NCBI GenBank assembly: GCA_023205875.1
Contig: CP060763.1
Span: 1 to 64,000 of the forward strand
Direction of reading: 5' to 3'
Length of the DNA: 64,000 bases
Origin: Chloropicon primus
Lineage: Eukaryota; Chlorophyta; Chloropicophyceae; Chloropicales; Chloropicaceae
Within the stretch, counting starts at the first letter, position 1. Every line of letters starts with the position of its first letter. This document shows, piece by piece, positions 1 to 64,000 of this stretch. The position numbers and the translations under genes were made by a program. The notes beneath the pieces are model-generated. The model had not been told where the DNA came from, did no database searches, and saw only the letters and a program-made list of their open reading frames with translations.

Positions 1-567
1 AAACCTAAAACCTAAAACCTAAAACCTAAAACCTAAAACCTAAAACCTAAAACCTAAAACCCAAAACCTAAAACCTAAACCTAAAACCTAAAACCTAAAA
101 CCTAAAACCTAAAACCTAAAACCTAAAACCTAAAACCTAAAACCTAAAACCTAAAACCTAAAACCTAAAACCTAAAACCTAAAACCTAAAACCTAAAACC
201 CAAAACCTAAAACCTAAAACCTAAAACCTAAAACCTAAAACCTAAAACCTAAAACCTAAAACCTAAACCTAAAACCTAAAACCTAAAACCTAAAACCTAA
301 AACCTAAAACCTAAAACCTAAAACCTAAAACCTAAAACCTAAAACCTAAAACCTAAAACCTAAAACCTAAAACCTAAAACCTAAAACCTAAAACCTAAAA
401 CCTAAAACCTAAAACCTAAAACCTAAAACCTAAAACCTAAAACCTAAAACCTAAAACCTAAAACCTAAAACCTAAAACCTAAAACCTAAAACCTAAAACC
501 TAAAACCTAAAACCTAAACCTAAAACCTAAAAACCTAAACCTAAAACCTAAACCTAAAACCTAAAAA
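1..567. repeat. Telomere, C-rich strand, (AAAACCT)n
   Basis: About 80 head-to-tail 7-mers AAAACCT, so the G-rich strand is TTTTAGG. A few units vary: CCCAAAA near 58 and 198, and 6-mer AAACCT units scattered through the array and commoner after 510. The C-rich strand reads 5' to 3' from base 1, which is the orientation expected at the left end of a chromosome. The unit differs from plant TTTAGGG and Chlamydomonas TTTTAGGG. Confidence 0.95.
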
Positions 568-650
568 CCTAACAACCTAACAACCTAACAACCTAACAAC
601 CTAACAACCTAACAACCTACAAACCTACAAACCTACAAGCCTAAACCTAT
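568..650. repeat. Telomere-variant zone (CCTAACAA)6 then (CCTACAAR)3
   Basis: Six exact 8-mers CCTAACAA (568-615) are followed by three CCTACAAA/G units (616-639) and a last CCTAAACCTAT. The blocks look like inner telomere repeats that mutated and then amplified. They mark the junction with the subtelomere. Confidence 0.9.
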
Positions 651-1149
651 GGAAGGACGACCTGGCCAAGGAAAGGAGCCGGAGAACAAAAGAAGCCTAA
701 GAGAAAGACACCGTTGCATCATCCAAGCTTGCCGTGGTGCCTCCGAGTCACCGCGTTTCCTAAAGCCTTGGGAGTCCTAAAACCTAACGCCTAAAAGGCC
801 CTCTCGTGGGTCCGAAGTGCCTTGAGTAGGGTTTGCCCGAGGAAGGAAGGAAGGACGACCTGGCCAAGGAAAGGAGCCCGAGAACAAAAGAAGCCTAAGA
901 GAAAGACACCGTCGCATCATCCAACCTTTCCGTGGTGCCTCCGAGTCACCGCGTTTCCTAAAGCCTTGGGAGTCCTAAAACCTAACGCCTAAAAGGCCCT
1001 CTCGTGGGTCCGAAGTGTCTTGAGTAGGGTTTGCCCGAGGAAGAAAGGAAGGACGACTTGGCCAAGGAAAGGAGCCGGAGAACAAAAGAAGCCTAAGAGA
1101 AAGACACCGTCGCATCATCCAAGCTTTCCGTGGTGCCTCCGAGCCACCG
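651..1149. repeat. Subtelomeric tandem repeat, 198-199 bp, 2.5 copies
   Basis: Units begin with ggaaggacga at 651, 849 and 1048; the third copy stops near 1149. Copies differ at only a few bases. Each full unit holds a degenerate telomere-like core (cctaaaacctaacgcctaaa) and a ggtttgcccgagg stretch. No protein is encoded. The telomeric core inside each unit suggests that telomere DNA was captured when the unit formed. Confidence 0.9.
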
Positions 1150-2291
1150 CAGTTTTCCTTCTAGTATAGGTTTTAAGTGTGATCTGGGTTTTAGTCGGCC
1201 CTAAACCAGGTCGCATAAGACGACGGATTCCAGCAGAAGAGTGGATCAGGGTAAGGTTTACGATTGGACCTCGTTATTCTCTGGTGCCCTAGATTGCACT
1301 CCACCCGGAACAGGTCTCTCCATCACGGACTCCATTCACATAACATCATCATCATCCATGGAGGTATGTGGTTTGGGTTTTAGTGGTCCGACAGATGGAC
1401 CTGTACAGGTTCGACGACGACGGGAACATACACCATATTAGAGGAGTATCCAAATATAAAATACAAGCCGCTTCTGACAAAGTTTTACAGCCATCGGACA
1501 CGAACTGGATCCGTCACTCCACTATTCGTACCAAAAAAGTAGGCCCAAAATGGACAATAAAGGCAACAGAATCATATCATACACACCTACATTGCACAAT
1601 CAAGTCAGCATGTACCAAACCAAGAGGATCCAATGCACGAACAACTACCCATAAACACCTCTCCTTGCCTCCTCTCCTCTCCCACTCTCCTGCATTGCCC
1701 CAAGAACACCTCTCCTCTCTCACCCCTCGACGCCGGTGCCCGGACCCAAGCACACATCATCATCTGGGCCCCTCCTCATATTCCATGTCATCGAGCAAAG
1801 CGACTGAGACGAACGCATTCCAATAACCCCAATTGGACCACAGAGACCCCCAAAACACCTCAAAACCAATCATCTGCCTCCCCGATGGTATCCTCGAGCC
1901 CCTCCACAGGCCCCCCATCAGCGCCCCAATGAGGTTCTCCAAGGCTACGCAGGACACAAAAAGTCACAAAAGAACCCGAACACAGAACACATTCCACCCC
2001 TAAAGTCCTCCCTCCTCCCTCTCCTCCCTCCTCCCCCCTCCTCCTCCTCCTCCCTCGCCATGCCATGGTCTCCTTCCTTGAGTCATGCGCATGACTGCTC
2101 TTGACCCTGACCTCGTTTGGTAACGGACGGCGCGTTCTTCGGCTTGTGGGACGCAAGCGACGACGAGGGCGAGGGCGAGGGCGAGGGTCAGGCTACGCTC
2201 GTCGGGTCGGGTCGGCGCGGTGCTTTGTAACGAGGGGCTTGCGGTGCTGAGACCAAACTCAAACCCAGTAAACCAAGGACTTCACGCAAGG
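1150..2291. other. Gene-free subtelomeric stretch
   Basis: No convincing gene is seen. Short open frames (1241-1441, 1368-1826) overlap in different frames and carry no recognisable domain. One piece near 1396-1480 looks faintly protein-like (YRFDDDGNIHHI) and could be a relic. From about 1990 to 2060 the + strand is pyrimidine-rich (CTCCTCC runs), and a (GAGGGC)n tract lies at 2165-2187 just upstream of the ABC transporter gene. Confidence 0.5.
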
Positions 2292-5200
2292 ATGGGGTTG
2301 GGGAACGGGACGGAGAACAAGGCCCGGAGTCCGGGGTCGGTCGAGATGGAGCCCCCGTCGTCCTCCTCGTTGCCCACCGAGTTGTCCTTCGAGGACGACG
2401 TGGAGAAGGCGGAGTGCGTCCCCTCGTCGGAGGCTCACAAGCTCGTGAGCCTTCGGGAGACCTTCATGCACTTGACGAGGAAGGACGCCTTGCTCCTCGT
2501 GGTGGGAACGATTGCGGCGCTGATGAACGGGGTCGGGGACCCCCTGCTGATCGTGCTCTTCTCCCAGACCCTCTCCAGCATGGTGTTCTCGAGCTTGGAC
2601 GTGATGAGCGGAGCGGCGGCCCCGTCCATGGACGCGATCAACAACCTCGTCCTCACGCTGTTCGGCGTGGGTTGCGCCCTCCTGGTCGTGGGAACGGTGC
2701 AGTACATGTGCTTCACCAGGGTGAGCTCGAGGCTGGCGAGGAGGATGAGGAGGGCCTGGTACGCGGCGCTCATGAGGCAGGACATCTCGTGGTACGACGA
2801 CCCGAAGAACAACCCCGCGGGGCTCGCGGCGAAGATGTCGAGCGCCCTGTTGGCGTACGAGGAGGGCCTCGGGGCGAAGCTCGCGATGGGGATCCAGTTC
2901 TTCTCCGCCTTCCTCGCTTCGATCATCGTGGCCTTGCTGTGGAACTTTTACATCACCCTGATCACCATCGCCCTCATGCCGTTCATCGCGGTAAGCATCA
3001 CGTGGCTCGTGAAGTTGAACAACCAGCAGGCGGAGGTCAAGGACAGGGCGTACTCCAAGGCGGACGCCGTGGCGCACGGGACCTTCTCGGGCCTCAAGAC
3101 CGTGCTCTCCCTCGGAGCATGGAAGCACATGCAGGCAAAGTACGACAGGGCGGTGAGGGAGGCCAGGGACGGGGGGGTCGTCACCTCCCTCAAGCTCGGG
3201 ATGGCGAACGGTGCCATGCTCGCGAGCTTCAACATCACCTTCATGGTGATCGGTCTGTTCTCCGGCTGGGCCCTGCGCAAGGGGGTGGTGGAGACGGGGT
3301 GCGATCCCGCGGACAGCAAGGCGTTTCCGGACTTTCTCGAGGCGTTCAGCATCCCCTGCGACGCCTTGTTTCCCACGGGCAGTTTCAGCGATGGGTTCGG
3401 GGGAACCTCCATCTTCATCGCCATGTGCTGCGTCGCCCAGTCCGGGCAGTTCGCCGGCAGCGTCAGCAGGGCGGTGGAGACGTTCGTGCGGGCGAGGCAG
3501 GCCATCAGGGACGCCGTGGACGTCATCAAGAGGAAGCCGGAGATCAACCACGAGGACGAGACGGGCCTCAAGCCGGAGAAAGTGGAGGGACACATCGTTT
3601 TCGATGGCGTGCACTTCTCTTACCCGACGAGGCCGGGCATCAAGGTGTGCGAGAACATGTGCCTGGACCTCGAGCCCGGCACGACCCTGGCTCTCGTCGG
3701 GGCCTCGGGAAGCGGCAAGTCCACCGTGGTGCAACTGATGCAGAGGTTCTACGACCCCTCGCGGGGTCGCGTCCTGCTGGACGGCAACGACATCAAGGAC
3801 CTGAGCGTGAGGTGGCTGAGGCAGAACATCGGGCTCGTGGGTCAGGAGCCCGTCCTGTTCGGCCGCCTCACGATCGCCGAGAACATCGCTCTTGGGGTCA
3901 AGTCCGCGGGGAGGGAGGTCACCCAGGCCGAGATCGAGGAGGCCGCCAAGATGGCCAACGCTCACGGCTTCATCATGGACTTCAAGGACGGGTACCAGAC
4001 CGATGTTGGCTTTGGAGGCTCCCAGCTGAGCGGCGGCCAGAAGCAGAGGATCGCGATCGCGAGGGCCCTGATCCAGAAGCCCCGGATCTTGCTCCTGGAC
4101 GAGGCCACCTCCGCCCTGGACAACAAGAGCGAGAAGGTTGTTCAGGAGACCCTGGACAAGCTTCTCGAGTCGGGAAACAACAGGACCACCATTGTCATTG
4201 CCCACAGGCTCTCCACCATCAGGACCGCGGACGTCATCTGTTACGTGCAGCAAGGGGAGGTCGTCGAGAAGGGGTCTCACGAGGACTTGATGCGGATCCC
4301 AAAGGGTCGCTACCGTGCCCTGGTGGAGGAGCAGGACAAGAAGAAGAAGGCCGTGACCTTCGACAGGTCGAGCAATTTCGTTTCGAGGTACTTCTCGAAG
4401 AATGGTCTCGGGGGGCTGTGTTTGAGCGCGGACGCCCCGCTCGAGAGGGACGATTCCATGGGAGAGACCATCAAGAAGCTGACGTCCAAGGAGAAGGGGA
4501 ACGCGGAAAAGTTGTGGAGATCTGACGACGTCTCGGGCAGGACGATGATGATGCAAAGGACGATGGGCAGCGGTAGCCTCGCGGGTGCGCTGGGTGAATT
4601 GCACGCCAGCAGTTACAACAAGAGGATCTCCGGCAGCACCCACATGGTGCTTAACCCGACGGAGGCCAGGATGGGACTGCACTCCGCGATTCACACCCTG
4701 AATTCGGTGGGCCACATCCCGATGCTCGGCATTGTCGCCGACCCCCCCGATGTTGGTGGATCCCCGACGCGCAGGCTTGGAACCCTGCGGTTCACCTTCC
4801 GGTCCCCCTCCTTGCGGGCGGCCCAGGAGGCGGAGGAAGGCGCGAAGAAGGTCCCCTGGTCCAGAATAGCCGCCCTGAACAAGCCAGACACCTGGTACTT
4901 GGTGCTTGGCGTCTTCAGCGGGGCCTTGGTCGGGTCCGTGTTTCCCGCGTGGGGGTACATCTTCGCCTCGATGATCTCCACCTTTTTCCTTCCGGTGCTC
5001 AAGTGCAACGACGAGACATCCCCCCTCTCCAGCGGCTTGCCGCCGGGTGCCATTCCCCCCGCGCTCGGCGGGCCGTTCGACACATGCGAGGAGTACCTGA
5101 ACACCAAGGGCGACCAGATCTGGGACAAGCTCGTGGAGAATTCTTACCTTTGGCTGGCCCTGGCGGTGGTCTCATTCGGTTCCAGCACGGGCATGTTCTA

Positions 5201-6752
5201 CGGATTCGGGGCGGCTTCCGAGAACCTTGCCTACCGGGTCAGGAACATGATGTTCGGCGCCTACCTCAGGCAGGAGCCCGGGTTCTTCGACATGCCAGAG
5301 AACGCGGTGGGCGCGGTCACCAGCAGGCTGGCGAATGACGCCACCAAGCTCAAGGCCAAGACAGGGGAGCCCATGCAGCAGGTCGTGATCACCTTCTTTG
5401 GATTGCTTCTTGGGCTCCTTCTCTCGTTCGTGTACGCGTGGATGGTGGCCCTCGTGGCCCTGGGCGCCCTGCCCTTTCTCGGTTTCGCGATGGCGATGCA
5501 GACCTCCTACATGTTCGAGGGCGGCAAGGGGGAGGGCGGGGACTCCGACCTCAGTGCCGTGGCCGGCGAGAGTCTCACCGCCATGCGCACGGTGGGGGCC
5601 CTCGGCCTCGAGCCCCACTTCACGGAGGAGTACGACGCCATGGTGGCGGGAGAGGCCAATGAGACCGGTTTCCTTGGCCTGATGAAGAAGGGCCTCGTCT
5701 TTGGCTTCAGTAACGGCCTGCAGATGTGGACGTTTTGCCTGCTCCTTTGGTTTGGGGGGTATTGCATCACTTACGAGGGCCTGACTTACGAGGACTTTGC
5801 CATCTCGATGCTCAGCTTTTTTTTCGGGCTCTGCGGGCTTTCCCTTGCCGCGACCGGTCTCACCGACTCCAAGGAGGCCGTGCAGGCCATGGGCAACATC
5901 TTCGCAGTTCTGGACAGGCAGACGAGAATAGACCCGATGGAAAAGTCTGGCAGCAAGCCCAAGGAGGGGGCCCGGGGCGCCGTGTCCCTGAACAGGGTGC
6001 AGTTCACTTACCCCGCGAGGCCGGACAGCGTGGTGTGCAAAGCTCTGACGATTCGCGTCAAGCCCGGCCAGAAGGTCGGTCTCGTGGGCCCCAGCGGATC
6101 GGGCAAGTCCACCACGATCCAGATGATCGAAAGGTTCTACGATCCGGATGACGGCAAGGTTAGTTTCGACAAGAGGGACGTGAGGAAGCTCAACTACGGG
6201 TGGCTGCACAACCACATCGCCCTCGTCGGGCAGGAGCCTGTTCTCTTCGGCTCGCACTCGATCGCGGAGAACATTGCCATGGGGTACAACAACAGGCTCG
6301 GGGTCAGGGGAGCCCGGTGTCCGATGGATGAGATCGTCAAGGCGGCGACCCTCGCGAACGCTCACGACTTTATCCAGGACCTTCCCTTCGGTTACGACAC
6401 CCAGTTGGGAGCGGGGGGAACCCTCCTGAGCGGGGGGCAGAAGCAAAGGATAGCGATCGCGAGGGCCCTGATCCAGAAGCCCAAGGTGCTGCTGTTGGAC
6501 GAGGCCACCTCCGCCCTGGACACCGCCAGCGAGGCCGTCGTGCAGAAGACTCTCGACAGGCTCATCATGGAGTGCGAGATGACGACCGTGGTCATCGCTC
6601 ACCGGCTCTCCACGGTGAGGAACATGGACGTCATCTTCGTCGTGGACGAGGGCAAGGTCGTGGAGTCCGGCAGCCACGACGACCTCATCAAGTTGAGGGG
6701 GCTGTACCACGCCCTCGTCCAGTCCTCCGGCAGCGACGGGGACCAGAAGTGA
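2292..6752 (+). CDS. ABCB-type full ABC transporter (P-glycoprotein/MDR family)
   Basis: This 1486-residue integral membrane ATPase has the duplicated TMD-NBD-TMD-NBD layout of ABCB full transporters, which export hydrophobic compounds or lipids. The first nucleotide-binding domain has Walker A GASGSGKS (about residue 470), signature LSGGQKQR (579) and Walker B ILLLDEA (599). The second has Walker A GPSGSGKS (1266), signature LSGGQ (1379) and Walker B VLLLDEA (1399). All catalytic motifs are intact and both H-loops lie in IAHRLST. A long charged linker (roughly 690-870) joins the halves. The open frame runs back to a GTG at 2220, but 2292 is the first in-frame ATG. There are no introns. It is the first gene inside the subtelomere. 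Substrate cannot be told; ABCB is secure. Confidence 0.96.
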   Translation: MGLGNGTENKARSPGSVEMEPPSSSSLPTELSFEDDVEKAECVPSSEAHKLVSLRETFMHLTRKDALLLVVGTIAALMNGVGDPLLIVLFSQTLSSMVFSSLDVMSGAAAPSMDAINNLVLTLFGVGCALLVVGTVQYMCFTRVSSRLARRMRRAWYAALMRQDISWYDDPKNNPAGLAAKMSSALLAYEEGLGAKLAMGIQFFSAFLASIIVALLWNFYITLITIALMPFIAVSITWLVKLNNQQAEVKDRAYSKADAVAHGTFSGLKTVLSLGAWKHMQAKYDRAVREARDGGVVTSLKLGMANGAMLASFNITFMVIGLFSGWALRKGVVETGCDPADSKAFPDFLEAFSIPCDALFPTGSFSDGFGGTSIFIAMCCVAQSGQFAGSVSRAVETFVRARQAIRDAVDVIKRKPEINHEDETGLKPEKVEGHIVFDGVHFSYPTRPGIKVCENMCLDLEPGTTLALVGASGSGKSTVVQLMQRFYDPSRGRVLLDGNDIKDLSVRWLRQNIGLVGQEPVLFGRLTIAENIALGVKSAGREVTQAEIEEAAKMANAHGFIMDFKDGYQTDVGFGGSQLSGGQKQRIAIARALIQKPRILLLDEATSALDNKSEKVVQETLDKLLESGNNRTTIVIAHRLSTIRTADVICYVQQGEVVEKGSHEDLMRIPKGRYRALVEEQDKKKKAVTFDRSSNFVSRYFSKNGLGGLCLSADAPLERDDSMGETIKKLTSKEKGNAEKLWRSDDVSGRTMMMQRTMGSGSLAGALGELHASSYNKRISGSTHMVLNPTEARMGLHSAIHTLNSVGHIPMLGIVADPPDVGGSPTRRLGTLRFTFRSPSLRAAQEAEEGAKKVPWSRIAALNKPDTWYLVLGVFSGALVGSVFPAWGYIFASMISTFFLPVLKCNDETSPLSSGLPPGAIPPALGGPFDTCEEYLNTKGDQIWDKLVENSYLWLALAVVSFGSSTGMFYGFGAASENLAYRVRNMMFGAYLRQEPGFFDMPENAVGAVTSRLANDATKLKAKTGEPMQQVVITFFGLLLGLLLSFVYAWMVALVALGALPFLGFAMAMQTSYMFEGGKGEGGDSDLSAVAGESLTAMRTVGALGLEPHFTEEYDAMVAGEANETGFLGLMKKGLVFGFSNGLQMWTFCLLLWFGGYCITYEGLTYEDFAISMLSFFFGLCGLSLAATGLTDSKEAVQAMGNIFAVLDRQTRIDPMEKSGSKPKEGARGAVSLNRVQFTYPARPDSVVCKALTIRVKPGQKVGLVGPSGSGKSTTIQMIERFYDPDDGKVSFDKRDVRKLNYGWLHNHIALVGQEPVLFGSHSIAENIAMGYNNRLGVRGARCPMDEIVKAATLANAHDFIQDLPFGYDTQLGAGGTLLSGGQKQRIAIARALIQKPKVLLLDEATSALDTASEAVVQKTLDRLIMECEMTTVVIAHRLSTVRNMDVIFVVDEGKVVESGSHDDLIKLRGLYHALVQSSGSDGDQK

Positions 6753-6840
6753 AGTGAAGTGAAGTGAAGAGAAGTGAGGAGGAGGTCCTTTTCGAGAGAT
6801 AGTTCAACATCATTTTTTAACAATCCATCACGTCATCCTA

Positions 6841-7452
6841 TCACCCACCCACCGCTGTCTGCTCGCTTCCGGAACTCCCCTCGTCCTCCTTGTGGCTACC
6901 GTACTCGGCCGCATAGTCCTCCCTCAAGCCACTCGCCTGGAGCTGGGCGTTCACCACCTCGATAGCCGCGCTCAGGGCCTCCCTGAACCTCCTCTGTGCG
7001 TTCCTCAGCGCGGGGGTCGGCATTCCTGAGAAGCACTTGAGCGCCTCCTCGCGTCTCCCCTCCTCCTCCTCCTCCTCCTCCACCAGTACACACCTCCTCC
7101 CCATCCCGCGCCCTCCCTCCATCTTCACTCTCACCGGCGTCGTGGTCGTCGTCCTCGTCCGCAGGGCCAAGGCGCCGTCGTTGTACCTGTGCGCTCCGTA
7201 GAGAGACGACGCCATCCCACCGGAAGACAACTTGCACGACACCAGTGCCTCCCTCGCTACCCTCAACGCAGACTCCAATCCCTTCTCCTTGTCCTGTTCC
7301 TTGTCCTGTTCCTGTCCTCGTCCTTGTTTGTCGGCAAGGTGAGCGGAAGAAGAGGAGGAGGAGGTCCCTCGTGATGCGAGGATGCGGTCATTAGCGAGGA
7401 GGCACCGCACCAGCCTCTCCTCCCTCGTCCTCGCCTCCTTCTGGCTCGGCAT
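6841..7452 (-). CDS. Hypothetical protein, charged, 203 aa
   Basis: I do not recognise this protein. From the first in-frame ATG (7452) it runs 203 residues. It has a basic N-terminus, a Ser-rich run, a charged QDKEQDKEKG segment, then predicted helices (LESALRVAREALVSCK), a Glu run, and a C-terminal helix around ALRNAQRRFREALSAAIEVV. Alternating hydrophobic spacing in the two helical parts is protein-like, which favours a real gene over a chance frame. The frame stays open upstream to 7596 without an ATG, so a spliced 5' exon is possible. It converges on the ABC transporter gene, ending 88 bp past that gene's stop. Low sequence complexity keeps confidence moderate. Confidence 0.5.
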   Translation of the reverse strand: MPSQKEARTREERLVRCLLANDRILASRGTSSSSSSAHLADKQGRGQEQDKEQDKEKGLESALRVAREALVSCKLSSGGMASSLYGAHRYNDGALALRTRTTTTTPVRVKMEGGRGMGRRCVLVEEEEEEEGRREEALKCFSGMPTPALRNAQRRFREALSAAIEVVNAQLQASGLREDYAAEYGSHKEDEGSSGSEQTAVGG

Positions 7453-7565
7453 CCTCTTCACTCCGCCTCGGCGCCTCGGCTGGCGAATCCCTTCTTCTCC
7501 TGGGGAACCAGGCGCCCTCGGCTCCTGATGTAACGCTTGAGGCGGAGGAGGAGGAGCTTGAGGAG

Positions 7566-7895
7566 GGGAGGGAAGCAAGGCACAATCAAGAATCAATCAA
7601 GAATAACAAGAAAGGCATCTCCCTCTGCCTCCCTTGCTCTCCCTTGCTCTCTCTCTCTGTCTGGCGATCCACTGATCACCTGCTTGCTGCACAGGTACCG
7701 GGCCGGGGAGACTGAGAAGCTGGTTGTGGGAGGGAAGCAAGGCACGACCGAGAATGACAAGCAAGGCATCTCTCTCTCCCTCTGTCTCCCTCTGCCTGGC
7801 ACTCCACTTGATCAGTGGGGTGGGGATCACCTTCACCGCCGGGCTGGGGACCGCCGAGGGAGACTGACTGAGAAGCTGGTTGTGGGAGGGGACGG
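7566..7895. repeat. Intergenic near-tandem duplication, period 156-162 bp
   Basis: The phrase gggagggaagcaaggcac occurs at 7566 and 7728, and a truncated form (gggagggg) at 7884. The second and third are preceded by the same gagaagctggttgt. Between them lie pyrimidine-rich tracts and diverged matching segments (ggcatctccctctg / ggcatctctctctc). No gene is seen in 7453-7953. Confidence 0.75.
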
Positions 7896-7953
7896 ATGGC
7901 AATAATAAGTGAAGGATGTATGAAATAATGTTAAGTTAGGGTCCGGAACCGCC

Positions 7954-8766
7954 TCATCCCAAAGAATGTCTCATGATCTTGGCACCGCCCTTGAGGACGT
8001 GAGCCCCGACCTTGGCTTCGCCTCGGCCAATGGCCCTCTCGAGGTCGTTCCCGCTCACTGCGCCCTTGATCGCAGTCTGGACGCCGCGGCCAACGCCGTG
8101 CGCACCCGCCCGGGCAATGTCCTCGCCCGCGTGGAAGACGCGTGGGTGGAAGTTCTGAAGCTTCCGCCCGAAGGGAGTCGCGGCCCTCATCAGGTTCAAG
8201 CCTCCCCTCGCCACGTTGGAGCCAAGCTTGAACTCGGCCTGCCCGAGGCCCCTCTCGAAAGGGTTGCCATCGACCAATCCTTTCAACCCGGTGGCGATGC
8301 CGCGGGCCGCGCCGTGAGCTCCGAAGTTCGCGATGTTCCCGCCCGCCTGGAAGACGTTGGGGTGCCAGCCGCCCAAGAGCTGACGGCCGGCCAGCTCGGC
8401 GTCCTCGTCGACCACCTCCTGGAGCTTGCGCCCGAAGGGAGAGAGCTCGTGGGAGAGCTCGTAAGCGGCGCCGATCTGCTTGTCGACCCCGTTCTTGAAC
8501 TCTGCCTTCCCAATTTCATACTCCAAAGGATTCTGGTCCACCACGCCCTTCAGTCCGGTCGCGATTCCCTTGGCCGCGACCTCCTGCCCGTACTTGGCGA
8601 GCTCCGCCTCATCGTGCCAGCCGTGACGGACGAGGTCATTCGCGACCACTGCATCGGCGTGCGCGCTGGCGGATTTGGCGGACACCCCGAGGAGGAGCAT
8701 CACTCCGAGAACAATCGCCTTGACGTTCTTCGACATGCCTCTGGTTTCGGAACCCAACATGATCAT
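7954..8766 (-). CDS. Secreted protein with three internal ~75-aa repeats
   Basis: A 270-residue protein; an internal ATG at 8736 would give 260. It begins with a clear signal peptide: hydrophobic core AIVLGVMLLLGV, likely cut after SASA. The mature part is three related units, each with a WH or FHP start, an AG..IA..GAHG segment, RG(I/V)xTxxKGxVxxN, E...G.AE.K.G, and between units the linker PFGRKLQ. The third unit is shorter and more diverged. I do not recognise the family. High Ala/Gly and amphipathic spacing suggest helices. A TATA box lies about 115 bp upstream. It is divergently paired with another small signal-peptide gene at 9235, whose mature region begins with a similar SAH and has a similar AGRQ motif. 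No transmembrane or GPI signal is seen. Confidence 0.8.
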   Translation of the reverse strand: MIMLGSETRGMSKNVKAIVLGVMLLLGVSAKSASAHADAVVANDLVRHGWHDEAELAKYGQEVAAKGIATGLKGVVDQNPLEYEIGKAEFKNGVDKQIGAAYELSHELSPFGRKLQEVVDEDAELAGRQLLGGWHPNVFQAGGNIANFGAHGAARGIATGLKGLVDGNPFERGLGQAEFKLGSNVARGGLNLMRAATPFGRKLQNFHPRVFHAGEDIARAGAHGVGRGVQTAIKGAVSGNDLERAIGRGEAKVGAHVLKGGAKIMRHSLG

Positions 8767-8880
8767 CTTGCTCGCTCGGTGTTCGCTGTCGTTGTTGTTT
8801 GTGGTGATAATCTTTAACGGTTTTGTTCTTGTTCGACGTCGATCAGTCTTCTTCTGGCCGAAAAAGGAAAGGAGGATGGT

Positions 8881-8890
8881 CTTATATACC
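8881..8890 (-). promoter_or_regulatory. TATA box of the secreted repeat-protein gene
   Basis: On the minus strand the sequence reads GGTATATAAG, a near-perfect TATA element about 115 bp upstream of the ATG at 8766. This leaves room for a short 5' UTR. Clear TATA boxes are uncommon in this window, so this gene may be strongly or conditionally expressed. Confidence 0.65.
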
Positions 8891-9234
8891 CCTCTGACAG
8901 ACGAGTGACTTTTTGGCGGTGGTCTCCCTCCTCACGGGTCACTCTTTCGGTCACCTTTCCTTGGAGAGGAGACAACACCATCTCCTCCTCTCCCCTCTTT
9001 GATCACCAACATCACGAAATCCAAATGCAGCAGCATGCGTGATCACGTGTCCCCGAGATGGAGATGGGGACGCGCTTGCTTCATTCATGTGTGAGACCAT
9101 CCGTGTGCCGCGGCGCACACAAGAAAGAGAACGCAGGAGGCGACCCACCCACGCACCAATCCATTCAATTACGAAACGCAAAACTCGAAGAAACGAAAAC
9201 TCGTCCAACTCAGGAAGGAAGCGAAGCAGGAGCG

Positions 9235-9414
9235 ATGTTCAAGACACAGTTCGTATCGGTTGCGATGGCCGGGGTGGGATTGCTGCTGGTTTTGGGGTTG
9301 GCCGCGAGCAAGGTGAGCGCCCACACGGAGGAGGCTGACGTTGCTGGGCGACAGGCGTTGGAGTCCTCCGCTCTGGGTTTCGCGATTTTGGGTTTCGCGA
9401 TGATGTCAACGTGA
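9235..9414 (+). CDS. Small signal-peptide protein, 59 aa
   Basis: The ATG at 9235 opens a 59-residue frame. It has a basic start (MFKTQF), a hydrophobic core (VGLLLVLGLAAS) and a likely signal-peptidase site at KVSA/HTEEAD. The rest is VAGRQALE followed by a second hydrophobic patch (ALGFAILGFAMM). The mature product would be about 35 residues, or the second patch could anchor it in a membrane. It is transcribed divergently from the repeat-bearing secreted protein at 7954-8766 and shares the SAH cleavage region and the AGRQ motif. It could be a trimmed paralogue or a co-regulated peptide. The 10-mer TTGTATAATA lies 15 bp after the stop and could help form the mRNA end. Confidence 0.55.
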   Translation: MFKTQFVSVAMAGVGLLLVLGLAASKVSAHTEEADVAGRQALESSALGFAILGFAMMST

Positions 9415-9497
9415 GCAGCTAGAGCTCGTTGTATAATACTCGCCAAATCGTTATTCTAAAAAATTTACCAAGCATTTTACCACCGCCTTCCTCCTCC

Positions 9498-12400
9498 TCA
9501 CAAGAACTTGTTCTGTATCTTCCTGTGGATGTGGCAGAGGTACTCCACGTACGACATCCCGTTCTGGGTTCGGTCCTCCACGAGCTTGGCCAGCATCTTG
9601 GTCTCCGCCATGGACCCCCTCGCGACGAACTTTAGCCTCATGCACTTGCCGGGGCACATGGAGGACACCACCTTGAAGCACAGGCCGCCCAGGTCGCCCT
9701 TGCTGAACCCGACGAGGTTGGTGTTGAGCTTCCTCTGTATCATCTCGAACGTCGTCTCGCCAAAGAGCCTGTCCAAGACCGGCGGGTACACGCCGAGCCC
9801 GATCCAGATGTACCCGACGTCCTCCTCCAAGAGGAGCAGGCAAGCGTCGTCGTCCATGGCCTCGCTCGAGCACGAGAGCAGGTCCGGGTTCACGTCCCCC
9901 TCGTGGTCCGGGGGCAAGTCCGCCAGCTTGTGCAGCGCCACCAGCCTGGGAAAGAGCATGGGCAGGAGGTCCGTCATGGGAATCGCCGAGATCTTGGCCA
10001 CCAGGGAGGCCCTCGCGTCAGGCTCGCACTTTTGCTGCAGGGACTTGAGCTTGTTGAAGGCCAACATGTACAGGGGCATCAGCTTCAAGGCTTCCGGCAG
10101 AATCAGCTGGCCCGTGGAGGACGCGGTGGCGCAGTACTTCCTGTAGGCGTAAAGGATGTTGACGCACTGTGCCGTGGCCGCCTCCCTCACCTGCTGCGGC
10201 TGCATCTTCTTGAGCGGGAAGCGGTGCACCTCCTGCCTCAGTATTGCGTGCATCTGGGCGTCCAAGTCCGCCGAGCGGTACACGCTCCCCAAAACGGATG
10301 TGGTGGGCAAGGAGATGGTGTGCACCCTGATCCTCCTCTCCCCAAAGCTCGTGGTGTAGAGCAACGCGCACTGGAAGGAGCACTCCTGCCCTTCCTTGAG
10401 CCTCTCCTCGTGCTTGATGAAGGCGACGATGCTCTTGTCCGCATCGATCCCGGCCATGTCCACGTCCGTGGGGGTCCGCACCAGGAAGCTGCCTCTGTAC
10501 TCCTCCACCTCGAGGCCGGCGCTGGCTCTCACCCTCAAGAGGGCCTCGAAGCCCTGCTCCCTCGTCAGGTTGTACCTCAGGTCGTGAGAGAGCCTCTTGG
10601 CGTCAGCGTTCCTGCCGTTGCTTCCATCAAAGTCCTGGTACCCCACAAAGCTGCCTCCTGTGATCTCCGGGAAAAGTCGCAGCCTCGCGATGTCGAGGTG
10701 AGAGGTGGACGTCCTGCCAAAGCAAAAGACGTCCACGCAGACTTGCTTCTCCGCCAGCTCCTCCGCGACTCTCGTGTACAAGTCGCCCTTGGGCCATATC
10801 ATGTTGACCAACGTGCCCCCCTTTCCACCTTCCTTCCTCCTCTGGTCCGCCTCCGAGGGCTCCGCGCCCTGGCCCAGGTTGGTCAGGCTGGCCACAAAAG
10901 CGATCACCTTGCCGCCAACTTTCTGGATCACCTTGCCGCTGGAGTGAATGGCAGCAGCCGCGCAGCTCTCCTGGGGCACGAAGCCCCCCTTCCTGTCGTT
11001 GGAGGCGCTGTGCATGGACATCACGAACCTCAGGATCGCGCAGATCTCCTCCCTGTTCGACTCCCCGTCCAGCAGCACGGAGTTTGCGACCGGGGCGTAG
11101 GGCGTGTCCACGTCCGGCACCACGGTGATCTGGGGCTGCGCCGACCCAGGCTTCATGGAGATGTACTCGATCGTCCTTCCAAAGGTTGCGATTCCGACCT
11201 TGCCGGGGGCGACCCTCGCTCCCTGGTCCTCCTCGGCAGCGCCCCGGTTCTCGAAATTCCGCAGGATCGCCTCGCAGATCCGGTGGGTGATCCCCGCGTT
11301 CACCGCCTCCACGGAGCAATCGATCAAGAAGACGCAGGCCGGCCTCTGAGGCGGCCTGACGAGGTACTGGCTGCTTGCCGTGTACTCGACGGAGCCGAAC
11401 TGGAGCTCCGGCCTGTCGAACTGATCCCTTCGGGTGCCGTTCGGACCCAAGTTGCAAAAGTACCAAGGGGGACACTCGTTCATCGACCCGCACAGATTGC
11501 ACTGGAACCTCCTCCCGCCGTCCAGCCACCTCACGAAGGGGTTCATGTAGGCCTTGCACGTGGTGCACCTCACCGGGCCCTCCTGCGAAGCGTCCACCAA
11601 CATCACTTTCCCTTGGTTGGTGTCCAGGGGGTCCCCCGCGGCCAGGGGCTGACACAGGATCGCGAAGGGCATCTCGCACGTCCGCCTCACGTCCTTGGAC
11701 AGCGGGACCTGGTAAAACGTGCTCCTCATGAACCTGGGGGAGGCGTTGCCCAAGTCCTTGACCACGAACCTCGACGACGTCGGGGGCGGAGGAATCGAAG
11801 CGGAGGAGCTCAGGATGTTGCCGCGCATCAGCCTGTCCTCGTAAGGGTCCGGCCCACCCATCCCCATCCCCATCGCCCCAGCACCGCTCCCGTCCTTGTT
11901 GCTGTTATAGTTCCTCGTCTCGAACACCTGCAGAGCCCGCGCCTTGGCGTCCTGCTTGGGCCGAGGCATCTGGGCAGGGTTGATCCGCGAGGACGCCTTG
12001 TTCGCCGCAGAAGTGTTCGCCGATGGATGCAATGGCTTCGATGCCTGAGTCGGTGCCTGGGCCTCAGGAGCCCCTCCCAACCCCCGCTGCTGGTGCTGGT
12101 GCTGGTGCTGGACCGAACCCGGCGGCTTGCTTCCAAACACAGGCGGACCCCTTCCCCCTTGTGGCGGCGGCAGCGGCGGAGGTCCTTGGTGCTGCCGCTG
12201 CTGCGGAGCCCTCTGCTGCGGCACCGGAGGACCCGGACCCAAGCTAGGCCTCACCTGGCTCGGCATCGGCGGCCTCTTCATCGGTGGAGGACGAAACGGC
12301 AACGACGTCGAGGTCGCGGTCGAGGTCGAGGTCGAGGGAGGAGGGGGTCCCCTTCCCATCGGAACGACCGGCCGGAACGACGACGACGACGATGAGGGTG

Positions 12401-12638
12401 GACGAGGCTGGCCGTTCGCGTTCGGCGCCCCCCTTCCCATCGGAACGACCGGCCGGAACGACGACGGTGGCTGGCCGATCACTCCTCCCCTTCCCCTGCC
12501 CACAGGAGGAGGAGGAGGACGCTGCTGGTGTTGTTGTTGTTGTTGTTGGTGTTGGTGCTGGAGATGCTGGTGTTGGTAGAATGGCGGAGGCGGTCGTGCT
12601 CCCCCCTGAGGAGGAGTCGGGTTGTTCCTCTGCTCCAT
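9498..12638 (-). CDS. SEC24: Sec24, cargo-binding subunit of the COPII coat
   Basis: A 1046-residue Sec24 in one exon. Sec24 pairs with Sec23 on ER exit sites and selects cargo for COPII vesicles. The N-terminal 250 residues are Pro/Gln/His-rich low complexity (runs of PPPP, QHQH), as is usual. The zinc finger has Cys at 358, 361, 380 and 383 (CTTC...CNLC). It is followed by the trunk domain (ACVFLIDCSVEAVNAGI), the beta-sandwich, the helical region and a C-terminal gelsolin-like domain (VGYIWIGLGVYPPVLDRLFG). Length matches the family. The open frame starts with a GTG three codons upstream; 12638 is the first ATG. It converges on the small secreted-peptide gene at 9235. Confidence 0.95.
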   Translation of the reverse strand: MEQRNNPTPPQGGARPPPPFYQHQHLQHQHQQQQQQHQQRPPPPPVGRGRGGVIGQPPSSFRPVVPMGRGAPNANGQPRPPSSSSSSFRPVVPMGRGPPPPSTSTSTATSTSLPFRPPPMKRPPMPSQVRPSLGPGPPVPQQRAPQQRQHQGPPPLPPPQGGRGPPVFGSKPPGSVQHQHQHQQRGLGGAPEAQAPTQASKPLHPSANTSAANKASSRINPAQMPRPKQDAKARALQVFETRNYNSNKDGSGAGAMGMGMGGPDPYEDRLMRGNILSSSASIPPPPTSSRFVVKDLGNASPRFMRSTFYQVPLSKDVRRTCEMPFAILCQPLAAGDPLDTNQGKVMLVDASQEGPVRCTTCKAYMNPFVRWLDGGRRFQCNLCGSMNECPPWYFCNLGPNGTRRDQFDRPELQFGSVEYTASSQYLVRPPQRPACVFLIDCSVEAVNAGITHRICEAILRNFENRGAAEEDQGARVAPGKVGIATFGRTIEYISMKPGSAQPQITVVPDVDTPYAPVANSVLLDGESNREEICAILRFVMSMHSASNDRKGGFVPQESCAAAAIHSSGKVIQKVGGKVIAFVASLTNLGQGAEPSEADQRRKEGGKGGTLVNMIWPKGDLYTRVAEELAEKQVCVDVFCFGRTSTSHLDIARLRLFPEITGGSFVGYQDFDGSNGRNADAKRLSHDLRYNLTREQGFEALLRVRASAGLEVEEYRGSFLVRTPTDVDMAGIDADKSIVAFIKHEERLKEGQECSFQCALLYTTSFGERRIRVHTISLPTTSVLGSVYRSADLDAQMHAILRQEVHRFPLKKMQPQQVREAATAQCVNILYAYRKYCATASSTGQLILPEALKLMPLYMLAFNKLKSLQQKCEPDARASLVAKISAIPMTDLLPMLFPRLVALHKLADLPPDHEGDVNPDLLSCSSEAMDDDACLLLLEEDVGYIWIGLGVYPPVLDRLFGETTFEMIQRKLNTNLVGFSKGDLGGLCFKVVSSMCPGKCMRLKFVARGSMAETKMLAKLVEDRTQNGMSYVEYLCHIHRKIQNKFL

Positions 12639-13026
12639 GTCCTCCACTCTCTCTGCGCTCCTCTCTGCTCACTGAAACGAAACCTAAAATCAAATTTTGG
12701 CCGCTGCTGCTGCCTGGCCCACAACAGGGGGAGAGGCTGGTGACCAAGGGGGAGGAGGGAGGACATGAGGCAAGCCATGCGGAGGACTTGATCCGATCCC
12801 GTCCTGCTCTCTCTGATCTCTCTCAGCTCTCTCTCTGGTCTCTTTCTCTCCTGGGCTCTCGGTTGGGAGGGAGGAGGAGCAACAGAAGGACGAGGACGAC
12901 GGGGAAGGGAAGGAGGCGGGGGGATTGGGCCAAGCAATGAAGAATACGCTCGTTACAGAAGTGATCCTGTCTCCTCGAGGGCGGTGGGGAGGGGACCCTC
13001 GCCGCCCAATCATCATGCCACTGTGT
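12639..13026. other. Intergenic stretch upstream of SEC24
   Basis: No gene is seen here. The region holds purine/pyrimidine-biased tracts (tctctctctgatctctctc near 12810-12840), presumably SEC24 promoter and 5' UTR. Open frames crossing it are low-complexity shadows. Confidence 0.5.
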
Positions 13027-13445
13027 TCACAGGCACCTGAGCCTGCAGAAGAAGCTGTCCCGGCCACATGAGTCGAGGCAAATCGTGGACCCGAGGGTTG
13101 AGCCTGGCCAGCAGGGAAGCAGGGGCGAGCCTCGCATCCAGAATGCTGCGCCCACGCCCGGATCCTCGTAGGTGCTTCGGATCACAAAAGAAAAGAGGGA
13201 GAGGTTTCGTGAGCGACCGAGCAGGATGGAAAAGGCGCTGTCATCACTCACCATCGACGGCAGACTTCTTCGTACGTGCAGGAGTGTTGCGGGGTACTGC
13301 ACTGAAGCCAGGCCAGGATGTTCCATCCGTACGGGCAACCGCCCCCCTGTTGCAGAGCACGCGCTGCTTCCACGGTTTGCGATGCCAAGCATGCGACCAA
13401 AACGCATGACACTATGAACGCTATGAATGACGACGAAGACTTCAT
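13027..13445 (-). CDS. Small secreted Cys-rich peptide, two exons
   Basis: The ATG at 13445 begins a signal peptide (MKSSSSFIAFIVSC, then LVACLASQTVEA) followed by ARALQQGGG and a short Cys-bearing region (CPYGW, LQC, HSC, EEVC). Unspliced, the frame ends at 13248. A perfect donor (TG|GTGAGT, last exon base 13252) sits just before that stop. A strong acceptor (TTCTTCTGCAG) gives a second exon 13042-13027 in phase, changing the end to WLRCL. The spliced product is 69 residues, with five Cys in the mature part. An acceptor 12 bases earlier (GGGACAG) would add CFFC. Function is unknown; defence peptide, signalling peptide or inhibitor are all possible. Confidence 0.6.
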
Positions 13446-13464
13446 CCTTTTACTGTGTTGTCGA

Positions 13465-13575
13465 GTTCGTAACGGCTGGCTGCGTTCTCCCGTCGTGGAT
13501 CGGCGGCGTTGTTCGTAACGGCTGGCTGCGTTCTCTCGTCGCGGATCGGCGGCGTTGTTCGTAACGGCTGGCGGA
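13465..13575. repeat. 46-bp tandem repeat upstream of the secreted peptide
   Basis: Units begin gttcgtaacggctgg at 13465, 13511 and 13557 (exact period 46), with one or two base differences and a truncated third copy. It lies directly upstream of the ATG at 13445 on the minus strand, so it could act as a promoter repeat. Confidence 0.85.
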
Positions 13576-13696
13576 TTAGGCCGCGGTCGACTCGATGTCT
13601 GAATTGCTCCATTCGCCATAGCGACGATTTCGAGGAAAATGCGAAATTTTTTCCAGGGGACGAGGGACCTCAGGACAACAAGGCAAAGGAAAGGAT

Positions 13697-13935
13697 GGTG
13701 CATCCATCTTCATCGTCGTCCCCGTCGTGAACAGATTGTTGTTGTGGATGGATTACTCTGTGGTTTAGGTCTGACCTCGCCGACAATGCAAAAGCTTTTT
13801 CTTTTTTATATTTTCCCTCTAGCAGGATTATTGGCTCGCCTTCCTGAGGGCCTCCATGTGGGCCTCCATGTGGCAAAAAGAAAGATGTTAGTGGTGGTGC
13901 ATCATCATCATCTTCATCGTCGTCCCCGTCTTTAA
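13697..13935. repeat. Duplicated tail of the MCMBP gene and its 3' flank
   Basis: Two blocks recur. The phrase ttcatcgtcgtccccgtc with a following aacagatt is at 13709-13736 and 13910-13940. The phrase cgccttcctgagg with cctccatgtggcaaaa is at 13839-13878 and again inside the real gene at 13950-13980. The copy still reads as the last MCMBP codons (HMEALRKA) on the minus strand, with an extra repeat of HMEA. It is a relic of a local duplication of about 100-200 bp. Confidence 0.75.
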
Positions 13936-13939
13936 CAGA

Positions 13940-15886
13940 TTAGGATTGGGCCGCCTTCCTGAGGTCCTCCATGTGGCAAAACTTCTTGTACGTCTCGACG
14001 GTCAGGGTGCCCTCGCCGTGGCTCTGGGCGAGGAGCCTGGACAGGGTCAATGTCCTGTGGAAGTGCTCCGCGCCCACCGACCTGGGGTCCTTCTGCCTCT
14101 GCTGCACAAAGTCCTGTTGCAGGACGGAGGACACCTCCTCCGGAATGGCGTAGTCCAGGAGCCAGCAGTGGGCAAGGTACGCGCGGATCTCGTTCAGGTC
14201 GGCCTCCGAGGGGCTCCCCGCGGCCGCGGCCTCCTGCTGGTGCTGCGGCTTGATCTGGACGCACGTGTCGCAGGGGAGGAGGCTCTTCGTGGTGCTCACG
14301 ACGGTGATGGGCACGTTGCAGGGGATGGGGAGCCTGTAGAACTGGAAGTCGGCCTCCAAGGTCTGGTTCTCCATGAGGTTCTTCAGGGCCTGGAAGTTTT
14401 GCACCCCCACCTGCGCCAGCTGGCCCTCCTTGAGCTGGGTCTCGTCCAGCAGCAAGTGGGTTTGGTCCGCCAGCAGCAGCGGCCCCCCCACGAGCCTCGA
14501 CACCCTGTAGTCCTTCCTGGGCCACAGGGGCCAAGCGTTGAGCTTCTGCAGGGACAGGGGGAGGGACTGGCACCTCGGGACGAGGGACCTCAGGAGGGCC
14601 TCGAGGGCGGCGCACTCCTTGCCGCTCAGGTGGCTCCCCGTGAGGTTGAGGGCGTGCTTGCCCACGACGATGCCGGTGTTGGCGCCGGCGTCCCTCCTGC
14701 AGCTGCTGAGCAGGTGGATGAGGAGGTACTCGGCCGCGAGCCTGTCCCCCTGGAGGTGCCTGGCCACCAGGTCGACGGCCTTGGCCCTCGCCGCCTCCAG
14801 CTTTGCCTTGTCCTGCCGGAGGGCGAGGGCGACCGGGTTCCTCGCGAACTTCTCCTCCATCAGGTGCTGGTAGCACTGCACCTTCCTCCCCACGATCACG
14901 TGAACCCTCGGAACCTGAGAAGCGGGAGGGTTGTTGGCCAAGTCCTCCTGGGTCACCTCCTCCCCCTCCTGGAACTGGCCCGACTGGAAGAGCGCAAGCC
15001 TCGGGTCGACCCCGAGCACTCCGATCACCTCCACCACGTCGTTCAGCTTGACGCCCTCGAGGCCCGGGGCGGGCGCCCCGCTCTCGTCCGCGGTCTCGTA
15101 GATCTTCACCAGGCAGGGCTTCTCCCCCTCGTTCTGGTTCACCTTGGTGCCGAGGTCGACCTCCATCATGGAATCGTCGGAGGGCTGCTGCTGCTGCTGC
15201 TGCTGCTGGGTGCCGCAGCACGACTCTCCCGCCGCGCAGCACCCGCCCTTTCCCCCGACCCTCCTCTTGGCCTGCCCAGCCGGGTCGCACTCCATCATCG
15301 CGTCGTCGTCGCCGTCCTCCCTGACACCCTCCTCCTGGTCCGGCGCCGACCTCTTCCTGTCGGAGGAGAAGACCTCCATCTCCTCCAGTTGATGCTTGGC
15401 CGCCTCGGCTCCAGGTCTCACCCAGGCCGCCTCTCCCGTAACCGCCACGCAGAACAGCGGCTTCCTCTCCCACATCACCGTCTCACTCGCCTCACTCAAG
15501 TCGTCCTTGGCAAAGTCCTGGTACTTTGTGGTCTGCCAGGCTCCGTCCTTCCTGTACGCACCAGTGAAGTACTCCGGGTTCAGCATGTCCCTCACCATGC
15601 CGATGTACCTGACCAGCGAGCCATCGGGAAGGTGAGTGATGTCCTCCGAGGAAGTGTCGTTCAGGCACGGCACTTCCTCTTTCCTCGAGGGATCCAAAAG
15701 GTAGGGCAAGAACGCCTCCCTCACTCCAGGAATAAAAGACTGAGGAGGAGGAGGATGCTGGTGCTGGTGCTGGTGTTGGGGATTGGAGGAGGTGTTCCCG
15801 CCAGTGCCACCGCACGCCTCCTGGAACCTCTCCCTCACGAACCCCACCGGGTTCCCAACCCTCTGATCCAGACCCGAACCCGTCAT
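13940..15886 (-). CDS. MCMBP: MCM-binding protein (MCMBP / ETG1)
   Basis: A 648-residue intronless homologue of MCMBP, called ETG1 in plants. It binds the MCM2-7 replicative helicase and supports its assembly, unloading and sister-chromatid cohesion. Length is close to the human protein (about 640). Recognisable blocks are the N-terminal GSLVRYIGMVRDMLNPEYF region, the central CLVKIYE and NDVVEVIGVLGVDP block, the PRVHVIVGRKV segment, and a C-terminal AAA-like half with HALNLTGSHL and PCNVPITVVSTTKSLLP. There is an acidic/Gln-rich insert near residue 200 (a run of nine Gln). It shares a 264-bp promoter with the gene at 16151, and that promoter holds E2F-type sites, which fits the known E2F control of ETG1. 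Confidence 0.92.
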   Translation of the reverse strand: MTGSGLDQRVGNPVGFVRERFQEACGGTGGNTSSNPQHQHQHQHPPPPQSFIPGVREAFLPYLLDPSRKEEVPCLNDTSSEDITHLPDGSLVRYIGMVRDMLNPEYFTGAYRKDGAWQTTKYQDFAKDDLSEASETVMWERKPLFCVAVTGEAAWVRPGAEAAKHQLEEMEVFSSDRKRSAPDQEEGVREDGDDDAMMECDPAGQAKRRVGGKGGCCAAGESCCGTQQQQQQQQPSDDSMMEVDLGTKVNQNEGEKPCLVKIYETADESGAPAPGLEGVKLNDVVEVIGVLGVDPRLALFQSGQFQEGEEVTQEDLANNPPASQVPRVHVIVGRKVQCYQHLMEEKFARNPVALALRQDKAKLEAARAKAVDLVARHLQGDRLAAEYLLIHLLSSCRRDAGANTGIVVGKHALNLTGSHLSGKECAALEALLRSLVPRCQSLPLSLQKLNAWPLWPRKDYRVSRLVGGPLLLADQTHLLLDETQLKEGQLAQVGVQNFQALKNLMENQTLEADFQFYRLPIPCNVPITVVSTTKSLLPCDTCVQIKPQHQQEAAAAGSPSEADLNEIRAYLAHCWLLDYAIPEEVSSVLQQDFVQQRQKDPRSVGAEHFHRTLTLSRLLAQSHGEGTLTVETYKKFCHMEDLRKAAQS

Positions 15887-16065
15887 CCCAATCTAAATCC
15901 TTCCTTCCTTCCTTCCTTGGTTCCTTGGTTCGTTGGTCAAGAACAAGCCGACCAAGCGAGTGGAAAGTGGAGCGGACGAAGAACAAACCGTTCTCCTCAC
16001 AAAGTGACCCGCTCTGTCTCTCTCTCCGTCTCTTTGTTCGCCGCGCCGTCGCTCGTTCCCCTCGA

Positions 16066-16110
16066 TTTTGGCGCGAACGAATGAAGAAAAGGGCGCGAAT
16101 TTTGGCGGGA
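16066..16110. promoter_or_regulatory. E2F-type sites in a bidirectional promoter
   Basis: TTTTGGCGCGAA (16066-16077) matches the E2F consensus TTTSSCGC. A second site TTTTGGCGGGA lies at 16100-16110, preceded by GGGCGCGAA (16091-16099), an inverted-type match. All lie within the 264 bp between the MCMBP start (15886) and the gene starting at 16151. ETG1 in plants is a known E2F target. Confidence 0.7.
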
Positions 16111-16150
16111 GAGGAGAGAGGAGGAGGAGACATCCATCCATTGGATTGCG

Positions 16151-16828
16151 ATGAGTTTCCGGAAGGAGAAGAGAGGGTTGGTGGGGAGGCAGAACGTGGC
16201 GCTGTTGCAGACCTTGGCAGTGCTCTACTTGTATCTGTCCATCCTCCTCGGTCGGGATAGGGATGGGGATCACCACCAGCAGGAAACCGGGATTCGTCAT
16301 TACTTGACGAGTGCATTGGGTGTGGTGTACGTCCTGAGGTGCAACCTCATGCTCCGCTGGCTGTTGCCACGTGCGGTATCCAAGGAGGAGATTTACTTTG
16401 TGTTTCCTGTGTTCCTTCCTGTGGTTTTGCTTTCCCTCGCCAAAGGGGCCAAGGACGTGGAGAGGGAGGTGACCACGGTGGAGGCACTCGTGGCCCTGGG
16501 ACTGTACGCCGCGGGCTCTTGGCTCAGCACGCGGTCGGAGTGGCAGAGGAAGGCGTGGAAGGAGCGGCGGGAGAACAGAGGGAAGTGCTACACGGAGGGG
16601 CTCTTCGCCCTGTCCAGGAATCCCAACTACCTGGGAGACGTGGTGCTGTTCTCGGGCTGGGCTCTCGCGACGGGACGGTGGTGGACCTGGTGGGTGCCCC
16701 TGTTCATGGGCCTCTCCTTCGTGTTTTACCACATCCCGGAGAAGGAGGCGTACCTGGCAAGCCGCTACAAGGCGCAGTGGCCGGCCTACAAGGCGAGGAC
16801 GAAGGCTTTGCTGCCGTACATTCACTGA
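16151..16828 (+). CDS. DUF1295-like membrane protein (steroid reductase / ICMT-like fold)
   Basis: A 225-residue multi-pass membrane protein. The C-terminal third carries the family hallmark: GLFALSRNPNYLGD, two hydrophobic spans, then HIPEKEAYLASRYKAQWPAY and a terminal LLPYI. This pattern is shared by DUF1295, 3-oxo-5-alpha-steroid reductase-like proteins and phospholipid/isoprenylcysteine methyltransferases. Hydrophobic spans are visible near residues 16-34, 53-72, 82-98 and 111-124 as well as in the C-terminal part. The exact substrate cannot be told; a lipid-modifying oxidoreductase or methyltransferase is likely. It is divergent from MCMBP and shares the E2F-site promoter, so S-phase-linked expression is possible. 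It converges on the MORN gene. Confidence 0.8.
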   Translation: MSFRKEKRGLVGRQNVALLQTLAVLYLYLSILLGRDRDGDHHQQETGIRHYLTSALGVVYVLRCNLMLRWLLPRAVSKEEIYFVFPVFLPVVLLSLAKGAKDVEREVTTVEALVALGLYAAGSWLSTRSEWQRKAWKERRENRGKCYTEGLFALSRNPNYLGDVVLFSGWALATGRWWTWWVPLFMGLSFVFYHIPEKEAYLASRYKAQWPAYKARTKALLPYIH

Positions 16829-16907
16829 AGGAAGGAAGGGGAAGCAAAACGAGGCAAAGCTAATGAATACGAATGAATGAATTTGCTGTTCTCTTCTGTT
16901 TTGTTTC

Positions 16908-17717
16908 TCAGCCGCGTCGAGCTCGGGGCTGGGGCTTGACCTTGAACTCCCTGGCGCCCCTCGCTGCGTGGTCGGCCTCCATCGCCTTCTTCCTCGAGAG
17001 GTACTTGGAGCAGGTCATGACATCGCCGATGTAGGAGTCCTCGAGCCACTCCCCCTCCTGAGGCACGATCTCCCCGTTGCCCTTGGGAATCAACTTCACC
17101 CCGCAGCCGTGCATGTTGTTCTCGGACCACTCCCCCCGGTACACCCTGCGGGACCACGACGACGACGACGAAGAAGAAGAAGAAGAAGAAGAATTGTTTC
17201 CGAGGTGGGTTGTCAGCAACGAAGAATGTAACCCCTCGCGAGCCTTCAGATTGGCAACGCTACTTACGCTCCGTTCTTCCAGACGTAGACCCCGAGTCCG
17301 TTCATGTGGTTGTCCTTGTACTCCCCCTCGTACCTGTCCCCGTTGGCATACCTCAGCACGCCCCGAATGTGGCACTTCCCCTCCCTCACCAAACCCTCGT
17401 AGTTGCTGCCATCCCTCTGCGAGAACGAGGGCGAGACAGACGGAAACGTGTCAGCAGAAGAAGGCAAAACGTCCAAGAGGGGAAAGAATCCAAGCAGCGG
17501 GCTGACTCACCCACTTGACGCTCTCCCAAGTGACTTGGCTGCTCGTGGCTTCGTTCTCGTTTTCTTTCCCTCGACTCCTCCTCGCTTTCCTCCTGCTCCT
17601 GTTCACCTCCTCCTCGTCAAACGTTCCCTCCACCTTGACCCTCGCATCCGCCCCTCGGCTGTCCTTCCTCCTCCACCCACCAAGGAGATCCAGCACAGCA
17701 GCACCCATGCCCCTCAT
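16908..17717 (-). CDS. MORN-repeat protein, three exons, 197 aa
   Basis: Exons are 17717-17511, 17416-17268 and 17145-16908. Donors are GTGAGT and GTAAGT; acceptors are TCTCGCAG and GGTCCCGCAG. Phases join cleanly into 197 residues; an in-frame second ATG lies at 17708. Exon 1 is basic and low complexity. Exons 2 and 3 carry at least three MORN units: NYEGLVREGKCHIRGVLRYA, YEGEYKDNHMNGLGVYVWKN and YRGEWSENNMHGCGVKLI, plus a weaker fourth. MORN arrays bind membranes or scaffold cytoskeletal structures, including flagellar ones. The C-terminus is basic (VKPQPRARRG). The second intron holds an imperfect (GAA)/(GAC) microsatellite. Confidence 0.85.
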
Positions 17718-18336
17718 TGCTCCTCGCCTTTGCTTCCTTGCTCGTGCCTCGAATCAAGAACCAAATCCTTCCACCGAGGGGTCTCCCGAAAGATCTCGAG
17801 ACGTGAGATCGACCCGTCCCGCCTCCCGTGCCTCCACCTCCTCCGATCGCTCCCCAAGCAACCGGCCCGCTCCTCTCCCTCTCCCTCTCCCCTCCTCCCT
17901 CTCCCTTGGTGGTTTCGTCCGGCCGCCACCGAGGTCAATCCGGCACCAAATCCTTCCACCGAGGGGTCTCCTGAAAGATCTCGAGACGCACGATCGATCA
18001 ACGCCCTCCCTTCTCGCCCCTCTCTCTCCCCTCGCCCCCCGATCGCAACCCAAACCTCCGCCCCGCTCCTCTCCCTCTCCCTCTCCCTCTCCGCCGCTCC
18101 CCTGCCGTCCTGGAATAGAAAACCCCGTCTTCGGTAACGCTCGATCGATCGAATCGATCGAGGCCCCGTGTTTTGTGTAGAAAACGCTTACGATCGATGT
18201 TGGCGCCTCTTTCTCGAGATCAGAGATATTTCACCAACCGATCGATCGATCGCACCGATCGGCAACAACGAGAGAACAGAGCAACGACGACGACGACGAC
18301 GACGACGACGAGGAGGAGGAGGTGGACGACGAGGAG

Positions 18337-18370
<34 letters not shown>

Positions 18371-18610
18371 CGCGTTTTTTTGTTTTTTTTGCTTTTCTTG
18401 TTTCTTTCTTCTTTTTCGGCATTAAGGCCCGCGAGGAGTGGTTGACTTTACTTTACCCTTGGTCCCTCCGCAGCACGAGGACGCATCCCGTCACCAGCTT
18501 GCTTGCTTGCTCGGTGGTTCAACCCAAGCGTTGTCCATACTTTCTCCATACTCCATACTCCTTTCTCGGCATTAGGCATTAGGCCTCGGGTTTGAGTTTG
18601 TTGTGGCCTG
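17718..18610. repeat. Intergenic region with a 185-bp-spaced duplication and microsatellites
   Basis: The 45-bp block starting ccaaatccttccaccgaggg and running through gatctcgagacg occurs at 17761 and 17946 (spacing 185 bp, two or three differences). Further right are dense gatcgatc motifs (18140-18255), a (GAC)n run (18283-18309), and a (CT)n tract (18337-18360) followed by (GT)n. No credible gene is seen. Confidence 0.8.
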
Positions 18611-20200
18611 ATGAGGAGTGTGAAGAAGGTGTACAAGGGCCTGAAGAAGAGCGCGTTGGACGAGGACCCTTGGGCGTCGAGGACCAAGGAGGCGACCTCG
18701 CAGGACGCGTGGGGGCCGACCGGAACGCAGTTGAACGAGCTCGCCAATGCTACGGCGTACGGACCGGAAGTCTTCAACGAGATCTTCAACGTGCTGTACA
18801 GGAGGCTGGACGAGAGGGAGAGCAAGTGGAGGAAGTGCCACAAGGCCCTCATCATCCTCGAGTTCTTCCTCCTCAAGGGGGACAAGCACTGCATCAACCC
18901 GGTGAGGATAGGGAGGTTCGGGCCCAAGCTGAGGGAGCTGGTGCACTTCTCGCACCAGGACCCCGCGACGGGGGAGGACGCCGGGGCCAGGATCAGCAAG
19001 AGGGCCAAGGCGATCCTCGAGATGACGGAGGACGTGGAGGACCTCATGGAGAGGAGGGAGAGGGCCTCCAAGACCAGGAGCTGCGTCGGGATCTCCTCGG
19101 ACGACAACATCGCCCCGCCCTCGAACGGCAGGGAGGAGGTCTACACCGCCGGCAAGAACTCCTTCGAGAGGAACGTGGCGGAGGGCAAGAAGTTCAAGGA
19201 GGCCGAGGTCTCGGACGACTGGGGGTCCAGGAACATGATCGACTCCCCGGGCCGCGACGGGTTCGTGCCGAAGTCCCTGATCGAGTCCCCGGACGTGCAC
19301 CAGGTCAAGATCAGCAAGGACGCCTTCGGGAGGGTGAGGAGCATCGAGGGCATGAAGGTGCCGGCGGAGACGGCGGAGTCCCCCCTGGGCCCGCGCTTCG
19401 ACGACGACCCCTTCGGCCTGTCCGGCCAGGTGGGCGGCGGCGAGGGGCAGAGCGTGGAGGCGGCGGGCACGAGCCACCCGAATCCGAGCCACAGGGAGTT
19501 GAGGAAGGTCGCCAGGAAGCACAGCTCTCGCAGGCTGGGGGCGCCCCCGACCGACGGGAGCGGCTCGAACAGGGGCGCGGCCAGCGGAGCGACGCCGGAA
19601 GCGAGGGCCTCGGTCCCGGAGCCCCTCCTGGACGCCTCGGCGGGGAACGCCAACGCCAGTGGCGCGGCCACCCCCCCTCCCTCCTCGTCGTTCTTCGACT
19701 TTTTCGACTCCGTGGTGGGCGGGGCCCCGACCTCGGCGACGCCGGAGGCGGGCGTCTCCCGGAGGGAGACCAACCCCTTCGCCGCCTTCGACGAAGGACC
19801 CCCGGGCGCCTTGGCCGGCACGGGAGGCACCCCCCCGGCCCACGTGGCCGTGCAGGACGTCGAGGAAACCGTCGAGTTCTGGAGGGACCAGGAGGCCCAG
19901 GCCGAGGCCGCCGCCCCCCCGGGTCGCGGCGGAGCGGATCCCGGCAAGCAGGAGTTCTCCGACCTGGTCGACTGGACCAACAAGATCGGGTTCGACTTTC
20001 AGAACTTGGACCTCGACACCTCCCACAGCCCGTACAAGGAGCTCTCGTCGTCCTCCAAGCCGAGCGAGAAGCGCATGCAGGGCCCTAGCATGAAGACCCT
20101 CTCTGCGGAGAAGAACAAGAGGAAGAGCAACGGAGGCGGAGCCGGGGCAGTCACAGGCGGCCCCTCCCCCTCCTCCTGGGAACCCTTCCAATCCTCCTGA
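18611..20200 (+). CDS. Epsin (ENTH-domain endocytic adaptor)
   Basis: A 529-residue epsin-type adaptor for clathrin-coated vesicle formation. The N-terminal ~140 residues are an ENTH domain: basic helix 0 (SVKKVYKGLKK), then LNELANATAYGPEVFNEIF, ESKWRKCHKALIILEFFLLK, and the VRIGRFGPKLRELVHF helix. The rest is disordered and carries short endocytic motifs: DPW (residues 19-21), DPF (266-268) and NPF (388-390), which in this family bind AP-2 ear and EH domains. No ubiquitin-interacting motif is obvious. It is intronless. The ATG at 18611 begins the conserved ENTH helix. Confidence 0.93.
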   Translation: MRSVKKVYKGLKKSALDEDPWASRTKEATSQDAWGPTGTQLNELANATAYGPEVFNEIFNVLYRRLDERESKWRKCHKALIILEFFLLKGDKHCINPVRIGRFGPKLRELVHFSHQDPATGEDAGARISKRAKAILEMTEDVEDLMERRERASKTRSCVGISSDDNIAPPSNGREEVYTAGKNSFERNVAEGKKFKEAEVSDDWGSRNMIDSPGRDGFVPKSLIESPDVHQVKISKDAFGRVRSIEGMKVPAETAESPLGPRFDDDPFGLSGQVGGGEGQSVEAAGTSHPNPSHRELRKVARKHSSRRLGAPPTDGSGSNRGAASGATPEARASVPEPLLDASAGNANASGAATPPPSSSFFDFFDSVVGGAPTSATPEAGVSRRETNPFAAFDEGPPGALAGTGGTPPAHVAVQDVEETVEFWRDQEAQAEAAAPPGRGGADPGKQEFSDLVDWTNKIGFDFQNLDLDTSHSPYKELSSSSKPSEKRMQGPSMKTLSAEKNKRKSNGGGAGAVTGGPSPSSWEPFQSS

Positions 20201-20675
20201 GCGGGACGCGTCCGATGACCTCGGTCCAGGGATCTGCAAAATCTGGAAATCACGGGCGAACACGTGTTTTTTTTTTGTTTGTTTTTTTGGATAGAACAAT
20301 CGCACCGCGAAGACCGTGAGAGGATAGAGGTGGTTGTTGCTGAAACCTGTTGCAGGTTTTGGTTGTTGCTGACGGATTCAGCGCGAAGCGGGGGAGGGCA
20401 AGGACGGCGGGGGAGGCGAACGACCCGCGAAAGGCTTGCTTTCGATTCGATTCTTCCGCTCGAGGCGTCTCGGCGCGCGCGACTTTCTTTGACGGGGCGA
20501 GGCGTGACCTCCTCCTCGGAGAGAAGAGAGAGGGATCCCGAGCGCGTCACTTTTGACGACGAGGGCGCGAGTTTCGTCCAAGGGAAGACGATGGGAAGAA
20601 AGAGCAGGTGACGTAGTAGTCAGCACCACCACCAATCATCCTGGAGTGCTCTCAACGACGACGACGACGACGACG
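20201..20675 (+). promoter_or_regulatory. 5' region of the ankyrin-kinase gene with a short uORF
   Basis: There is no gene here. A six-codon upstream ORF (20591-20611, MGRKSR then TGA) lies 64 bp before the kinase ATG at 20676 and in a different frame. A poly-T/GTTT tract lies at 20264-20287 and a (GAC)n run at 20655-20675. The kinase frame is open back to a TTG at 20553, but no ATG precedes 20676. Confidence 0.5.
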
Positions 20676-22556
20676 ATGCTGAGGAAGAAGAAGGAGAAGA
20701 TGGTTTTCGGCCTGAAGAGTGGCAAGGCGACCTCGACGACGGAGGACGGCGCGAACGGGGCGGCGACGCCGAGGGAGAGCAGGGACGGGTACGAGGGGGC
20801 GAGGCTGACGCGGACCTTGTCCCAGGAGATCAACGACCTCCGGATCCGGGAGAAGCAGATCCTGGAGCAGCTCGCGAGCAGGACGAAACCGAGGGGGATT
20901 CCCAACGGCGTCGGGGGGGACTCCTCGGAGGGGGAGGGGGACGGCGGCAACGCGTCCCCGCTCAGCACGTCGTTCGAGCACCAACTTCGCCGCCGGGCGG
21001 ATTCCGGCGGCTCGGACAAGAGTCCTGGCCGCGCCTTCTCCCCGTCCCCCGACGAGGCGCTGCTGCGCGATTGCGACCTGGAGGACTCCCAGCACGGCCA
21101 GGGGGCGGTCCTGAGCGCCGTGCAGAAGGAGGAGCGGATGCAGAGGGAGAGGGTCCACCACATGGTCGTGAACCTGATGTTCAGTGCGGCGAGGGGGAGG
21201 CTGTCCTCCTGCAAGAGGAAGGCGACCGCCCTGGAGTCGAACGGCATGTTCCTGACGGATCCGACCTGCTGCGACTACGACAAGAGGACGCCGCTTCACT
21301 TGTCCGCGGCGGAGGGGAGCTTCAGGGTGACCGAGTGGCTCCTGACCGAGAAGAGGGTGAACCCGAACCCGATCGACAGGTTCGGGAACACGCCCCTCCA
21401 GGGAGCGATCTGGGGGGACCACAAGATGATCGTCTCCCTCCTGGTGGAGTACGGCGGGATGGTCGTGGAGAGCGGGAACCTCGTCGAGTACAAGCCCCTG
21501 CACGCGATCGGGTCGTTTGCGGAGCTGAGCACCCTGGGCAGCATGCCGTCCCTGCACCAGCTCTCGCAGACGGACAGCCGCAACCTCGCGTCCAGCGACC
21601 TGATGTGCCTCGAGGACGAGTTTTGGGAAATCTCCGCGGACACGGTGGAGAAGTCCAGCAAGCTCGGCGCGGGAGAGTTCGGGACGGTCTACAAGGCCAC
21701 GTGGAACGAGACGCCCGTGGCCATGAAGGTCCTGAAGCACAGCGACAACTTGGCGATCGGGGAGTTCGTGACGGAGATGAACATGATGAGGAAGCTGCAC
21801 CACCCGAACATCGTCCAGTTCCTCGGGGGGTGCACGAAGACGAAGCCCTACTTCATCGTCACCGAGCTCAGCGCCGCGGGGTCCCTTGCCGACGTCTTCT
21901 ACATGAAGCAGAAGCTCCCCCTCACGCGCCTCCTCGAGCTGGCCATCGACTGCGCCACGGGAATGGCGTACTTGCACTCCAGCGCGATCAAGAAGCCCGC
22001 GACCCTGCACAGGGACCTCAAGCCCGCGAACTTGATGATCTTCGGAACGGCCAACGCGCACCTGGACAAGGAGAGGAGCCTCGAGCTCCTCGTCCGGTCG
22101 GGAACCCTCAAGGTCACCGATTTCGGATTGAGCAAGACCCTGGGAGACGTGGCCCCGAAGAAGAGCGGCGCCAACAGCTACACCCTCACGGGCGAGACGG
22201 GCTCCTACCGTTACATGGCTCCCGAGGTGTACAGGCACGAAGACTACAACCACAAGGTGGACGTCTACGCCTACGCGATGATCCTGTACCAGATGTTCGA
22301 GGGGAGGCCCCCCTTTGTAATGCTCGAGCCCCAGCAGGCCGCCGTGGCCGCGGCCATCAATGGCCTCCGACCCAAGTTCACCGAGCTGAAGAAGCCCGGC
22401 AGCCGTCAGAAGCTCCGGAACTTGGTGGAGCAGTGCTGGGCCGCGGACCGGGACACGCGTCCTGACTTCAAGGACACCATCCCCATCCTCCACGAGTGCC
22501 TCCAGGATGCCATCAAGGAAGAAAAACAAGCGAAGAAGAAGTGGTACCAGCTCTAA
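20676..22556 (+). CDS. Ankyrin-repeat protein kinase (ILK / Raf-like TKL type)
   Basis: A 626-residue intronless kinase. The N-terminal ~140 residues are low complexity with a short coiled segment (LSQEINDLRIREKQILEQL). Two or three ankyrin repeats follow (YDKRTPLHLSAAEGS; RFGNTPLQGAIWGDHKMIV). The kinase domain begins at LGAGEFGTVYKA, with VAMK Lys351, HRD at 445-447, DFG at 482-484 and MAPEVYRHEDYNHKVDVYAY. All catalytic residues are present. The ANK-kinase order and YRYMAPE region match plant integrin-linked-kinase-like MAPKKKs (Raf-like TKL). Target is unknown. A six-codon uORF precedes it. Confidence 0.9.
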   Translation: MLRKKKEKMVFGLKSGKATSTTEDGANGAATPRESRDGYEGARLTRTLSQEINDLRIREKQILEQLASRTKPRGIPNGVGGDSSEGEGDGGNASPLSTSFEHQLRRRADSGGSDKSPGRAFSPSPDEALLRDCDLEDSQHGQGAVLSAVQKEERMQRERVHHMVVNLMFSAARGRLSSCKRKATALESNGMFLTDPTCCDYDKRTPLHLSAAEGSFRVTEWLLTEKRVNPNPIDRFGNTPLQGAIWGDHKMIVSLLVEYGGMVVESGNLVEYKPLHAIGSFAELSTLGSMPSLHQLSQTDSRNLASSDLMCLEDEFWEISADTVEKSSKLGAGEFGTVYKATWNETPVAMKVLKHSDNLAIGEFVTEMNMMRKLHHPNIVQFLGGCTKTKPYFIVTELSAAGSLADVFYMKQKLPLTRLLELAIDCATGMAYLHSSAIKKPATLHRDLKPANLMIFGTANAHLDKERSLELLVRSGTLKVTDFGLSKTLGDVAPKKSGANSYTLTGETGSYRYMAPEVYRHEDYNHKVDVYAYAMILYQMFEGRPPFVMLEPQQAAVAAAINGLRPKFTELKKPGSRQKLRNLVEQCWAADRDTRPDFKDTIPILHECLQDAIKEEKQAKKKWYQL

Positions 22557-22728
22557 CATAAACCCACGAGTGGCCTTAACCAAACCGAAACCATTTTGTA
22601 CAAAAACAAACAACAAACAAACAAACAAACAACAAGGCTCGGCTCCTCCATCCTCAGACTCAGCTCAGACGTTATCGTTATCTTCAGCTGCTGGGTTTCG
22701 AGAATCCGTGAGGGAGGAGAGAGGAAGG

Positions 22729-23682
22729 ATGAAGGTCGCAAGGAAGGGCGCGGAGTCCAAGGCTCGTCGCGTGATGTTCCTCCTGAGCCCCGCCAAGGCG
22801 ATGGACCTGGAGAGAACCCACAAGGACAACCTCCCTGCGTCCCTGCCGATGCTGCAGATCAAACAGGAGCAACTACTAAACCTTATGAAGACGAAGACGA
22901 AGTCTGAGCTCAAGACCATGATGAAGCTTTCGGATAAACTCGCCGATCTCAACTACCAGCGCTATCGTGATTTCGAGAACCTGGAGAGGAGGCCGGCGGC
23001 CATCTGCTTCGACGGTCAGGCGTACCAGGGTCTCCGCGCTTATGAGCTGCCCAAGGAACGCTTGCTTTGGCTTCACGACAACCTCAGAGTGTTGTCAGGA
23101 TTGTACGGAGTCATCAGGCCCCTGGATGAGATCAAGCCTTATCGTTTGGAGATGGGGACCAAGGTGGCGACAGACAATGGAAGAGACCTCTACCAATTCT
23201 GGGGCGACGACATCACAGACACGATCCTGGAGGACCTGGCGGAGGGCGATGCCTTGGTGAACGTGGCCTCTCAGGAGTATGCCAAGGCAGTGAATTTTTC
23301 CAAGTGTCGTTCTGCTGGAATCGATCTTTACGAGATGAAGTTTCCAGGTGAGTGCCCTGCAGCACTCTTGGGTCAGCCAGGTGATCTCTCTCTCTCTCTC
23401 TCTGACTCTCTCTCTGACTCTCTCTGACTCTCCTGCTCTCTCCCTGGTGGTGATGAAGGCCCAGCAGTCTTCGCGAAGAAGGCCAGGGGTTCCATCGTGA
23501 GGTTCGCGTGCGAGAATGGTATGAAGGACCCGCAGGAGTTGCGAAGTTGGTGTGGGGATGGGGAGTACTCCTTTGTGGACGAATCCTTCAATGACAAGAC
23601 CCATTTCACCGTGTTCACTTTCAACCGGGACAAGGCGGCCGCGGACGCGCTAGCATCGAAGAAGAAGAAGCAACGCGTGTGA
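22729..23682 (+). CDS. YaaA-family (DUF328/UPF0246) peroxide-stress protein
   Basis: Two exons, 22729-23347 and 23459-23682, joined as CCA G|GC (donor CAG|GTGAGT, acceptor GATGAAG), give 280 residues; bacterial YaaA has about 258. Hallmarks are the N-terminal FLLSPAKAMD, ICFDGQAYQGLRA, LSGLYGVIRPLDEIKPYRLEMG, the LVNVASQEYAKAV segment, and in exon 2 VFAKKARGSIVRF. E. coli YaaA limits intracellular free iron and protects DNA during peroxide stress. The eukaryotic version probably has a related role. The intron is 111 bp with a (CT)n tract. The C-terminus ends in a Lys run (KKKKQ). Confidence 0.92.
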
Positions 23683-23725
23683 CCTTGCGCTTGTACCCAA
23701 AACGACCCGTAATAATACACTACAC

Positions 23726-25676
23726 TTACACCTTGGTGTCCTCGTACAATCTGAGGCTGGACTCGGCGAGCTCGGAGACCTCCTTGTCCGCGCAGCGCTT
23801 CATTTCCAGAAGAGGCTTGATCCCGCTGGGAGACTTGGAGATCTGCTCTTTCGTCAGCTCGGGGAAGGACTTGAAGGTGTGGTAGATCGCCACCCCCACC
23901 TGCTTCTTCACCGTCAGGTCAGCCTCCCTGTTCTCTCCCAGCTTGAGGAGAGCCGTGACGCCGCCGCTCCGAGCAAATTCATCGAGGACCTTGCCGATCC
24001 CGAGCTCGTCTGTGCTCACCACCCAGTTGGCCAAGCCCCTGGCGACCTGGGCCTCCACATCCGGGTGAGAGACCCTCTGCAGGAGGCTCACCAGCGTTTT
24101 CACGATCCCCTTGCCGGTGAGCTCCTCCTTGAGCAAGGCATTCGCGCAAAGATTGGCCAGGGCACCGGCCGCCATCCGCAGCGTCTGGGAGTCCACCCCA
24201 GTCCGACTCAAGTGAGTGAGCGCTTCCAGGCCGCCAAGTTTCACAACCTCGCCCTGGAACTTGGAATCGATGGACAAATTGGCGACTGCCGCGCACACCA
24301 GCCTCTGCAGTTGGCTGTTCAGCCCGGTCTCCCCTTGGTTCTGGTGATGGGTCTGAATTTGGTCCGCAGCGGTCGACGGCCCGTGCAGGACCCCAAGAAG
24401 CTGAGGCAAGCTTCCCACAATGTCTGGCCTCCTGTCCTCCCTTGCAGCGAGGTTGGCGATGGTCCTTGCAGCGATAATCTTCACCTTGTCAAGATGATCT
24501 CTTTGCCTGGACACCTTGTTCCCGCCGTGTGATGCATACTTGCCACTCGGACTCGTGAACGTGCCGCTGCCGCTGCCGCCTCCCCTGCCGTTCGCGTACC
24601 CGTTGTCGTCCTCCGATGCCACAGAGGCCCTGGTCGCCAGGGGAATGAGCTGGGACAAGGGGATGTGGTCCTCAAAGGCCTGGGTCATTGTCGAGAGCTG
24701 GTTCTTCAGGCTCTCGATCTCCTCCGATTGCATCACGATAATGTTCTTGTACTCGTTCGAGCTGCGTTCCATCTCCTCCTTCCTCTCCTCAAGGGACAGC
24801 GGGATATCATCATCGCTTTGCTGGTCGTAACCCTCGAAAGGGCTGCTTGCCGCGGACTTGGCCCCCCGTTTCTTGCTCTTCTGACCGCCGAAGATGGACT
24901 TGGTTCGCTTCCCCTCCTTGGAACCAGAGGCCTTGGTCTGGGTCGCCTCCGCTGCCGCCAGCTTGTACCTGTAAGACAGCGAGGAAAGGAAAGGAAAGGG
25001 AATGGATCAAGTCCAGTCAGCTCCCGCCTGCTTTTGGGACACCTGCACCCTTGAATTGGACTCACAGTTCGAGTTGCCTCCTGGTCGCCCTGTGTGCCTC
25101 CTGCTCCTCAGCAAGGGCCCTCTCCAGCTTTGCCCTGGTCAACCTCCGTTTGGTCGTTGCCGTGTCCACGTTTCCATGGAGCTCCAGCTCCTCCCTGTGG
25201 GACTCCTCGAAATGACTCAGGGCCGAGTTCAGCTCACGCAACTCCCCCTGAGCCCGCTCCAAACCCCTCTGCAAGGACTGCAAAGCAAAACGAGTCAGTC
25301 AGGGCCTTGGAACTTTCCCTTTCACCCTAAAACCAGTCCCCTTTCGAGTTCCAAGGGTTTCCTTCCTACCTTGTTCTCAGCCCTTGACTGAAGCAGCAAG
25401 AGAGTGATGTCCCCCACCTCCTCTCTCGCTCTCCTCGAGGACTTCAAGTCAAACGCCAACAGGTTATCACTCAGTCAGCAACAAACACAACACACTAGTG
25501 GAGTGGAACAAAACTATGGAACACAGTGTTCCAATCTCATTGGACAAAGGAAAACTTTTTTTTGTTCCCTGGACCAATGCAGAGGTTCACATGTCCTCCC
25601 CTTGACCCTCCCTTACCGTCTTGGACGCCTCAAGCTCCGCCAGTGCCCTGTCCAGGGTCATCTTGGTCTCCTCCAT
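23726..25676 (-). CDS. Coiled-coil / armadillo-repeat protein, four exons
   Basis: Exons are 25676-25617, 25441-25370, 25277-25066 and 24968-23726. Phases are consistent and give 528 residues. The first intron has a plausible branch site (TGATAAC) about 25 bp before the acceptor. Exons 1-3 encode coiled coil (LERALAEEQEAHRATRRQLE). After a basic/Ser linker come armadillo repeats (IIAARTIANLAAREDRRPDI, AAVANLSIDSKFQGEVV, AAGALANLCANALLKEELT, ARGLANWVVSTDELGIG). The C-terminal part resembles the ARM tail of plant ARK kinesins, but no motor domain is present in this gene. An earlier exon beyond 25676 cannot be excluded, though an in-frame stop (TGA) lies just upstream. Role: probably a scaffold, perhaps microtubule-linked. 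Confidence 0.85.
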
Positions 25677-26018
25677 CTTTCAAGCTGTGCTGCTGGAGGG
25701 ACGATCCTGGCACAATCCTTGCTGGGAACTGGAGGAACTGGAGGGCAAGGGAAACGTGTCTTGTTCCAAGGGCAAGGGGGATCCCATGATGTCCGAGCCC
25801 GGGGGCCGGAGGGAACCTTGCCGAGGTGCTTGCTGGTGGACACGATGTGTGCCCTCGTCCCAAGGACAACAGAGATGATCCTGGCTTCGAGCACAGAGCG
25901 CAACAGAACCAACGCAACGCGGCGGGCGTTACGCAAGGCAATGGCGGTGGCACCCGATCGAAAAGAATTGGGCCTTCTGCAGTATAATGCAGTACGCTTT
26001 TACATTTACACGTCGTCC
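25677..26018. other. Intergenic stretch, nothing seen
   Basis: This is the space between the armadillo gene start and the ATX gene stop, both on the minus strand. No repeat, RNA or extra exon was recognised. Confidence 0.5.
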
Positions 26019-28698
26019 TTAAACGAAGTTCTCTTCGTGACCGTTGTCGACGTAGTTCACGACACCGCGGCAGGAAGCGCTGCCACATCGGCACTTCATC
26101 ATCTCGTCCCCGCTGAATCGGTAGTCGTAGGTGAGCTCCTCGCCCGGCTCGATGTCCCTCATGGCTGAGAGAACGACTCTCCCGTTCCCGACCTGCCTGC
26201 TGAAGCAGTTGGGGTCGCAGCTGTGGTTCAGCAGCTGAGCCATGTTGCCAGACTTTGTGGCATCAATGGTAGTGTTCTGGTCCAGTGCGAAGATGTAAGT
26301 CCCGATGCCAACTTTGCTCCCGTACTCCACCGCCTCCCTCTTGTTGGCAACCGTCGTGCGGACCAACTCGCCAACGTACTCGACCACGAAATCTCCCGTT
26401 TTGTGCGAGGTCCTGGCGAAGGCGCCCCACCCATGGATGCTGGACCTTCCCGCAGCAAGCCTCTGGTGCACCGTCTCCCTCGTCCAAGTCAACCTCTCCA
26501 TCAGTGAGCAAGGGGATGGCAAGCGGCTGCGGAACCTCCCCTTCACCCTTGCCTCCATCCCCCTGGCTCCCGAGACCACGTAAGGCACCGCCTTGCCCGT
26601 TCCCAGCTTCTTCAGCGATCGATAGGACTCCACCATGAATGGACCAGCAGAAGACGATTTCTCAGAATCTTCTGACAAGTCCTCCTCTTGAAGCTGCAGC
26701 GGGGAGGTGGGGCTGTCGGTAGGGGCCACGAAGCTCTCTCTGACCGCCTTCTTGGGAGGTCCCCCAGCACACTTGGCCTCGCACTTGGCGCACGTGGCAT
26801 CGAACTTGATGCTGCCACGCTCCAGGTCTTCGCTGATCTTCAGGGTCCACCCAGCCTGCCTTGCGCACAGGGGATGGGCAGAAGAATAACACTTCTTGCT
26901 CGAGCACTGAATGCACGCCCCGCGGTCCGTCTTGCAGTGCATGCACTTCAGCTGGAGCCTCGCTGGCCGAATCTTCTTCACCCCGTCCACAATGCCGCCG
27001 ACCATGGTGGTTTCTGGGATCCATATCGCGCATGCTACATGCGCCCACCGCTTGCAGGTCGTCCTGGTGAGGATCTGGTGGTGCGACGTGCAAGGGCACA
27101 AGGCGCAGGCCGGCTTTGGATCGAGGGAAGAGCTCCCGCCGCCCAAGCACTCGCACAACTTACAAAGCCACACCTTGTTCGGGTCCAGTTCCTCCTGGAC
27201 TCCGTAGCACCCCATGTGCACGACAGTCAAGCAGGAATCGCACTGAATCAATTGATTCTGATCCGTCTCCTTGTCGGTGTGGCATATGGCACACCGGTTC
27301 GGCGGGAGGTTGATGTTCACCGCCTGAAAGTCCAGGCTCTTTGGGCACTGGGCGATGGCCTCCCACCTGTCCCTGACCCGCTTCATCTCGGCAGCCACTT
27401 CCTCGGTCTTGTTCTTCTCGAGCGCCTTCCACCTATCTTCGTCCAAGGGCGAGTAGTGCTCGAGCCACTCCACCCCAGGCAGCTTCTCAATGGCGTGCTG
27501 AACCCGAGAGACGCTGTAGCCAAAGAGTTTGTGTCCAGAGTAAACTTGCCTCTTGATGACTCCGTTCTCCTCGAGGAGCTGCCAGGCCTTTGGGGCAGAC
27601 CTCTCCGTGAAGGAGATCGTTTCCCCTCCATCGCTGCCTTGGGCGGCAACAGTAAAAGAGGGCCCGCCACCCTCCTGAGTCTCCTGCCTTTGTATCGAGC
27701 AAGATACCTGCACCTCCTGCCCTGCAGGCGATTGGACGGTCCTTTTCGATCGAAACCCGAGCGGAAAGATGTACTGCTCGTCGTGGAACCTCGAGTCCCC
27801 TGCCTCGATGGCTCCGATGTCCTCGATCAGGAGGTTCTTCCCGACCGTGAAGTTCTTGGACAAGGCTTTGTCCTTGCCGGATCCCCCCTTTCGCTTCCTC
27901 GGCTTTGCGGCGTCCTCCTCTTCCTCCTCGTCCAAGACCGTATCGTTGTAAGGCGGAATCATCTCGTCCGGAATCTCGTTATGGGACAGGTACCTCTCCG
28001 CCTGCGCCACCGACCTCCTGAACCTGGAGCTCTTGTACTTGAGATGAAAGTGGACCTCCACTCCAGCGTCCCAAGACCAAACGTCGTAAGGCTTCGAGGG
28101 ATGCCTGCAAGCGTTGGGCTTGCCCGGATCGGGCGTCACCTCAGCCCCCAGCTCGGCACTCGAGATGGACCCAACGGTCTGTCCGTACTCGTAGGTGCCA
28201 AAAAATTGAAAGCACACCGCTTTCTCCGTCTTCAGCTTCTGGGCACTGCACTCCTCGAATTCCTCCCTGGTGATGACCCTGGCGGGCCACGGGGGATACC
28301 CCTTCATCTTGGCCCAGACAACGTTGCCCTGCTCCGCCAGCAAGGGGCCAGCCTCCGCGGCGCCCCCGACGAAGCTGGCTCCCAGCGCCTCCCTCGGCCT
28401 CAACTCGAACCTCACCCTGTTGGTGCGCAAAATCAGAGACGGCGTGCGTCAGATCACAAGCATGCATTCCATAATCCTCTTCTCTCCCATCGACCGCCTT
28501 CACTTACCTCTCCTTGTCGAAGCTCAACGTCTCCTCGGTGCCGTCCTCGTACGCGACCTTGCAGTGGGTCCCAGCCTCCCCCTCGAACCCCGTCACCGTT
28601 CCCGAGTACCACGCAAAGTCCAGAGGCCACAAAACTCTCACCCTCCTGCCGATCAGACCTTCCCGAGCCACTTTCACATCCGCCTCTCCCTCCTCCTG

Positions 28699-28739
<41 letters not shown>

Positions 28740-29156
28740 CAGAAAAAAAAACCAAAAGTCAGGCAAATTAAATATCATGGATGGATCCTATTGATACTCG
28801 AATGGAATGGAATGGAATGGTTTTCAAGCTTGACTGACCTGAAGGAAACCCCTCTGAAGGAGGTTGACGAGTTGGCACGTCCTTCCGGGTCGCGTGAGGG
28901 ACTTCGTTTCACGAAGGAACCCCTCGTACGCCGCCAAGAGCCTCTGCCCATGGTCATCCCCATCCCCACACGCCGCCTCTGCCTCTCGTGGCGTTGGAGT
29001 GGAACCCGTCTTCTGGATTTTCTTTTTACGTTGCGTTTGTTGGAGTTCCTCGTTCTCGTTCTCGTTCTCGCCGTCGCCATCGTCGTGACGCAAGGGTGTG
29101 ACCCCTCCGCTTGGAGCGTAAAGCCTCTTCGTGCTCGTCAACGTTTGCTCCGCCAT
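26019..29156 (-). CDS. ATX/trithorax-like histone H3K4 methyltransferase
   Basis: Three exons, 29156-28839, 28695-28508 and 28416-26019, join in phase into 967 residues. After a low-complexity N-terminus come a Tudor-like domain (about 117-168: GRRVRVLWPLDFAWYSGTV, YEDGTEE), a PWWP domain (about 195-265: VVWAKMKGYPPWPARV), an FYRN/FYRC-like region (about 380-490), a PHD finger starting near 544 (CAICHTDKE...CDSC), an extended PHD (CPCTSHH, KRWAHVACAIWIPE, HPLCARQAGW), and a C-terminal SET domain (GWGAFA, NHSCDPNC, ELTYDYRF) with post-SET Cys (CRCGSASCRG). This order is that of plant ATX1/ATX2 proteins. The catalytic NHSC motif is intact. Intron 1 carries a (GT)n run just before its acceptor. 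Confidence 0.93.
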
Positions 29157-29208
29157 CGCAACGATCGCCGAGCTCGGCTCTTCTCTCTGTCATTTTTGGG
29201 TTCGAGAT

Positions 29209-29216
29209 GGCGGGAA
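29209..29216. promoter_or_regulatory. Possible E2F half-site upstream of the ATX-like gene
   Basis: GGCGGGAA lies about 53 bp upstream of the ATG at 29156. It matches the E2F core (TTCCCGCC on the minus strand). A single short match of this kind is weak evidence. Confidence 0.3.
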
Positions 29217-29218
29217 CT

Positions 29219-29680
29219 GTCCGTTTCATCATCATCAGGAGGAGAGGAGAGGAGAGGCCAAGATGATGATGGGAGGGGAGAGGAGAGGCCAAGATGATGA
29301 TGATGGAGGAGGGGAGGCATGGGAGGAGACATGAGAGGGTGCACGCGTCCCTGGCACAATGCAATGACTCAGTTGTGTTGTTGCCAGCGATGGAAGGGAG
29401 GGAAAAGGGAGGGGAGGGGGAGGGACAGTTGTCCGTTTCATCATCATCAGGAGGAGAGGAGAGGAGAGGCCAAGATGATGATGGGAGGGGAGAGGAGAGG
29501 CCAAGATGATGATGATGGAGGAGGGGAGGCATGGGAGGAGACATGAGAGGGTGCACGCGTCCCTGGCACAATGCAATGACTCAGTTGTGTCGTTGCCAGC
29601 GATGGAAGGGAGGGAAAAGGGAGGGGATGGGGAGGGACAGTTGTCCGTTTCATCCTCATCCGAGGGGTGGGAGGGGGAGG
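29219..29680. repeat. 212-bp tandem repeat, 2.2 copies
   Basis: Units begin gtccgtttcatcatcatcag at 29219 and 29431, with a diverged partial start at 29643; both spacings are exactly 212 bp. The two full copies are nearly identical. Each contains an internal doublet (gaggccaagatgatgatg twice) and the block gcacgcgtccctggcacaat. It lies upstream of the ATX gene and downstream of the coiled-coil gene at 29803. Overlapping open frames on both strands are by-products. Confidence 0.92.
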
Positions 29681-29802
29681 CTTATACCTTTGTAGCAGAC
29701 ACGGCCACAGGTTCTCGTGTTGTTAGAAGGAGGAAGAAAGAGCAAGGAAGAGTGGTTTGACATTTTCTATTAGCCATTTGTTCGACATCACCTTTCCCCA
29801 CA

Positions 29803-32721
29803 CTACTGTTCGCCCCCCACGAAGATGTCGAACGCGCTCTCCAGGGTCAGGTCGGCCTTGGAGACCCTGCTCGTCGGCGCCGCCGCCGCAGCTGCCAGCT
29901 GAGAAACGTCCAGTCCGGCCGCGCTGGCGTCCCTCTCCCTGAAGTACTTGACGTTCGCCTCCGCCACGGTCAGATGCTTCAGACACTCCTCGAGCTTTTC
30001 CTCGACTTTGGTCTTCTCCTGGCCCAGAGCCTCGATCTTGCCGTCCGCGATGTGGAGCCTGTCCTTCAGCTCCAGCTCCTTCTCCAGGCAGACCTCCAGC
30101 CTGGCCTCGTACTCCACGACCCGGGACTCGAGGTTGGCCTCGCTGGCCTGGAAGTTCTCGGCTCTCTTGACGGCCTTCCTGAGCTGAGCCTGAAGGTCCT
30201 GGGACGCGACCTCGCCCTGACACTTGAGCCTGTCGATTTCCTCGGCCTTCTCCCTCTTCAGGATGTCGCTGTACGACCGCAGGTGCTTCATCTCGAGCTT
30301 CGAGGCCTTGAGGTCGTCCTGGAGCTTCTTGCATGTCTGGTGGAGGTCGAACTCGGTGATGTTGGCGAATCTGAGCTCCTCCTCCTTGGAGTCCTTCTCC
30401 TGCTTCATGAATTTGAGGGCGGTCCTCTGCCTCTGCACCTCGTCCTTGAGCCCCCTGGCCAAAGTCTCGGCCTTCTCCGCCCTCTTGGTCATGTCCGCGT
30501 ACTTGGTGATGCCGACCCAGTCGGCCTTCTTCCTCGACAAGACTTTCTCCGCCTCCTTGAGCCGGGCCTTGGTCACGTTCAACTCCCGCTCCAGTCCCTG
30601 GGCCTTATTCATGTTCTCGAAGGCGTCCTTCACGGCGTTGTCGGCCTCCACCTTGGCATCCAGCAGCTGCATCTCCAGCTGCGCCACTTGGGAAAGGTTC
30701 TCCGTCTCCGTGGAGTTCTGGATCGAGTACTCCGTGCATTCGAAGATCAGGGCCTCCCTCTCTGTCATCGCGGCGCCTGTTGCCGTCGTCCTTTCGGACA
30801 GCCTGTCTCCCACATTCTTGCTTGATTCGGGGGAACCGATGTCTTCCTCCGAAGCCGACGCGGGGGACACGCCCTCCCCGTCCAGGGACAGCGCAGGCTG
30901 GTCGAGGTCCTCCAGCTTCTCGAAGATCATCAGAAGTTCCTGTTGGATTTGATCCATGTGCCTCCTCGTTACCTTTCCGGGCTTGCCAGAGATCTCGCTC
31001 GGGTCCGCGGGCTTGTAGTACTTTTCCAGCAGGTCCTTGATCCGCTTCACCACGTGGCTCGCTCCAATTCTCGCCTTGAGGCCCATCTTCTCCGAGTGCT
31101 GGAGCCTCTCCTCCAGCTCAGAGAGGACCACGGAGTGCCTGGCCATCTCCTCGGATCGAATGGACTTGAGTTGATCCCTCGTCCGCCTCAGCTCCCTCTC
31201 AAGGCTAGCCGCGTGCCTTTTGGTCTGGTCCATCTTCTTCTTCATCTCCTCGCCGCCGTAGAGGTGCACGGCGAAGGCTTCCTGGGCCTCGTGGACCGGG
31301 CTCGGCGACCTCGCGGTGGTGGGAGAGTGGAAGAGGTTCTCCTCCCTCCCGTCCTCGTCTGGCCTGCTCCTCAGGGCCTCTTCCGCCTCCGCCAGCTTCT
31401 CCTTGGCGCTCTCCAGCTCCACCCTCATCACGTTCACGTCCATCTCCTGGGAAAGGAGCTTGTGGTTGGCCTCCTGAAGGTTGTCCATGGTCTCGTCCAG
31501 CTCCTTGGTCAGGAAAGACTGCTTCTTCTCCGCCTTCTCGAGCTTCCTCATCGCGACCTTCAGCTGTTCCCCGTTCTCGAGGTCCGTCTTGAGCCAAAGG
31601 TCCTTGGCCTCTTTCTGCTTGATCAGAGTGCGCTGCAAGTGGTTCCTCTCCCCCTCGAGCTCCTTTTCCCTCGCCTCGAGCTCCCTCTGGTGGCCGTACT
31701 TGATCACCTTGATCTCCTCGATCCACTTTTTGTTGTTCTGCTTCACGTCACTCTCCAGCTCCCGGCACTTGAGCTCCAGCTTGCCGATGCTCGTCTTGAC
31801 CGCGGCCATGCCCCCCTTGTGACCCATCTCGATCTTGTGGACGACCTCCGCCTGCTGCCTCCCCAGCTCGTCCACTTTCTTCTCGAACTGGGCCTCCACT
31901 TGCACGATCTCCCCCTCCAGCCGCTTCATGATCTTCGACAAGAGCCTGAGCTTCTCGTAACGCCTCTTCGGGCCCACGGGTGGCTTGTCCCTCTCCGCCT
32001 TCTCTCCTCCTCCCTCGACCTCGCCCTCTTCCACGGCCTTCTTCTTCAAACCCAAGGACAGCGAAGATATTCTCTCTGACAAGGCGGAGGACATCGACGT
32101 GGACGGCCTCGAGTCGTTCATGGACACTCTCCTGATATCCCACGATCCCTCCGCTTCGTGGTCTTGGCCTTGGCCTCCGCCGAAGGGTGACTCCCTCCCC
32201 CAGGCCTCCCTGCTCCCCTGCGAACTGTTCGGCCTCGAAGGTATCTCGTGCACTGTTCCACTGGAGCTCGTGAATGCCTGAGCGCTCGACGGTCGAGGGG
32301 GAGGCGGCCTCCTACAACTTCCTTTCCCCTTGTCATCCCTGGACACTTTAGCCGACCCCGGCCTGGAGGTCTCCCTCCCTTCCCCTCTGTTCCTCTCCGT
32401 CAGCACGCTCGGAGCTTTGGCTTCCACTCCCTCAGCGGAGAGCGTCCCTCCTGCCGAGCCCCTCGCCAAGGGAGCGGACTTGGGTCTGTCCCGCCATCTT
32501 GCCAAGTGGATGCCCCCCTCACTCCCGCCGCGACCGGCCTCCTTGGCAGTCTTCCCTCTCGCACTCCTGGCTCTTTGGTTTTGACCTTGGCCTTGGCCTG
32601 CCTTGACGCCGAGGGCAGCCGCTGCCGAAGCTGGCCTCCTGTCGAAGGAACCCACGAGACCTGAACCTTGGATCAAGTCCGCCAGGTGACTGCTCCGTCT
32701 TATAGGTTGCCTCTGAGGCAT
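29803..32721 (-). CDS. Large coiled-coil protein, 972 aa
   Basis: An intronless 972-residue protein. The first ~270 residues are basic, Ser/Arg/Pro-rich and disordered. From about RRYEKLRLLSKIMKRLEGEI to the end it is almost continuous heptad-type coiled coil (ELDETMDNLQEANHKLLSQE; EVDKLEEC-like segments), broken by two charged loops near the middle. It has no catalytic motif. I do not recognise the family; a filamentous scaffold of the centrosome, basal body, flagellum or Golgi type is the usual role for such proteins. It is read toward the 212-bp repeat array and away from the kinesin-like gene. Confidence 0.85.
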   Translation of the reverse strand: MPQRQPIRRSSHLADLIQGSGLVGSFDRRPASAAAALGVKAGQGQGQNQRARSARGKTAKEAGRGGSEGGIHLARWRDRPKSAPLARGSAGGTLSAEGVEAKAPSVLTERNRGEGRETSRPGSAKVSRDDKGKGSCRRPPPPRPSSAQAFTSSSGTVHEIPSRPNSSQGSREAWGRESPFGGGQGQDHEAEGSWDIRRVSMNDSRPSTSMSSALSERISSLSLGLKKKAVEEGEVEGGGEKAERDKPPVGPKRRYEKLRLLSKIMKRLEGEIVQVEAQFEKKVDELGRQQAEVVHKIEMGHKGGMAAVKTSIGKLELKCRELESDVKQNNKKWIEEIKVIKYGHQRELEAREKELEGERNHLQRTLIKQKEAKDLWLKTDLENGEQLKVAMRKLEKAEKKQSFLTKELDETMDNLQEANHKLLSQEMDVNVMRVELESAKEKLAEAEEALRSRPDEDGREENLFHSPTTARSPSPVHEAQEAFAVHLYGGEEMKKKMDQTKRHAASLERELRRTRDQLKSIRSEEMARHSVVLSELEERLQHSEKMGLKARIGASHVVKRIKDLLEKYYKPADPSEISGKPGKVTRRHMDQIQQELLMIFEKLEDLDQPALSLDGEGVSPASASEEDIGSPESSKNVGDRLSERTTATGAAMTEREALIFECTEYSIQNSTETENLSQVAQLEMQLLDAKVEADNAVKDAFENMNKAQGLERELNVTKARLKEAEKVLSRKKADWVGITKYADMTKRAEKAETLARGLKDEVQRQRTALKFMKQEKDSKEEELRFANITEFDLHQTCKKLQDDLKASKLEMKHLRSYSDILKREKAEEIDRLKCQGEVASQDLQAQLRKAVKRAENFQASEANLESRVVEYEARLEVCLEKELELKDRLHIADGKIEALGQEKTKVEEKLEECLKHLTVAEANVKYFRERDASAAGLDVSQLAAAAAAPTSRVSKADLTLESAFDIFVGGEQ

Positions 32722-33054
32722 CCCTCTCCTTCTCCCTCACTGTCTCCTCCCTCGGCTTGCCTCTGTCTTCTCCCAGTTCAAACAATTTTTCCTTTCCTTC
32801 GACAGATGACACGAGGGAGGGACCAGCCATCCAGGGGGGAACAACAAGGTGGAAGGGTGACCTTGATGAGGACGAGGGTGGGCAAGGGACATCAGATCAC
32901 GGCGTGGTTCACTTCCTCTGTGCCTCTCCTCGGCCTGTCTCTGCGTGTCTTTGATGAAGGGCGAAAGGAACCTTGTGGATATCGATATAATAATAATAAT
33001 AATAGAATAATGAATAATGTAACGATCGATCCGTCGTCGTCGTCGTCGTCGTCA
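32722..33054. other. Intergenic stretch with two trinucleotide runs
   Basis: No gene is seen. A (TAA)n run (about 32990-33012) and a (GTC)n run (33033-33049) lie just past the stop of the kinesin-like gene, in what would be its 3' UTR. Confidence 0.55.
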
Positions 33055-36000
33055 TCAATTGATGAACCTGTACATGTCCATGGGACGCAGGGGTCTTGCC
33101 GGGCTGGAGTCGCTGACTGCGGAGATGGGAGAGGAGAGCGCCGCCCTCTCAGGCTCCGAGGACCTGGTGGTGGGTGTCTTCGACTTTGGTGGGGGAGTGC
33201 CAGAAGAAGGCTTTGGCGTCGCTCTCTTCTGAGACTCCTGAGGCGGTGGTTTGACTGCCTCGGGGGCATTGTCACGCTTCTTTGGTGGGACTGGGGTGCC
33301 ACTCTGCTCATCCAAACCTTCCGGCCCCCTTACCCTCTCCCTCTCCACCAGCCTTGCCTTCCTGCCGATCGCGATGTTGTTCCTCGCGAGATTCTTGTTG
33401 ATGAGCTTCTCAAGGTTCTTGATGGAAGCCTGGGGCAAGTTGTGGACCTTCACGAAGTCCTTGGCGATCTCCTCGGCACTGTCCTCGCGGTGAATGTGAA
33501 TCTTTTCGGTGTGCCCCTTGTACATGTTCACCGCGATGATCAGGACGAGGGGGTTTTCCTCCTCCTTCTCATCCATCAAATCCTCGAGCTTGAACTTCTT
33601 GTTGAAGCTGCTGTGCCTCCTTCTCTTCTCGACAACTCCTTCCGCATCGAGCTCCTTTGGATTCTGCTTCTTTGGCAATTCCTTGAGGGAGTGGGTGGAC
33701 TCCACCTCGTCGTCCTTGAAGTCGGACGCCTTCGTCATCGCCTCCTCCCTCGACATGATTTCCGTGTCTGTGCTCTTCGGCTCGGACTTCTTCCTCTGAA
33801 CGAGGGTGGGGGTGCTTGGCTCGGACTGACCTTGCGGGAAGATGTTGGAATTCGGCGTCTCGACCTCCTCCTCCTCGCTGCTGAAATCTTCGTCCTCCCC
33901 CCTCTGCGGAAGGATTCGCCTCCGAGGCGATCCGACGACATCGCCTATCGTGGCCTCGGAGCTCTCCTTAGCGAGCTCACCGACATCTTCTTCCCTCTCC
34001 GCTCCACCGGCGGAGTCTCCCTCCTCCCCCTCCTCCACCACCACCGCTTTCCCTTCCTGCTCCTCTTCTGGAACTTCAATGTCCGGGACCACGGCATTGG
34101 TGCTCGCCGCGGCATCTTTGCTGGCGCTGCCTGGGAGGGCGCACTGAATTCTGACGTTTCTCGACTTCTTCTCCCTGGCTTGAGCAGGAGAATCCTCGAG
34201 CTTCTTCGCCAGCTCCTTGTTTTTCTCCGTCAGCAGGGCGCACTCGTCATCGAGGGAAGCCACCGCGGCCTCCGCCTCCCTCCTGAGGGTCTGCTCGTCC
34301 ATCACCTGGTCCTTGAGCCTTCGAAGCTCCACCTCCATGGACTTGATCCTTTCGCCCTCCCCCTTGCTTGGCGCGGCCCTCGATCCGCCCAGGGCCTTCT
34401 GGTTCTCGATCTCATTGCGCAAGGACGCGATAATTTTCCTCATCTCGGTTGCCCTTGCCCCAGCCCTCCTCGTGGCCGCCTCGGCTTCCTGGAGCTCCAC
34501 CTCAGCGGTGGCAAGGGCATCCTCATGGTAACGCTCCGCCTCCCGCATAACGCTCCAGATGGATTCCAGCTCGTCCCGAATGTGGGCAAAATCGGACAAG
34601 CCCGCATCAAAGGTGGCGGGAGATGCGCTGGGCCAAACCAGCTTGCTCACGGCGCGCACCGAGGGCGGGGTGGCAAGGGGGACGATAGCTTTGCGATTCT
34701 TGTTTCCCTCGGCACTCGAGTCCATTGCGCTGGCTTTGGCGAGCTGATTTGCCAGAGGACTCCCGCTCGTGCTAGGAGGGGGTGTCTTGGCCCCCGGCGG
34801 TGGAGTTGGAGCTGGGGCTGGAGTCACGGCGGTGGTCTCCGCCGTCATTGCCCCCCCGCCGACACTGCATTTCGAGCTTGACGACGCCACGGACAGAAGC
34901 CCGTTGGCCGACAATGCAGGTGTTTTGAACGAAGGCGTGGTCTCTTCCGCTGCTCCGGTTTCGATCGCGTTCCGAGATGTCACAGCGCTCAAGGGAGTGT
35001 CCTCGAACTTCAATGGGGGCGCTTGCGGCGCCCTCGGAGTCTTCTCCTCGGTCGTGACGTGAAGCAGCTTTGCCGATTCCGCCCTTTCCGCAAAGCTGAG
35101 AAAGCCGGCGACTTGATTCACTTGGCTTCTCGATGGTGACACGCACCCGATGAGACAGACGAACGGGGTCTTGCCCGTGGAGTGCGAGCAGGTGGTCAAC
35201 GCTCTTGAGCCCCCCTTGGCATCCTCGCTGCTCACGTACATCCGAGAGGACCCCAGGGGCGCGGCCAGCATCGTTGCCAGGGACGCGTTTGCCCGCAGCA
35301 AGGAGTGGCTCTTGCCACCGATTCCCGTCAGGGAGTCGAGGACAGCTCTGAGGCGCAGCATTGGAGCCGAGAGGTGGGTCCCTGTCAGGACTGGCCCCTC
35401 CATGGACATCGTCTCGCTGGGGAGAACCAGCACGAACGCGATTTTCGAGGTGTAGGGTGCACCGGCGCTCCTGTGACCGTCTCTGGCCGCCGTCCTCTGC
35501 AGCCCTCCCTGGTTGACCTTGACCAGCCTGACCTGCGTCACGATGAATTGCACTCTCTCGTTCTTCCTCCTGATCCACTCTTTCGAGGAGGAGATGAAGT
35601 CCTTGACCTTGCCTTCTCCCCCATTCGCTGGCGATGACCTCTGATGATGGCCCTCCTCCTTGTGCTTGCGACACAGGGCTATGGCGGGCTTCAACATCGC
35701 TTCGAAGTCAACCGTGTTCGTGCACGTCGCCCACCTGACGTGGTCGACCTGCTTCCTCTTCTCACGCTCCTCGGCCACCGCCTTGGTCCTCCTCAAGTTT
35801 GGCGTTCTGAGGGAATCCGGCACAGGGCTTTCCTCCTCGGCCTCCGCCAGGAGGGAAGAGTCGTCCAAGAGGTCCGTCACGAGGCCTGTCTGCGTCACGG
35901 CGAACGACGAGCACTGCAAGTCCAGGTCGGACACGTCGCTGAGCATCGGATGACTCGCTTGCGGGCTGTCCGAGACTTGAGAGAATCCCGATGCAGACAT

Positions 36001-36654
36001 AGGAGTCCTGCTCAAGGATTCCCTGCCGGTGCTTTGTGGGGTGAACCATCCCCCGTCCCTGTCCTTCTCTCTCCTGAATTTCATCCAAGCTTTCCTTCGA
36101 AAGACTTCGTGGACAACTCTCACCAGCAAGCCCGTCTCGTCCTTGCCCCGGCCCCGGCCTCTCATAGCGTTGGCGTAAGACCACTCCCACTCCTCCTCCT
36201 CAAAGTCCTTCAGCCTGGAGCTCGTGGACGTCTCGTAAAGAGTGTGCCGCTTTCCCATGCCGTCCCCGCCGTAGCACAGGACAACGCCGTCGCAGCCATC
36301 CTCGCCGGGGCTCCCGCTGGGACTGGCGCTCAGGAGGCAGTCCACGATACCCCTCCCGCACCTGTTGAACACGTCCTGCTGCGTGGCCTTCTCGCTTAGA
36401 GCAATGCTTGGCTTGAAAATTCTGTCCTTGCCCCTCCCATCCCGCAGCAGTATGGTCTCCCTCTCCCTCTCCCTCCCTCCCTCCTTCCCTCCCTCCTCTG
36501 ACGACACAACAGACAGAGCTCTTGGGTCCTTCAACTCCTCGAGGTTCGACCTCGGAAGCGGCCGGACCCTCACCAAGCTCGTCACATTGTTCAGAAATCC
36601 CGGGCATTGCGTTGCACAAGCCTCCCCCTCACTCTCTGCTGCTCCACCCTTCAT
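33055..36654 (-). CDS. Kinesin-like protein with a degenerate motor domain
   Basis: 1199 residues, intronless. The N-terminal ~510 residues align by eye with a kinesin motor: SLVRVRPL near 26-33, a P-loop-like YGGDGMGKRHTLY at 128-140, a neck-side LIGCVSPSRSQ and FLSFAERAESA. The P-loop ends GKR where kinesins have GKT/GKS. The SSRSH switch I block is replaced by APYTSKIAFVLVL, and no DLAGSE switch II is visible. ATP turnover is therefore unlikely. Coiled coil follows (about 690-840), then a Ser/Glu-rich region. Near the C-terminus is a compact domain (NMYKGHTEKIHIHREDSAEE, then VHNLPQASIKNLEKLI) reminiscent of small ubiquitin-like folds. It probably binds microtubules or works as a scaffold rather than a motor. 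Confidence 0.8.
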   Translation of the reverse strand: MKGGAAESEGEACATQCPGFLNNVTSLVRVRPLPRSNLEELKDPRALSVVSSEEGGKEGGRERERETILLRDGRGKDRIFKPSIALSEKATQQDVFNRCGRGIVDCLLSASPSGSPGEDGCDGVVLCYGGDGMGKRHTLYETSTSSRLKDFEEEEWEWSYANAMRGRGRGKDETGLLVRVVHEVFRRKAWMKFRREKDRDGGWFTPQSTGRESLSRTPMSASGFSQVSDSPQASHPMLSDVSDLDLQCSSFAVTQTGLVTDLLDDSSLLAEAEEESPVPDSLRTPNLRRTKAVAEEREKRKQVDHVRWATCTNTVDFEAMLKPAIALCRKHKEEGHHQRSSPANGGEGKVKDFISSSKEWIRRKNERVQFIVTQVRLVKVNQGGLQRTAARDGHRSAGAPYTSKIAFVLVLPSETMSMEGPVLTGTHLSAPMLRLRAVLDSLTGIGGKSHSLLRANASLATMLAAPLGSSRMYVSSEDAKGGSRALTTCSHSTGKTPFVCLIGCVSPSRSQVNQVAGFLSFAERAESAKLLHVTTEEKTPRAPQAPPLKFEDTPLSAVTSRNAIETGAAEETTPSFKTPALSANGLLSVASSSSKCSVGGGAMTAETTAVTPAPAPTPPPGAKTPPPSTSGSPLANQLAKASAMDSSAEGNKNRKAIVPLATPPSVRAVSKLVWPSASPATFDAGLSDFAHIRDELESIWSVMREAERYHEDALATAEVELQEAEAATRRAGARATEMRKIIASLRNEIENQKALGGSRAAPSKGEGERIKSMEVELRRLKDQVMDEQTLRREAEAAVASLDDECALLTEKNKELAKKLEDSPAQAREKKSRNVRIQCALPGSASKDAAASTNAVVPDIEVPEEEQEGKAVVVEEGEEGDSAGGAEREEDVGELAKESSEATIGDVVGSPRRRILPQRGEDEDFSSEEEEVETPNSNIFPQGQSEPSTPTLVQRKKSEPKSTDTEIMSREEAMTKASDFKDDEVESTHSLKELPKKQNPKELDAEGVVEKRRRHSSFNKKFKLEDLMDEKEEENPLVLIIAVNMYKGHTEKIHIHREDSAEEIAKDFVKVHNLPQASIKNLEKLINKNLARNNIAIGRKARLVERERVRGPEGLDEQSGTPVPPKKRDNAPEAVKPPPQESQKRATPKPSSGTPPPKSKTPTTRSSEPERAALSSPISAVSDSSPARPLRPMDMYRFIN

Positions 36655-37492
36655 GCCTCTCTCCTCACCTCACCTCTCCTGCCTGGATCTCTTCTCTCCA
36701 CTCACTGGCCTTGTGTCTCTTGTTGGCGGCCTCCTCCTCCCTCCTTGGCCTTGACTCCAGACACAGAACCAATCCCCTGAATTGCGAGCAAGGACACTCA
36801 GGCGCTCTCCACTAGCACTGCAAGTCCTCTGGCTTGCCTTGTCCCTTGGACAAGACTTGTGTATGTGTGTGTGTTACCCTCCTGTGCTTCTCCCTGTGCA
36901 GTCCAGTGCCTCTCTCCCCTCAAAGCAACAAAGCAAAACCACCAAGCCGGTGACTTGTCAGCAAGGCGTGTGTTGTGTGTAATCCACTCCACCACGGTTT
37001 TTCCCCTTCTTCCAAGCTCACCACCACCCTTGGTCTTGGCCTTGGCAAAGAATGATGGATGAGACCTATAACCCTCTCACTTCCCCCTCGGGCTGCCCTA
37101 ATTGCCCAAGGAGAAAAAAATTAACGAGCGAGTTTGACAGATGATGAGGTGACAAGAGAGGGGGACACAGTTCACAAACAAGGCTGAACCATCACACCAC
37201 ACCACACCACAACATTACGAGTGAGGTACAACATGAAGTCTTAGCTTTACTACCACGCTACACGTTTGCCTTGACCAAACACTCACTCCCTTGCCTCTGA
37301 AACTGTCCTCTGGCTCTGTGTTCAGTGAGGTTGGTGCCAAGGTGCAATCTTTGGTTCAAGCAAGGAGCAAGCGTGCCGAACCCATTAGGAGGAGACAGGG
37401 ACGCCACCATGTTCATGCCATCCTGAAGTCTTGTTCACACATCTCAATCGGTCAGTGAGTCAGTGAGGCTGGGATAGGGCCTGGGTCTCTCC
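36655..37492. other. Divergent intergenic region, 838 bp
   Basis: This lies between the kinesin-like gene (minus) and the IQ protein (plus). No coding potential, tRNA or long repeat was recognised. Short simple runs only: tgtgtgtgtgtt near 36864 and accacaccacaccaca near 37195. It presumably contains both promoters. Confidence 0.5.
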
Positions 37493-37673
37493 ATGGGCAC
37501 GGGCGCTAGTGTGGAAGCTGGAGGAGCAGAAAGGGGTGGAGAGAGGAAGCCGGCCAAGAGAGGCCAAGGTGCACCCATCACCCTCAGCCCGGATGCCTCT
37601 GGAACCAAGGATGCAAGTGCTAGGACTCGGGCCCTGGATCGGGTCTCGTCGAAAATTCTCTTCGGGTTCAACA

Positions 37674-37711
<38 letters not shown>

Positions 37712-40700
37712 CAGAGTCGTGAGAAGGAGGTGGGGAAGGAGGAGGCCAGCAGCAGAGGGCCTGTGAAGCTGGACAGGGGGTTATCTTTGGATCGAAAATT
37801 GATGCTGGATATGCGCACGGCACCCGCAAACTCGTTTGTCTCCGCAAGAGGCAGCTCTAAACCAGTATCGCACGAGGACAAGGGGAAGCGTCTCAAGGAC
37901 ATCGGCATGACAGGGCGTGATCACGGTCAGACCGGTCCAACCCTTCGGGCAAACCGTGGATCCGGAGCCCCTTCATCGTCCTTCTCAGCAAGCACGAGTG
38001 CGAGACCTTGTCCCATCGACAAGAGGAGTGGAAGTGAGGATGCAAACGCTGGAGTCCTGCATGCTTTGGAGACTTGCGTCAGGCAATCTCGCTTGCTTCT
38101 GTTCTCCACGCACAAGAGCAAGGACAAGGACCACTGCAAGGGTGTTGTGCAATGCATCCAAGACACGGAGCGGGCGCTCGAGGACTACGAACTCGGCGGC
38201 ACGACGGGTCGGCGGCGCAGGGAGAGGTGGAGGGAGCGAGAAGTCCACGCACTCTGCGATGCCATCAAGTTGCACGTTTTGGCAAGATTGTGGGAAAAGG
38301 TTTACAGCGGCCTCAAGAGGAGCGACGAGGACTCGATCAAGGGTTCCCTCGCGAGTGGGATCTTGGACCTCCTCGAATCCAACTTGTCCGTGGCGACTGG
38401 GAAGGCGTTCACCCAGTGGAGCGTCGTCCCGGTGCAGAAGTACATCAGGCAGCTGAGGGATGCGATGAGGCTGGAGGACGCGTGCGGCGCCGGGGGGAGG
38501 ACTGGCGGCAGAGGGGGCCAAGGCCACGGCCGGCATGGCCACGCCAGCTTCCTCGAAGAAGAAACGGAGATCCAGAGAGCCCTGGAACTTTTCAATTTCA
38601 ACATCGAGAACGATCTTGAGCAGCACCGAAAGGCGGAAGCTTCCTCGTCTTCCTGGGAGGAGTCAGCGAAGCATTCTGTGCTTTGGTCCTCGGTGGTGGA
38701 ACGGCGACTGAATGCGTTGGCAAAAGCTGCAGAGAAAGAAGTCGTGTCCCTGAGGCTGGAGGACGGCCTCAAGAAGCTGTTGGCAAGGGGAGACCGCAGC
38801 AAGAGCGACCTGGTCATGGAGATGGGGGGCGGCGAGGATGGTAACGGCCAGGATCAAAGGTCCCGCAAGCAGGAGCAGGGCCTCTCGTTGAAGGAGCTTC
38901 AAGTCTTGCTGAGGAGGGGAGAGGAGCTTCTGTCGTCCTTCGCCATCGAGAACCAATCGAGCAGGAGATCCTCCCGCTTGAGATCCCTCCTCGCTGTCGG
39001 GGAGGCGCTCCTCAAGTGCAGGTGCGCCCTGGAGCGCCGCGGTCTTCGATCCAAGTTCGAGTGGCCTGGGTACTGGCTTGGTGACGATGTGGACCACTTC
39101 CGCGCCCTCCGTAAAGCGGAGGACGTGATGAGAGACGCCATGTGGTCGCTGTTGGGATTGCCGGACGCCAGCAAGCGGGCCTTGCTGGAGTGCGGTAGGC
39201 AGGTATACCAGACTGTGCACGAGAAGTACGAGGTTCACCTCCGTTGGGATCTCGAAAAGCTGGAGCAGGACCTGGGGGAGTTGAGGGAGGACGGTGTGTT
39301 CGGGTTTGACGAGTACAGGAGCAAGAACTTGCGCTTGAAGTTTGTGGACTCGAGCGCGATTGTGATTCAGACGGCCTTCAGGGCCTACCGGGCTCGGAGA
39401 GATGTCACCCAAGCGTTGGAGGTGCAAAGGGAGAGGTTGAGAAAGATTAAGGACGACGAGGGGGCCGCCATCGTGATCCAGAGGCACGCCAGGCAGATGC
39501 TCTCCAAGAAGAGGGCCGAAGCGATGCGGCTCAGCGCTGAGGAGGAGGACAGGGCTTCGATCAAAAGGTTCACGACCATGTCGCCCTCCAGGCTGCTGAA
39601 AGCTCTTCTGGAAGAGATGGGCCAGAAGGACCCAGAAGAATCCGGGGTTGGGGAGAAGGGGAAGGGCAAGGAGTGGAGGACGAGGAACACGCCCTTCGAG
39701 CTCGCCAGATTGGTCATAAAGTCTTCCCCCACGTCTGAAATCTGCAGAGCGTTCGAGCAGGTGCCTCGGCGGTGCTGGGATCACTGTGCGCTCCTTCTGG
39801 ACGGAGCCCCAGCTTCCCTGTCGGTGGCTGTGCTGAACGGGATCACCAAGAAGACCTTTGCGGTGGAGGTCCTGATGACCTTGCCGGTGCAGACCCAAGC
39901 CAACGTCCTGGCAGAAATGAGAATCGGTTGGAGGGAGGAGATCTACACCGCGCTGGAGGACACGGATGTGGTGGACCTCGCCTCAGCCTTCACCCATATC
40001 GAAGAGAACCACAACTTGAGCATACACATGCTGGAGCGGTGCCACGTCCTGGGACGGCTGGAAGACGTGGGGGAGTGCTTTGCCAAGAGGGGAACCGGAC
40101 CGGCCACCATCGCGAAGCTCGTCGAGTACCTCAAGCCGTTTTCCATCCTGCAATTCACCTTGGGGATCAAAAGAGGGATCAGCGAGGCCTTGGAAGGCGA
40201 GGACGGGGACAAGGAAAATGAGATCCTTGAGGAGATGTTCTCGAGGTGCTCGAAATCTTGCCTGATGCTGGTGAACACGCTGGTGGCTTTCCATGTGAAG
40301 CACGGCCCGAAGATATTCACGGTCGAGCACAACCCGGACGTCGAAGCGTTTGACTACACGAGGGGGCTGAACATCCTCCTGCACGGACTCAGGTGCAACG
40401 GGCACATTGAGCACGCGCTTGCGGGATTGAACCAGCTCCTCGAGTCGGGCGAGGAGATCAGAATGGATGCCAGCTTTCATCGCCAGGCGATCTCTTTCTT
40501 GGTGAAGCAGATGGTGTACACCGTGCCCCTCGACAGCGTGGGACTCTTGATCAACTGGATCTCGAAACACCACACCGTGGATGTCTCGACGATCCTGCAC
40601 GCGATCTCCTCGGACTATCCTGACTTCTGCTCCTCGGTCTTGCAGCATTCTGACCTCGTTGTGGTCTCCAAAGGCCTCGTCAGCGCAATGAAGCCCTCGT

Positions 40701-40831
40701 TCGCGTGCCTCCTCCTGTTGCAGTTGAGCTCCAAGGACAGGGCGACCTCGGAGCAATTCCTTGAGTCCTTGGTCGAGGTCTCCCCCGAGTTTGCAAAGCA
40801 AGTCAGCGAGAACATCGCGAGTGCGAGGTGA
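37493..40831 (+). CDS. IQ-motif (calmodulin-binding) helical-repeat protein, 1112 aa
   Basis: Intronless. It starts MGTGASVE, with Gly2 and Ser6, which fits an N-myristoylation signal. A (GACGAG)n run encodes the acidic DEDEDEDEDED stretch near residue 65. Two IQ motifs are visible: AIVIQTAFRAYRARRD (about 622) and AAIVIQRHARQMLSKKRA (about 658). The last ~400 residues are leucine-rich helices (HEAT-like spacing). It is probably a Ca2+/calmodulin-regulated, membrane- or cytoskeleton-linked scaffold; I do not recognise the family. Its last 63 codons and 3' flank are copied at 43727-43953. The 10-mer TTGTATAATA lies 62 bp past the stop. Confidence 0.85.
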
Positions 40832-41054
40832 GCCTCCCGAGGCCCTCAAAAGATGTCCTGAAATCGAAACCAAAGGCACGGGGCCTTCATGGGTTGTATA
40901 ATAAAAGTAATTCAGGGAGATATCCACCAAAAAGGCCAAAAGACACGAACCTTCCCTTGTCCTTGTTCTTGTCCTTGTCCTCCTCCTCGTCACCACCGGT
41001 GGCATCCCATCACCCCTCCTCCATCATCCCTGCCATGGATTGCGGATAAATTCT

Positions 41055-41392
41055 GTGCTGTGGTTCCGTGGCTAACGGATGAGGCCCGAGAAAAATTAAC
41101 AGTCCTTGAAGGTCCTCCACTCCCAACGTCGATCGTCGTTTCCATTGACCAAAGCACTCATCTTTTTCGAACCCAGGACAGGAGGAGGTCCCCTCCCTAT
41201 CCTCGTCTCTCTCCTTGCCCAACTCCCGTCCCTGTCTCTCCTCCCGAGGCCTCTCCTCTCCTCTCCTCTCCTCTGCCCGGGCGTTAACTCTCGGATTGCC
41301 AAGATTTTTCGAGGAGAATTCCCGAGTGCTGTGGTTAATTCCGTGGCTAACGGATGAGGCCCGAGAGAATTAACGCCCGGGCAGAGGAGAGG
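41055..41392. repeat. Inverted and direct repeats between the IQ and curlin-like genes
   Basis: A 46-49 bp block (gtgctgtggtt, optional aatt, ccgtggctaacggatgaggc, then cccgagaxaattaac) occurs at 41055-41100 and 41326-41374. An inverted repeat has arms 41265-41294 and 41361-41392, about 30 bp and matching except for a 2-base gap, with a 66-bp loop. The second block is also bounded by TTAATTC (41336) and GAATTAA. The structure resembles a small foldback or MITE-type insertion. Confidence 0.8.
41171..41280. repeat. Pyrimidine-rich repeat, copy A (partner at 43591-43690)
   Basis: The order aggacaggagg, ccctcc, cctcgtct, tggccaac/tgcccaac, cccgtccc, gtctctcc, cccgaggcc, tctcctctcc is shared with 43591-43690 in the same orientation, with several differences and short gaps. 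The two copies bracket the curlin-like gene. Confidence 0.65.
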
Positions 41393-41666
41393 GGAGGAGG
41401 GGAGGAGGGCGACCACCAGAGGGAGAGGGAGGGGACGAGGGGACGAGAACGCGTCCACGACAACGCAACGAAACGACACGACGCGCAGGAAGGGAACCCC
41501 TCCGTCGAAAGCGCTTTTTCTCTTCGTGAAGGGAAACGGAACGGAACGGAGAGGAGGGAGCGAGGGAAGGGCGGCGAGGACGAAGAGAAGAAGCGACGCG
41601 AGCAGAAGGCGCTCGGTGGTTGACCGCTGCGGAGCCGAACAACAACAACAACTGAAAAAATAAAAA

Positions 41667-43409
41667 ATGAAAAAGAACGTCGAGTGGTTGTGCGTTTGGC
41701 TGGCCGTAGTGGTGGTGGTGGTGGCCGCCACGCCTGTGTACGGCCAGAGGTGGGGGAGGCCCCACAGCTACGGAAGGTCCAAGGCGAGCACCGTTGGGAG
41801 CAGCGGTATTGGCATCGTGAGCGAAACAAGCAAGGCGGAAGTCGACGGCAGCGGCACCTTCATGGCCTCCGCTGAGGCCGACGCCGGAGACACCAAAGCA
41901 AAGGTCATGGCGATGACCACCGATGGCGCTGCTCAAGGCAGCAGCACCGCCTCCATGAGTGGTGCGGGTGAGATGGTCATGACCGAGGTTTCTGGTGACG
42001 GAATGTTGACGGGCGAAGCAAAAGGTTCGTCGTCCACCGCAAGTGCTACGGCTGACGGCGGGGACGACAATGACCTCCGCGCTTCGGCTGTCGGCTCGGG
42101 GAACACCGTTTCTGCTTTTTCTGATGGTGCTGACATGAATCGTGTTGAAGCCGTGGCTCATGGTGATGACAATAAAGTGGAGGCTAGTGCTTCCCTTGGT
42201 GCTACCATGAATCGTGTTTACGCAGTGGCTCGTGGCGAGGGCAACACAGTGTTTGCCCAAGCTTCTAAGACTGCTACCATGAATGATGTTGATGCCGTGG
42301 CTCGTGGTGATGGCAATACAGTGATTGCACTTGCTTTCTTTGGTGTTGACATGAATGACGTTGATGCTGTGGCTCGTGGTGAGGGCAACAGCGTGAGGGT
42401 TACTGCTGAGTTTGAAGCTAACATGAATCACATTGATGCCGCGGCTCGTGGTGACGGCAATACAGTGACTGCTACTGCTGCTGGCGAAGCTGACATGAAT
42501 CACATTGATGCCGTGGCTCGTGGTGATGGCAATACAGTGACTGCTACTGCTGCTGGCGAAGCTAACATGAATCACATTGATGCCGTGGCTCGCGGTGATG
42601 GCAATACAGTGACTGCTACTGCTGAAGCTGTAGCTGACATGAATCACATTGGTGCCGTGGCTCGTGGTGATGAAAACACAGTGGCGGCTGAAGCTTATTT
42701 GAATGCTAACATGAATGATGTTGGTGCCGTGGCTCGCGGTGATGACAACAACCTAGTAAGGGCTGACGCTTCTCAGAATGCTACCATGAATGATGTTGAT
42801 GCCGTGGCTGACGGTAATGGCAACACAGTGACTGCTGCAGCTTTTTTGGATGCTACCATGAATGATGTTGATGCCGTGGCTCGCGGTGATAACAACAAAG
42901 TGAGGGCTTCAGCTTATTCTAATGCTGACATGAATGAATTTGGTGCCGTGGCTCGTGGTGAGGGCAACACGGTGAAGGCTTCATCTTATGAGAATGTTGT
43001 CGACAATCGTGTTGAGGCACAGGCCGAGGGAAACCGCAACGACGTGACCGCCGAGACCGAGGAATCTGATCGCAACAGGCTCAGCGCCATGGCACGCGGA
43101 AACCGCAACGACGTGACCGTCAAGGCCAAGAAATCTGATCGCAACAGGCTCCGCGCCATGGCTCGCGGAAACCGCAACAACGCGACCGTCGAGACCGAGG
43201 AATCTGATCGCAACAGGATCAGCGCCATGGCTCGCGGAAACCGCAACGACGTGACCGTCAAGGCCAAGAAATCTGATCGCAACAGGCTCCGCGCCATGGC
43301 TCGCGGAAACCGCAACGTTGTGACCGTCAAGGCCAAGAAAGCGGAAGGCGTGGTCAGGCCGGTCCTTGTTCGTGGTAATGGCAGGTCGAAGACAGTTGAC
43401 GTGCCTTAA
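41667..43409 (+). CDS. Secreted curlin-like / beta-solenoid tandem-repeat protein, 580 aa
   Basis: A signal peptide (WLCVWLAVVVVVVAATPVYG, cut before Q) is followed by a Gly/Ser/Ala-rich ~120-residue region. Then come 12 tandem 24-residue units beginning at MN codons 42135, 42207, 42279, 42351, 42423, 42495, 42567, 42639, 42711, 42786, 42858 and 42930, and about five 23-residue units spaced exactly 69 bp (43068, 43137, 43206, 43275). The consensus N-x-V-x-A-x-A-x-G-x-x-N-x-V-x-A-x-A alternates inward-facing residues with Gly/Asn turns, as in bacterial curlin repeats and beta-solenoids. Seven units contain RGD and three RGE. The 24-residue part uses A/T-ending codons, unlike neighbouring genes; the 23-residue part is GC-rich. 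Family unknown; likely role surface fibre, matrix or adhesin (inference). Confidence 0.85.
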   Translation: MKKNVEWLCVWLAVVVVVVAATPVYGQRWGRPHSYGRSKASTVGSSGIGIVSETSKAEVDGSGTFMASAEADAGDTKAKVMAMTTDGAAQGSSTASMSGAGEMVMTEVSGDGMLTGEAKGSSSTASATADGGDDNDLRASAVGSGNTVSAFSDGADMNRVEAVAHGDDNKVEASASLGATMNRVYAVARGEGNTVFAQASKTATMNDVDAVARGDGNTVIALAFFGVDMNDVDAVARGEGNSVRVTAEFEANMNHIDAAARGDGNTVTATAAGEADMNHIDAVARGDGNTVTATAAGEANMNHIDAVARGDGNTVTATAEAVADMNHIGAVARGDENTVAAEAYLNANMNDVGAVARGDDNNLVRADASQNATMNDVDAVADGNGNTVTAAAFLDATMNDVDAVARGDNNKVRASAYSNADMNEFGAVARGEGNTVKASSYENVVDNRVEAQAEGNRNDVTAETEESDRNRLSAMARGNRNDVTVKAKKSDRNRLRAMARGNRNNATVETEESDRNRISAMARGNRNDVTVKAKKSDRNRLRAMARGNRNVVTVKAKKAEGVVRPVLVRGNGRSKTVDVP

Positions 43410-43590
43410 TTCAAAGAAACCGTGGATCAAGTGTTTGGGGCTTTAGCAACGACCACTGGTCCTGCTTCGAGCCTCCCAAGATTCCTCCTTTGTTCCTTTT
43501 CAAGATCTAAAAGTACACAAAAAACGTTGTCCTTTTTATGCTTTCAGCTCCTGCCGGATCTTTCGAAACCGGGGTAGGAATCTCCTCAAC

Positions 43591-43690
43591 AGGACAGGAC
43601 AGGAGGTTCCCTCCACCTCCTTGTCCCTCGTCTTGGCCAACCCCCGTCCCCGTCTCTCCCGAGGCCTTCTTCAAGCCTCTCCTCTCCCCC
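43591..43690. repeat. Pyrimidine-rich repeat, copy A' (partner at 41171-41280)
   Basis: Same orientation and order of blocks as 41171-41280. It directly precedes the copied IQ-gene tail at 43727. Confidence 0.65.
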
Positions 43691-43726
43691 TCGAGAGACC
43701 GCCCCAAGAGACAACAGGACCTTCAT

Positions 43727-43953
43727 CTTCTGCTCCTCGGTCTTGCAGCATTCTGACCTCGTTGTGGTCTCCAAAGGCCTCGTCAGCGCAATGAAGCCCT
43801 CGTTCGCGTGCCTCCTCCTGTTGCAGTTGAGCTCCAAGGACAGGGCGACCTCGGAGCAATTCCTCGAGTCCTTGGTCGAGGTCGCCCCCGAGTTTGCAAA
43901 ACAAGTCAGCGAGAACATCGCGAGTGCGAGGTGAGCCTCCCGAGGCCCTCAAA
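43727..43953 (+). pseudogene. Copied 3' end of the IQ-protein gene
   Basis: 227 bp matching 40624-40850 with three differences seen by eye (98.7% identity). It includes the last 63 codons, the stop and about 19 bp of 3' flank. One change is Ser to Ala and two are silent. It lacks the rest of the gene and a promoter of its own, so it is a gene fragment. It ends 34 bp before the stop of the convergent lipase gene. The high identity implies either a recent copy or gene conversion. Confidence 0.92.
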
Positions 43954-43986
43954 GACGTTTTTGTAATAATGGTACAAAGATTTTTC

Positions 43987-46533
43987 TTATTCTTGCTGTT
44001 CTTTAGAAGAGTAGGCGTCGTTGAGCGCGTCTTGCCCGGCGTCAGCAAGCTTCTCCAGAGATCTTTGCTTCTGCGCGATGTCCCTCAGAGCGTTCTGGAG
44101 ATTCTCATCCGCGTGGGTCCAGTGTTGTATCGCCTTTGTCTTCATCCTCGCCCTCTTCCAGGCCCTCTTTGCATTCAACCTTTCCTTGACACATTTCTTA
44201 ACCGTCTTGAGATCCTTCTGGCGGAGCACGTGCACCTCGTCCCTCTGGCCCGCCGTCTCCATGCTGGAGAACCACCTTCCAATGGCCATGGAGGCGTCCT
44301 CCAGCCTGCCCACCATCTCAATGCTGACTGGAGGTATGTTGAGCCTGGACAGGATCGTCGAAAGTCTGCTCCTCCGTCTCACCTTGGCCCAGCGCACGCT
44401 CGCGTTCGCTCGCCTCACCTTGATGGCTTCCTGCAGGGTGGATAGCGAGTGCAGGTAGGACCTGGGCATGTGGTGGATGAGCATCCCAACCGAGAAGAGG
44501 AGCCACCCAAAGTACTCCGGCTTACTGATCTCCAAATCGTAGTACTTCAAGGGATTGCTCGAGTACGAGCGCTTGGCGTTGGTGCCGAATTCGATCTGGT
44601 ACACGACCGATGGCGGGTAAAGCTTGTCGTGGTGCGCGGCCATGAGGAATTTTCGTGCAGCCTTCCTCACCGCCTTGTCCCTCCTGTCTCTGCTCGTTGC
44701 CTCCACGACCACGCTCGAGAAACTGGTCATCAGCCGATCCCTCCTGGAGAGGGCCTTGCCCAACCCGAGAGGGGAGGCCTCCTCGCTGTCACTGTCGAAA
44801 GTGACACTGTCGTGCACCCTTGAGGAGGGGCTCCTTGGAGCGTCAGAAATTTTAGTGAAGAGAGATGGCAGCCTCCTCAAGCTGCCGGTCTCGTCCATTG
44901 AAATGTCCCTCATCGACCTCACCGGTTCATCTCCTCCTCGCAAGAGGGTGATGTTCTTCTTCAGGTGCTCGGGGCACTCGGGCAAGAAGCCTTTGGCCCT
45001 GAACACCCTTTTCAGGAAAAGCTGGAGCTTGGCAGCATAGCCAAAGCCCCCAATGAAGAGCGAAACCGCCAGGATGACAATGCAGTTGACGACCCACTGC
45101 AAAAAGCTCTGCCTGCTCCTCCAGGAGTAGACCACGGCACTGAAGAAACCATCCTTCTTGGAGTTGAAGAACTCCCACAAGGTGTCTGCCATGGCAGTCA
45201 GATCGAGGATCGACCCGTGGCTCAACCTGGGGACGTTGTCATCACCCGCGGAGAAGGCCTGCATGAAACTCAGTGGAGGGGAGAATTCATCGGACTTCAA
45301 TTTGCTCTTCCTCGTCAGCTCGTCAAAGTAGGTGGGAACCTTGCGAGCCAAGTTGAGGGACAGCACACCAGGGCACCCAAAGCACCAGCACTCGATCGGC
45401 AGGTCCGGGTGCTTCTCCTTGAGAAGAATGGCGAAAAGTGAGGCGACGCCCGCTCCGAGAGAGTGACCCACGATCCAGATCCTGTGAGAGGGGTACACGG
45501 CATTTGCGGCCAGGATGACGTCCTCGAGGACCGACATCGCCATCCTAGCCCCCTTTGCCATGGCAATGTGCGCGAAGCCCTGCTCCCCCCCGATCCAGAA
45601 CGGCTCGGGGTGGCAGTTCACGTCCGTAATGGCCTCGCTGAGGGAGAAGGTGCCCCTGAAGGCCACCACAAGCGAGTTGTTCTCGTGATCGATCACCAGG
45701 AAGTGGTTGGGAAGCTTGCCGAAGGTGAGATCAGATGAGGTGAAGTTGGAGTACAGGATGTCCTCGGGGTTGACCCCTTCCACGATCGACATGATCGTCG
45801 CCTGCCCCCTCAGGTCCGCCTGCAGACGGGCATCGATCCTGTCTTCCCTCTCCCCTTGGTCCATCTCAGGGTCTCCGCCCTCCTCGCTGGCCTCCCTCAG
45901 GGTCAGCGACAGCGAGGCTCCGCCCGTTGACGCCCGAGAGAGGCTGCCATCCCTGGAGGACTCGCGGGAGGACAGCAGGTCCGAGGATGCCGAAGCGGGG
46001 GCATCTTCTGGCGTTACGGGCGTTCGCGCCGACCTCGGGGTTGGGATTCCCTTCCAGTCCGGCTGGGCCGTTGGCATGAAGTTCAAGTTGAAGATGGACG
46101 CCATGTGGTTCAGCATGCTCCAGCCGTACGCCGCCGCGCTGAACTTCATCGCTCTGCTCGCGCAGTCCACGATCCACTCCTCGTCCGCGGCATTCGGTAT
46201 CCTCTGCAGCGTCCTGCTCCCGTGGACCTGCTCCGAGGAGCCGTAGGCCGCCATCATCAGGATCCCGAACACGTCCTGGCTCACGCTCCTTCCATTGATA
46301 GCAAAGTGGTCGGTGAAGAGACCGAAGAAGTCCTTCATGGCAGCCCACTGCTCGGCATCCCTGAACAAGTCGAGAACGCTCCTGGCGTAGTCGTACACGT
46401 AAACCCGGTACAACCCGAGGAAGAAGGCCACAACCGGAAGCCTCTTTCTCATCCCCACATGCTTCTCGGGCGGCGCCTTGCCCTCCCCTTGGTCCTCCTC
46501 CACCTCAAGCCTCTCGGGCCTCCTCCTCCTCAT
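43987..46533 (-). CDS. Class-3 lipase (sn1-diacylglycerol-lipase-like)
   Basis: 848 residues from the first in-frame ATG (46533); the longer frame begins with GTG. The alpha/beta-hydrolase core has the class-3 lipase elbow VGHSLGAGVAS with nucleophile Ser358, preceded by NNSLVVAFRGTFSLSEAITD (oxyanion side), and followed by CFGCPGVLSLNLA and the Asp-bearing FSAGDDNVPRLSH. A hydrophobic span lies near residue 490 (VVNCIVILAVSLFIGGFGYA), and long basic regions follow. The C-terminus has a helical charged tail. Size and layout resemble DAG lipases that release 2-acylglycerol from DAG. It is convergent with the copied IQ-gene tail. A (GGCGT)n run lies just before the ATG. Confidence 0.9.
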   Translation of the reverse strand: MRRRRPERLEVEEDQGEGKAPPEKHVGMRKRLPVVAFFLGLYRVYVYDYARSVLDLFRDAEQWAAMKDFFGLFTDHFAINGRSVSQDVFGILMMAAYGSSEQVHGSRTLQRIPNAADEEWIVDCASRAMKFSAAAYGWSMLNHMASIFNLNFMPTAQPDWKGIPTPRSARTPVTPEDAPASASSDLLSSRESSRDGSLSRASTGGASLSLTLREASEEGGDPEMDQGEREDRIDARLQADLRGQATIMSIVEGVNPEDILYSNFTSSDLTFGKLPNHFLVIDHENNSLVVAFRGTFSLSEAITDVNCHPEPFWIGGEQGFAHIAMAKGARMAMSVLEDVILAANAVYPSHRIWIVGHSLGAGVASLFAILLKEKHPDLPIECWCFGCPGVLSLNLARKVPTYFDELTRKSKLKSDEFSPPLSFMQAFSAGDDNVPRLSHGSILDLTAMADTLWEFFNSKKDGFFSAVVYSWRSRQSFLQWVVNCIVILAVSLFIGGFGYAAKLQLFLKRVFRAKGFLPECPEHLKKNITLLRGGDEPVRSMRDISMDETGSLRRLPSLFTKISDAPRSPSSRVHDSVTFDSDSEEASPLGLGKALSRRDRLMTSFSSVVVEATSRDRRDKAVRKAARKFLMAAHHDKLYPPSVVYQIEFGTNAKRSYSSNPLKYYDLEISKPEYFGWLLFSVGMLIHHMPRSYLHSLSTLQEAIKVRRANASVRWAKVRRRSRLSTILSRLNIPPVSIEMVGRLEDASMAIGRWFSSMETAGQRDEVHVLRQKDLKTVKKCVKERLNAKRAWKRARMKTKAIQHWTHADENLQNALRDIAQKQRSLEKLADAGQDALNDAYSSKEQQE

Positions 46534-46576
46534 CACGCCACGCCACGCCACGCCGCGACCGCCAAAAGGGTCAAGT

Positions 46577-46795
46577 TCGGTACCAATCGAAAGCCCGTGA
46601 GATTCCCTTGCCTTTGTTCAACACCTCCTCCCCTTCTCCGTCACCGACCTCGCACAAAGTCCTCGACAAGCACCACCCCTCCACCTTGTGGGGCGCTCTC
46701 CTGCCGTCCGTCTTCCTCCAATGGAGCCCAAGGTCCACTCCTTTCGTCAAAACCTTCAACCGAGGTATCAATCGAAAGCCCGTGAGACGTAGCGT
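46577..46795. repeat. 185-bp-spaced duplication upstream of the lipase
   Basis: The block aatcgaaagcccgtgaga, preceded by ggta(c)c or ggtat, occurs at 46585 and 46770 (spacing 185 bp), with related but diverged sequence before it (gtcaag/gtcaaa). No gene is seen in 46534-46900. Confidence 0.75.
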
Positions 46796-46904
46796 CGCTT
46801 TCTGCCCCTCCCTCCCCCCTTTCTCGTCGCCCTCACCCGATGCAGAGCCGTCCCTCCTTCCCCCTCGCGCCCGCCCCAAGCGTTACGATGAAAACGATGA
46901 CATC

Positions 46905-48035
46905 AGGTCATCCTCCTCCAGTGATGATGCTGGTCTCTCTTGATGGACACACTGGACAACAATGAAGGACAAAGGAGTCCTCCCGATGGTTGGTTCATTC
47001 CTTCCTGCTCCTCCAGTGATGATGCTGGTCTCTCTTGATGGACACACTGGACAACAATGAAGGACAAAGGAGTCCTCCCGATGGTTGGTTCATTCCTTCC
47101 TGCTCCTCCAGTGATGATGCTGGTCTCTCTTGATGGACACACTGGACAACAATGAAGGACAGTCATCCCGATGGTTGGTTCATTCCTTCCTGCTCCTCCA
47201 GTGATGATGCTGGTCTCTCTTGATGGACACACTGGACAACAATGAAGGACAAAGGAGTCCTCCCGATGGTTGGTTCATTCCTTCCTGCTCCTCCAGTGAT
47301 GATGCTGGTCTCTCTTGATGGACACACTGGACAACAATGAAGGACAAAGGAGTCCTCCCGATGGTTGGTTCATTCCTTCCTGCTCCTCCAGTGATGATGC
47401 TGGTCTCTCTTGATGGACACACTGGACAACAGTGAGTCCTCCCGATGGTTGGTTCATTCCTTCCTGCTCCTCCAGTGATGATGCTGGTCTCTCTTGATGG
47501 ACACACTGGACAACAATGAAGGACAAAGGAGTCCTCCCGATGGTTGGTTCATTCCTTCCTGCTCCTCCAGTGATGATGCTGGTCTCTCTTGATGGACACA
47601 CTGGACAACAATGAAGGACAAGGTTGGTGCTCCTCCAGTGATGATGCTGGTCTCTCTTGATGGACACACTGGACAACAATGAAGGACAACGAGGAGTATG
47701 AAGGAGGGAGGAGGGTGTCTGGATGATGCTGGTCTCTCTTGATGGACACACTGGACAACAATGAAGGACAAAGGAGTCCTCCCGATGGTTGGTTCATTCC
47801 TTCCTGCTCCTCCAGTGATGATGGTCTCTTGATGGACACACTGGACAACAATGAAGGACAAAGGAGTCATCCCGATGGTTGGTTCATTCCTTCCTGCTCC
47901 TCCAGTGATGATGCTGGTCTCTCTTGATGGACACACTGGACAACAATGAAGGAATCGAGGGAGTATCCACGAACCTTGGATTCGTTCGGGATGGATGATG
48001 CTGGTCTCTCTTGATGGACACACTGGACAACAATC
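46905..48035. repeat. 95-bp minisatellite, about 13 copies
   Basis: Units starting gatgatgctggtctctctt lie at about 46922, 47017, 47112, 47202, 47297, 47392, 47476, 47571, 47639, 47722, 47815, 47907 and 47995. The common spacing is 95 bp, with deletions giving 90, 84, 68, 83, 93 and 88. The second half of the unit (gtcctcccgatggttggttc) is often lost. The first half (ctggtctctc, ttgatggacacactggacaa) is kept in every copy, with one internal deletion at 47815. Open frames on the minus strand arise only from the repeat. Confidence 0.95.
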
Positions 48036-48069
48036 CCCGCCCTCCATCCGATGGACAGACCTCTCCCTC

Positions 48070-48485
48070 AGGACAGGAGGACGACAAGGTACAATCACCA
48101 CCGCCAGGAGGAGGACAACACAAGGTACAACCATCACCACCATCACCATTACCATCATCACCACCACCATCGCCATTACCATTACCATCATCATGACCTG
48201 TTGCATCATCAAAACCTAACCTTTGCTTTGCTTTGGATACTTTTGGGACCCAGAGTAAGAAGAGCAGGAGAGGTTTTGTAGAAGGACACGAGCACAATAC
48301 CAGGAGGGAGGAGGACAACACAAGGTACAACCATCACCATCACCATCACCATCACCATCACCATCACCCTTACTTACCATTGCCTTTTGCCTTTGACTTA
48401 TCAATATACAATAGAGCAAGAAGGTCTTGTTGGAGGATCACCTAGGAAGAGGAGGAGGAGGAGGGAGGACACAATAAGGTACAGG
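48070..48485. repeat. Degenerate repeats and (CAT/CAC)n microsatellites
   Basis: The phrase ggaggacaacacaaggtaca is at about 48110 and 48310 (spacing 200 bp), with weaker relatives near 48077 and 48464. Each of the two main copies runs into a (CAC/CAT/TAC) trinucleotide tract (48127-48195 and 48329-48368). From 48490 to 48953 there is no gene; a (GATA)-like run lies just before the formin ATG. Confidence 0.8.
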
Positions 48486-48953
48486 ACGACCACCATCTCT
48501 GTTCTCAATCCAAGGGACAGCCCTTCGCCTTGTGCCAATGACTCCACTTGCACACAACAGAGCAAGCAAGTTCGATTGCATTGTTCCAATACCTTTGCCA
48601 TCAATGCAGAGGACACCACCACCCGTGAGGAGGAGGAGGAGGAGGAGAAGGGCACAAGGCACTCGGTCACTGCCACCATCCTCGACAACTGATGTATCAC
48701 AACCACTAACCATTGACGATTGCCTTTGCCGTGACTGACTTTGAGAAAGTTTGCTGCTGGTGTTGGACAACAGGAGTCGAGTCGAGTCATGAAGTGAAGC
48801 GAAGGAGAAGAGAGGAGAGACCACTCGAAGTATGCGATGCTGAGGACGTGAAGGGAGGAGCAACCGCACCACCTGCATCCGTTGTTCTTGTTGTTTCGTT
48901 GGGTTTTCGCGTTGAATTGTAGATAGATAGTTTGATAGACAGAGAGATAGTAG

Positions 48954-51626
48954 ATGATGAGCAGGAGGTATGAGAGGAGGCACTCGGCATTCAGCGGAGC
49001 GCCGAGCTACGGGTCCATCGCAGCGGAGGCCGCAAGGATGGTGCACAATCGGAGGAGGCACGAGGGGAAGCTCCTCCTCCGTCCTGTGTCCTATCAGTCG
49101 ACCAACTACTACTCCAAGATCTCATCTTGGAGCTACCTCGGCTCCGACGACAGGGACGAGGAGGAGGAGGGAGACCACCAGGGCACCCGAAGGGTTGGGT
49201 CGGAGGGAACCGGGTCGCAGAAGCGGAAGAAGCCCTCCCCCGCTCGATTGCTGGCTCGCATGATGCTCGATTCCTCGGAGAGCGAGAGCGATACGGAGAG
49301 CGAGGACGTCAAAGAGGTGGAGTCCAAGGCCGTGGAGGAGGTGGAGCTCAAGACGGTAGTGACCACTGAGGCGGTGTTCTCGACCCCAAAGACCACCATT
49401 GCGGCTACCAGCAGCGAGATGCCCCGCACAGTCACACCTTCAGCCCCAGCAGGGACAGCCGTAACGCCCGCGCCACGCGAGGAAGCGGCCAAGGAGGAGG
49501 AAGAAGATTTCTCTGTGAAGCCGGCGGTCTTGGTGAGCGAAAACAAAGCAGAGAGAGAGATAGTGGACCTTTCGGACATGACACCGCGGCGGAAGCCAAG
49601 GAAGAGAGGAGGAAAGACCCCCGGAAAGGCGCCTGGCAAGACCCCTGGAAGGACGCCTGGGAGGACGCCTGGCAAGACGCCTGGCAAGACCCCTGGGAGG
49701 ACGCCTGGGAGGACGCCGGGCAGGAAAGTCTTGGGTGACATCTCAAACACTTGCACCCCGGTCAAGTCCTCTGCGAGAAAGAACAGGCGTCACCGAGGCA
49801 CGCCTTCGGCGGCATCCAAGTCGGCCACCAAGGGAAAGGGAGGGAGCACGACTCAGGAACAAGCCCAAGGGGATGACCACAAGAACCATGCGGTGAGCGT
49901 TACGTTGATGCCTCCACCCGCACCACCACCGCCACCGCCACCGCCACCGGGTGCCATCGCACCGCCACCACCGCCACCACCACCACCGGGTGCCGGCGCA
50001 CCGCCACCGCCACCGCCACCGCCTAACGGTGCGGCCCCGCCACCGCCGCCATTACCCCTGCTTGGGAAAGCGTTTCAGCTGGGGACCTTGCAGAAGCCAG
50101 TGGTACCGAGGAGAAGGAGGAAGTGGCACTGGGAGACTCTGCCGGACTACAAGGCCGCGGACACCATCTGGAGGGAGCATCTGTACTCCAAGAGGTCGGT
50201 TACGATCGACAGTGAGATGCTGGAGAGTCTCTTCACCAGGGAGATCTCGCCGGTGAAGAAGAGGTCCACGAAAAGCAGGCTCGGGCCTGGAATGAAGCCG
50301 AGTAAGATGGAGTCCCAGCTGGACCAGGTGGCGGGCAAGGGGGGCAAGGGGGGAGATGGGGGAAGCATGGCCATCGTGGCCCTCTTGGACGTGAAGAAGG
50401 CCTCAAACATCGAGATCACTCTGGCAAGATTGACGAGGGAGTCGGGGAAGGAGCCCGAGGAGATTGTGGAGGCCATCAATCAATTGGACGCGAGGTCCCT
50501 GACTGAGAGCAGCACGGTCGTGGAATGCGAAGATGGAAGCGGCGGATCGAGCGAGTGGAGCAGGGATAGCTTAGAGGACACCGCGGAGGCGGTGGACAGG
50601 CTCCTCAAGGTCCTCCCGTCGAACGAGGAGTGCGAGGGCATTTCCCTTTGGTACAGCGACAAGATCAAGAGCGGGGACGCGTTCGATCCCAAGGTTCAGT
50701 TTGGAATCGCGGAAAGGTTCTGCCTTGCGACCCAGCAGACGGTGGGATCCGCCTCCAGACTCGTTTCCAAGCTGAGAGCCACCCGGTTCAAGCTCGAGTT
50801 CGACATCGTACAGGACTTGGTCTCTGACAAGATGAACTTGATGACGAGCGCTTTGAAGGAAATCACCCAGTGCAAGAGCCTGAGCACCCTGATGAACATT
50901 CTGCTGGATCTCGGTAACGCTCTGAACGGGGCCGGGCTGACCAATCAGCACCACAGGTGCTCGGTCCAGATTGCCAGGGGGTTCAAGCTCGAGTCCCTCG
51001 CCAAGCTCAAGTCGACCAAGTCCTTCAACCGGCGGACCACGGCGCTTCACTTTTTGGTCGCGAACATCGAGAAGTGCATGATTTCAGGGGAGGTCAGCGC
51101 TGCTGCTGGAAGCCAAGGGGGAGGGAAGGCGAAACCGGATGCCGCCAAGCACCCGCTGGAGGGGCTCTTCGGCATCATGAGCGAGCTTCCGACCCTGCAA
51201 GCCGCTAAGAGGCTCGTGTACGCCGACTCTCTGGCTCTGATCGAGGAGATGAGGAAGGGCCTCAAGGTCCTGGAGGCGGAGATGACAAAGATGAGCGAGC
51301 AGGGAACGGGCGAGTCCAACAATCAGCTCGAGGAGTTCGTTGATTACGTCAAAGTAAGCATCTCTGAGGTGGAGAACACGTCCCAGGTGCTGCAGAACCT
51401 ACAGAACGAGGCAGGGAAAATGTTTGGCCACGACGTCTCCTCGGCGGAAAGCAAGAGCAAGGAGCCGGCGTACATGTTCAACCTGCTCTACGATTTCCTC
51501 GAAGGCCTCTCCTCTGCCCGGCTGGAGAGAAACCAGGTTGACATCTGCCACAAGGTGAACGAGGCGCGGACTCCGTCGCCGAATAAAACTAAAACCGCAA
51601 CCGTTGGGAAAAGCGACAACAACTAA
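48954..51626 (+). CDS. Formin (FH1-FH2 actin nucleator)
   Basis: 890 residues, intronless. The N-terminus is disordered and acidic/Ser-rich. At about 221-256 there is a run of basic KTPGK / RTPGR units (five-residue repeats). The FH1 domain (about 319-371) has three long polyproline runs split by Gly-Ala spacers and would bind profilin-actin. FH2 follows from about 383 (RRRRKWHWETLPD) and has the conserved LDLGNALNGAG block (about 650) and the coiled C-terminal half. Formins nucleate and elongate unbranched actin filaments. No GBD/FH3, C2 or transmembrane segment is seen, so regulation must come from the unusual N-terminus. Two adjacent ATGs (48954 and 48957). Confidence 0.94.
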   Translation: MMSRRYERRHSAFSGAPSYGSIAAEAARMVHNRRRHEGKLLLRPVSYQSTNYYSKISSWSYLGSDDRDEEEEGDHQGTRRVGSEGTGSQKRKKPSPARLLARMMLDSSESESDTESEDVKEVESKAVEEVELKTVVTTEAVFSTPKTTIAATSSEMPRTVTPSAPAGTAVTPAPREEAAKEEEEDFSVKPAVLVSENKAEREIVDLSDMTPRRKPRKRGGKTPGKAPGKTPGRTPGRTPGKTPGKTPGRTPGRTPGRKVLGDISNTCTPVKSSARKNRRHRGTPSAASKSATKGKGGSTTQEQAQGDDHKNHAVSVTLMPPPAPPPPPPPPPGAIAPPPPPPPPPGAGAPPPPPPPPNGAAPPPPPLPLLGKAFQLGTLQKPVVPRRRRKWHWETLPDYKAADTIWREHLYSKRSVTIDSEMLESLFTREISPVKKRSTKSRLGPGMKPSKMESQLDQVAGKGGKGGDGGSMAIVALLDVKKASNIEITLARLTRESGKEPEEIVEAINQLDARSLTESSTVVECEDGSGGSSEWSRDSLEDTAEAVDRLLKVLPSNEECEGISLWYSDKIKSGDAFDPKVQFGIAERFCLATQQTVGSASRLVSKLRATRFKLEFDIVQDLVSDKMNLMTSALKEITQCKSLSTLMNILLDLGNALNGAGLTNQHHRCSVQIARGFKLESLAKLKSTKSFNRRTTALHFLVANIEKCMISGEVSAAAGSQGGGKAKPDAAKHPLEGLFGIMSELPTLQAAKRLVYADSLALIEEMRKGLKVLEAEMTKMSEQGTGESNNQLEEFVDYVKVSISEVENTSQVLQNLQNEAGKMFGHDVSSAESKSKEPAYMFNLLYDFLEGLSSARLERNQVDICHKVNEARTPSPNKTKTATVGKSDNN

Positions 51627-51688
51627 CACAAACAAGATGGGATATTTTACATTTTAATAACATTTTTTTTTTCGGGGAAGGGTAACCT

Positions 51689-53249
51689 TCAATCCATGGC
51701 GTCCAGATCGAAGTCTTCGTCATCGAGCGGGTGGGACTGAAACAAAGCCTCTTCCTCGTCCGTCGTGTCCCCCTCCCCGCCACTGTACACCACGCTCACC
51801 ACCTGCTGCCCGACGATTTTGAGATCGAAATCAGGGCCCGACGACCTGTCCCTGTCCTGCTGGGGCGCGTTGCTCCGACTCCCCCCTGACTCCTCCGCCT
51901 TGAGATCCATCAACCCTCTCGCGTGCTTGACGCTGTCAGCGTCACAGTAGTCCGTCAGAGGCGGCTCTTCCATCGCGACGACCTCCTGGATTCCTGCTGA
52001 ACTGTCGTCAGAATCCTTCTTCCAATCCACGTTCTCGATTGTCGTTCCGGTCTTGGCCAGCCTGTGCCTCTCTTCCGTGAGTTCGGGGGGCTCCTCCTCT
52101 CCCTCCCTCGCCGAGTAAGCCGCGAGCTTTTGCCTCGCCGACTTCAGCTCCTCAGGCTCTTCAGGGATCTCCACGTCCGATGCATCCAAGTCAGAATCCG
52201 AGGACATCTCATCGAAGGCCGGGTCGCCCTTCTTGTTCGGATCCAGCCCCATGGCTATCCTCCTCTTCCTCCAGCCCTCCTCCCTGACCTTCTTCATGTA
52301 CTCGAAGTTCTTCCTCTGCCTCTCGTCCTCCTCTGCCCTGATCTTCCTCCTCTCCTCCCTCTCCGCTTCGACGCCACCCTCAACAAACGCCTCCGCGCAC
52401 CGCCTGTCGTTCTCGAACACCGGCCTGTCATCCAAGTACTTGAGCTCCGGGAGCATGGCAATCATCTTCTTCCTGTAGTGCCTGATCTTGCTGACCACCG
52501 GGTTGCCTTGCAAGTAAAGGCAGCTGAGCTTTGGCATGTCCCTGAACACCTCCAGCACCTCCACGTCTTCGATCTTGTTTCTCTGCACGTCGAGCACGGT
52601 GATACTCGGACACCCTCTCAAGTGCGCCAGGGACTCCACAGTGGACAGCCTTGTCCATTACAAACGCAAAAGCAAAAGCAAAGAAGACGAAGAAGACGAA
52701 ACAAACAAAGTCAGCCTCAGGATCCAATCCAGATCAATTCACTTCTATCTGCAGGCCCTCTGGTGACCTGGTCACAGCTTTGCCCCTGAAGCACCAGGTG
52801 GGTTGAATCGAGTTGTTGGTTTCATTCCTCGAGCATGCCTGTCCTTCATTCGATGCAAAGGCTCGCTGTTTTGGCTCTCACCTGTTGTTTGCTGCCAAGA
52901 GAGTGTCCAGCTTGTCGAGTCCCTCCAAGTTGGCCAAGCTGGTCAGACGGTTGGAAGACACGTTGAGGTGGCTGAGTTCCACAAGCGTCTGGATGTGGGA
53001 TATCTCCTGGATGGAATTTTGCTGCACGAAGAGACACTTGAGGTCTCTGCACTCCTGAAGCCCATCGAGGGAGTCCAAGCAGTTGCCTTCCAAAAAGATG
53101 GACTTGAGTCCAGTGTATTCTTCCAGATTCTCAATAGCAGAGAAGCCCTGGAAGTTCAAGTAGAGCTTCTCGTTCAAGGAAGGGGTCGCGTACAGGTCAA
53201 GCTCCTTGCACCTCTTCTTCAACCACTCCTTGGTCATGCGTTGGGCCAT
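51689..53249 (-). CDS. DNAAF1 / LRRC50 / ODA7-like dynein-arm assembly factor
   Basis: Exons 53249-52882 and 52649-51689 join as AG|G (donor GTGAGA, acceptor ATGGACAAG) into 442 residues. Exon 1 starts with the family's [20 protein letters not shown] and leucine-rich repeats ([51 protein letters not shown]). Exon 2 has [29 protein letters not shown] and the LRR-cap signature [20 protein letters not shown], then an acidic tail. DNAAF1 is a cytoplasmic factor needed to preassemble axonemal dynein arms. Its presence implies motile flagella at some life stage. The 3' flank has TGTAA on the minus strand (within 51640-51660), which may be the poly(A) signal. Confidence 0.93.
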
Positions 53250-53598
53250 CTTGCACCTCTCTATGGGGTCTTGTGAGGAAGAGACACTTCACTTCACCAC
53301 TTCACTTGAGGACACCGCCACCGCCACCTCCTCGCCTCGCCTCTCGACCTTTGAAAAAACACGAAAATCTTTGAATGGCAGGTTCTTCTGGTTCTTCTGG
53401 TTCTTCTGGTTTCTCCCTCCTAATTAATGAATCTCGAAGACGGATGGCCTAACGTCAAGGGGGTTCGGCTGAACTCAAGGATGGTCTCAGCCTCGAGGAG
53501 ACTGCTTGTGGCGTACAGAGTCAAGATGCTGATGAGGAGAGATGGAGATGGTGGATGAGGCTTGGAATGGATTGCGCGTGCTACAAATGACTTCACTT
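53250..53598. other. Intergenic stretch with a (TTCTGG)n run
   Basis: No gene is seen between DNAAF1 and the Fused-like kinase. A short imperfect repeat of ttctggttc lies at about 53384-53412. Confidence 0.55.
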
Positions 53599-55512
53599 CT
53601 ACTTCTTTCCTTCCAATCGCTTTTTGAGGATTTTCTTCACCGTCAACCACGTGGCCCTCTCCCTGACGCTGGCGTTGTACTTTGCGAGGTTGCACAGAGC
53701 CCCCGCCGCATTTGTCTGGCAGTCCTTCGTCACCAGCAGACCTTCCAAGGCAGTCACGACGCCATTTTCGACCAGCGTCGAGACGAGGAGCGAGGAGTGG
53801 AAGGCGGCATTGCCCACGGCGAAAGCGGCAAACTTTCTTGTGGTTTCATCTCGGTCCCCTAGCCTCTCCACGAGAACGTCGACGATCTCTTCGTCGAGGA
53901 AAGGCTGGTAAAAGTACGCAGAGTGCCTGAACATGTTACCAACGAGGTTGCAGGTCCTCGCTCTCACTGCGGAGTGCTCGTGGAGGAGCAGGGACCTCAT
54001 CTGCTTGTAGATCCCAGCGTGGGCCATGCCCTCGTAGTAGCCAACCCTCGCGATGTGAGACAGCGTGGTGAGGAGTCCACCCTGGATTCTGCCACCAGCT
54101 ATCTCCGCAAGCGACGCCATGAGCTTGATGACGCAGCTTCCTCCATCTTTCGATGTGAACAGGGCCTTGATGTACCCCTCACTGTCGCCCTTGCTCAGAA
54201 GGACAGTCCAAACCTTGGCAAAAGTCAGAACGCCGTGGCGGCAAGAATTTTCCTGGTTTTGGTAGCTACCCTGCCTCTCCAACATCTTTTCGAGGGAGAG
54301 TCTGAAGGCATTGAAGAGTGAATCGAGGCTGCTGGCCGGCAACTGCTTGAGGTCCACCCCCCCTCCTGGCCCCGAGTGCGGGTTTGATGTCGCGTTTACA
54401 GACAGGATCCTGTCCACGAGCCCCGCGAGTTCGTTGTCCTCCTGTGGTGCCTTGCCGCCAACGCTCCCCTCGCTCGATTTGTTCGTCTCCACTTCCCTGC
54501 CCGCTTTCGCATCGTGGGTCGGGGGGGCGCTTGACAAGTTCTCCTTCCCGTTCTCCGCGTTGTTTGTATCCATCTCCCGCATGGCACGGCCGCTGCCGCC
54601 CTTATCTTCTGACGGCTCTTGGTGCTGCAAAGCTGCTGCCGCCCCAGCGACAGCCCCATTCTCGCCCTTCCAAGCCTGGCACTCTCTCAGGGTCATCTGA
54701 GCCACCATCATCTGCTCACTCCGCTTCTCCTTTTCCTCCAGGGTCTCCTCCACGAAAGGGTGGTGCAGCAAGTCGGGCCAATCCAATCGATCCTTTGCCT
54801 TCTTGTTCAAAAGCCCCTTGAGAAACGACTTGAGCTCCGGGCTCATCTGCTTCGGGTACTTCACAGGATCCTTCACGATGTGGTTGATCAGCGAATAGAT
54901 CGAGTTGGTGTAAAACGGCGGCTGGCCCACGAAAAGCTCGTACAGTATCACGCCGAGGGACCACAAGTCCACGGTGTGGTTGTACGGCTGCTCCTGGACA
55001 ACTTCCGGCGCCATGTACAAAGGCGTCCCCTTAATCGAAGTCAACACAATTGATTTCGACGCAATCGCACGAGCAAACCCGAAATCGCACAACTTCACCG
55101 TCCCATTCGCTCCTATAAGTATGTTCTGTGGCTTCATGTCCCTGTGGATAATCCCGTTGCTGTGCAGGTAATGAAGTGCCCTCACCAGCTGCTTCCCTAT
55201 CTTGGCCACGCATTCCTCCGGAAGCTTCTGGTCATCCTCGAGTATCTCGAACAACTCTCCGTGCGCGAGCTCCGTCACCACAACGAACTTGGACTTGGTC
55301 TCGAACGTGTCCAACATCTGTATGATATTCTCATGCCTCAAGTGTCTCAATATCTCGATCTCTTGTCTCAAGTTCTTCAAGTCCTTTTCGCTCTTCCCCT
55401 GCTTCACGATGAACTTCAGCGCCACGATCTGTCCCGTGTGCTTTCGCCTTCCCTTATACACCTTCCCGAAGCTCCCCTCTCCCACCAACTCAATCACATG
55501 ATAGTTCTCCAT
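53599..55512 (-). CDS. Fused/STK36/TIO-like protein kinase
   Basis: 637 residues from the first in-frame ATG (55512); the frame extends to a GTG at 55533. The kinase domain is at the N-terminus: [11 protein letters not shown] (11-21), Lys33, HRD 123-125, DFG 143-145, then [20 protein letters not shown]. These blocks match Fused kinases (fly Fused, vertebrate STK36, plant TIO). STK36 works in central-pair/radial orientation of motile cilia and TIO in the phragmoplast. After a disordered linker the C-terminal third is ARM/HEAT-like ([35 protein letters not shown]). It is about half the length usual for plant and vertebrate orthologues (over 1300), so the helical tail is much reduced. Intronless. 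Confidence 0.92.
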
Positions 55513-56203
55513 CCGAGATATCCTCCCATCCACCCAGTCACCCCGCCATGCAGAACACTTCCCTTTCCCTTTCCCCTTCGATGGCTGAGGAGAAACGAAA
55601 GAAAAAGAAGGCGGTGGCGGTCAAATCCTTGCTCCTCCTCCTCCTCCTCCTCCTCCTCGTCGTCGTCGTCTGTCGTTTGTGTCGAAGCGCCTCGCCTCCG
55701 CTTTCCTCCTGACAGAAAAAGAACGAGCTCTGCTGTTTTGAAAAACACGGGAGAGGAGGGAATGGATGATGGTGATGGAGGGTGATGGGAGAGGGAGAGG
55801 GAGAGGGAGGGTGATGGATGGATTGCATGATTGTTGTGTCTTGCTCCCTTGCTCTCTTGGTGTCTTGCTCCCTTGCTCTCTTGCTCTTTCCAAAGAGCGC
55901 TGACTGGATGAGAATGAGATAGAAGAGAGTGGATGATGATGGAGGGTGATGGGAGAGGGAGGGTGATGGATGGATTGCATGATTGTTGTGTCTTGATCCC
56001 TTGCTCTTTCCAAAGAGCTCTCTGACTTGAGAACAGAATGGTGGTGGGAAGAATGCAAGAGGAAGGAGGGAGGGTCGATTGTGATGATGGTAATTGTGGT
56101 TGTGACGGGTAGTGGTCTTCTTGGGCAAGAGGAGAGGTTGGTGGTTGACAACAAACAACGACACGTGTTGAAGGATGACAAAAAGTGTTATCTGCTTTCG
56201 AGC
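55513..56203. repeat. Intergenic region with ~152-bp near-tandem duplication
   Basis: The phrase gggtgatggatggattgcat, followed by gattgttgtgtcttg and ttgctctttccaaagagc, occurs at 55809 and 55961. Inside the first copy a shorter duplication (tcttgctcccttgctctctt) is also present. A (CTC)n / (GTC)n run lies at 55633-55672. Frames crossing the region are repeat by-products. Confidence 0.8.
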
Positions 56204-56486
56204 TCACTTTGCTTCCGTGGCTTCATCCTCCTTCTCCTTCACTTCCTGTTCCTTCTTCTCTTTACCTTGCTTGAAGTAGTCGTCGAGGTCCTCGTTCAGC
56301 TTCGTGGTTCCCGCCTTCTTGTCCTTCAGCATGTAAGCATCGAGATCGTCATCCAAGGAGGTCTTGTCAAGCTTCCTCGGCTTGTCCCTAGAGCCCTTGG
56401 GACCTCTTGTCCTCCCACCGGCCTTGCCCCTCGAGTTCTTCCCTTTCCCAACTTTGCCTGTCCAGTGAAGAAAACAGAAACACACA

Positions 56487-56520
<34 letters not shown>

Positions 56521-56698
56521 ACCATCCGTCAACACAATTCCGGACACAGAAGAGAAGCGTCAAGGAGAAGACGCCGTCAAAAAACGAAGCGAGCGAACCC
56601 TCCTCCTCCCTCCATCCCTCAGCCTCAGTCAAACACACACACACACACTCCCTCGATTCATAGGTCATTTCATCGCAATGCCAAAGAGAACGCACAAC

Positions 56699-56753
<55 letters not shown>

Positions 56754-56840
56754 CGATATCAAGGGAAGGGAAGGATCCCGTCCTCATGCCGTGCTCCTCC
56801 TCCTGCTCCATCCCTCAGCCCAACCCGCTCCAAGGATCTC

Positions 56841-56876
<36 letters not shown>

Positions 56877-57028
56877 CAAAGGAAGCGCCTGCGAAAAAGA
56901 GAGAGAGAGAGAAAGAGGAAGGAGTGCCGAGGCGGAGGGGTCGAGGGACACGCTCTGATGTGATGTGATGCCTCACCTGAAGCTGCCAAGCTACCCTTCC
57001 CTCCCTTGCGGCTGCCCTTGTTCGACAT
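56204..57028 (-). CDS. Small ALY/FoP-domain RNA-export-like protein, two exons
   Basis: Exons 57028-56977 and 56457-56204 join as TCA G|GC (donor GTGAGG, acceptor CACTGGACAG) into 101 residues. The N-terminal half is basic and Gly-rich (KGSRKGGKG, RGKAGGRTRGPKG), like RGG regions. The C-terminal half has two acidic-helix units SLDDDLDAYM and KLNEDLDDYF, the hallmark of the FoP/ALY-REF C-terminal domain that binds the helicase UAP56. A role in mRNP packaging or export is likely. The 519-bp intron is full of (GT)n, (GA)n and (CT)n runs. There is no RRM, so it is closer to Chtop/FoP-like or short UIF-type adaptors than to ALY itself. Confidence 0.8.
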
Positions 57029-57097
57029 GATGCTCTCCTTTTTTGGAGGAACCAAAAACATTTCCTGCTGGAGAGCAGATCAGGAGCAGAGCAGAGG

Positions 57098-57434
57098 AGG
57101 AGGATGATGATGATGATGATGATGATGTTGTTCTTTCCCTGTCTGTCTGTGCTCGTGAAAGGTCAAGGAGAGTGCCTTCTTCTTCTTCTCCTTCTCTTTC
57201 GCCTGAGCTTTGTTATCATGATCATTGATTCATCATCCTGGCGGGAGACCGAGGAGGAGACCGAGGATGGATTAGGAGGGAGAGCAGATGATGATGATGA
57301 TGATGATGAGGACGATGTTCTTCCCTGTCTGTCTGTGCTCGTGAAAGGTCAAGGAGAATGCCTTCTCCTTCATCTTCTCCTCCTCCTTCTTCTCTTTCGC
57401 CTGAGCTTTATTATCTTCCTCGTTGATTCATCAT
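57098..57434. repeat. 186-bp-spaced duplication upstream of the FoP-like gene
   Basis: Two copies, about 57098-57235 and 57284-57434. The block ccctgtctgtctgtgctcgt, running on through gaaaggtcaaggaga, is at 57137 and 57323 (spacing 186 bp) and is unchanged in both, while the (GAT)n and (CTT)n flanks have drifted. Both copies end in cgcctgagctttxttatc and gattcatcat. No gene in 57029-57655. Confidence 0.88.
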
Positions 57435-57655
57435 GAGAAAGGCGGCGGAGGATCAGGATCAGGAATCAAGCAGCATTGTATATGCAATGCCATGAGGGGT
57501 TCTCGCGGTTCTCGGGAGGGAGGGAAGGGCCAATGGATGGACCCCACCCCCTCCTCCTCTTGCTCTTTCGAGAGAGCAATCTCCTGATCCGCTTGTCATC
57601 GGGCTTTCGTAACTCCTCTCACCGCGTTACACAAGATCATCATGGTGTTCTGCTG

Positions 57656-59923
57656 TTAATAGATGGAATGCGTTCTGTTGTGGTTTGGGTGAGGTTCCAG
57701 AGTCTCTTGCTCCTTCACGTGCTTCATGTGGTGCCCCTTCATGTTGAGCCTGTTCAGCGCCGTCAAGGAGTCCTCAAAGTGCTTGAAGAGCACGGCGACG
57801 TCCTGCGGGTCCATCTCCTGCGGCACGGAACCGATCTGGTCGATGTTGATGGGGTGCTTGAGGGAGCTCAAGACGTTCTCGTTCAGAACGTTCAGCTGCT
57901 CGGGGGCGTTGGCCTTCATCTTCTTCAGCATGTTCAGTATGCCCTGGTAAATCAAGCGGAGCTCCGTCTTCACCTTGTACAGGCTCTTCGCCTTGGTCTC
58001 AAACTCCTTCAGGTCGTTGTCCAGTTTCATCTGAAGGGTGGTGTGCCTCACCTCCTCATTCCTTTCCATGAAGATGCCCTTGCCGGTGAGATGAAGGAGC
58101 TCCAAGTCCTCGTGAAGGGCCAGCTTGTCGTCCCTCATGTCGGCAAGCATCATCTCGCGGCTCTCCTTCTCGTCGCGCAGGTTGGTGAGACCCTCGACCG
58201 TTCTGTTCCAAACGCTGATCACCTCGCCCGCGCTCGTCGTGTCGGTGACCTGGTACAGCTTATGGAGCTTCATCATCGTGTCCGTCGTCTTGTCGACTTC
58301 GGTGGAGTCCTCGCCCTTGTCCATGCTGGCGTTCTGGACCGTCTTGATCAGCCCCAAGAAGTTCGTGTTGATGATCTGGCTCTCGGTGACGAGTCCCATC
58401 TTCTTCGATTGCTTCTTCAGCTTTGCGAGCTCGCCCCTCTTGAAGTCAATCATCTTGTTCTTCCTCCTCCTCTCCTCCTCTTGACGCTCGAGCCACTTGA
58501 ACTTCTTAATCTTCGCGGCGTTGACAGCGGTTTTGATCTTCACCTGTTCCTTCTTCGCCAGCCTAGTGGCAATGACCTCCTCCTCCACCTCCTTCTGCTT
58601 CACTTGAACCTTCTTGTACGTCTCAACGTGGTGCTTAGCGACCCGCTGCAAGATGTGCTTGAAGATCATCCTTCGGGCGATGATGACGAACCGGCTCTCC
58701 TCCCTCTCCGCGATCATTTCCTTAATCTCCGCCTCCCGCTTCAAAAGCTTCTGCCGATGGATCAGCTCCTTCTGGTGAGTCTTGTTCTTCAGCTTGATCG
58801 TCGCCCTCTGCGTCCTGATCGCCTCCTCGCCCTCGAGCGCCCGGAACTGAAGCCTGTCGTACTCCACCGCCAAGCTCCTGATCTTGTAACGCATCTCGTC
58901 CTCGAAATCAGCGATGAGGGCCTCGTTCTCCCTCTTTGCCTCGTTCTCCATCCAAGGGTCAAGCGTGGACTGCGGAGGAGTGGCGACCTTGAGCTTCAAG
59001 AGACTCCTGCCCTCCGGCGTGCTCGTAGCAGAGTCCACGCTCCACAGCCCCGAGTCCTGCGTCGAGATCACGCCGGACATCGGGTTCGTATTCGGAGTGA
59101 TTCTGTTGTTGGCGACAAACTTTCTGCTCATGCTCCCCCTTCTCGATTGCATTGGGGTGCCCGACGCACTATTCTGCTGGCTCAGGCCCAGCCCTTCCCT
59201 ATCCAGTGGCTGGCCCTCCGACAGAGACTCGAGCGCGAGTCCCAAGCCCACCGACGAGGTGAAGGTGTCCTCGAGGGATGCCACCACTCCGCCGTCGACG
59301 CTTCTCTTGCTCTGGAAGCTCACATCCAAGTCGGCCTCCGTCTTCGCCAGTCCCGGGATCTTGGGCAGACTCGTGTGACTCAAGGAGAACGAACCGGGAG
59401 CTCCAGGCCTTGTGCCCGCCTTCTCCATCATCAGTTTCCGTTTCCTCGCGCTTTCTTTCCTCAGGCTCTGGCTGTATTGCCGGCTCCTCTCCCTCGAGTT
59501 GCTCACAACCTTCTCGCTCGGAGTCTCCCTTCCTCTCTGCCCTCTCTTGCCTCTCCTGGACACCGCGATGACCTTCTGACTCACGACGTCTTCGTCCGAG
59601 GGCGATTTCGTGCTCGCTCCCGTGTTGCTGGGCTGAAACGAGAGCCGGGTCAGCGAAAAGTGCAGCGCGGAGCTGTCCAGTGCCGGGTCCTGCTCCTTGG
59701 AGAACGGTGAACCGAAGGCCTCCCCTCCAGTTGCCCTGCCACCACCGCCTTCCAACAAGTCAGAAGACTCGCCGTCCCCTCCAAAGCGGCTGTGCTTGAC
59801 CAAGGACTTGAATGCCGGACTGGCCTTTCCTGTGTTCTCGGCGAACCAGTCTGCAATGTCATCGGGGTGAAGGCTTCCCGAACCTAGCCCCATAGGGGAG
59901 GAGGTCCCTGCGTCTTCGTCCAT
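57656..59923 (-). CDS. Outer-dynein-arm docking-complex-type coiled-coil protein
   Basis: 755 residues, intronless. The first ~310 residues are disordered and Ser-rich. From about YKIRSLAVEYDRLQFRALEG onward it is coiled coil. The stretch LHKLYQVTDTTSAGEVISVW followed by NLRDEKESREMMLADMRDDK corresponds to the block after the central hinge in CCDC151/ODA10 and CCDC63/CCDC114 proteins. Those proteins anchor outer dynein arms to axonemal doublets. I favour the CCDC151/ODA10 side but cannot separate the subfamilies by eye. It lies about 4.4 kb from DNAAF1 with the Fused-like kinase and FoP-like genes between, all on the same strand. Confidence 0.75.
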   Translation of the reverse strand: MDEDAGTSSPMGLGSGSLHPDDIADWFAENTGKASPAFKSLVKHSRFGGDGESSDLLEGGGGRATGGEAFGSPFSKEQDPALDSSALHFSLTRLSFQPSNTGASTKSPSDEDVVSQKVIAVSRRGKRGQRGRETPSEKVVSNSRERSRQYSQSLRKESARKRKLMMEKAGTRPGAPGSFSLSHTSLPKIPGLAKTEADLDVSFQSKRSVDGGVVASLEDTFTSSVGLGLALESLSEGQPLDREGLGLSQQNSASGTPMQSRRGSMSRKFVANNRITPNTNPMSGVISTQDSGLWSVDSATSTPEGRSLLKLKVATPPQSTLDPWMENEAKRENEALIADFEDEMRYKIRSLAVEYDRLQFRALEGEEAIRTQRATIKLKNKTHQKELIHRQKLLKREAEIKEMIAEREESRFVIIARRMIFKHILQRVAKHHVETYKKVQVKQKEVEEEVIATRLAKKEQVKIKTAVNAAKIKKFKWLERQEEERRRKNKMIDFKRGELAKLKKQSKKMGLVTESQIINTNFLGLIKTVQNASMDKGEDSTEVDKTTDTMMKLHKLYQVTDTTSAGEVISVWNRTVEGLTNLRDEKESREMMLADMRDDKLALHEDLELLHLTGKGIFMERNEEVRHTTLQMKLDNDLKEFETKAKSLYKVKTELRLIYQGILNMLKKMKANAPEQLNVLNENVLSSLKHPINIDQIGSVPQEMDPQDVAVLFKHFEDSLTALNRLNMKGHHMKHVKEQETLEPHPNHNRTHSIY

Positions 59924-60725
59924 ACTCGTCCACGTTCCCTTCGTGCTTCACCTCGGGTCCATCCGCCCCCTCCAATAAAATATGCTAGCGCACGAGATGA
60001 AATCACGAGCTAGTTGGCAACTTGACCTCTCCTTCGCGGCCTGCGCTTCCTCAAGCCTTCTTCCTCCTCCCTCTGTCCACCCCTCTGCCCTCACCTCCAC
60101 CACCAGTACTCGCCTAAAACCTTCACCACGGCTTCAGTAGCGTCGACCGAGGGCTCCTCCGAAAGGAAAAGAGACAAAGATAACGCTGGCCACGGGACTT
60201 CCCCCCCCTCTCCCCTCTATCCTCGCCGTCAGCGCCGTCCCTGACTCTCTGTGCCGCTATTGACTCTCTGTGCACCACCAAGAATAGGAAAAAAGTTTCG
60301 TGTTGAGTATTCAAACGGACGCCATTTTTCGCAAGCGAGAGCTCTTTGGAAAGATAAAGAGACGATACTTTGAATGACATCGCGCCCTTGTCACCTCTCC
60401 ACCTTCCTCGGCCTACCTTGCCCCTCAAACCCACCGGCCTCCTGGTGTGTCCCTCAAACCCGCCTGTTAATGATCGTTTTGAATTTCTTCGGGATCAATG
60501 CACCTCGTTCGAGGAGGAGGAGGAGGAGGAGCGAGGTACGTTGCCGACCGAGAACGACGAGGACAAGAGAGAGGGGCGAGAGAGAGGGGGGCACAGAGAT
60601 CATCCTGATCTCTTGATCTTTTGAATGAGCGGTCGCTTGACAAAGATGACGCCCTGAAGAGGATGCTGAGAGACGAAACGTGAACTTTTCCTCTGCTTTG
60701 CTTCCGTTTGGTGCCAGCGATACAG
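59924..60725. other. Intergenic region between divergent genes
   Basis: No supported gene. Frames at 60370-60624 (plus) and 60454-60891 (minus) have a low-complexity Glu or Leu run from the same (GAG)n tract near 60511 and no domain. The end of the region is the probable 5' UTR exon of the SET-like gene. Confidence 0.5.
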
Positions 60726-60877
60726 GTGAGTGTGCGGGAGGAGAAGCGTTACGAGCGAGGGATCGAGTCGCGGGCGTAACCGCTGTCTCTTGAATTTTCG
60801 AAGGACGCTCGGTCGAAAGGAGCGGCGCCCTTCTTCGATACTGAAACGAGTTCTTTTGCCTTGTGGATGCCATGCAG
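60726..60877 (+). other. Probable 5' UTR intron of the SET-like gene
   Basis: A strong donor (TACAG|GTGAGT) and acceptor (GCCATGCAG|TGAC) bracket 152 bp. The acceptor lies 12 bp before the ATG at 60890, with an in-frame TGA (60878-60880) between them, so the intron is noncoding and the ATG is the true start. Confidence 0.6.
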
Positions 60878-60889
60878 TGACTTTGGATC

Positions 60890-61775
60890 ATGGAGGAGAA
60901 GAGGCGGCTGAGAAGGCGAGTGAACCAGAACTTGGGTCGGGCGTACTGCTGGGCGACGTGCGTGGAGACCGGTGAGCCGTGTGTCGAAAGTTCGGAACCT
61001 GGTTCGAATTTGCCTTACTGCAGGAGGCACCGCGTGGAGGGTGACGGTGCAGTGAGAGTTATCGACCACCCCACAAACAAGGGCATAGGGAAGATATGTG
61101 TAGCGAGGTTTGACCTTCCAAAGGGGTACAAGATGGTGTACTGGGGCAAAAGGTGGGGAGGAGTGGCGAGGGTTCGTGTGCGGGTTCACTTGTTGCTGAC
61201 TCTTTCCTTTTCCTTTTCCTTGTCCGGCGACCGGTCGGTGTAGAGTGAGGTGGAGAGGGTGCAAAGGGCAGGACCGAGCGATGAGCTTCCTGCAGAATGG
61301 CGGGGTCATCGATCCCTACGATTGCGAGGGCCAGCAGCTTCAGTACATGGCTTGCCCGGGCCCGGGAGAGAGGAGCAACACCAAGTGCACGGACGTTTGC
61401 TTCGGCAAAACGTACGACGAGAAGCTGATCGGCAGAGAGTTTGAGACCATCGAGCCGGTGAAGAAGGACCACCAGCTCACGCAGTGGTATGGCTCGAAGG
61501 ATTGGTTCGAGGCGAGGGACATCCCAAGGACGAACGTGGGCACGGACGAGTACCCCGCTCCGCAGAAGAAGAAGAGGAAAACGCAAAAGGCCTCGAAGCA
61601 GAGCCAGGACGAGGGAGACAAGTCGGGCGAGGCGGACAACCTCAAAGAGATTGACGTGAACACCGCTATCGAGCTCGACGTCAAGAAGACGATGCTGCAG
61701 ACGGTGCCGGGCAAGGATCCACCGCTCACGCAGAGTGGCCCCAAGCTCGCGCCGTACGAATCTTTCGCCGACTGA
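60890..61775 (+). CDS. Small SET-domain-like protein, two exons
   Basis: Exons 60890-61152 and 61244-61775 join as AG|A (donor AAAAG|GTGGGG, acceptor GGTGTAG) into 264 residues. The N-terminus has a Cys/His cluster (CWATCVETGEPC and YCRRH). A SET-like core follows: GIGKICVARFDLPKGYKMVY, DRAMSFLQNGGVIDPYDC, YMACPGPGERSNTKC, then EFETIEPVKKDHQLTQWYG and WFEARDIPRTNVG. This resembles short SET-like proteins of algae and other protists. The canonical NHSC is not seen; ACPGPGERSNTK sits in its place, so the activity is uncertain. The C-terminus is basic with KKKRK, a probable nuclear localisation signal. The 91-bp coding intron is pyrimidine-rich near its acceptor. Confidence 0.7.
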
Positions 61776-61867
61776 ATACTGGCGGATTTCCTTTCTTTTT
61801 ATGTGTATAAACGTACAAAAACATTATGTTCTTTCATTATTGTCATTCATATTCATAGCATTCATCA

Positions 61868-64000
61868 TCACCGAACAGGCGAGTGGCTTCTGTGGTCGTT
61901 CTCGATGGACTGGAGGAGGAGCTTCACCCTGTTGAGCGCGTGGTTCTCCACCGTCTCGCCGCCCTCCCGGCTCTCCTTCTCCCGAATGGCTGCGAGGTGC
62001 ATCTCGGCTTCGCTCGCTGGGTCAATCGGGTGGTTCTGGTAATCCTGATCCCCGTCACCATGATCCTCAGGCAGACTGCTGAGTCGGTGCTGCTGCTGCT
62101 GCGAAGGTCTCCGGTGGCGCTCCTGCAGGCGCTTCTGACGCTCCTGAGCGAGCTGAGAGTCGAGGATGCTCTCATTCACGTTCTTGAGTCTGTTGATCTC
62201 GGCCGCAGACGCGGCGGACTCCCTCTGCATGCGTTGCAAAGTCCGGTCCAAGGTTTGCTGGGTGGACTTCAGCTCACCCTCGAGCCTCATCTTCTCGTGC
62301 ACCAGGTGCTCAAGATCCTCCTTGCTCTGCTTCAGCTCCCTTCTGCACTGTGCCAAGCTGGTGTGGGCGTTGTCGTGCTCGTCCTGCAACCGGTGCAGCT
62401 CTCTGGTCAGGGCCTCCTTCTCTGCTTGCAGAACCTTGGACTCCTTTTGGACATCGCTAAGCTCCGCCTTGTGCCTCGACCTTTCGCTCTCCACTTCCAG
62501 TTTCCCCTGATGTTTGAAAGCGAAGCGAAGCACGTCAGTCCGTCCGTCGATCCGATTCAATTCGATGCAATCCCCAATCCCCAATCGGCTGCCGATGATG
62601 GGCACCGTCCTTACCTCAGTCCCGGTCTTCTTGAGCTCGCTCTCGACCTCGGCCAACTTCATCATCACTGAGGTCTTCTCCTCAATGAGCCGATCCTTTG
62701 CAGCCCTCAGCGTCTCGGCCTGCTGGCTCAGCCTCTTGTTGTCCTCCACCAATGTCTCGTGCTCCTTGTGAAGGCTCTTCAATTCGCTGGCGCGAACCCA
62801 GGCATCCTGCTCCAGCTTGTGCATCTGTGACTCCATCACCTCCCTGCAAGTCATCGAGCGTGTGTGCGTGCGCGTGTGTGTGTTGTGTAAGAACATGATT
62901 GAAAAGCCTAAACCAAACCCGCCAGCGTGTTTCACTCTTACCTGCTCGCTTTCTCCGTGGTGTGCTGACTGAGGGCTCTCTCGTGGACCACTTTCATGTC
63001 GTTGATCTTGGTCACCAACTCCTCCACTTGCTTTTGGTGCTTGTCCCTCTGCTCAGAAATTCTCTCCTGCTCCGCCTGTTTCAGCCAAACGTGCCACTGC
63101 TTCATGCGCTCGAGCTCCGACTCGGTGGAGGTCAGCTTCTGATGAATCTCCTCGAGAGACAACTTCTTTTGTCGGAGCTCCTCGGTCAGCTGGGCCTTCG
63201 AACGGACCAGCTCCTCGCACTGGACCCTAGTCTGCTGCAAGTCGTGCACCCTTGCCTCCAAGGCAGCCTCATTCTGCTTCAGAGAGATGGTCAACTCGTC
63301 GCACTTGGACCGGGACACCTCCAGCTTCTTGGTCGTCTCCTCGTTCGCGTCACCTGGATGACAAAGCAAACACTGGTCAGCAAAGAGAATTGGAACGGGC
63401 TTCCGCCAAGAACTTACTTTGCTCCTCGATCATGCTCTGGCACTCCTCAAGCTCTTTCTCCTTGCCGTTCAACGTTTTCTCCAGGCTCCTCTTGTATTCG
63501 AGGTTTTCGAGGTGGTTTCGCTCGAGCTCATCGAGCTGCGTCCTGAGTCCTTCCTTCTCCCTATCATCCTCGCTGTGCCTCACTTCATGCTTCTCCACTT
63601 CCTTCTCCAAGAACCGTAGTTTGCTCGTCAGCACCCTCACCTCCTTCTCCGAGGCCTGCAGTTGGTCTGAGCACGAGCGAAGAAGACGACGACGACGACG
63701 ACGAAGGGTCAGTCAGACTTGTGCTCCACGAGTGAGGAGTGTGTATCTCTTGACCTAAACGAATGAATGGAATGAGTTTCATCCTTGCCCTCCTCCTCCT
63801 CACCTGATAGGACGACGTTCTCGTGCTTGAGAGAGGTCACCTCCTTGTCCAGGGACTTGATAACGTCGCTCTGCTCCTTGCACTTCTCGGTCACTTGGGC
63901 ACTGGAAACCTTGAGAGAGGAGACGGCCTGACTCATGCCCGGCCAGCTTGGTGCCGCATCAGCATCCAGGATGCGAAGGAGCTGAAGCTGGTCGTCCAAA
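61868..64000 (-). CDS. Multi-exon coiled-coil protein, 5' end beyond the window
   Basis: Five exons are seen in minus-strand order: 64000(+)-63804, 63666-63418, 63353-62942, 62843-62615 and 62506-61868. Donors are GTGAGG, GTAAGT, GTAAGA and GTAAGG; phases agree at every junction. The product is continuous coiled coil (EKCKEQSDVIKSLDKEVTSL; RELKQSKEDLEHLVHEKMRL), and ends in a Gln-rich linker and a conserved-looking tail ENHALNRVKLLLQSIENDH. The last intron (62507-62614) is 108 bp, a multiple of three, and has no stop in frame, so its retention would add 36 residues. No family recognised; a centriolar, basal-body or flagellar scaffold is plausible given the neighbours. Confidence 0.82.

Follow-up and report, generated by a model that had tools for sequence, protein, structure and literature searches.

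The locus and its gene family

An uninterrupted open reading frame of 580 codons, which can be read without an intron, occupies positions 41667-43409 on the forward strand of the window (the first 64,000 nucleotides of contig CP060763.1, assembly GCA_023205875.1, of Chloropicon primus). The organism is a marine green alga, coccoid in form and enclosed by a layered cell wall (PMC5656628), and the first-pass annotation, which was made from the letters alone, was thus correct in assigning the DNA to a eukaryotic genome. The encoded protein carries tandem units of the form N-x-V-x-A-x-A-x-G-x-x-N-x-V-x-A-x-A, here called the kernel, each followed by five or six residues. The parts of the gene, its flanks, and a direct repeat around it are located as follows.

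41667..43409, + strand: whole gene, 580 amino acids, seen as an open reading frame; six more genomic copies, five of them unbroken
41667..41747, + strand: signal-peptide-like stretch, residues 1-27, from the sequence, with the cleavage site placed by eye; the copies start alike
41748..42068, + strand: N-terminal part, residues 28-134, with beta-type alternation and without clean kernels; near-identical across copies
42069..43004, + strand: acidic body, residues 135-446, with 13 kernels (one 23-mer, eleven 24-mers, one 25-mer)
43005..43334, + strand: basic tail, residues 447-556, with five kernels in a 23-residue register
43335..43409, + strand: unique C terminus, residues 557-580, and stop codon; a possible cap; the copies end similarly
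41100..41666, + strand: 5' flank common to other copies (352-568 aligned bases, 90-97% identity)
43410..43655, + strand: 3' flank, partly common to other copies (at least 135-270 aligned bases, 86-96% identity)
40624..40850, no strand assigned: left copy of a 227-bp direct repeat, being the 3' end of the upstream open reading frame (98.7% identity)
43727..43953, no strand assigned: right copy of the 227-bp direct repeat (98.7% identity)

Of the 18 kernels of the protein, eleven belong to units of 24 residues, one to a unit of 25, and five to units of 23, and the last merges into the 24-residue unique C terminus; the 107-residue N-terminal part alternates as the array does. At the DNA level, Tandem Repeats Finder independently detected two arrays, one with a 72-nt period (42128-42996, 12.0 copies, score 638) and one with a 69-nt period (43029-43340, score 498). 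A degenerate nucleotide pattern for the kernel had nine matches in the window and was not matched in any of 100 shuffled versions that preserved dinucleotide composition. The repeat pattern described in the first-pass annotation is therefore real and its five 23-residue units stand, but its twelve 24-residue units are eleven, together with one of 25 residues. The seven RGD triplets that it counted are all present, at residues 213, 261, 285, 309, 333, 357, and 406, and its description of the protein as secreted agrees with the signal-peptide-like start, which was judged by eye. No membrane anchor is evident by eye at the C terminus, and Cys is absent from the mature part in all six uninterrupted copies.

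The genome searches covered an assembly of 17,584,162 bases in 20 contigs, the genome of strain RCC138 being reported as 17,584,162 bases in 20 chromosomes (PMC12301720). A protein search of this genome showed the gene to be present in seven copies distributed over four chromosomal sites, with one on C10 (the window), two on C8, three on C13, and one on C3. Read from the first Met, the six uninterrupted copies encode 580, 1614, 549, 1052, 907, and 897 residues, with 17 to 62 kernels per copy. The middle one of the three tandem C13 copies (L009:4633-8270, minus strand) is frameshifted, two frames overlapping near L009:7200-7245; it is either a pseudogene or the product of an assembly error and was kept as two pieces, both of which contribute to the 230 collected units with lengths of 23 or 24 residues, a set that reduces to 151 distinct sequences (109 24-mers and 42 23-mers). 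Weak matches on C5, C15, and C14 (E 0.001-0.005) were rejected, kernel repeats being absent from those stretches.

The first 148 codons of the six copies are 0-11 nt apart (mean dN 0.009 and dS 0.015 over 15 pairs, with changes too few for a reading of dN/dS), and the arrays vary in length and content. In the corresponding comparison of the 36 C-terminal codons, 5 of the 15 pairs, those with C3, were not colinear. In each of the six uninterrupted copies the body of the array is acidic (charge of -33 to -169) and the tail is basic (+16 to +34); this count leaves out the 3' piece of the frameshifted copy, whose nominal tail has a charge of -16 because a basic-type unit lies early in that piece.

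Duplication of the gene also took in the 5' flank and, in part, the 3' flank. Because the window copy is bracketed by the 227-bp direct repeat, the left copy of which is the end of the upstream reading frame, it was probably brought in by an insertion or duplication event in which the end of this neighbor was copied as well. Upstream of the C3 copy, at about C3:324326-324681, lies a remnant that is similar to the 3' flank found in other members of the family and may be the trace of a lost tandem neighbor. The open reading frames adjoining the gene in the window encode a 1112-residue protein with an IQ motif (37493-40831, + strand) and an 854-residue protein with a class 3 lipase domain (43987-46551, - strand), and tandem arrays with a unit of ∼90-95 bp are present near the lipase-like gene at 46913-47953. 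A telomeric AAACCTA array at 1-649 (TTTTAGG on the opposite strand), with a unit within the published range, is followed by a 198-bp repeat at 651-1155, indicating that the window begins at a chromosome end.

Correspondence with the curlin kernel

The curlin kernel has been formulated as N-$-Psi-$-Psi-$-Q-X-G-X-X-N-$-Psi-$-Psi-$-Q, with about 23 residues per repeat and a second turn of 4-5 residues, the inward-facing residues of each half being N, Psi, Psi, and Q (PMC10192328). Entropy across the 109 distinct algal 24-mers is lowest in nine columns, 1, 3, 5, 7, 9, 12, 14, 16, and 18, which are exactly the inward and turn positions given for curlin in that source; the probability of this agreement arising by chance is about 2e-5, on the assumption that columns are exchangeable and with any circular shift allowed. 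The agreement is poorer in the 42 distinct 23-mers, whose nine most conserved columns include only six of those of the kernel. Codons 5, 9, 12, and 16 of the 24-mers show synonymous variation with almost no amino acid change, and positions 15, 17, and 19-21 vary freely. Charged residues occupy 1 of 981 kernel positions in the 24-mers and 0 of 378 in the 23-mers, as opposed to 669 of 1635 and 314 of 588 positions elsewhere. The algal repeat therefore has the curlin-type strand-turn-strand spacing that the first-pass annotation had recognized, N-$-Psi-$-Psi-$-(Q)-X-G-X-X-N-$-Psi-$-Psi-$-(Q) with about 23 residues per unit. The hydrophobicity pattern of the protein is beta-like (z 3.9) and anti-helical (z -2.5), the beta measure being one that is not outstanding in curlins themselves (z 0.9 for CsgA and -1.4 for a Pseudoalteromonas curlin).

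Gln is found at positions 7 and 18 in none of 302 cells of the distinct units. Position 7 is Ala in 150 of the 151 distinct units; position 18 is Ala in 104 of the 109 24-mers and in 21 of the 42 23-mers, where Thr (15) and Ser (4) also occur, so that the earlier proposal of Ala in place of the curlin Gln holds with this extension at the second site. In other respects, the algal protein resembles curlin (PF07012, CsgA/CsgB), and especially the centrosymmetric class of PMC10192328, in its N1, two inward small or hydrophobic residues, x-G-x-x turn, and N12 spacing, in a unit of about 23 residues with two near-identical halves and variable unit number, and in its signal-peptide-like start and hydrophilic outward face. 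Besides the replacement of Gln by Ala at position 7 and by Ala, Thr, or Ser at position 18, it differs in the order of residues within each half, which is Val then Ala in the alga but mostly Ala then Ile or Val in the bacterial curlin set, in a second turn of 5-6 rather than 4-5 residues, and in a number of kernels that reaches 62, as compared with the 22 repeats reported for CsgA homologues in PMC3521004; in addition, the protein does not match PF07012, and the alga is without CsgG. In the light of the Gln substitutions described below, the algal unit is the curlin kernel in nearly everything except the two glutamines.

Family searches and the effect of introducing glutamine

The curlin-family match that the first-pass annotation had looked forward to did not appear: PF07012, which has a curated cut-off of 20.7 bits, was matched neither by the natural window protein nor anywhere in its own genome at E ≤ 10, and it is missing from the 15 families that a search with eight copies or pieces listed. 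CsgG (PF03783) was also absent from the algal genome at E ≤ 10, the E. coli control genome being positive. No clear match to an unrelated known repeat family was obtained either, since the window protein matches no Pfam-A family at E ≤ 10. Some of the copies match other Pfam families (DrrA1-3_C in one of eight, E 8e-10, and WCX in two of eight, E 9e-5); these matches, sub-threshold in appearance, are probably compositional.

The contribution of the two glutamines to recognition by PF07012 was evaluated by rewriting all 18 kernels in silico with Gln at positions 7 and 18, the latter having been Ser, Thr, or Asp in five of them. The substituted protein matches the family over 13 stretches with 126.3 bits and an E value of 3.9e-37, a value that is easily over-read because 18 similar units sum up. 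Natural references scored 130.5 bits (Pseudoalteromonas CF6-2 curlin), 95.8 bits (E. coli K-12 CsgA), and 62.3 bits (the first curlin-type protein of Aureimonas plasmid pAU20a). The match was absent when Gln was shifted one position earlier, to 6 and 17, and it was also absent in four of four controls in which Gln was kept at 7 and 18 and the remainder was rearranged, with the Psi residues moved outward, N/G/N moved by one, or the other columns shuffled (two shuffles). Gln alone is therefore insufficient for the match, and the algal N-Psi-Psi-G-N scaffold contributes the remainder.

In a tblastn search of plasmids with the window protein, four records were matched at E ≤ 1, of which three are in curli-type loci: in two of them the match is to a csgA gene within a csgE/F/G locus (E 0.3 and 0.5), and in the third it is to a protein adjoining a CsgG-family gene (E 0.04). 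No plasmid was matched by either of two control queries, one reversed and the other column-permuted. The best match is a low-complexity protein from Staphylococcus chromogenes (E 7e-6), and this record outscores the curlins with each of three copies used as query. It leads the five records matched by a C8 copy, which include two curlins (best E 2e-3), and the 11 matched by the C3 copy, none of them a curlin. It was rejected as a relative; the 500 residues inspected form a serine/aspartate-type array from which the kernel is absent, and the match was read as compositional. The region of Aureimonas sp. AU20 plasmid pAU20a from which the above reference was taken (L018:1-5972), where genes labeled hypothetical with curlin-type repeats adjoin a CsgG/HfaB-family gene, is a curli-type locus annotated otherwise.

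When the columns were scored against 116 non-redundant curlin units, the best register was the kernel for the 24-mers and the kernel shifted by one half for the 23-mers, with 106/2000 and 45/2000 column permutations scoring equally high. A profile of two-unit stretches found no convincing relative in 395 and 398 genomes from two bacterial phyla; its five bacterial matches at E 0.002-0.01 are without kernels. The 27 bacterial curlin reading frames collected contain 91 kernels with Q/Q and none with A/A, in a set that is biased because its members were picked by a Gln motif. These weak or mixed tblastn, column-score, profile, and A/A-kernel results do not show homology to bacterial curlin. Other searches gave little: sequence searches of the PDB found nothing credible (best E 0.47 and, for an RNA polymerase subunit, 0.11), phage records were unmatched, and PHROGs at E ≤ 0.01 gave 0, 1, and 0 families for three copies, the one (E 7e-4) being of unknown function. 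Protein-pattern scans confirmed a relative in 0 of 126 stretches from genome contigs and in 0 of 59 and 0 of 33 from viral contigs; three single matches of the kernel pattern in viral contigs, each an isolated kernel in frame, were read as chance.

Predicted structure and possible role

AlphaFold2, run without an alignment on the mature window protein, produced a model with a pLDDT of 84.1 and a pTM of 0.83, in which ten-residue blocks score 83-98 from about mature residue 111 through the remaining 24-mer body. Strands are predicted at positions 2-8 and 13-18, with a turn between them, in 11 of 11 24-mers, the curlin layout with two strands per unit; in the four tail 23-mers examined, the second strand extends to about position 22. 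It should be recognized that AlphaFold2 over-predicts solenoids for repeats (PMC11795689) and that a 214-residue control, translated from a non-coding antisense frame of this DNA and equal in period, was also folded as a solenoid consisting of strands only (pLDDT 78.4, pTM 0.81). The model therefore agrees with the hypothesis but does not discriminate, and it was rejected as proof of the fold; the solenoid anticipated in the first-pass annotation is indeed predicted, in the curlin register, but a solenoid is predicted for the control as well. Foldseek found no match in the PDB at E ≤ 0.001 for the algal model or, among the best 50 of 99 rows, for the control, and the E. coli CsgA fibril (E 4.0) and FapC (E 1.7) appear only among these best 50 of 99 for the control.

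The reading to which we assign the highest weight, with a probability of roughly 0.56, is that the gene encodes a secreted structural protein in which each repeat unit forms one coil of a curlin-type beta-solenoid with two sheets. A cell-surface or wall scaffold, an Ala-core solenoid of curlin architecture, would be the favored role. The protein would enter the secretory pathway by the ordinary route and may be exported to the wall or an outer layer. Each coil would consist of strand a (2-8), the x-G-x-x turn, strand b (13-18), and a second turn of 5 or 6 residues, with N1 and N12 forming amide ladders at the turns, Val3/14 and Ala5/7/16/18 forming a thin Ala-rich core that replaces the Gln ladders of curlin, and charged side chains facing outward. 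The length of the rod may be set by the number of units, and the acidic body and basic tail may mediate end-to-end contacts or binding to acidic wall polymers. That the rods polymerize like curli has roughly one chance in three; amyloid polymerization is possible but unproven because Ala cannot form the hydrogen-bond ladder of Gln and the unique ends could act as caps. The more ambitious proposal of a first eukaryotic curli-type functional amyloid, encoded in multiple copies, exported by the secretory pathway, and forming wall or surface fibers with an alanine zipper in place of Gln ladders, is a tentative and rather unlikely one. As far as the sequence tells, the algal repeat would work like a curlin repeat, one that fails the PF07012 score and the tests for Gln and has no CsgG partner.

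Descent from curlin itself would require that a bacterial gene was acquired, that its glutamines were lost and its array amplified, and that a curli-like amyloid was retained. The identity of the kernels apart from Gln and the presence of curlins among the few tblastn matches of two of the three copies tried are compatible with such a history, but convergence on a simple coil would account for the kernel equally well, and the absence of CsgG from the alga, the profile search of the two bacterial phyla, and the missing A/A kernels in the Gln-biased curlin set make it improbable. We also consider it quite unlikely that the protein is a disordered or elastic Ala/Gly/Asn-rich wall protein for which the solenoid is an artefact of repetition in AlphaFold2. 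Such over-calling is known (PMC11795689) and was seen with the antisense frame; nevertheless, the strict alternation, uncharged inward columns, invariant N/G turns, and free outward columns argue against disorder.

Two further proposals were rejected. Because RGD is present in 118 of 230 units and the array differs between copies from 17 to 62 kernels, the protein might be a fast-evolving cell-surface adhesin in which RGD loops bind receptors and the array is a spacer of variable length, the first-pass annotation having raised the possibility of a solenoid adhesin. However, the frequency of RGD is explained by column composition (68 observed versus 65.6 expected from the columns of the 109 distinct 24-mers), RGN (47) and RGE (34) substitute freely for it, and its G is the turn Gly of the kernel, so that an adhesive function for the triplet is very unlikely. 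An ice-binding solenoid, acting through an outward Thr ladder on strand b, can be given almost no credence: Thr is at position 13 in 74 of the 109 distinct 24-mers, and some units contain NTVTATA, but it is at position 15 in 36 and at position 17 in 17, columns that are among the more variable, and a regular ladder is absent.

The favored reading, a secreted solenoid of curlin architecture, can be set beside other repeat proteins of cell surfaces. The literature consulted (PMC3521004) places curlin repeats in bacteria and, in a single case, in an archaeon; that archaeal protein and large Shewanella adhesins are reported to carry curlin-like repeats without belonging to curli operons. The algal family resembles these in having curlin-type repeats outside a curli operon, but they are prokaryotic and were found with curli models that contain Gln, and the comparison is one of descriptions only. 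An amyloid or amyloid-like nature has been described for two other surface proteins, FapC and the Methanospirillum sheath protein (PMC12392863, PMC10593813), which serve here as structural analogues only. Searches of the open-licence literature found neither eukaryotic curlin-type repeats nor this algal family described.

The algal family raises the question of which residues make the curlin architecture, and models keyed to Gln are blind to a class of the Ala type. If the family does form a eukaryotic curli-type amyloid, the Gln ladders, which have been the search key for curlin repeats, would be dispensable for the architecture, and searches keyed to Gln would miss such families. The Chloropicophyceae are described as key members of the marine phytoplankton, and the family offers a concrete candidate for a protein scaffold in their layered cell wall.
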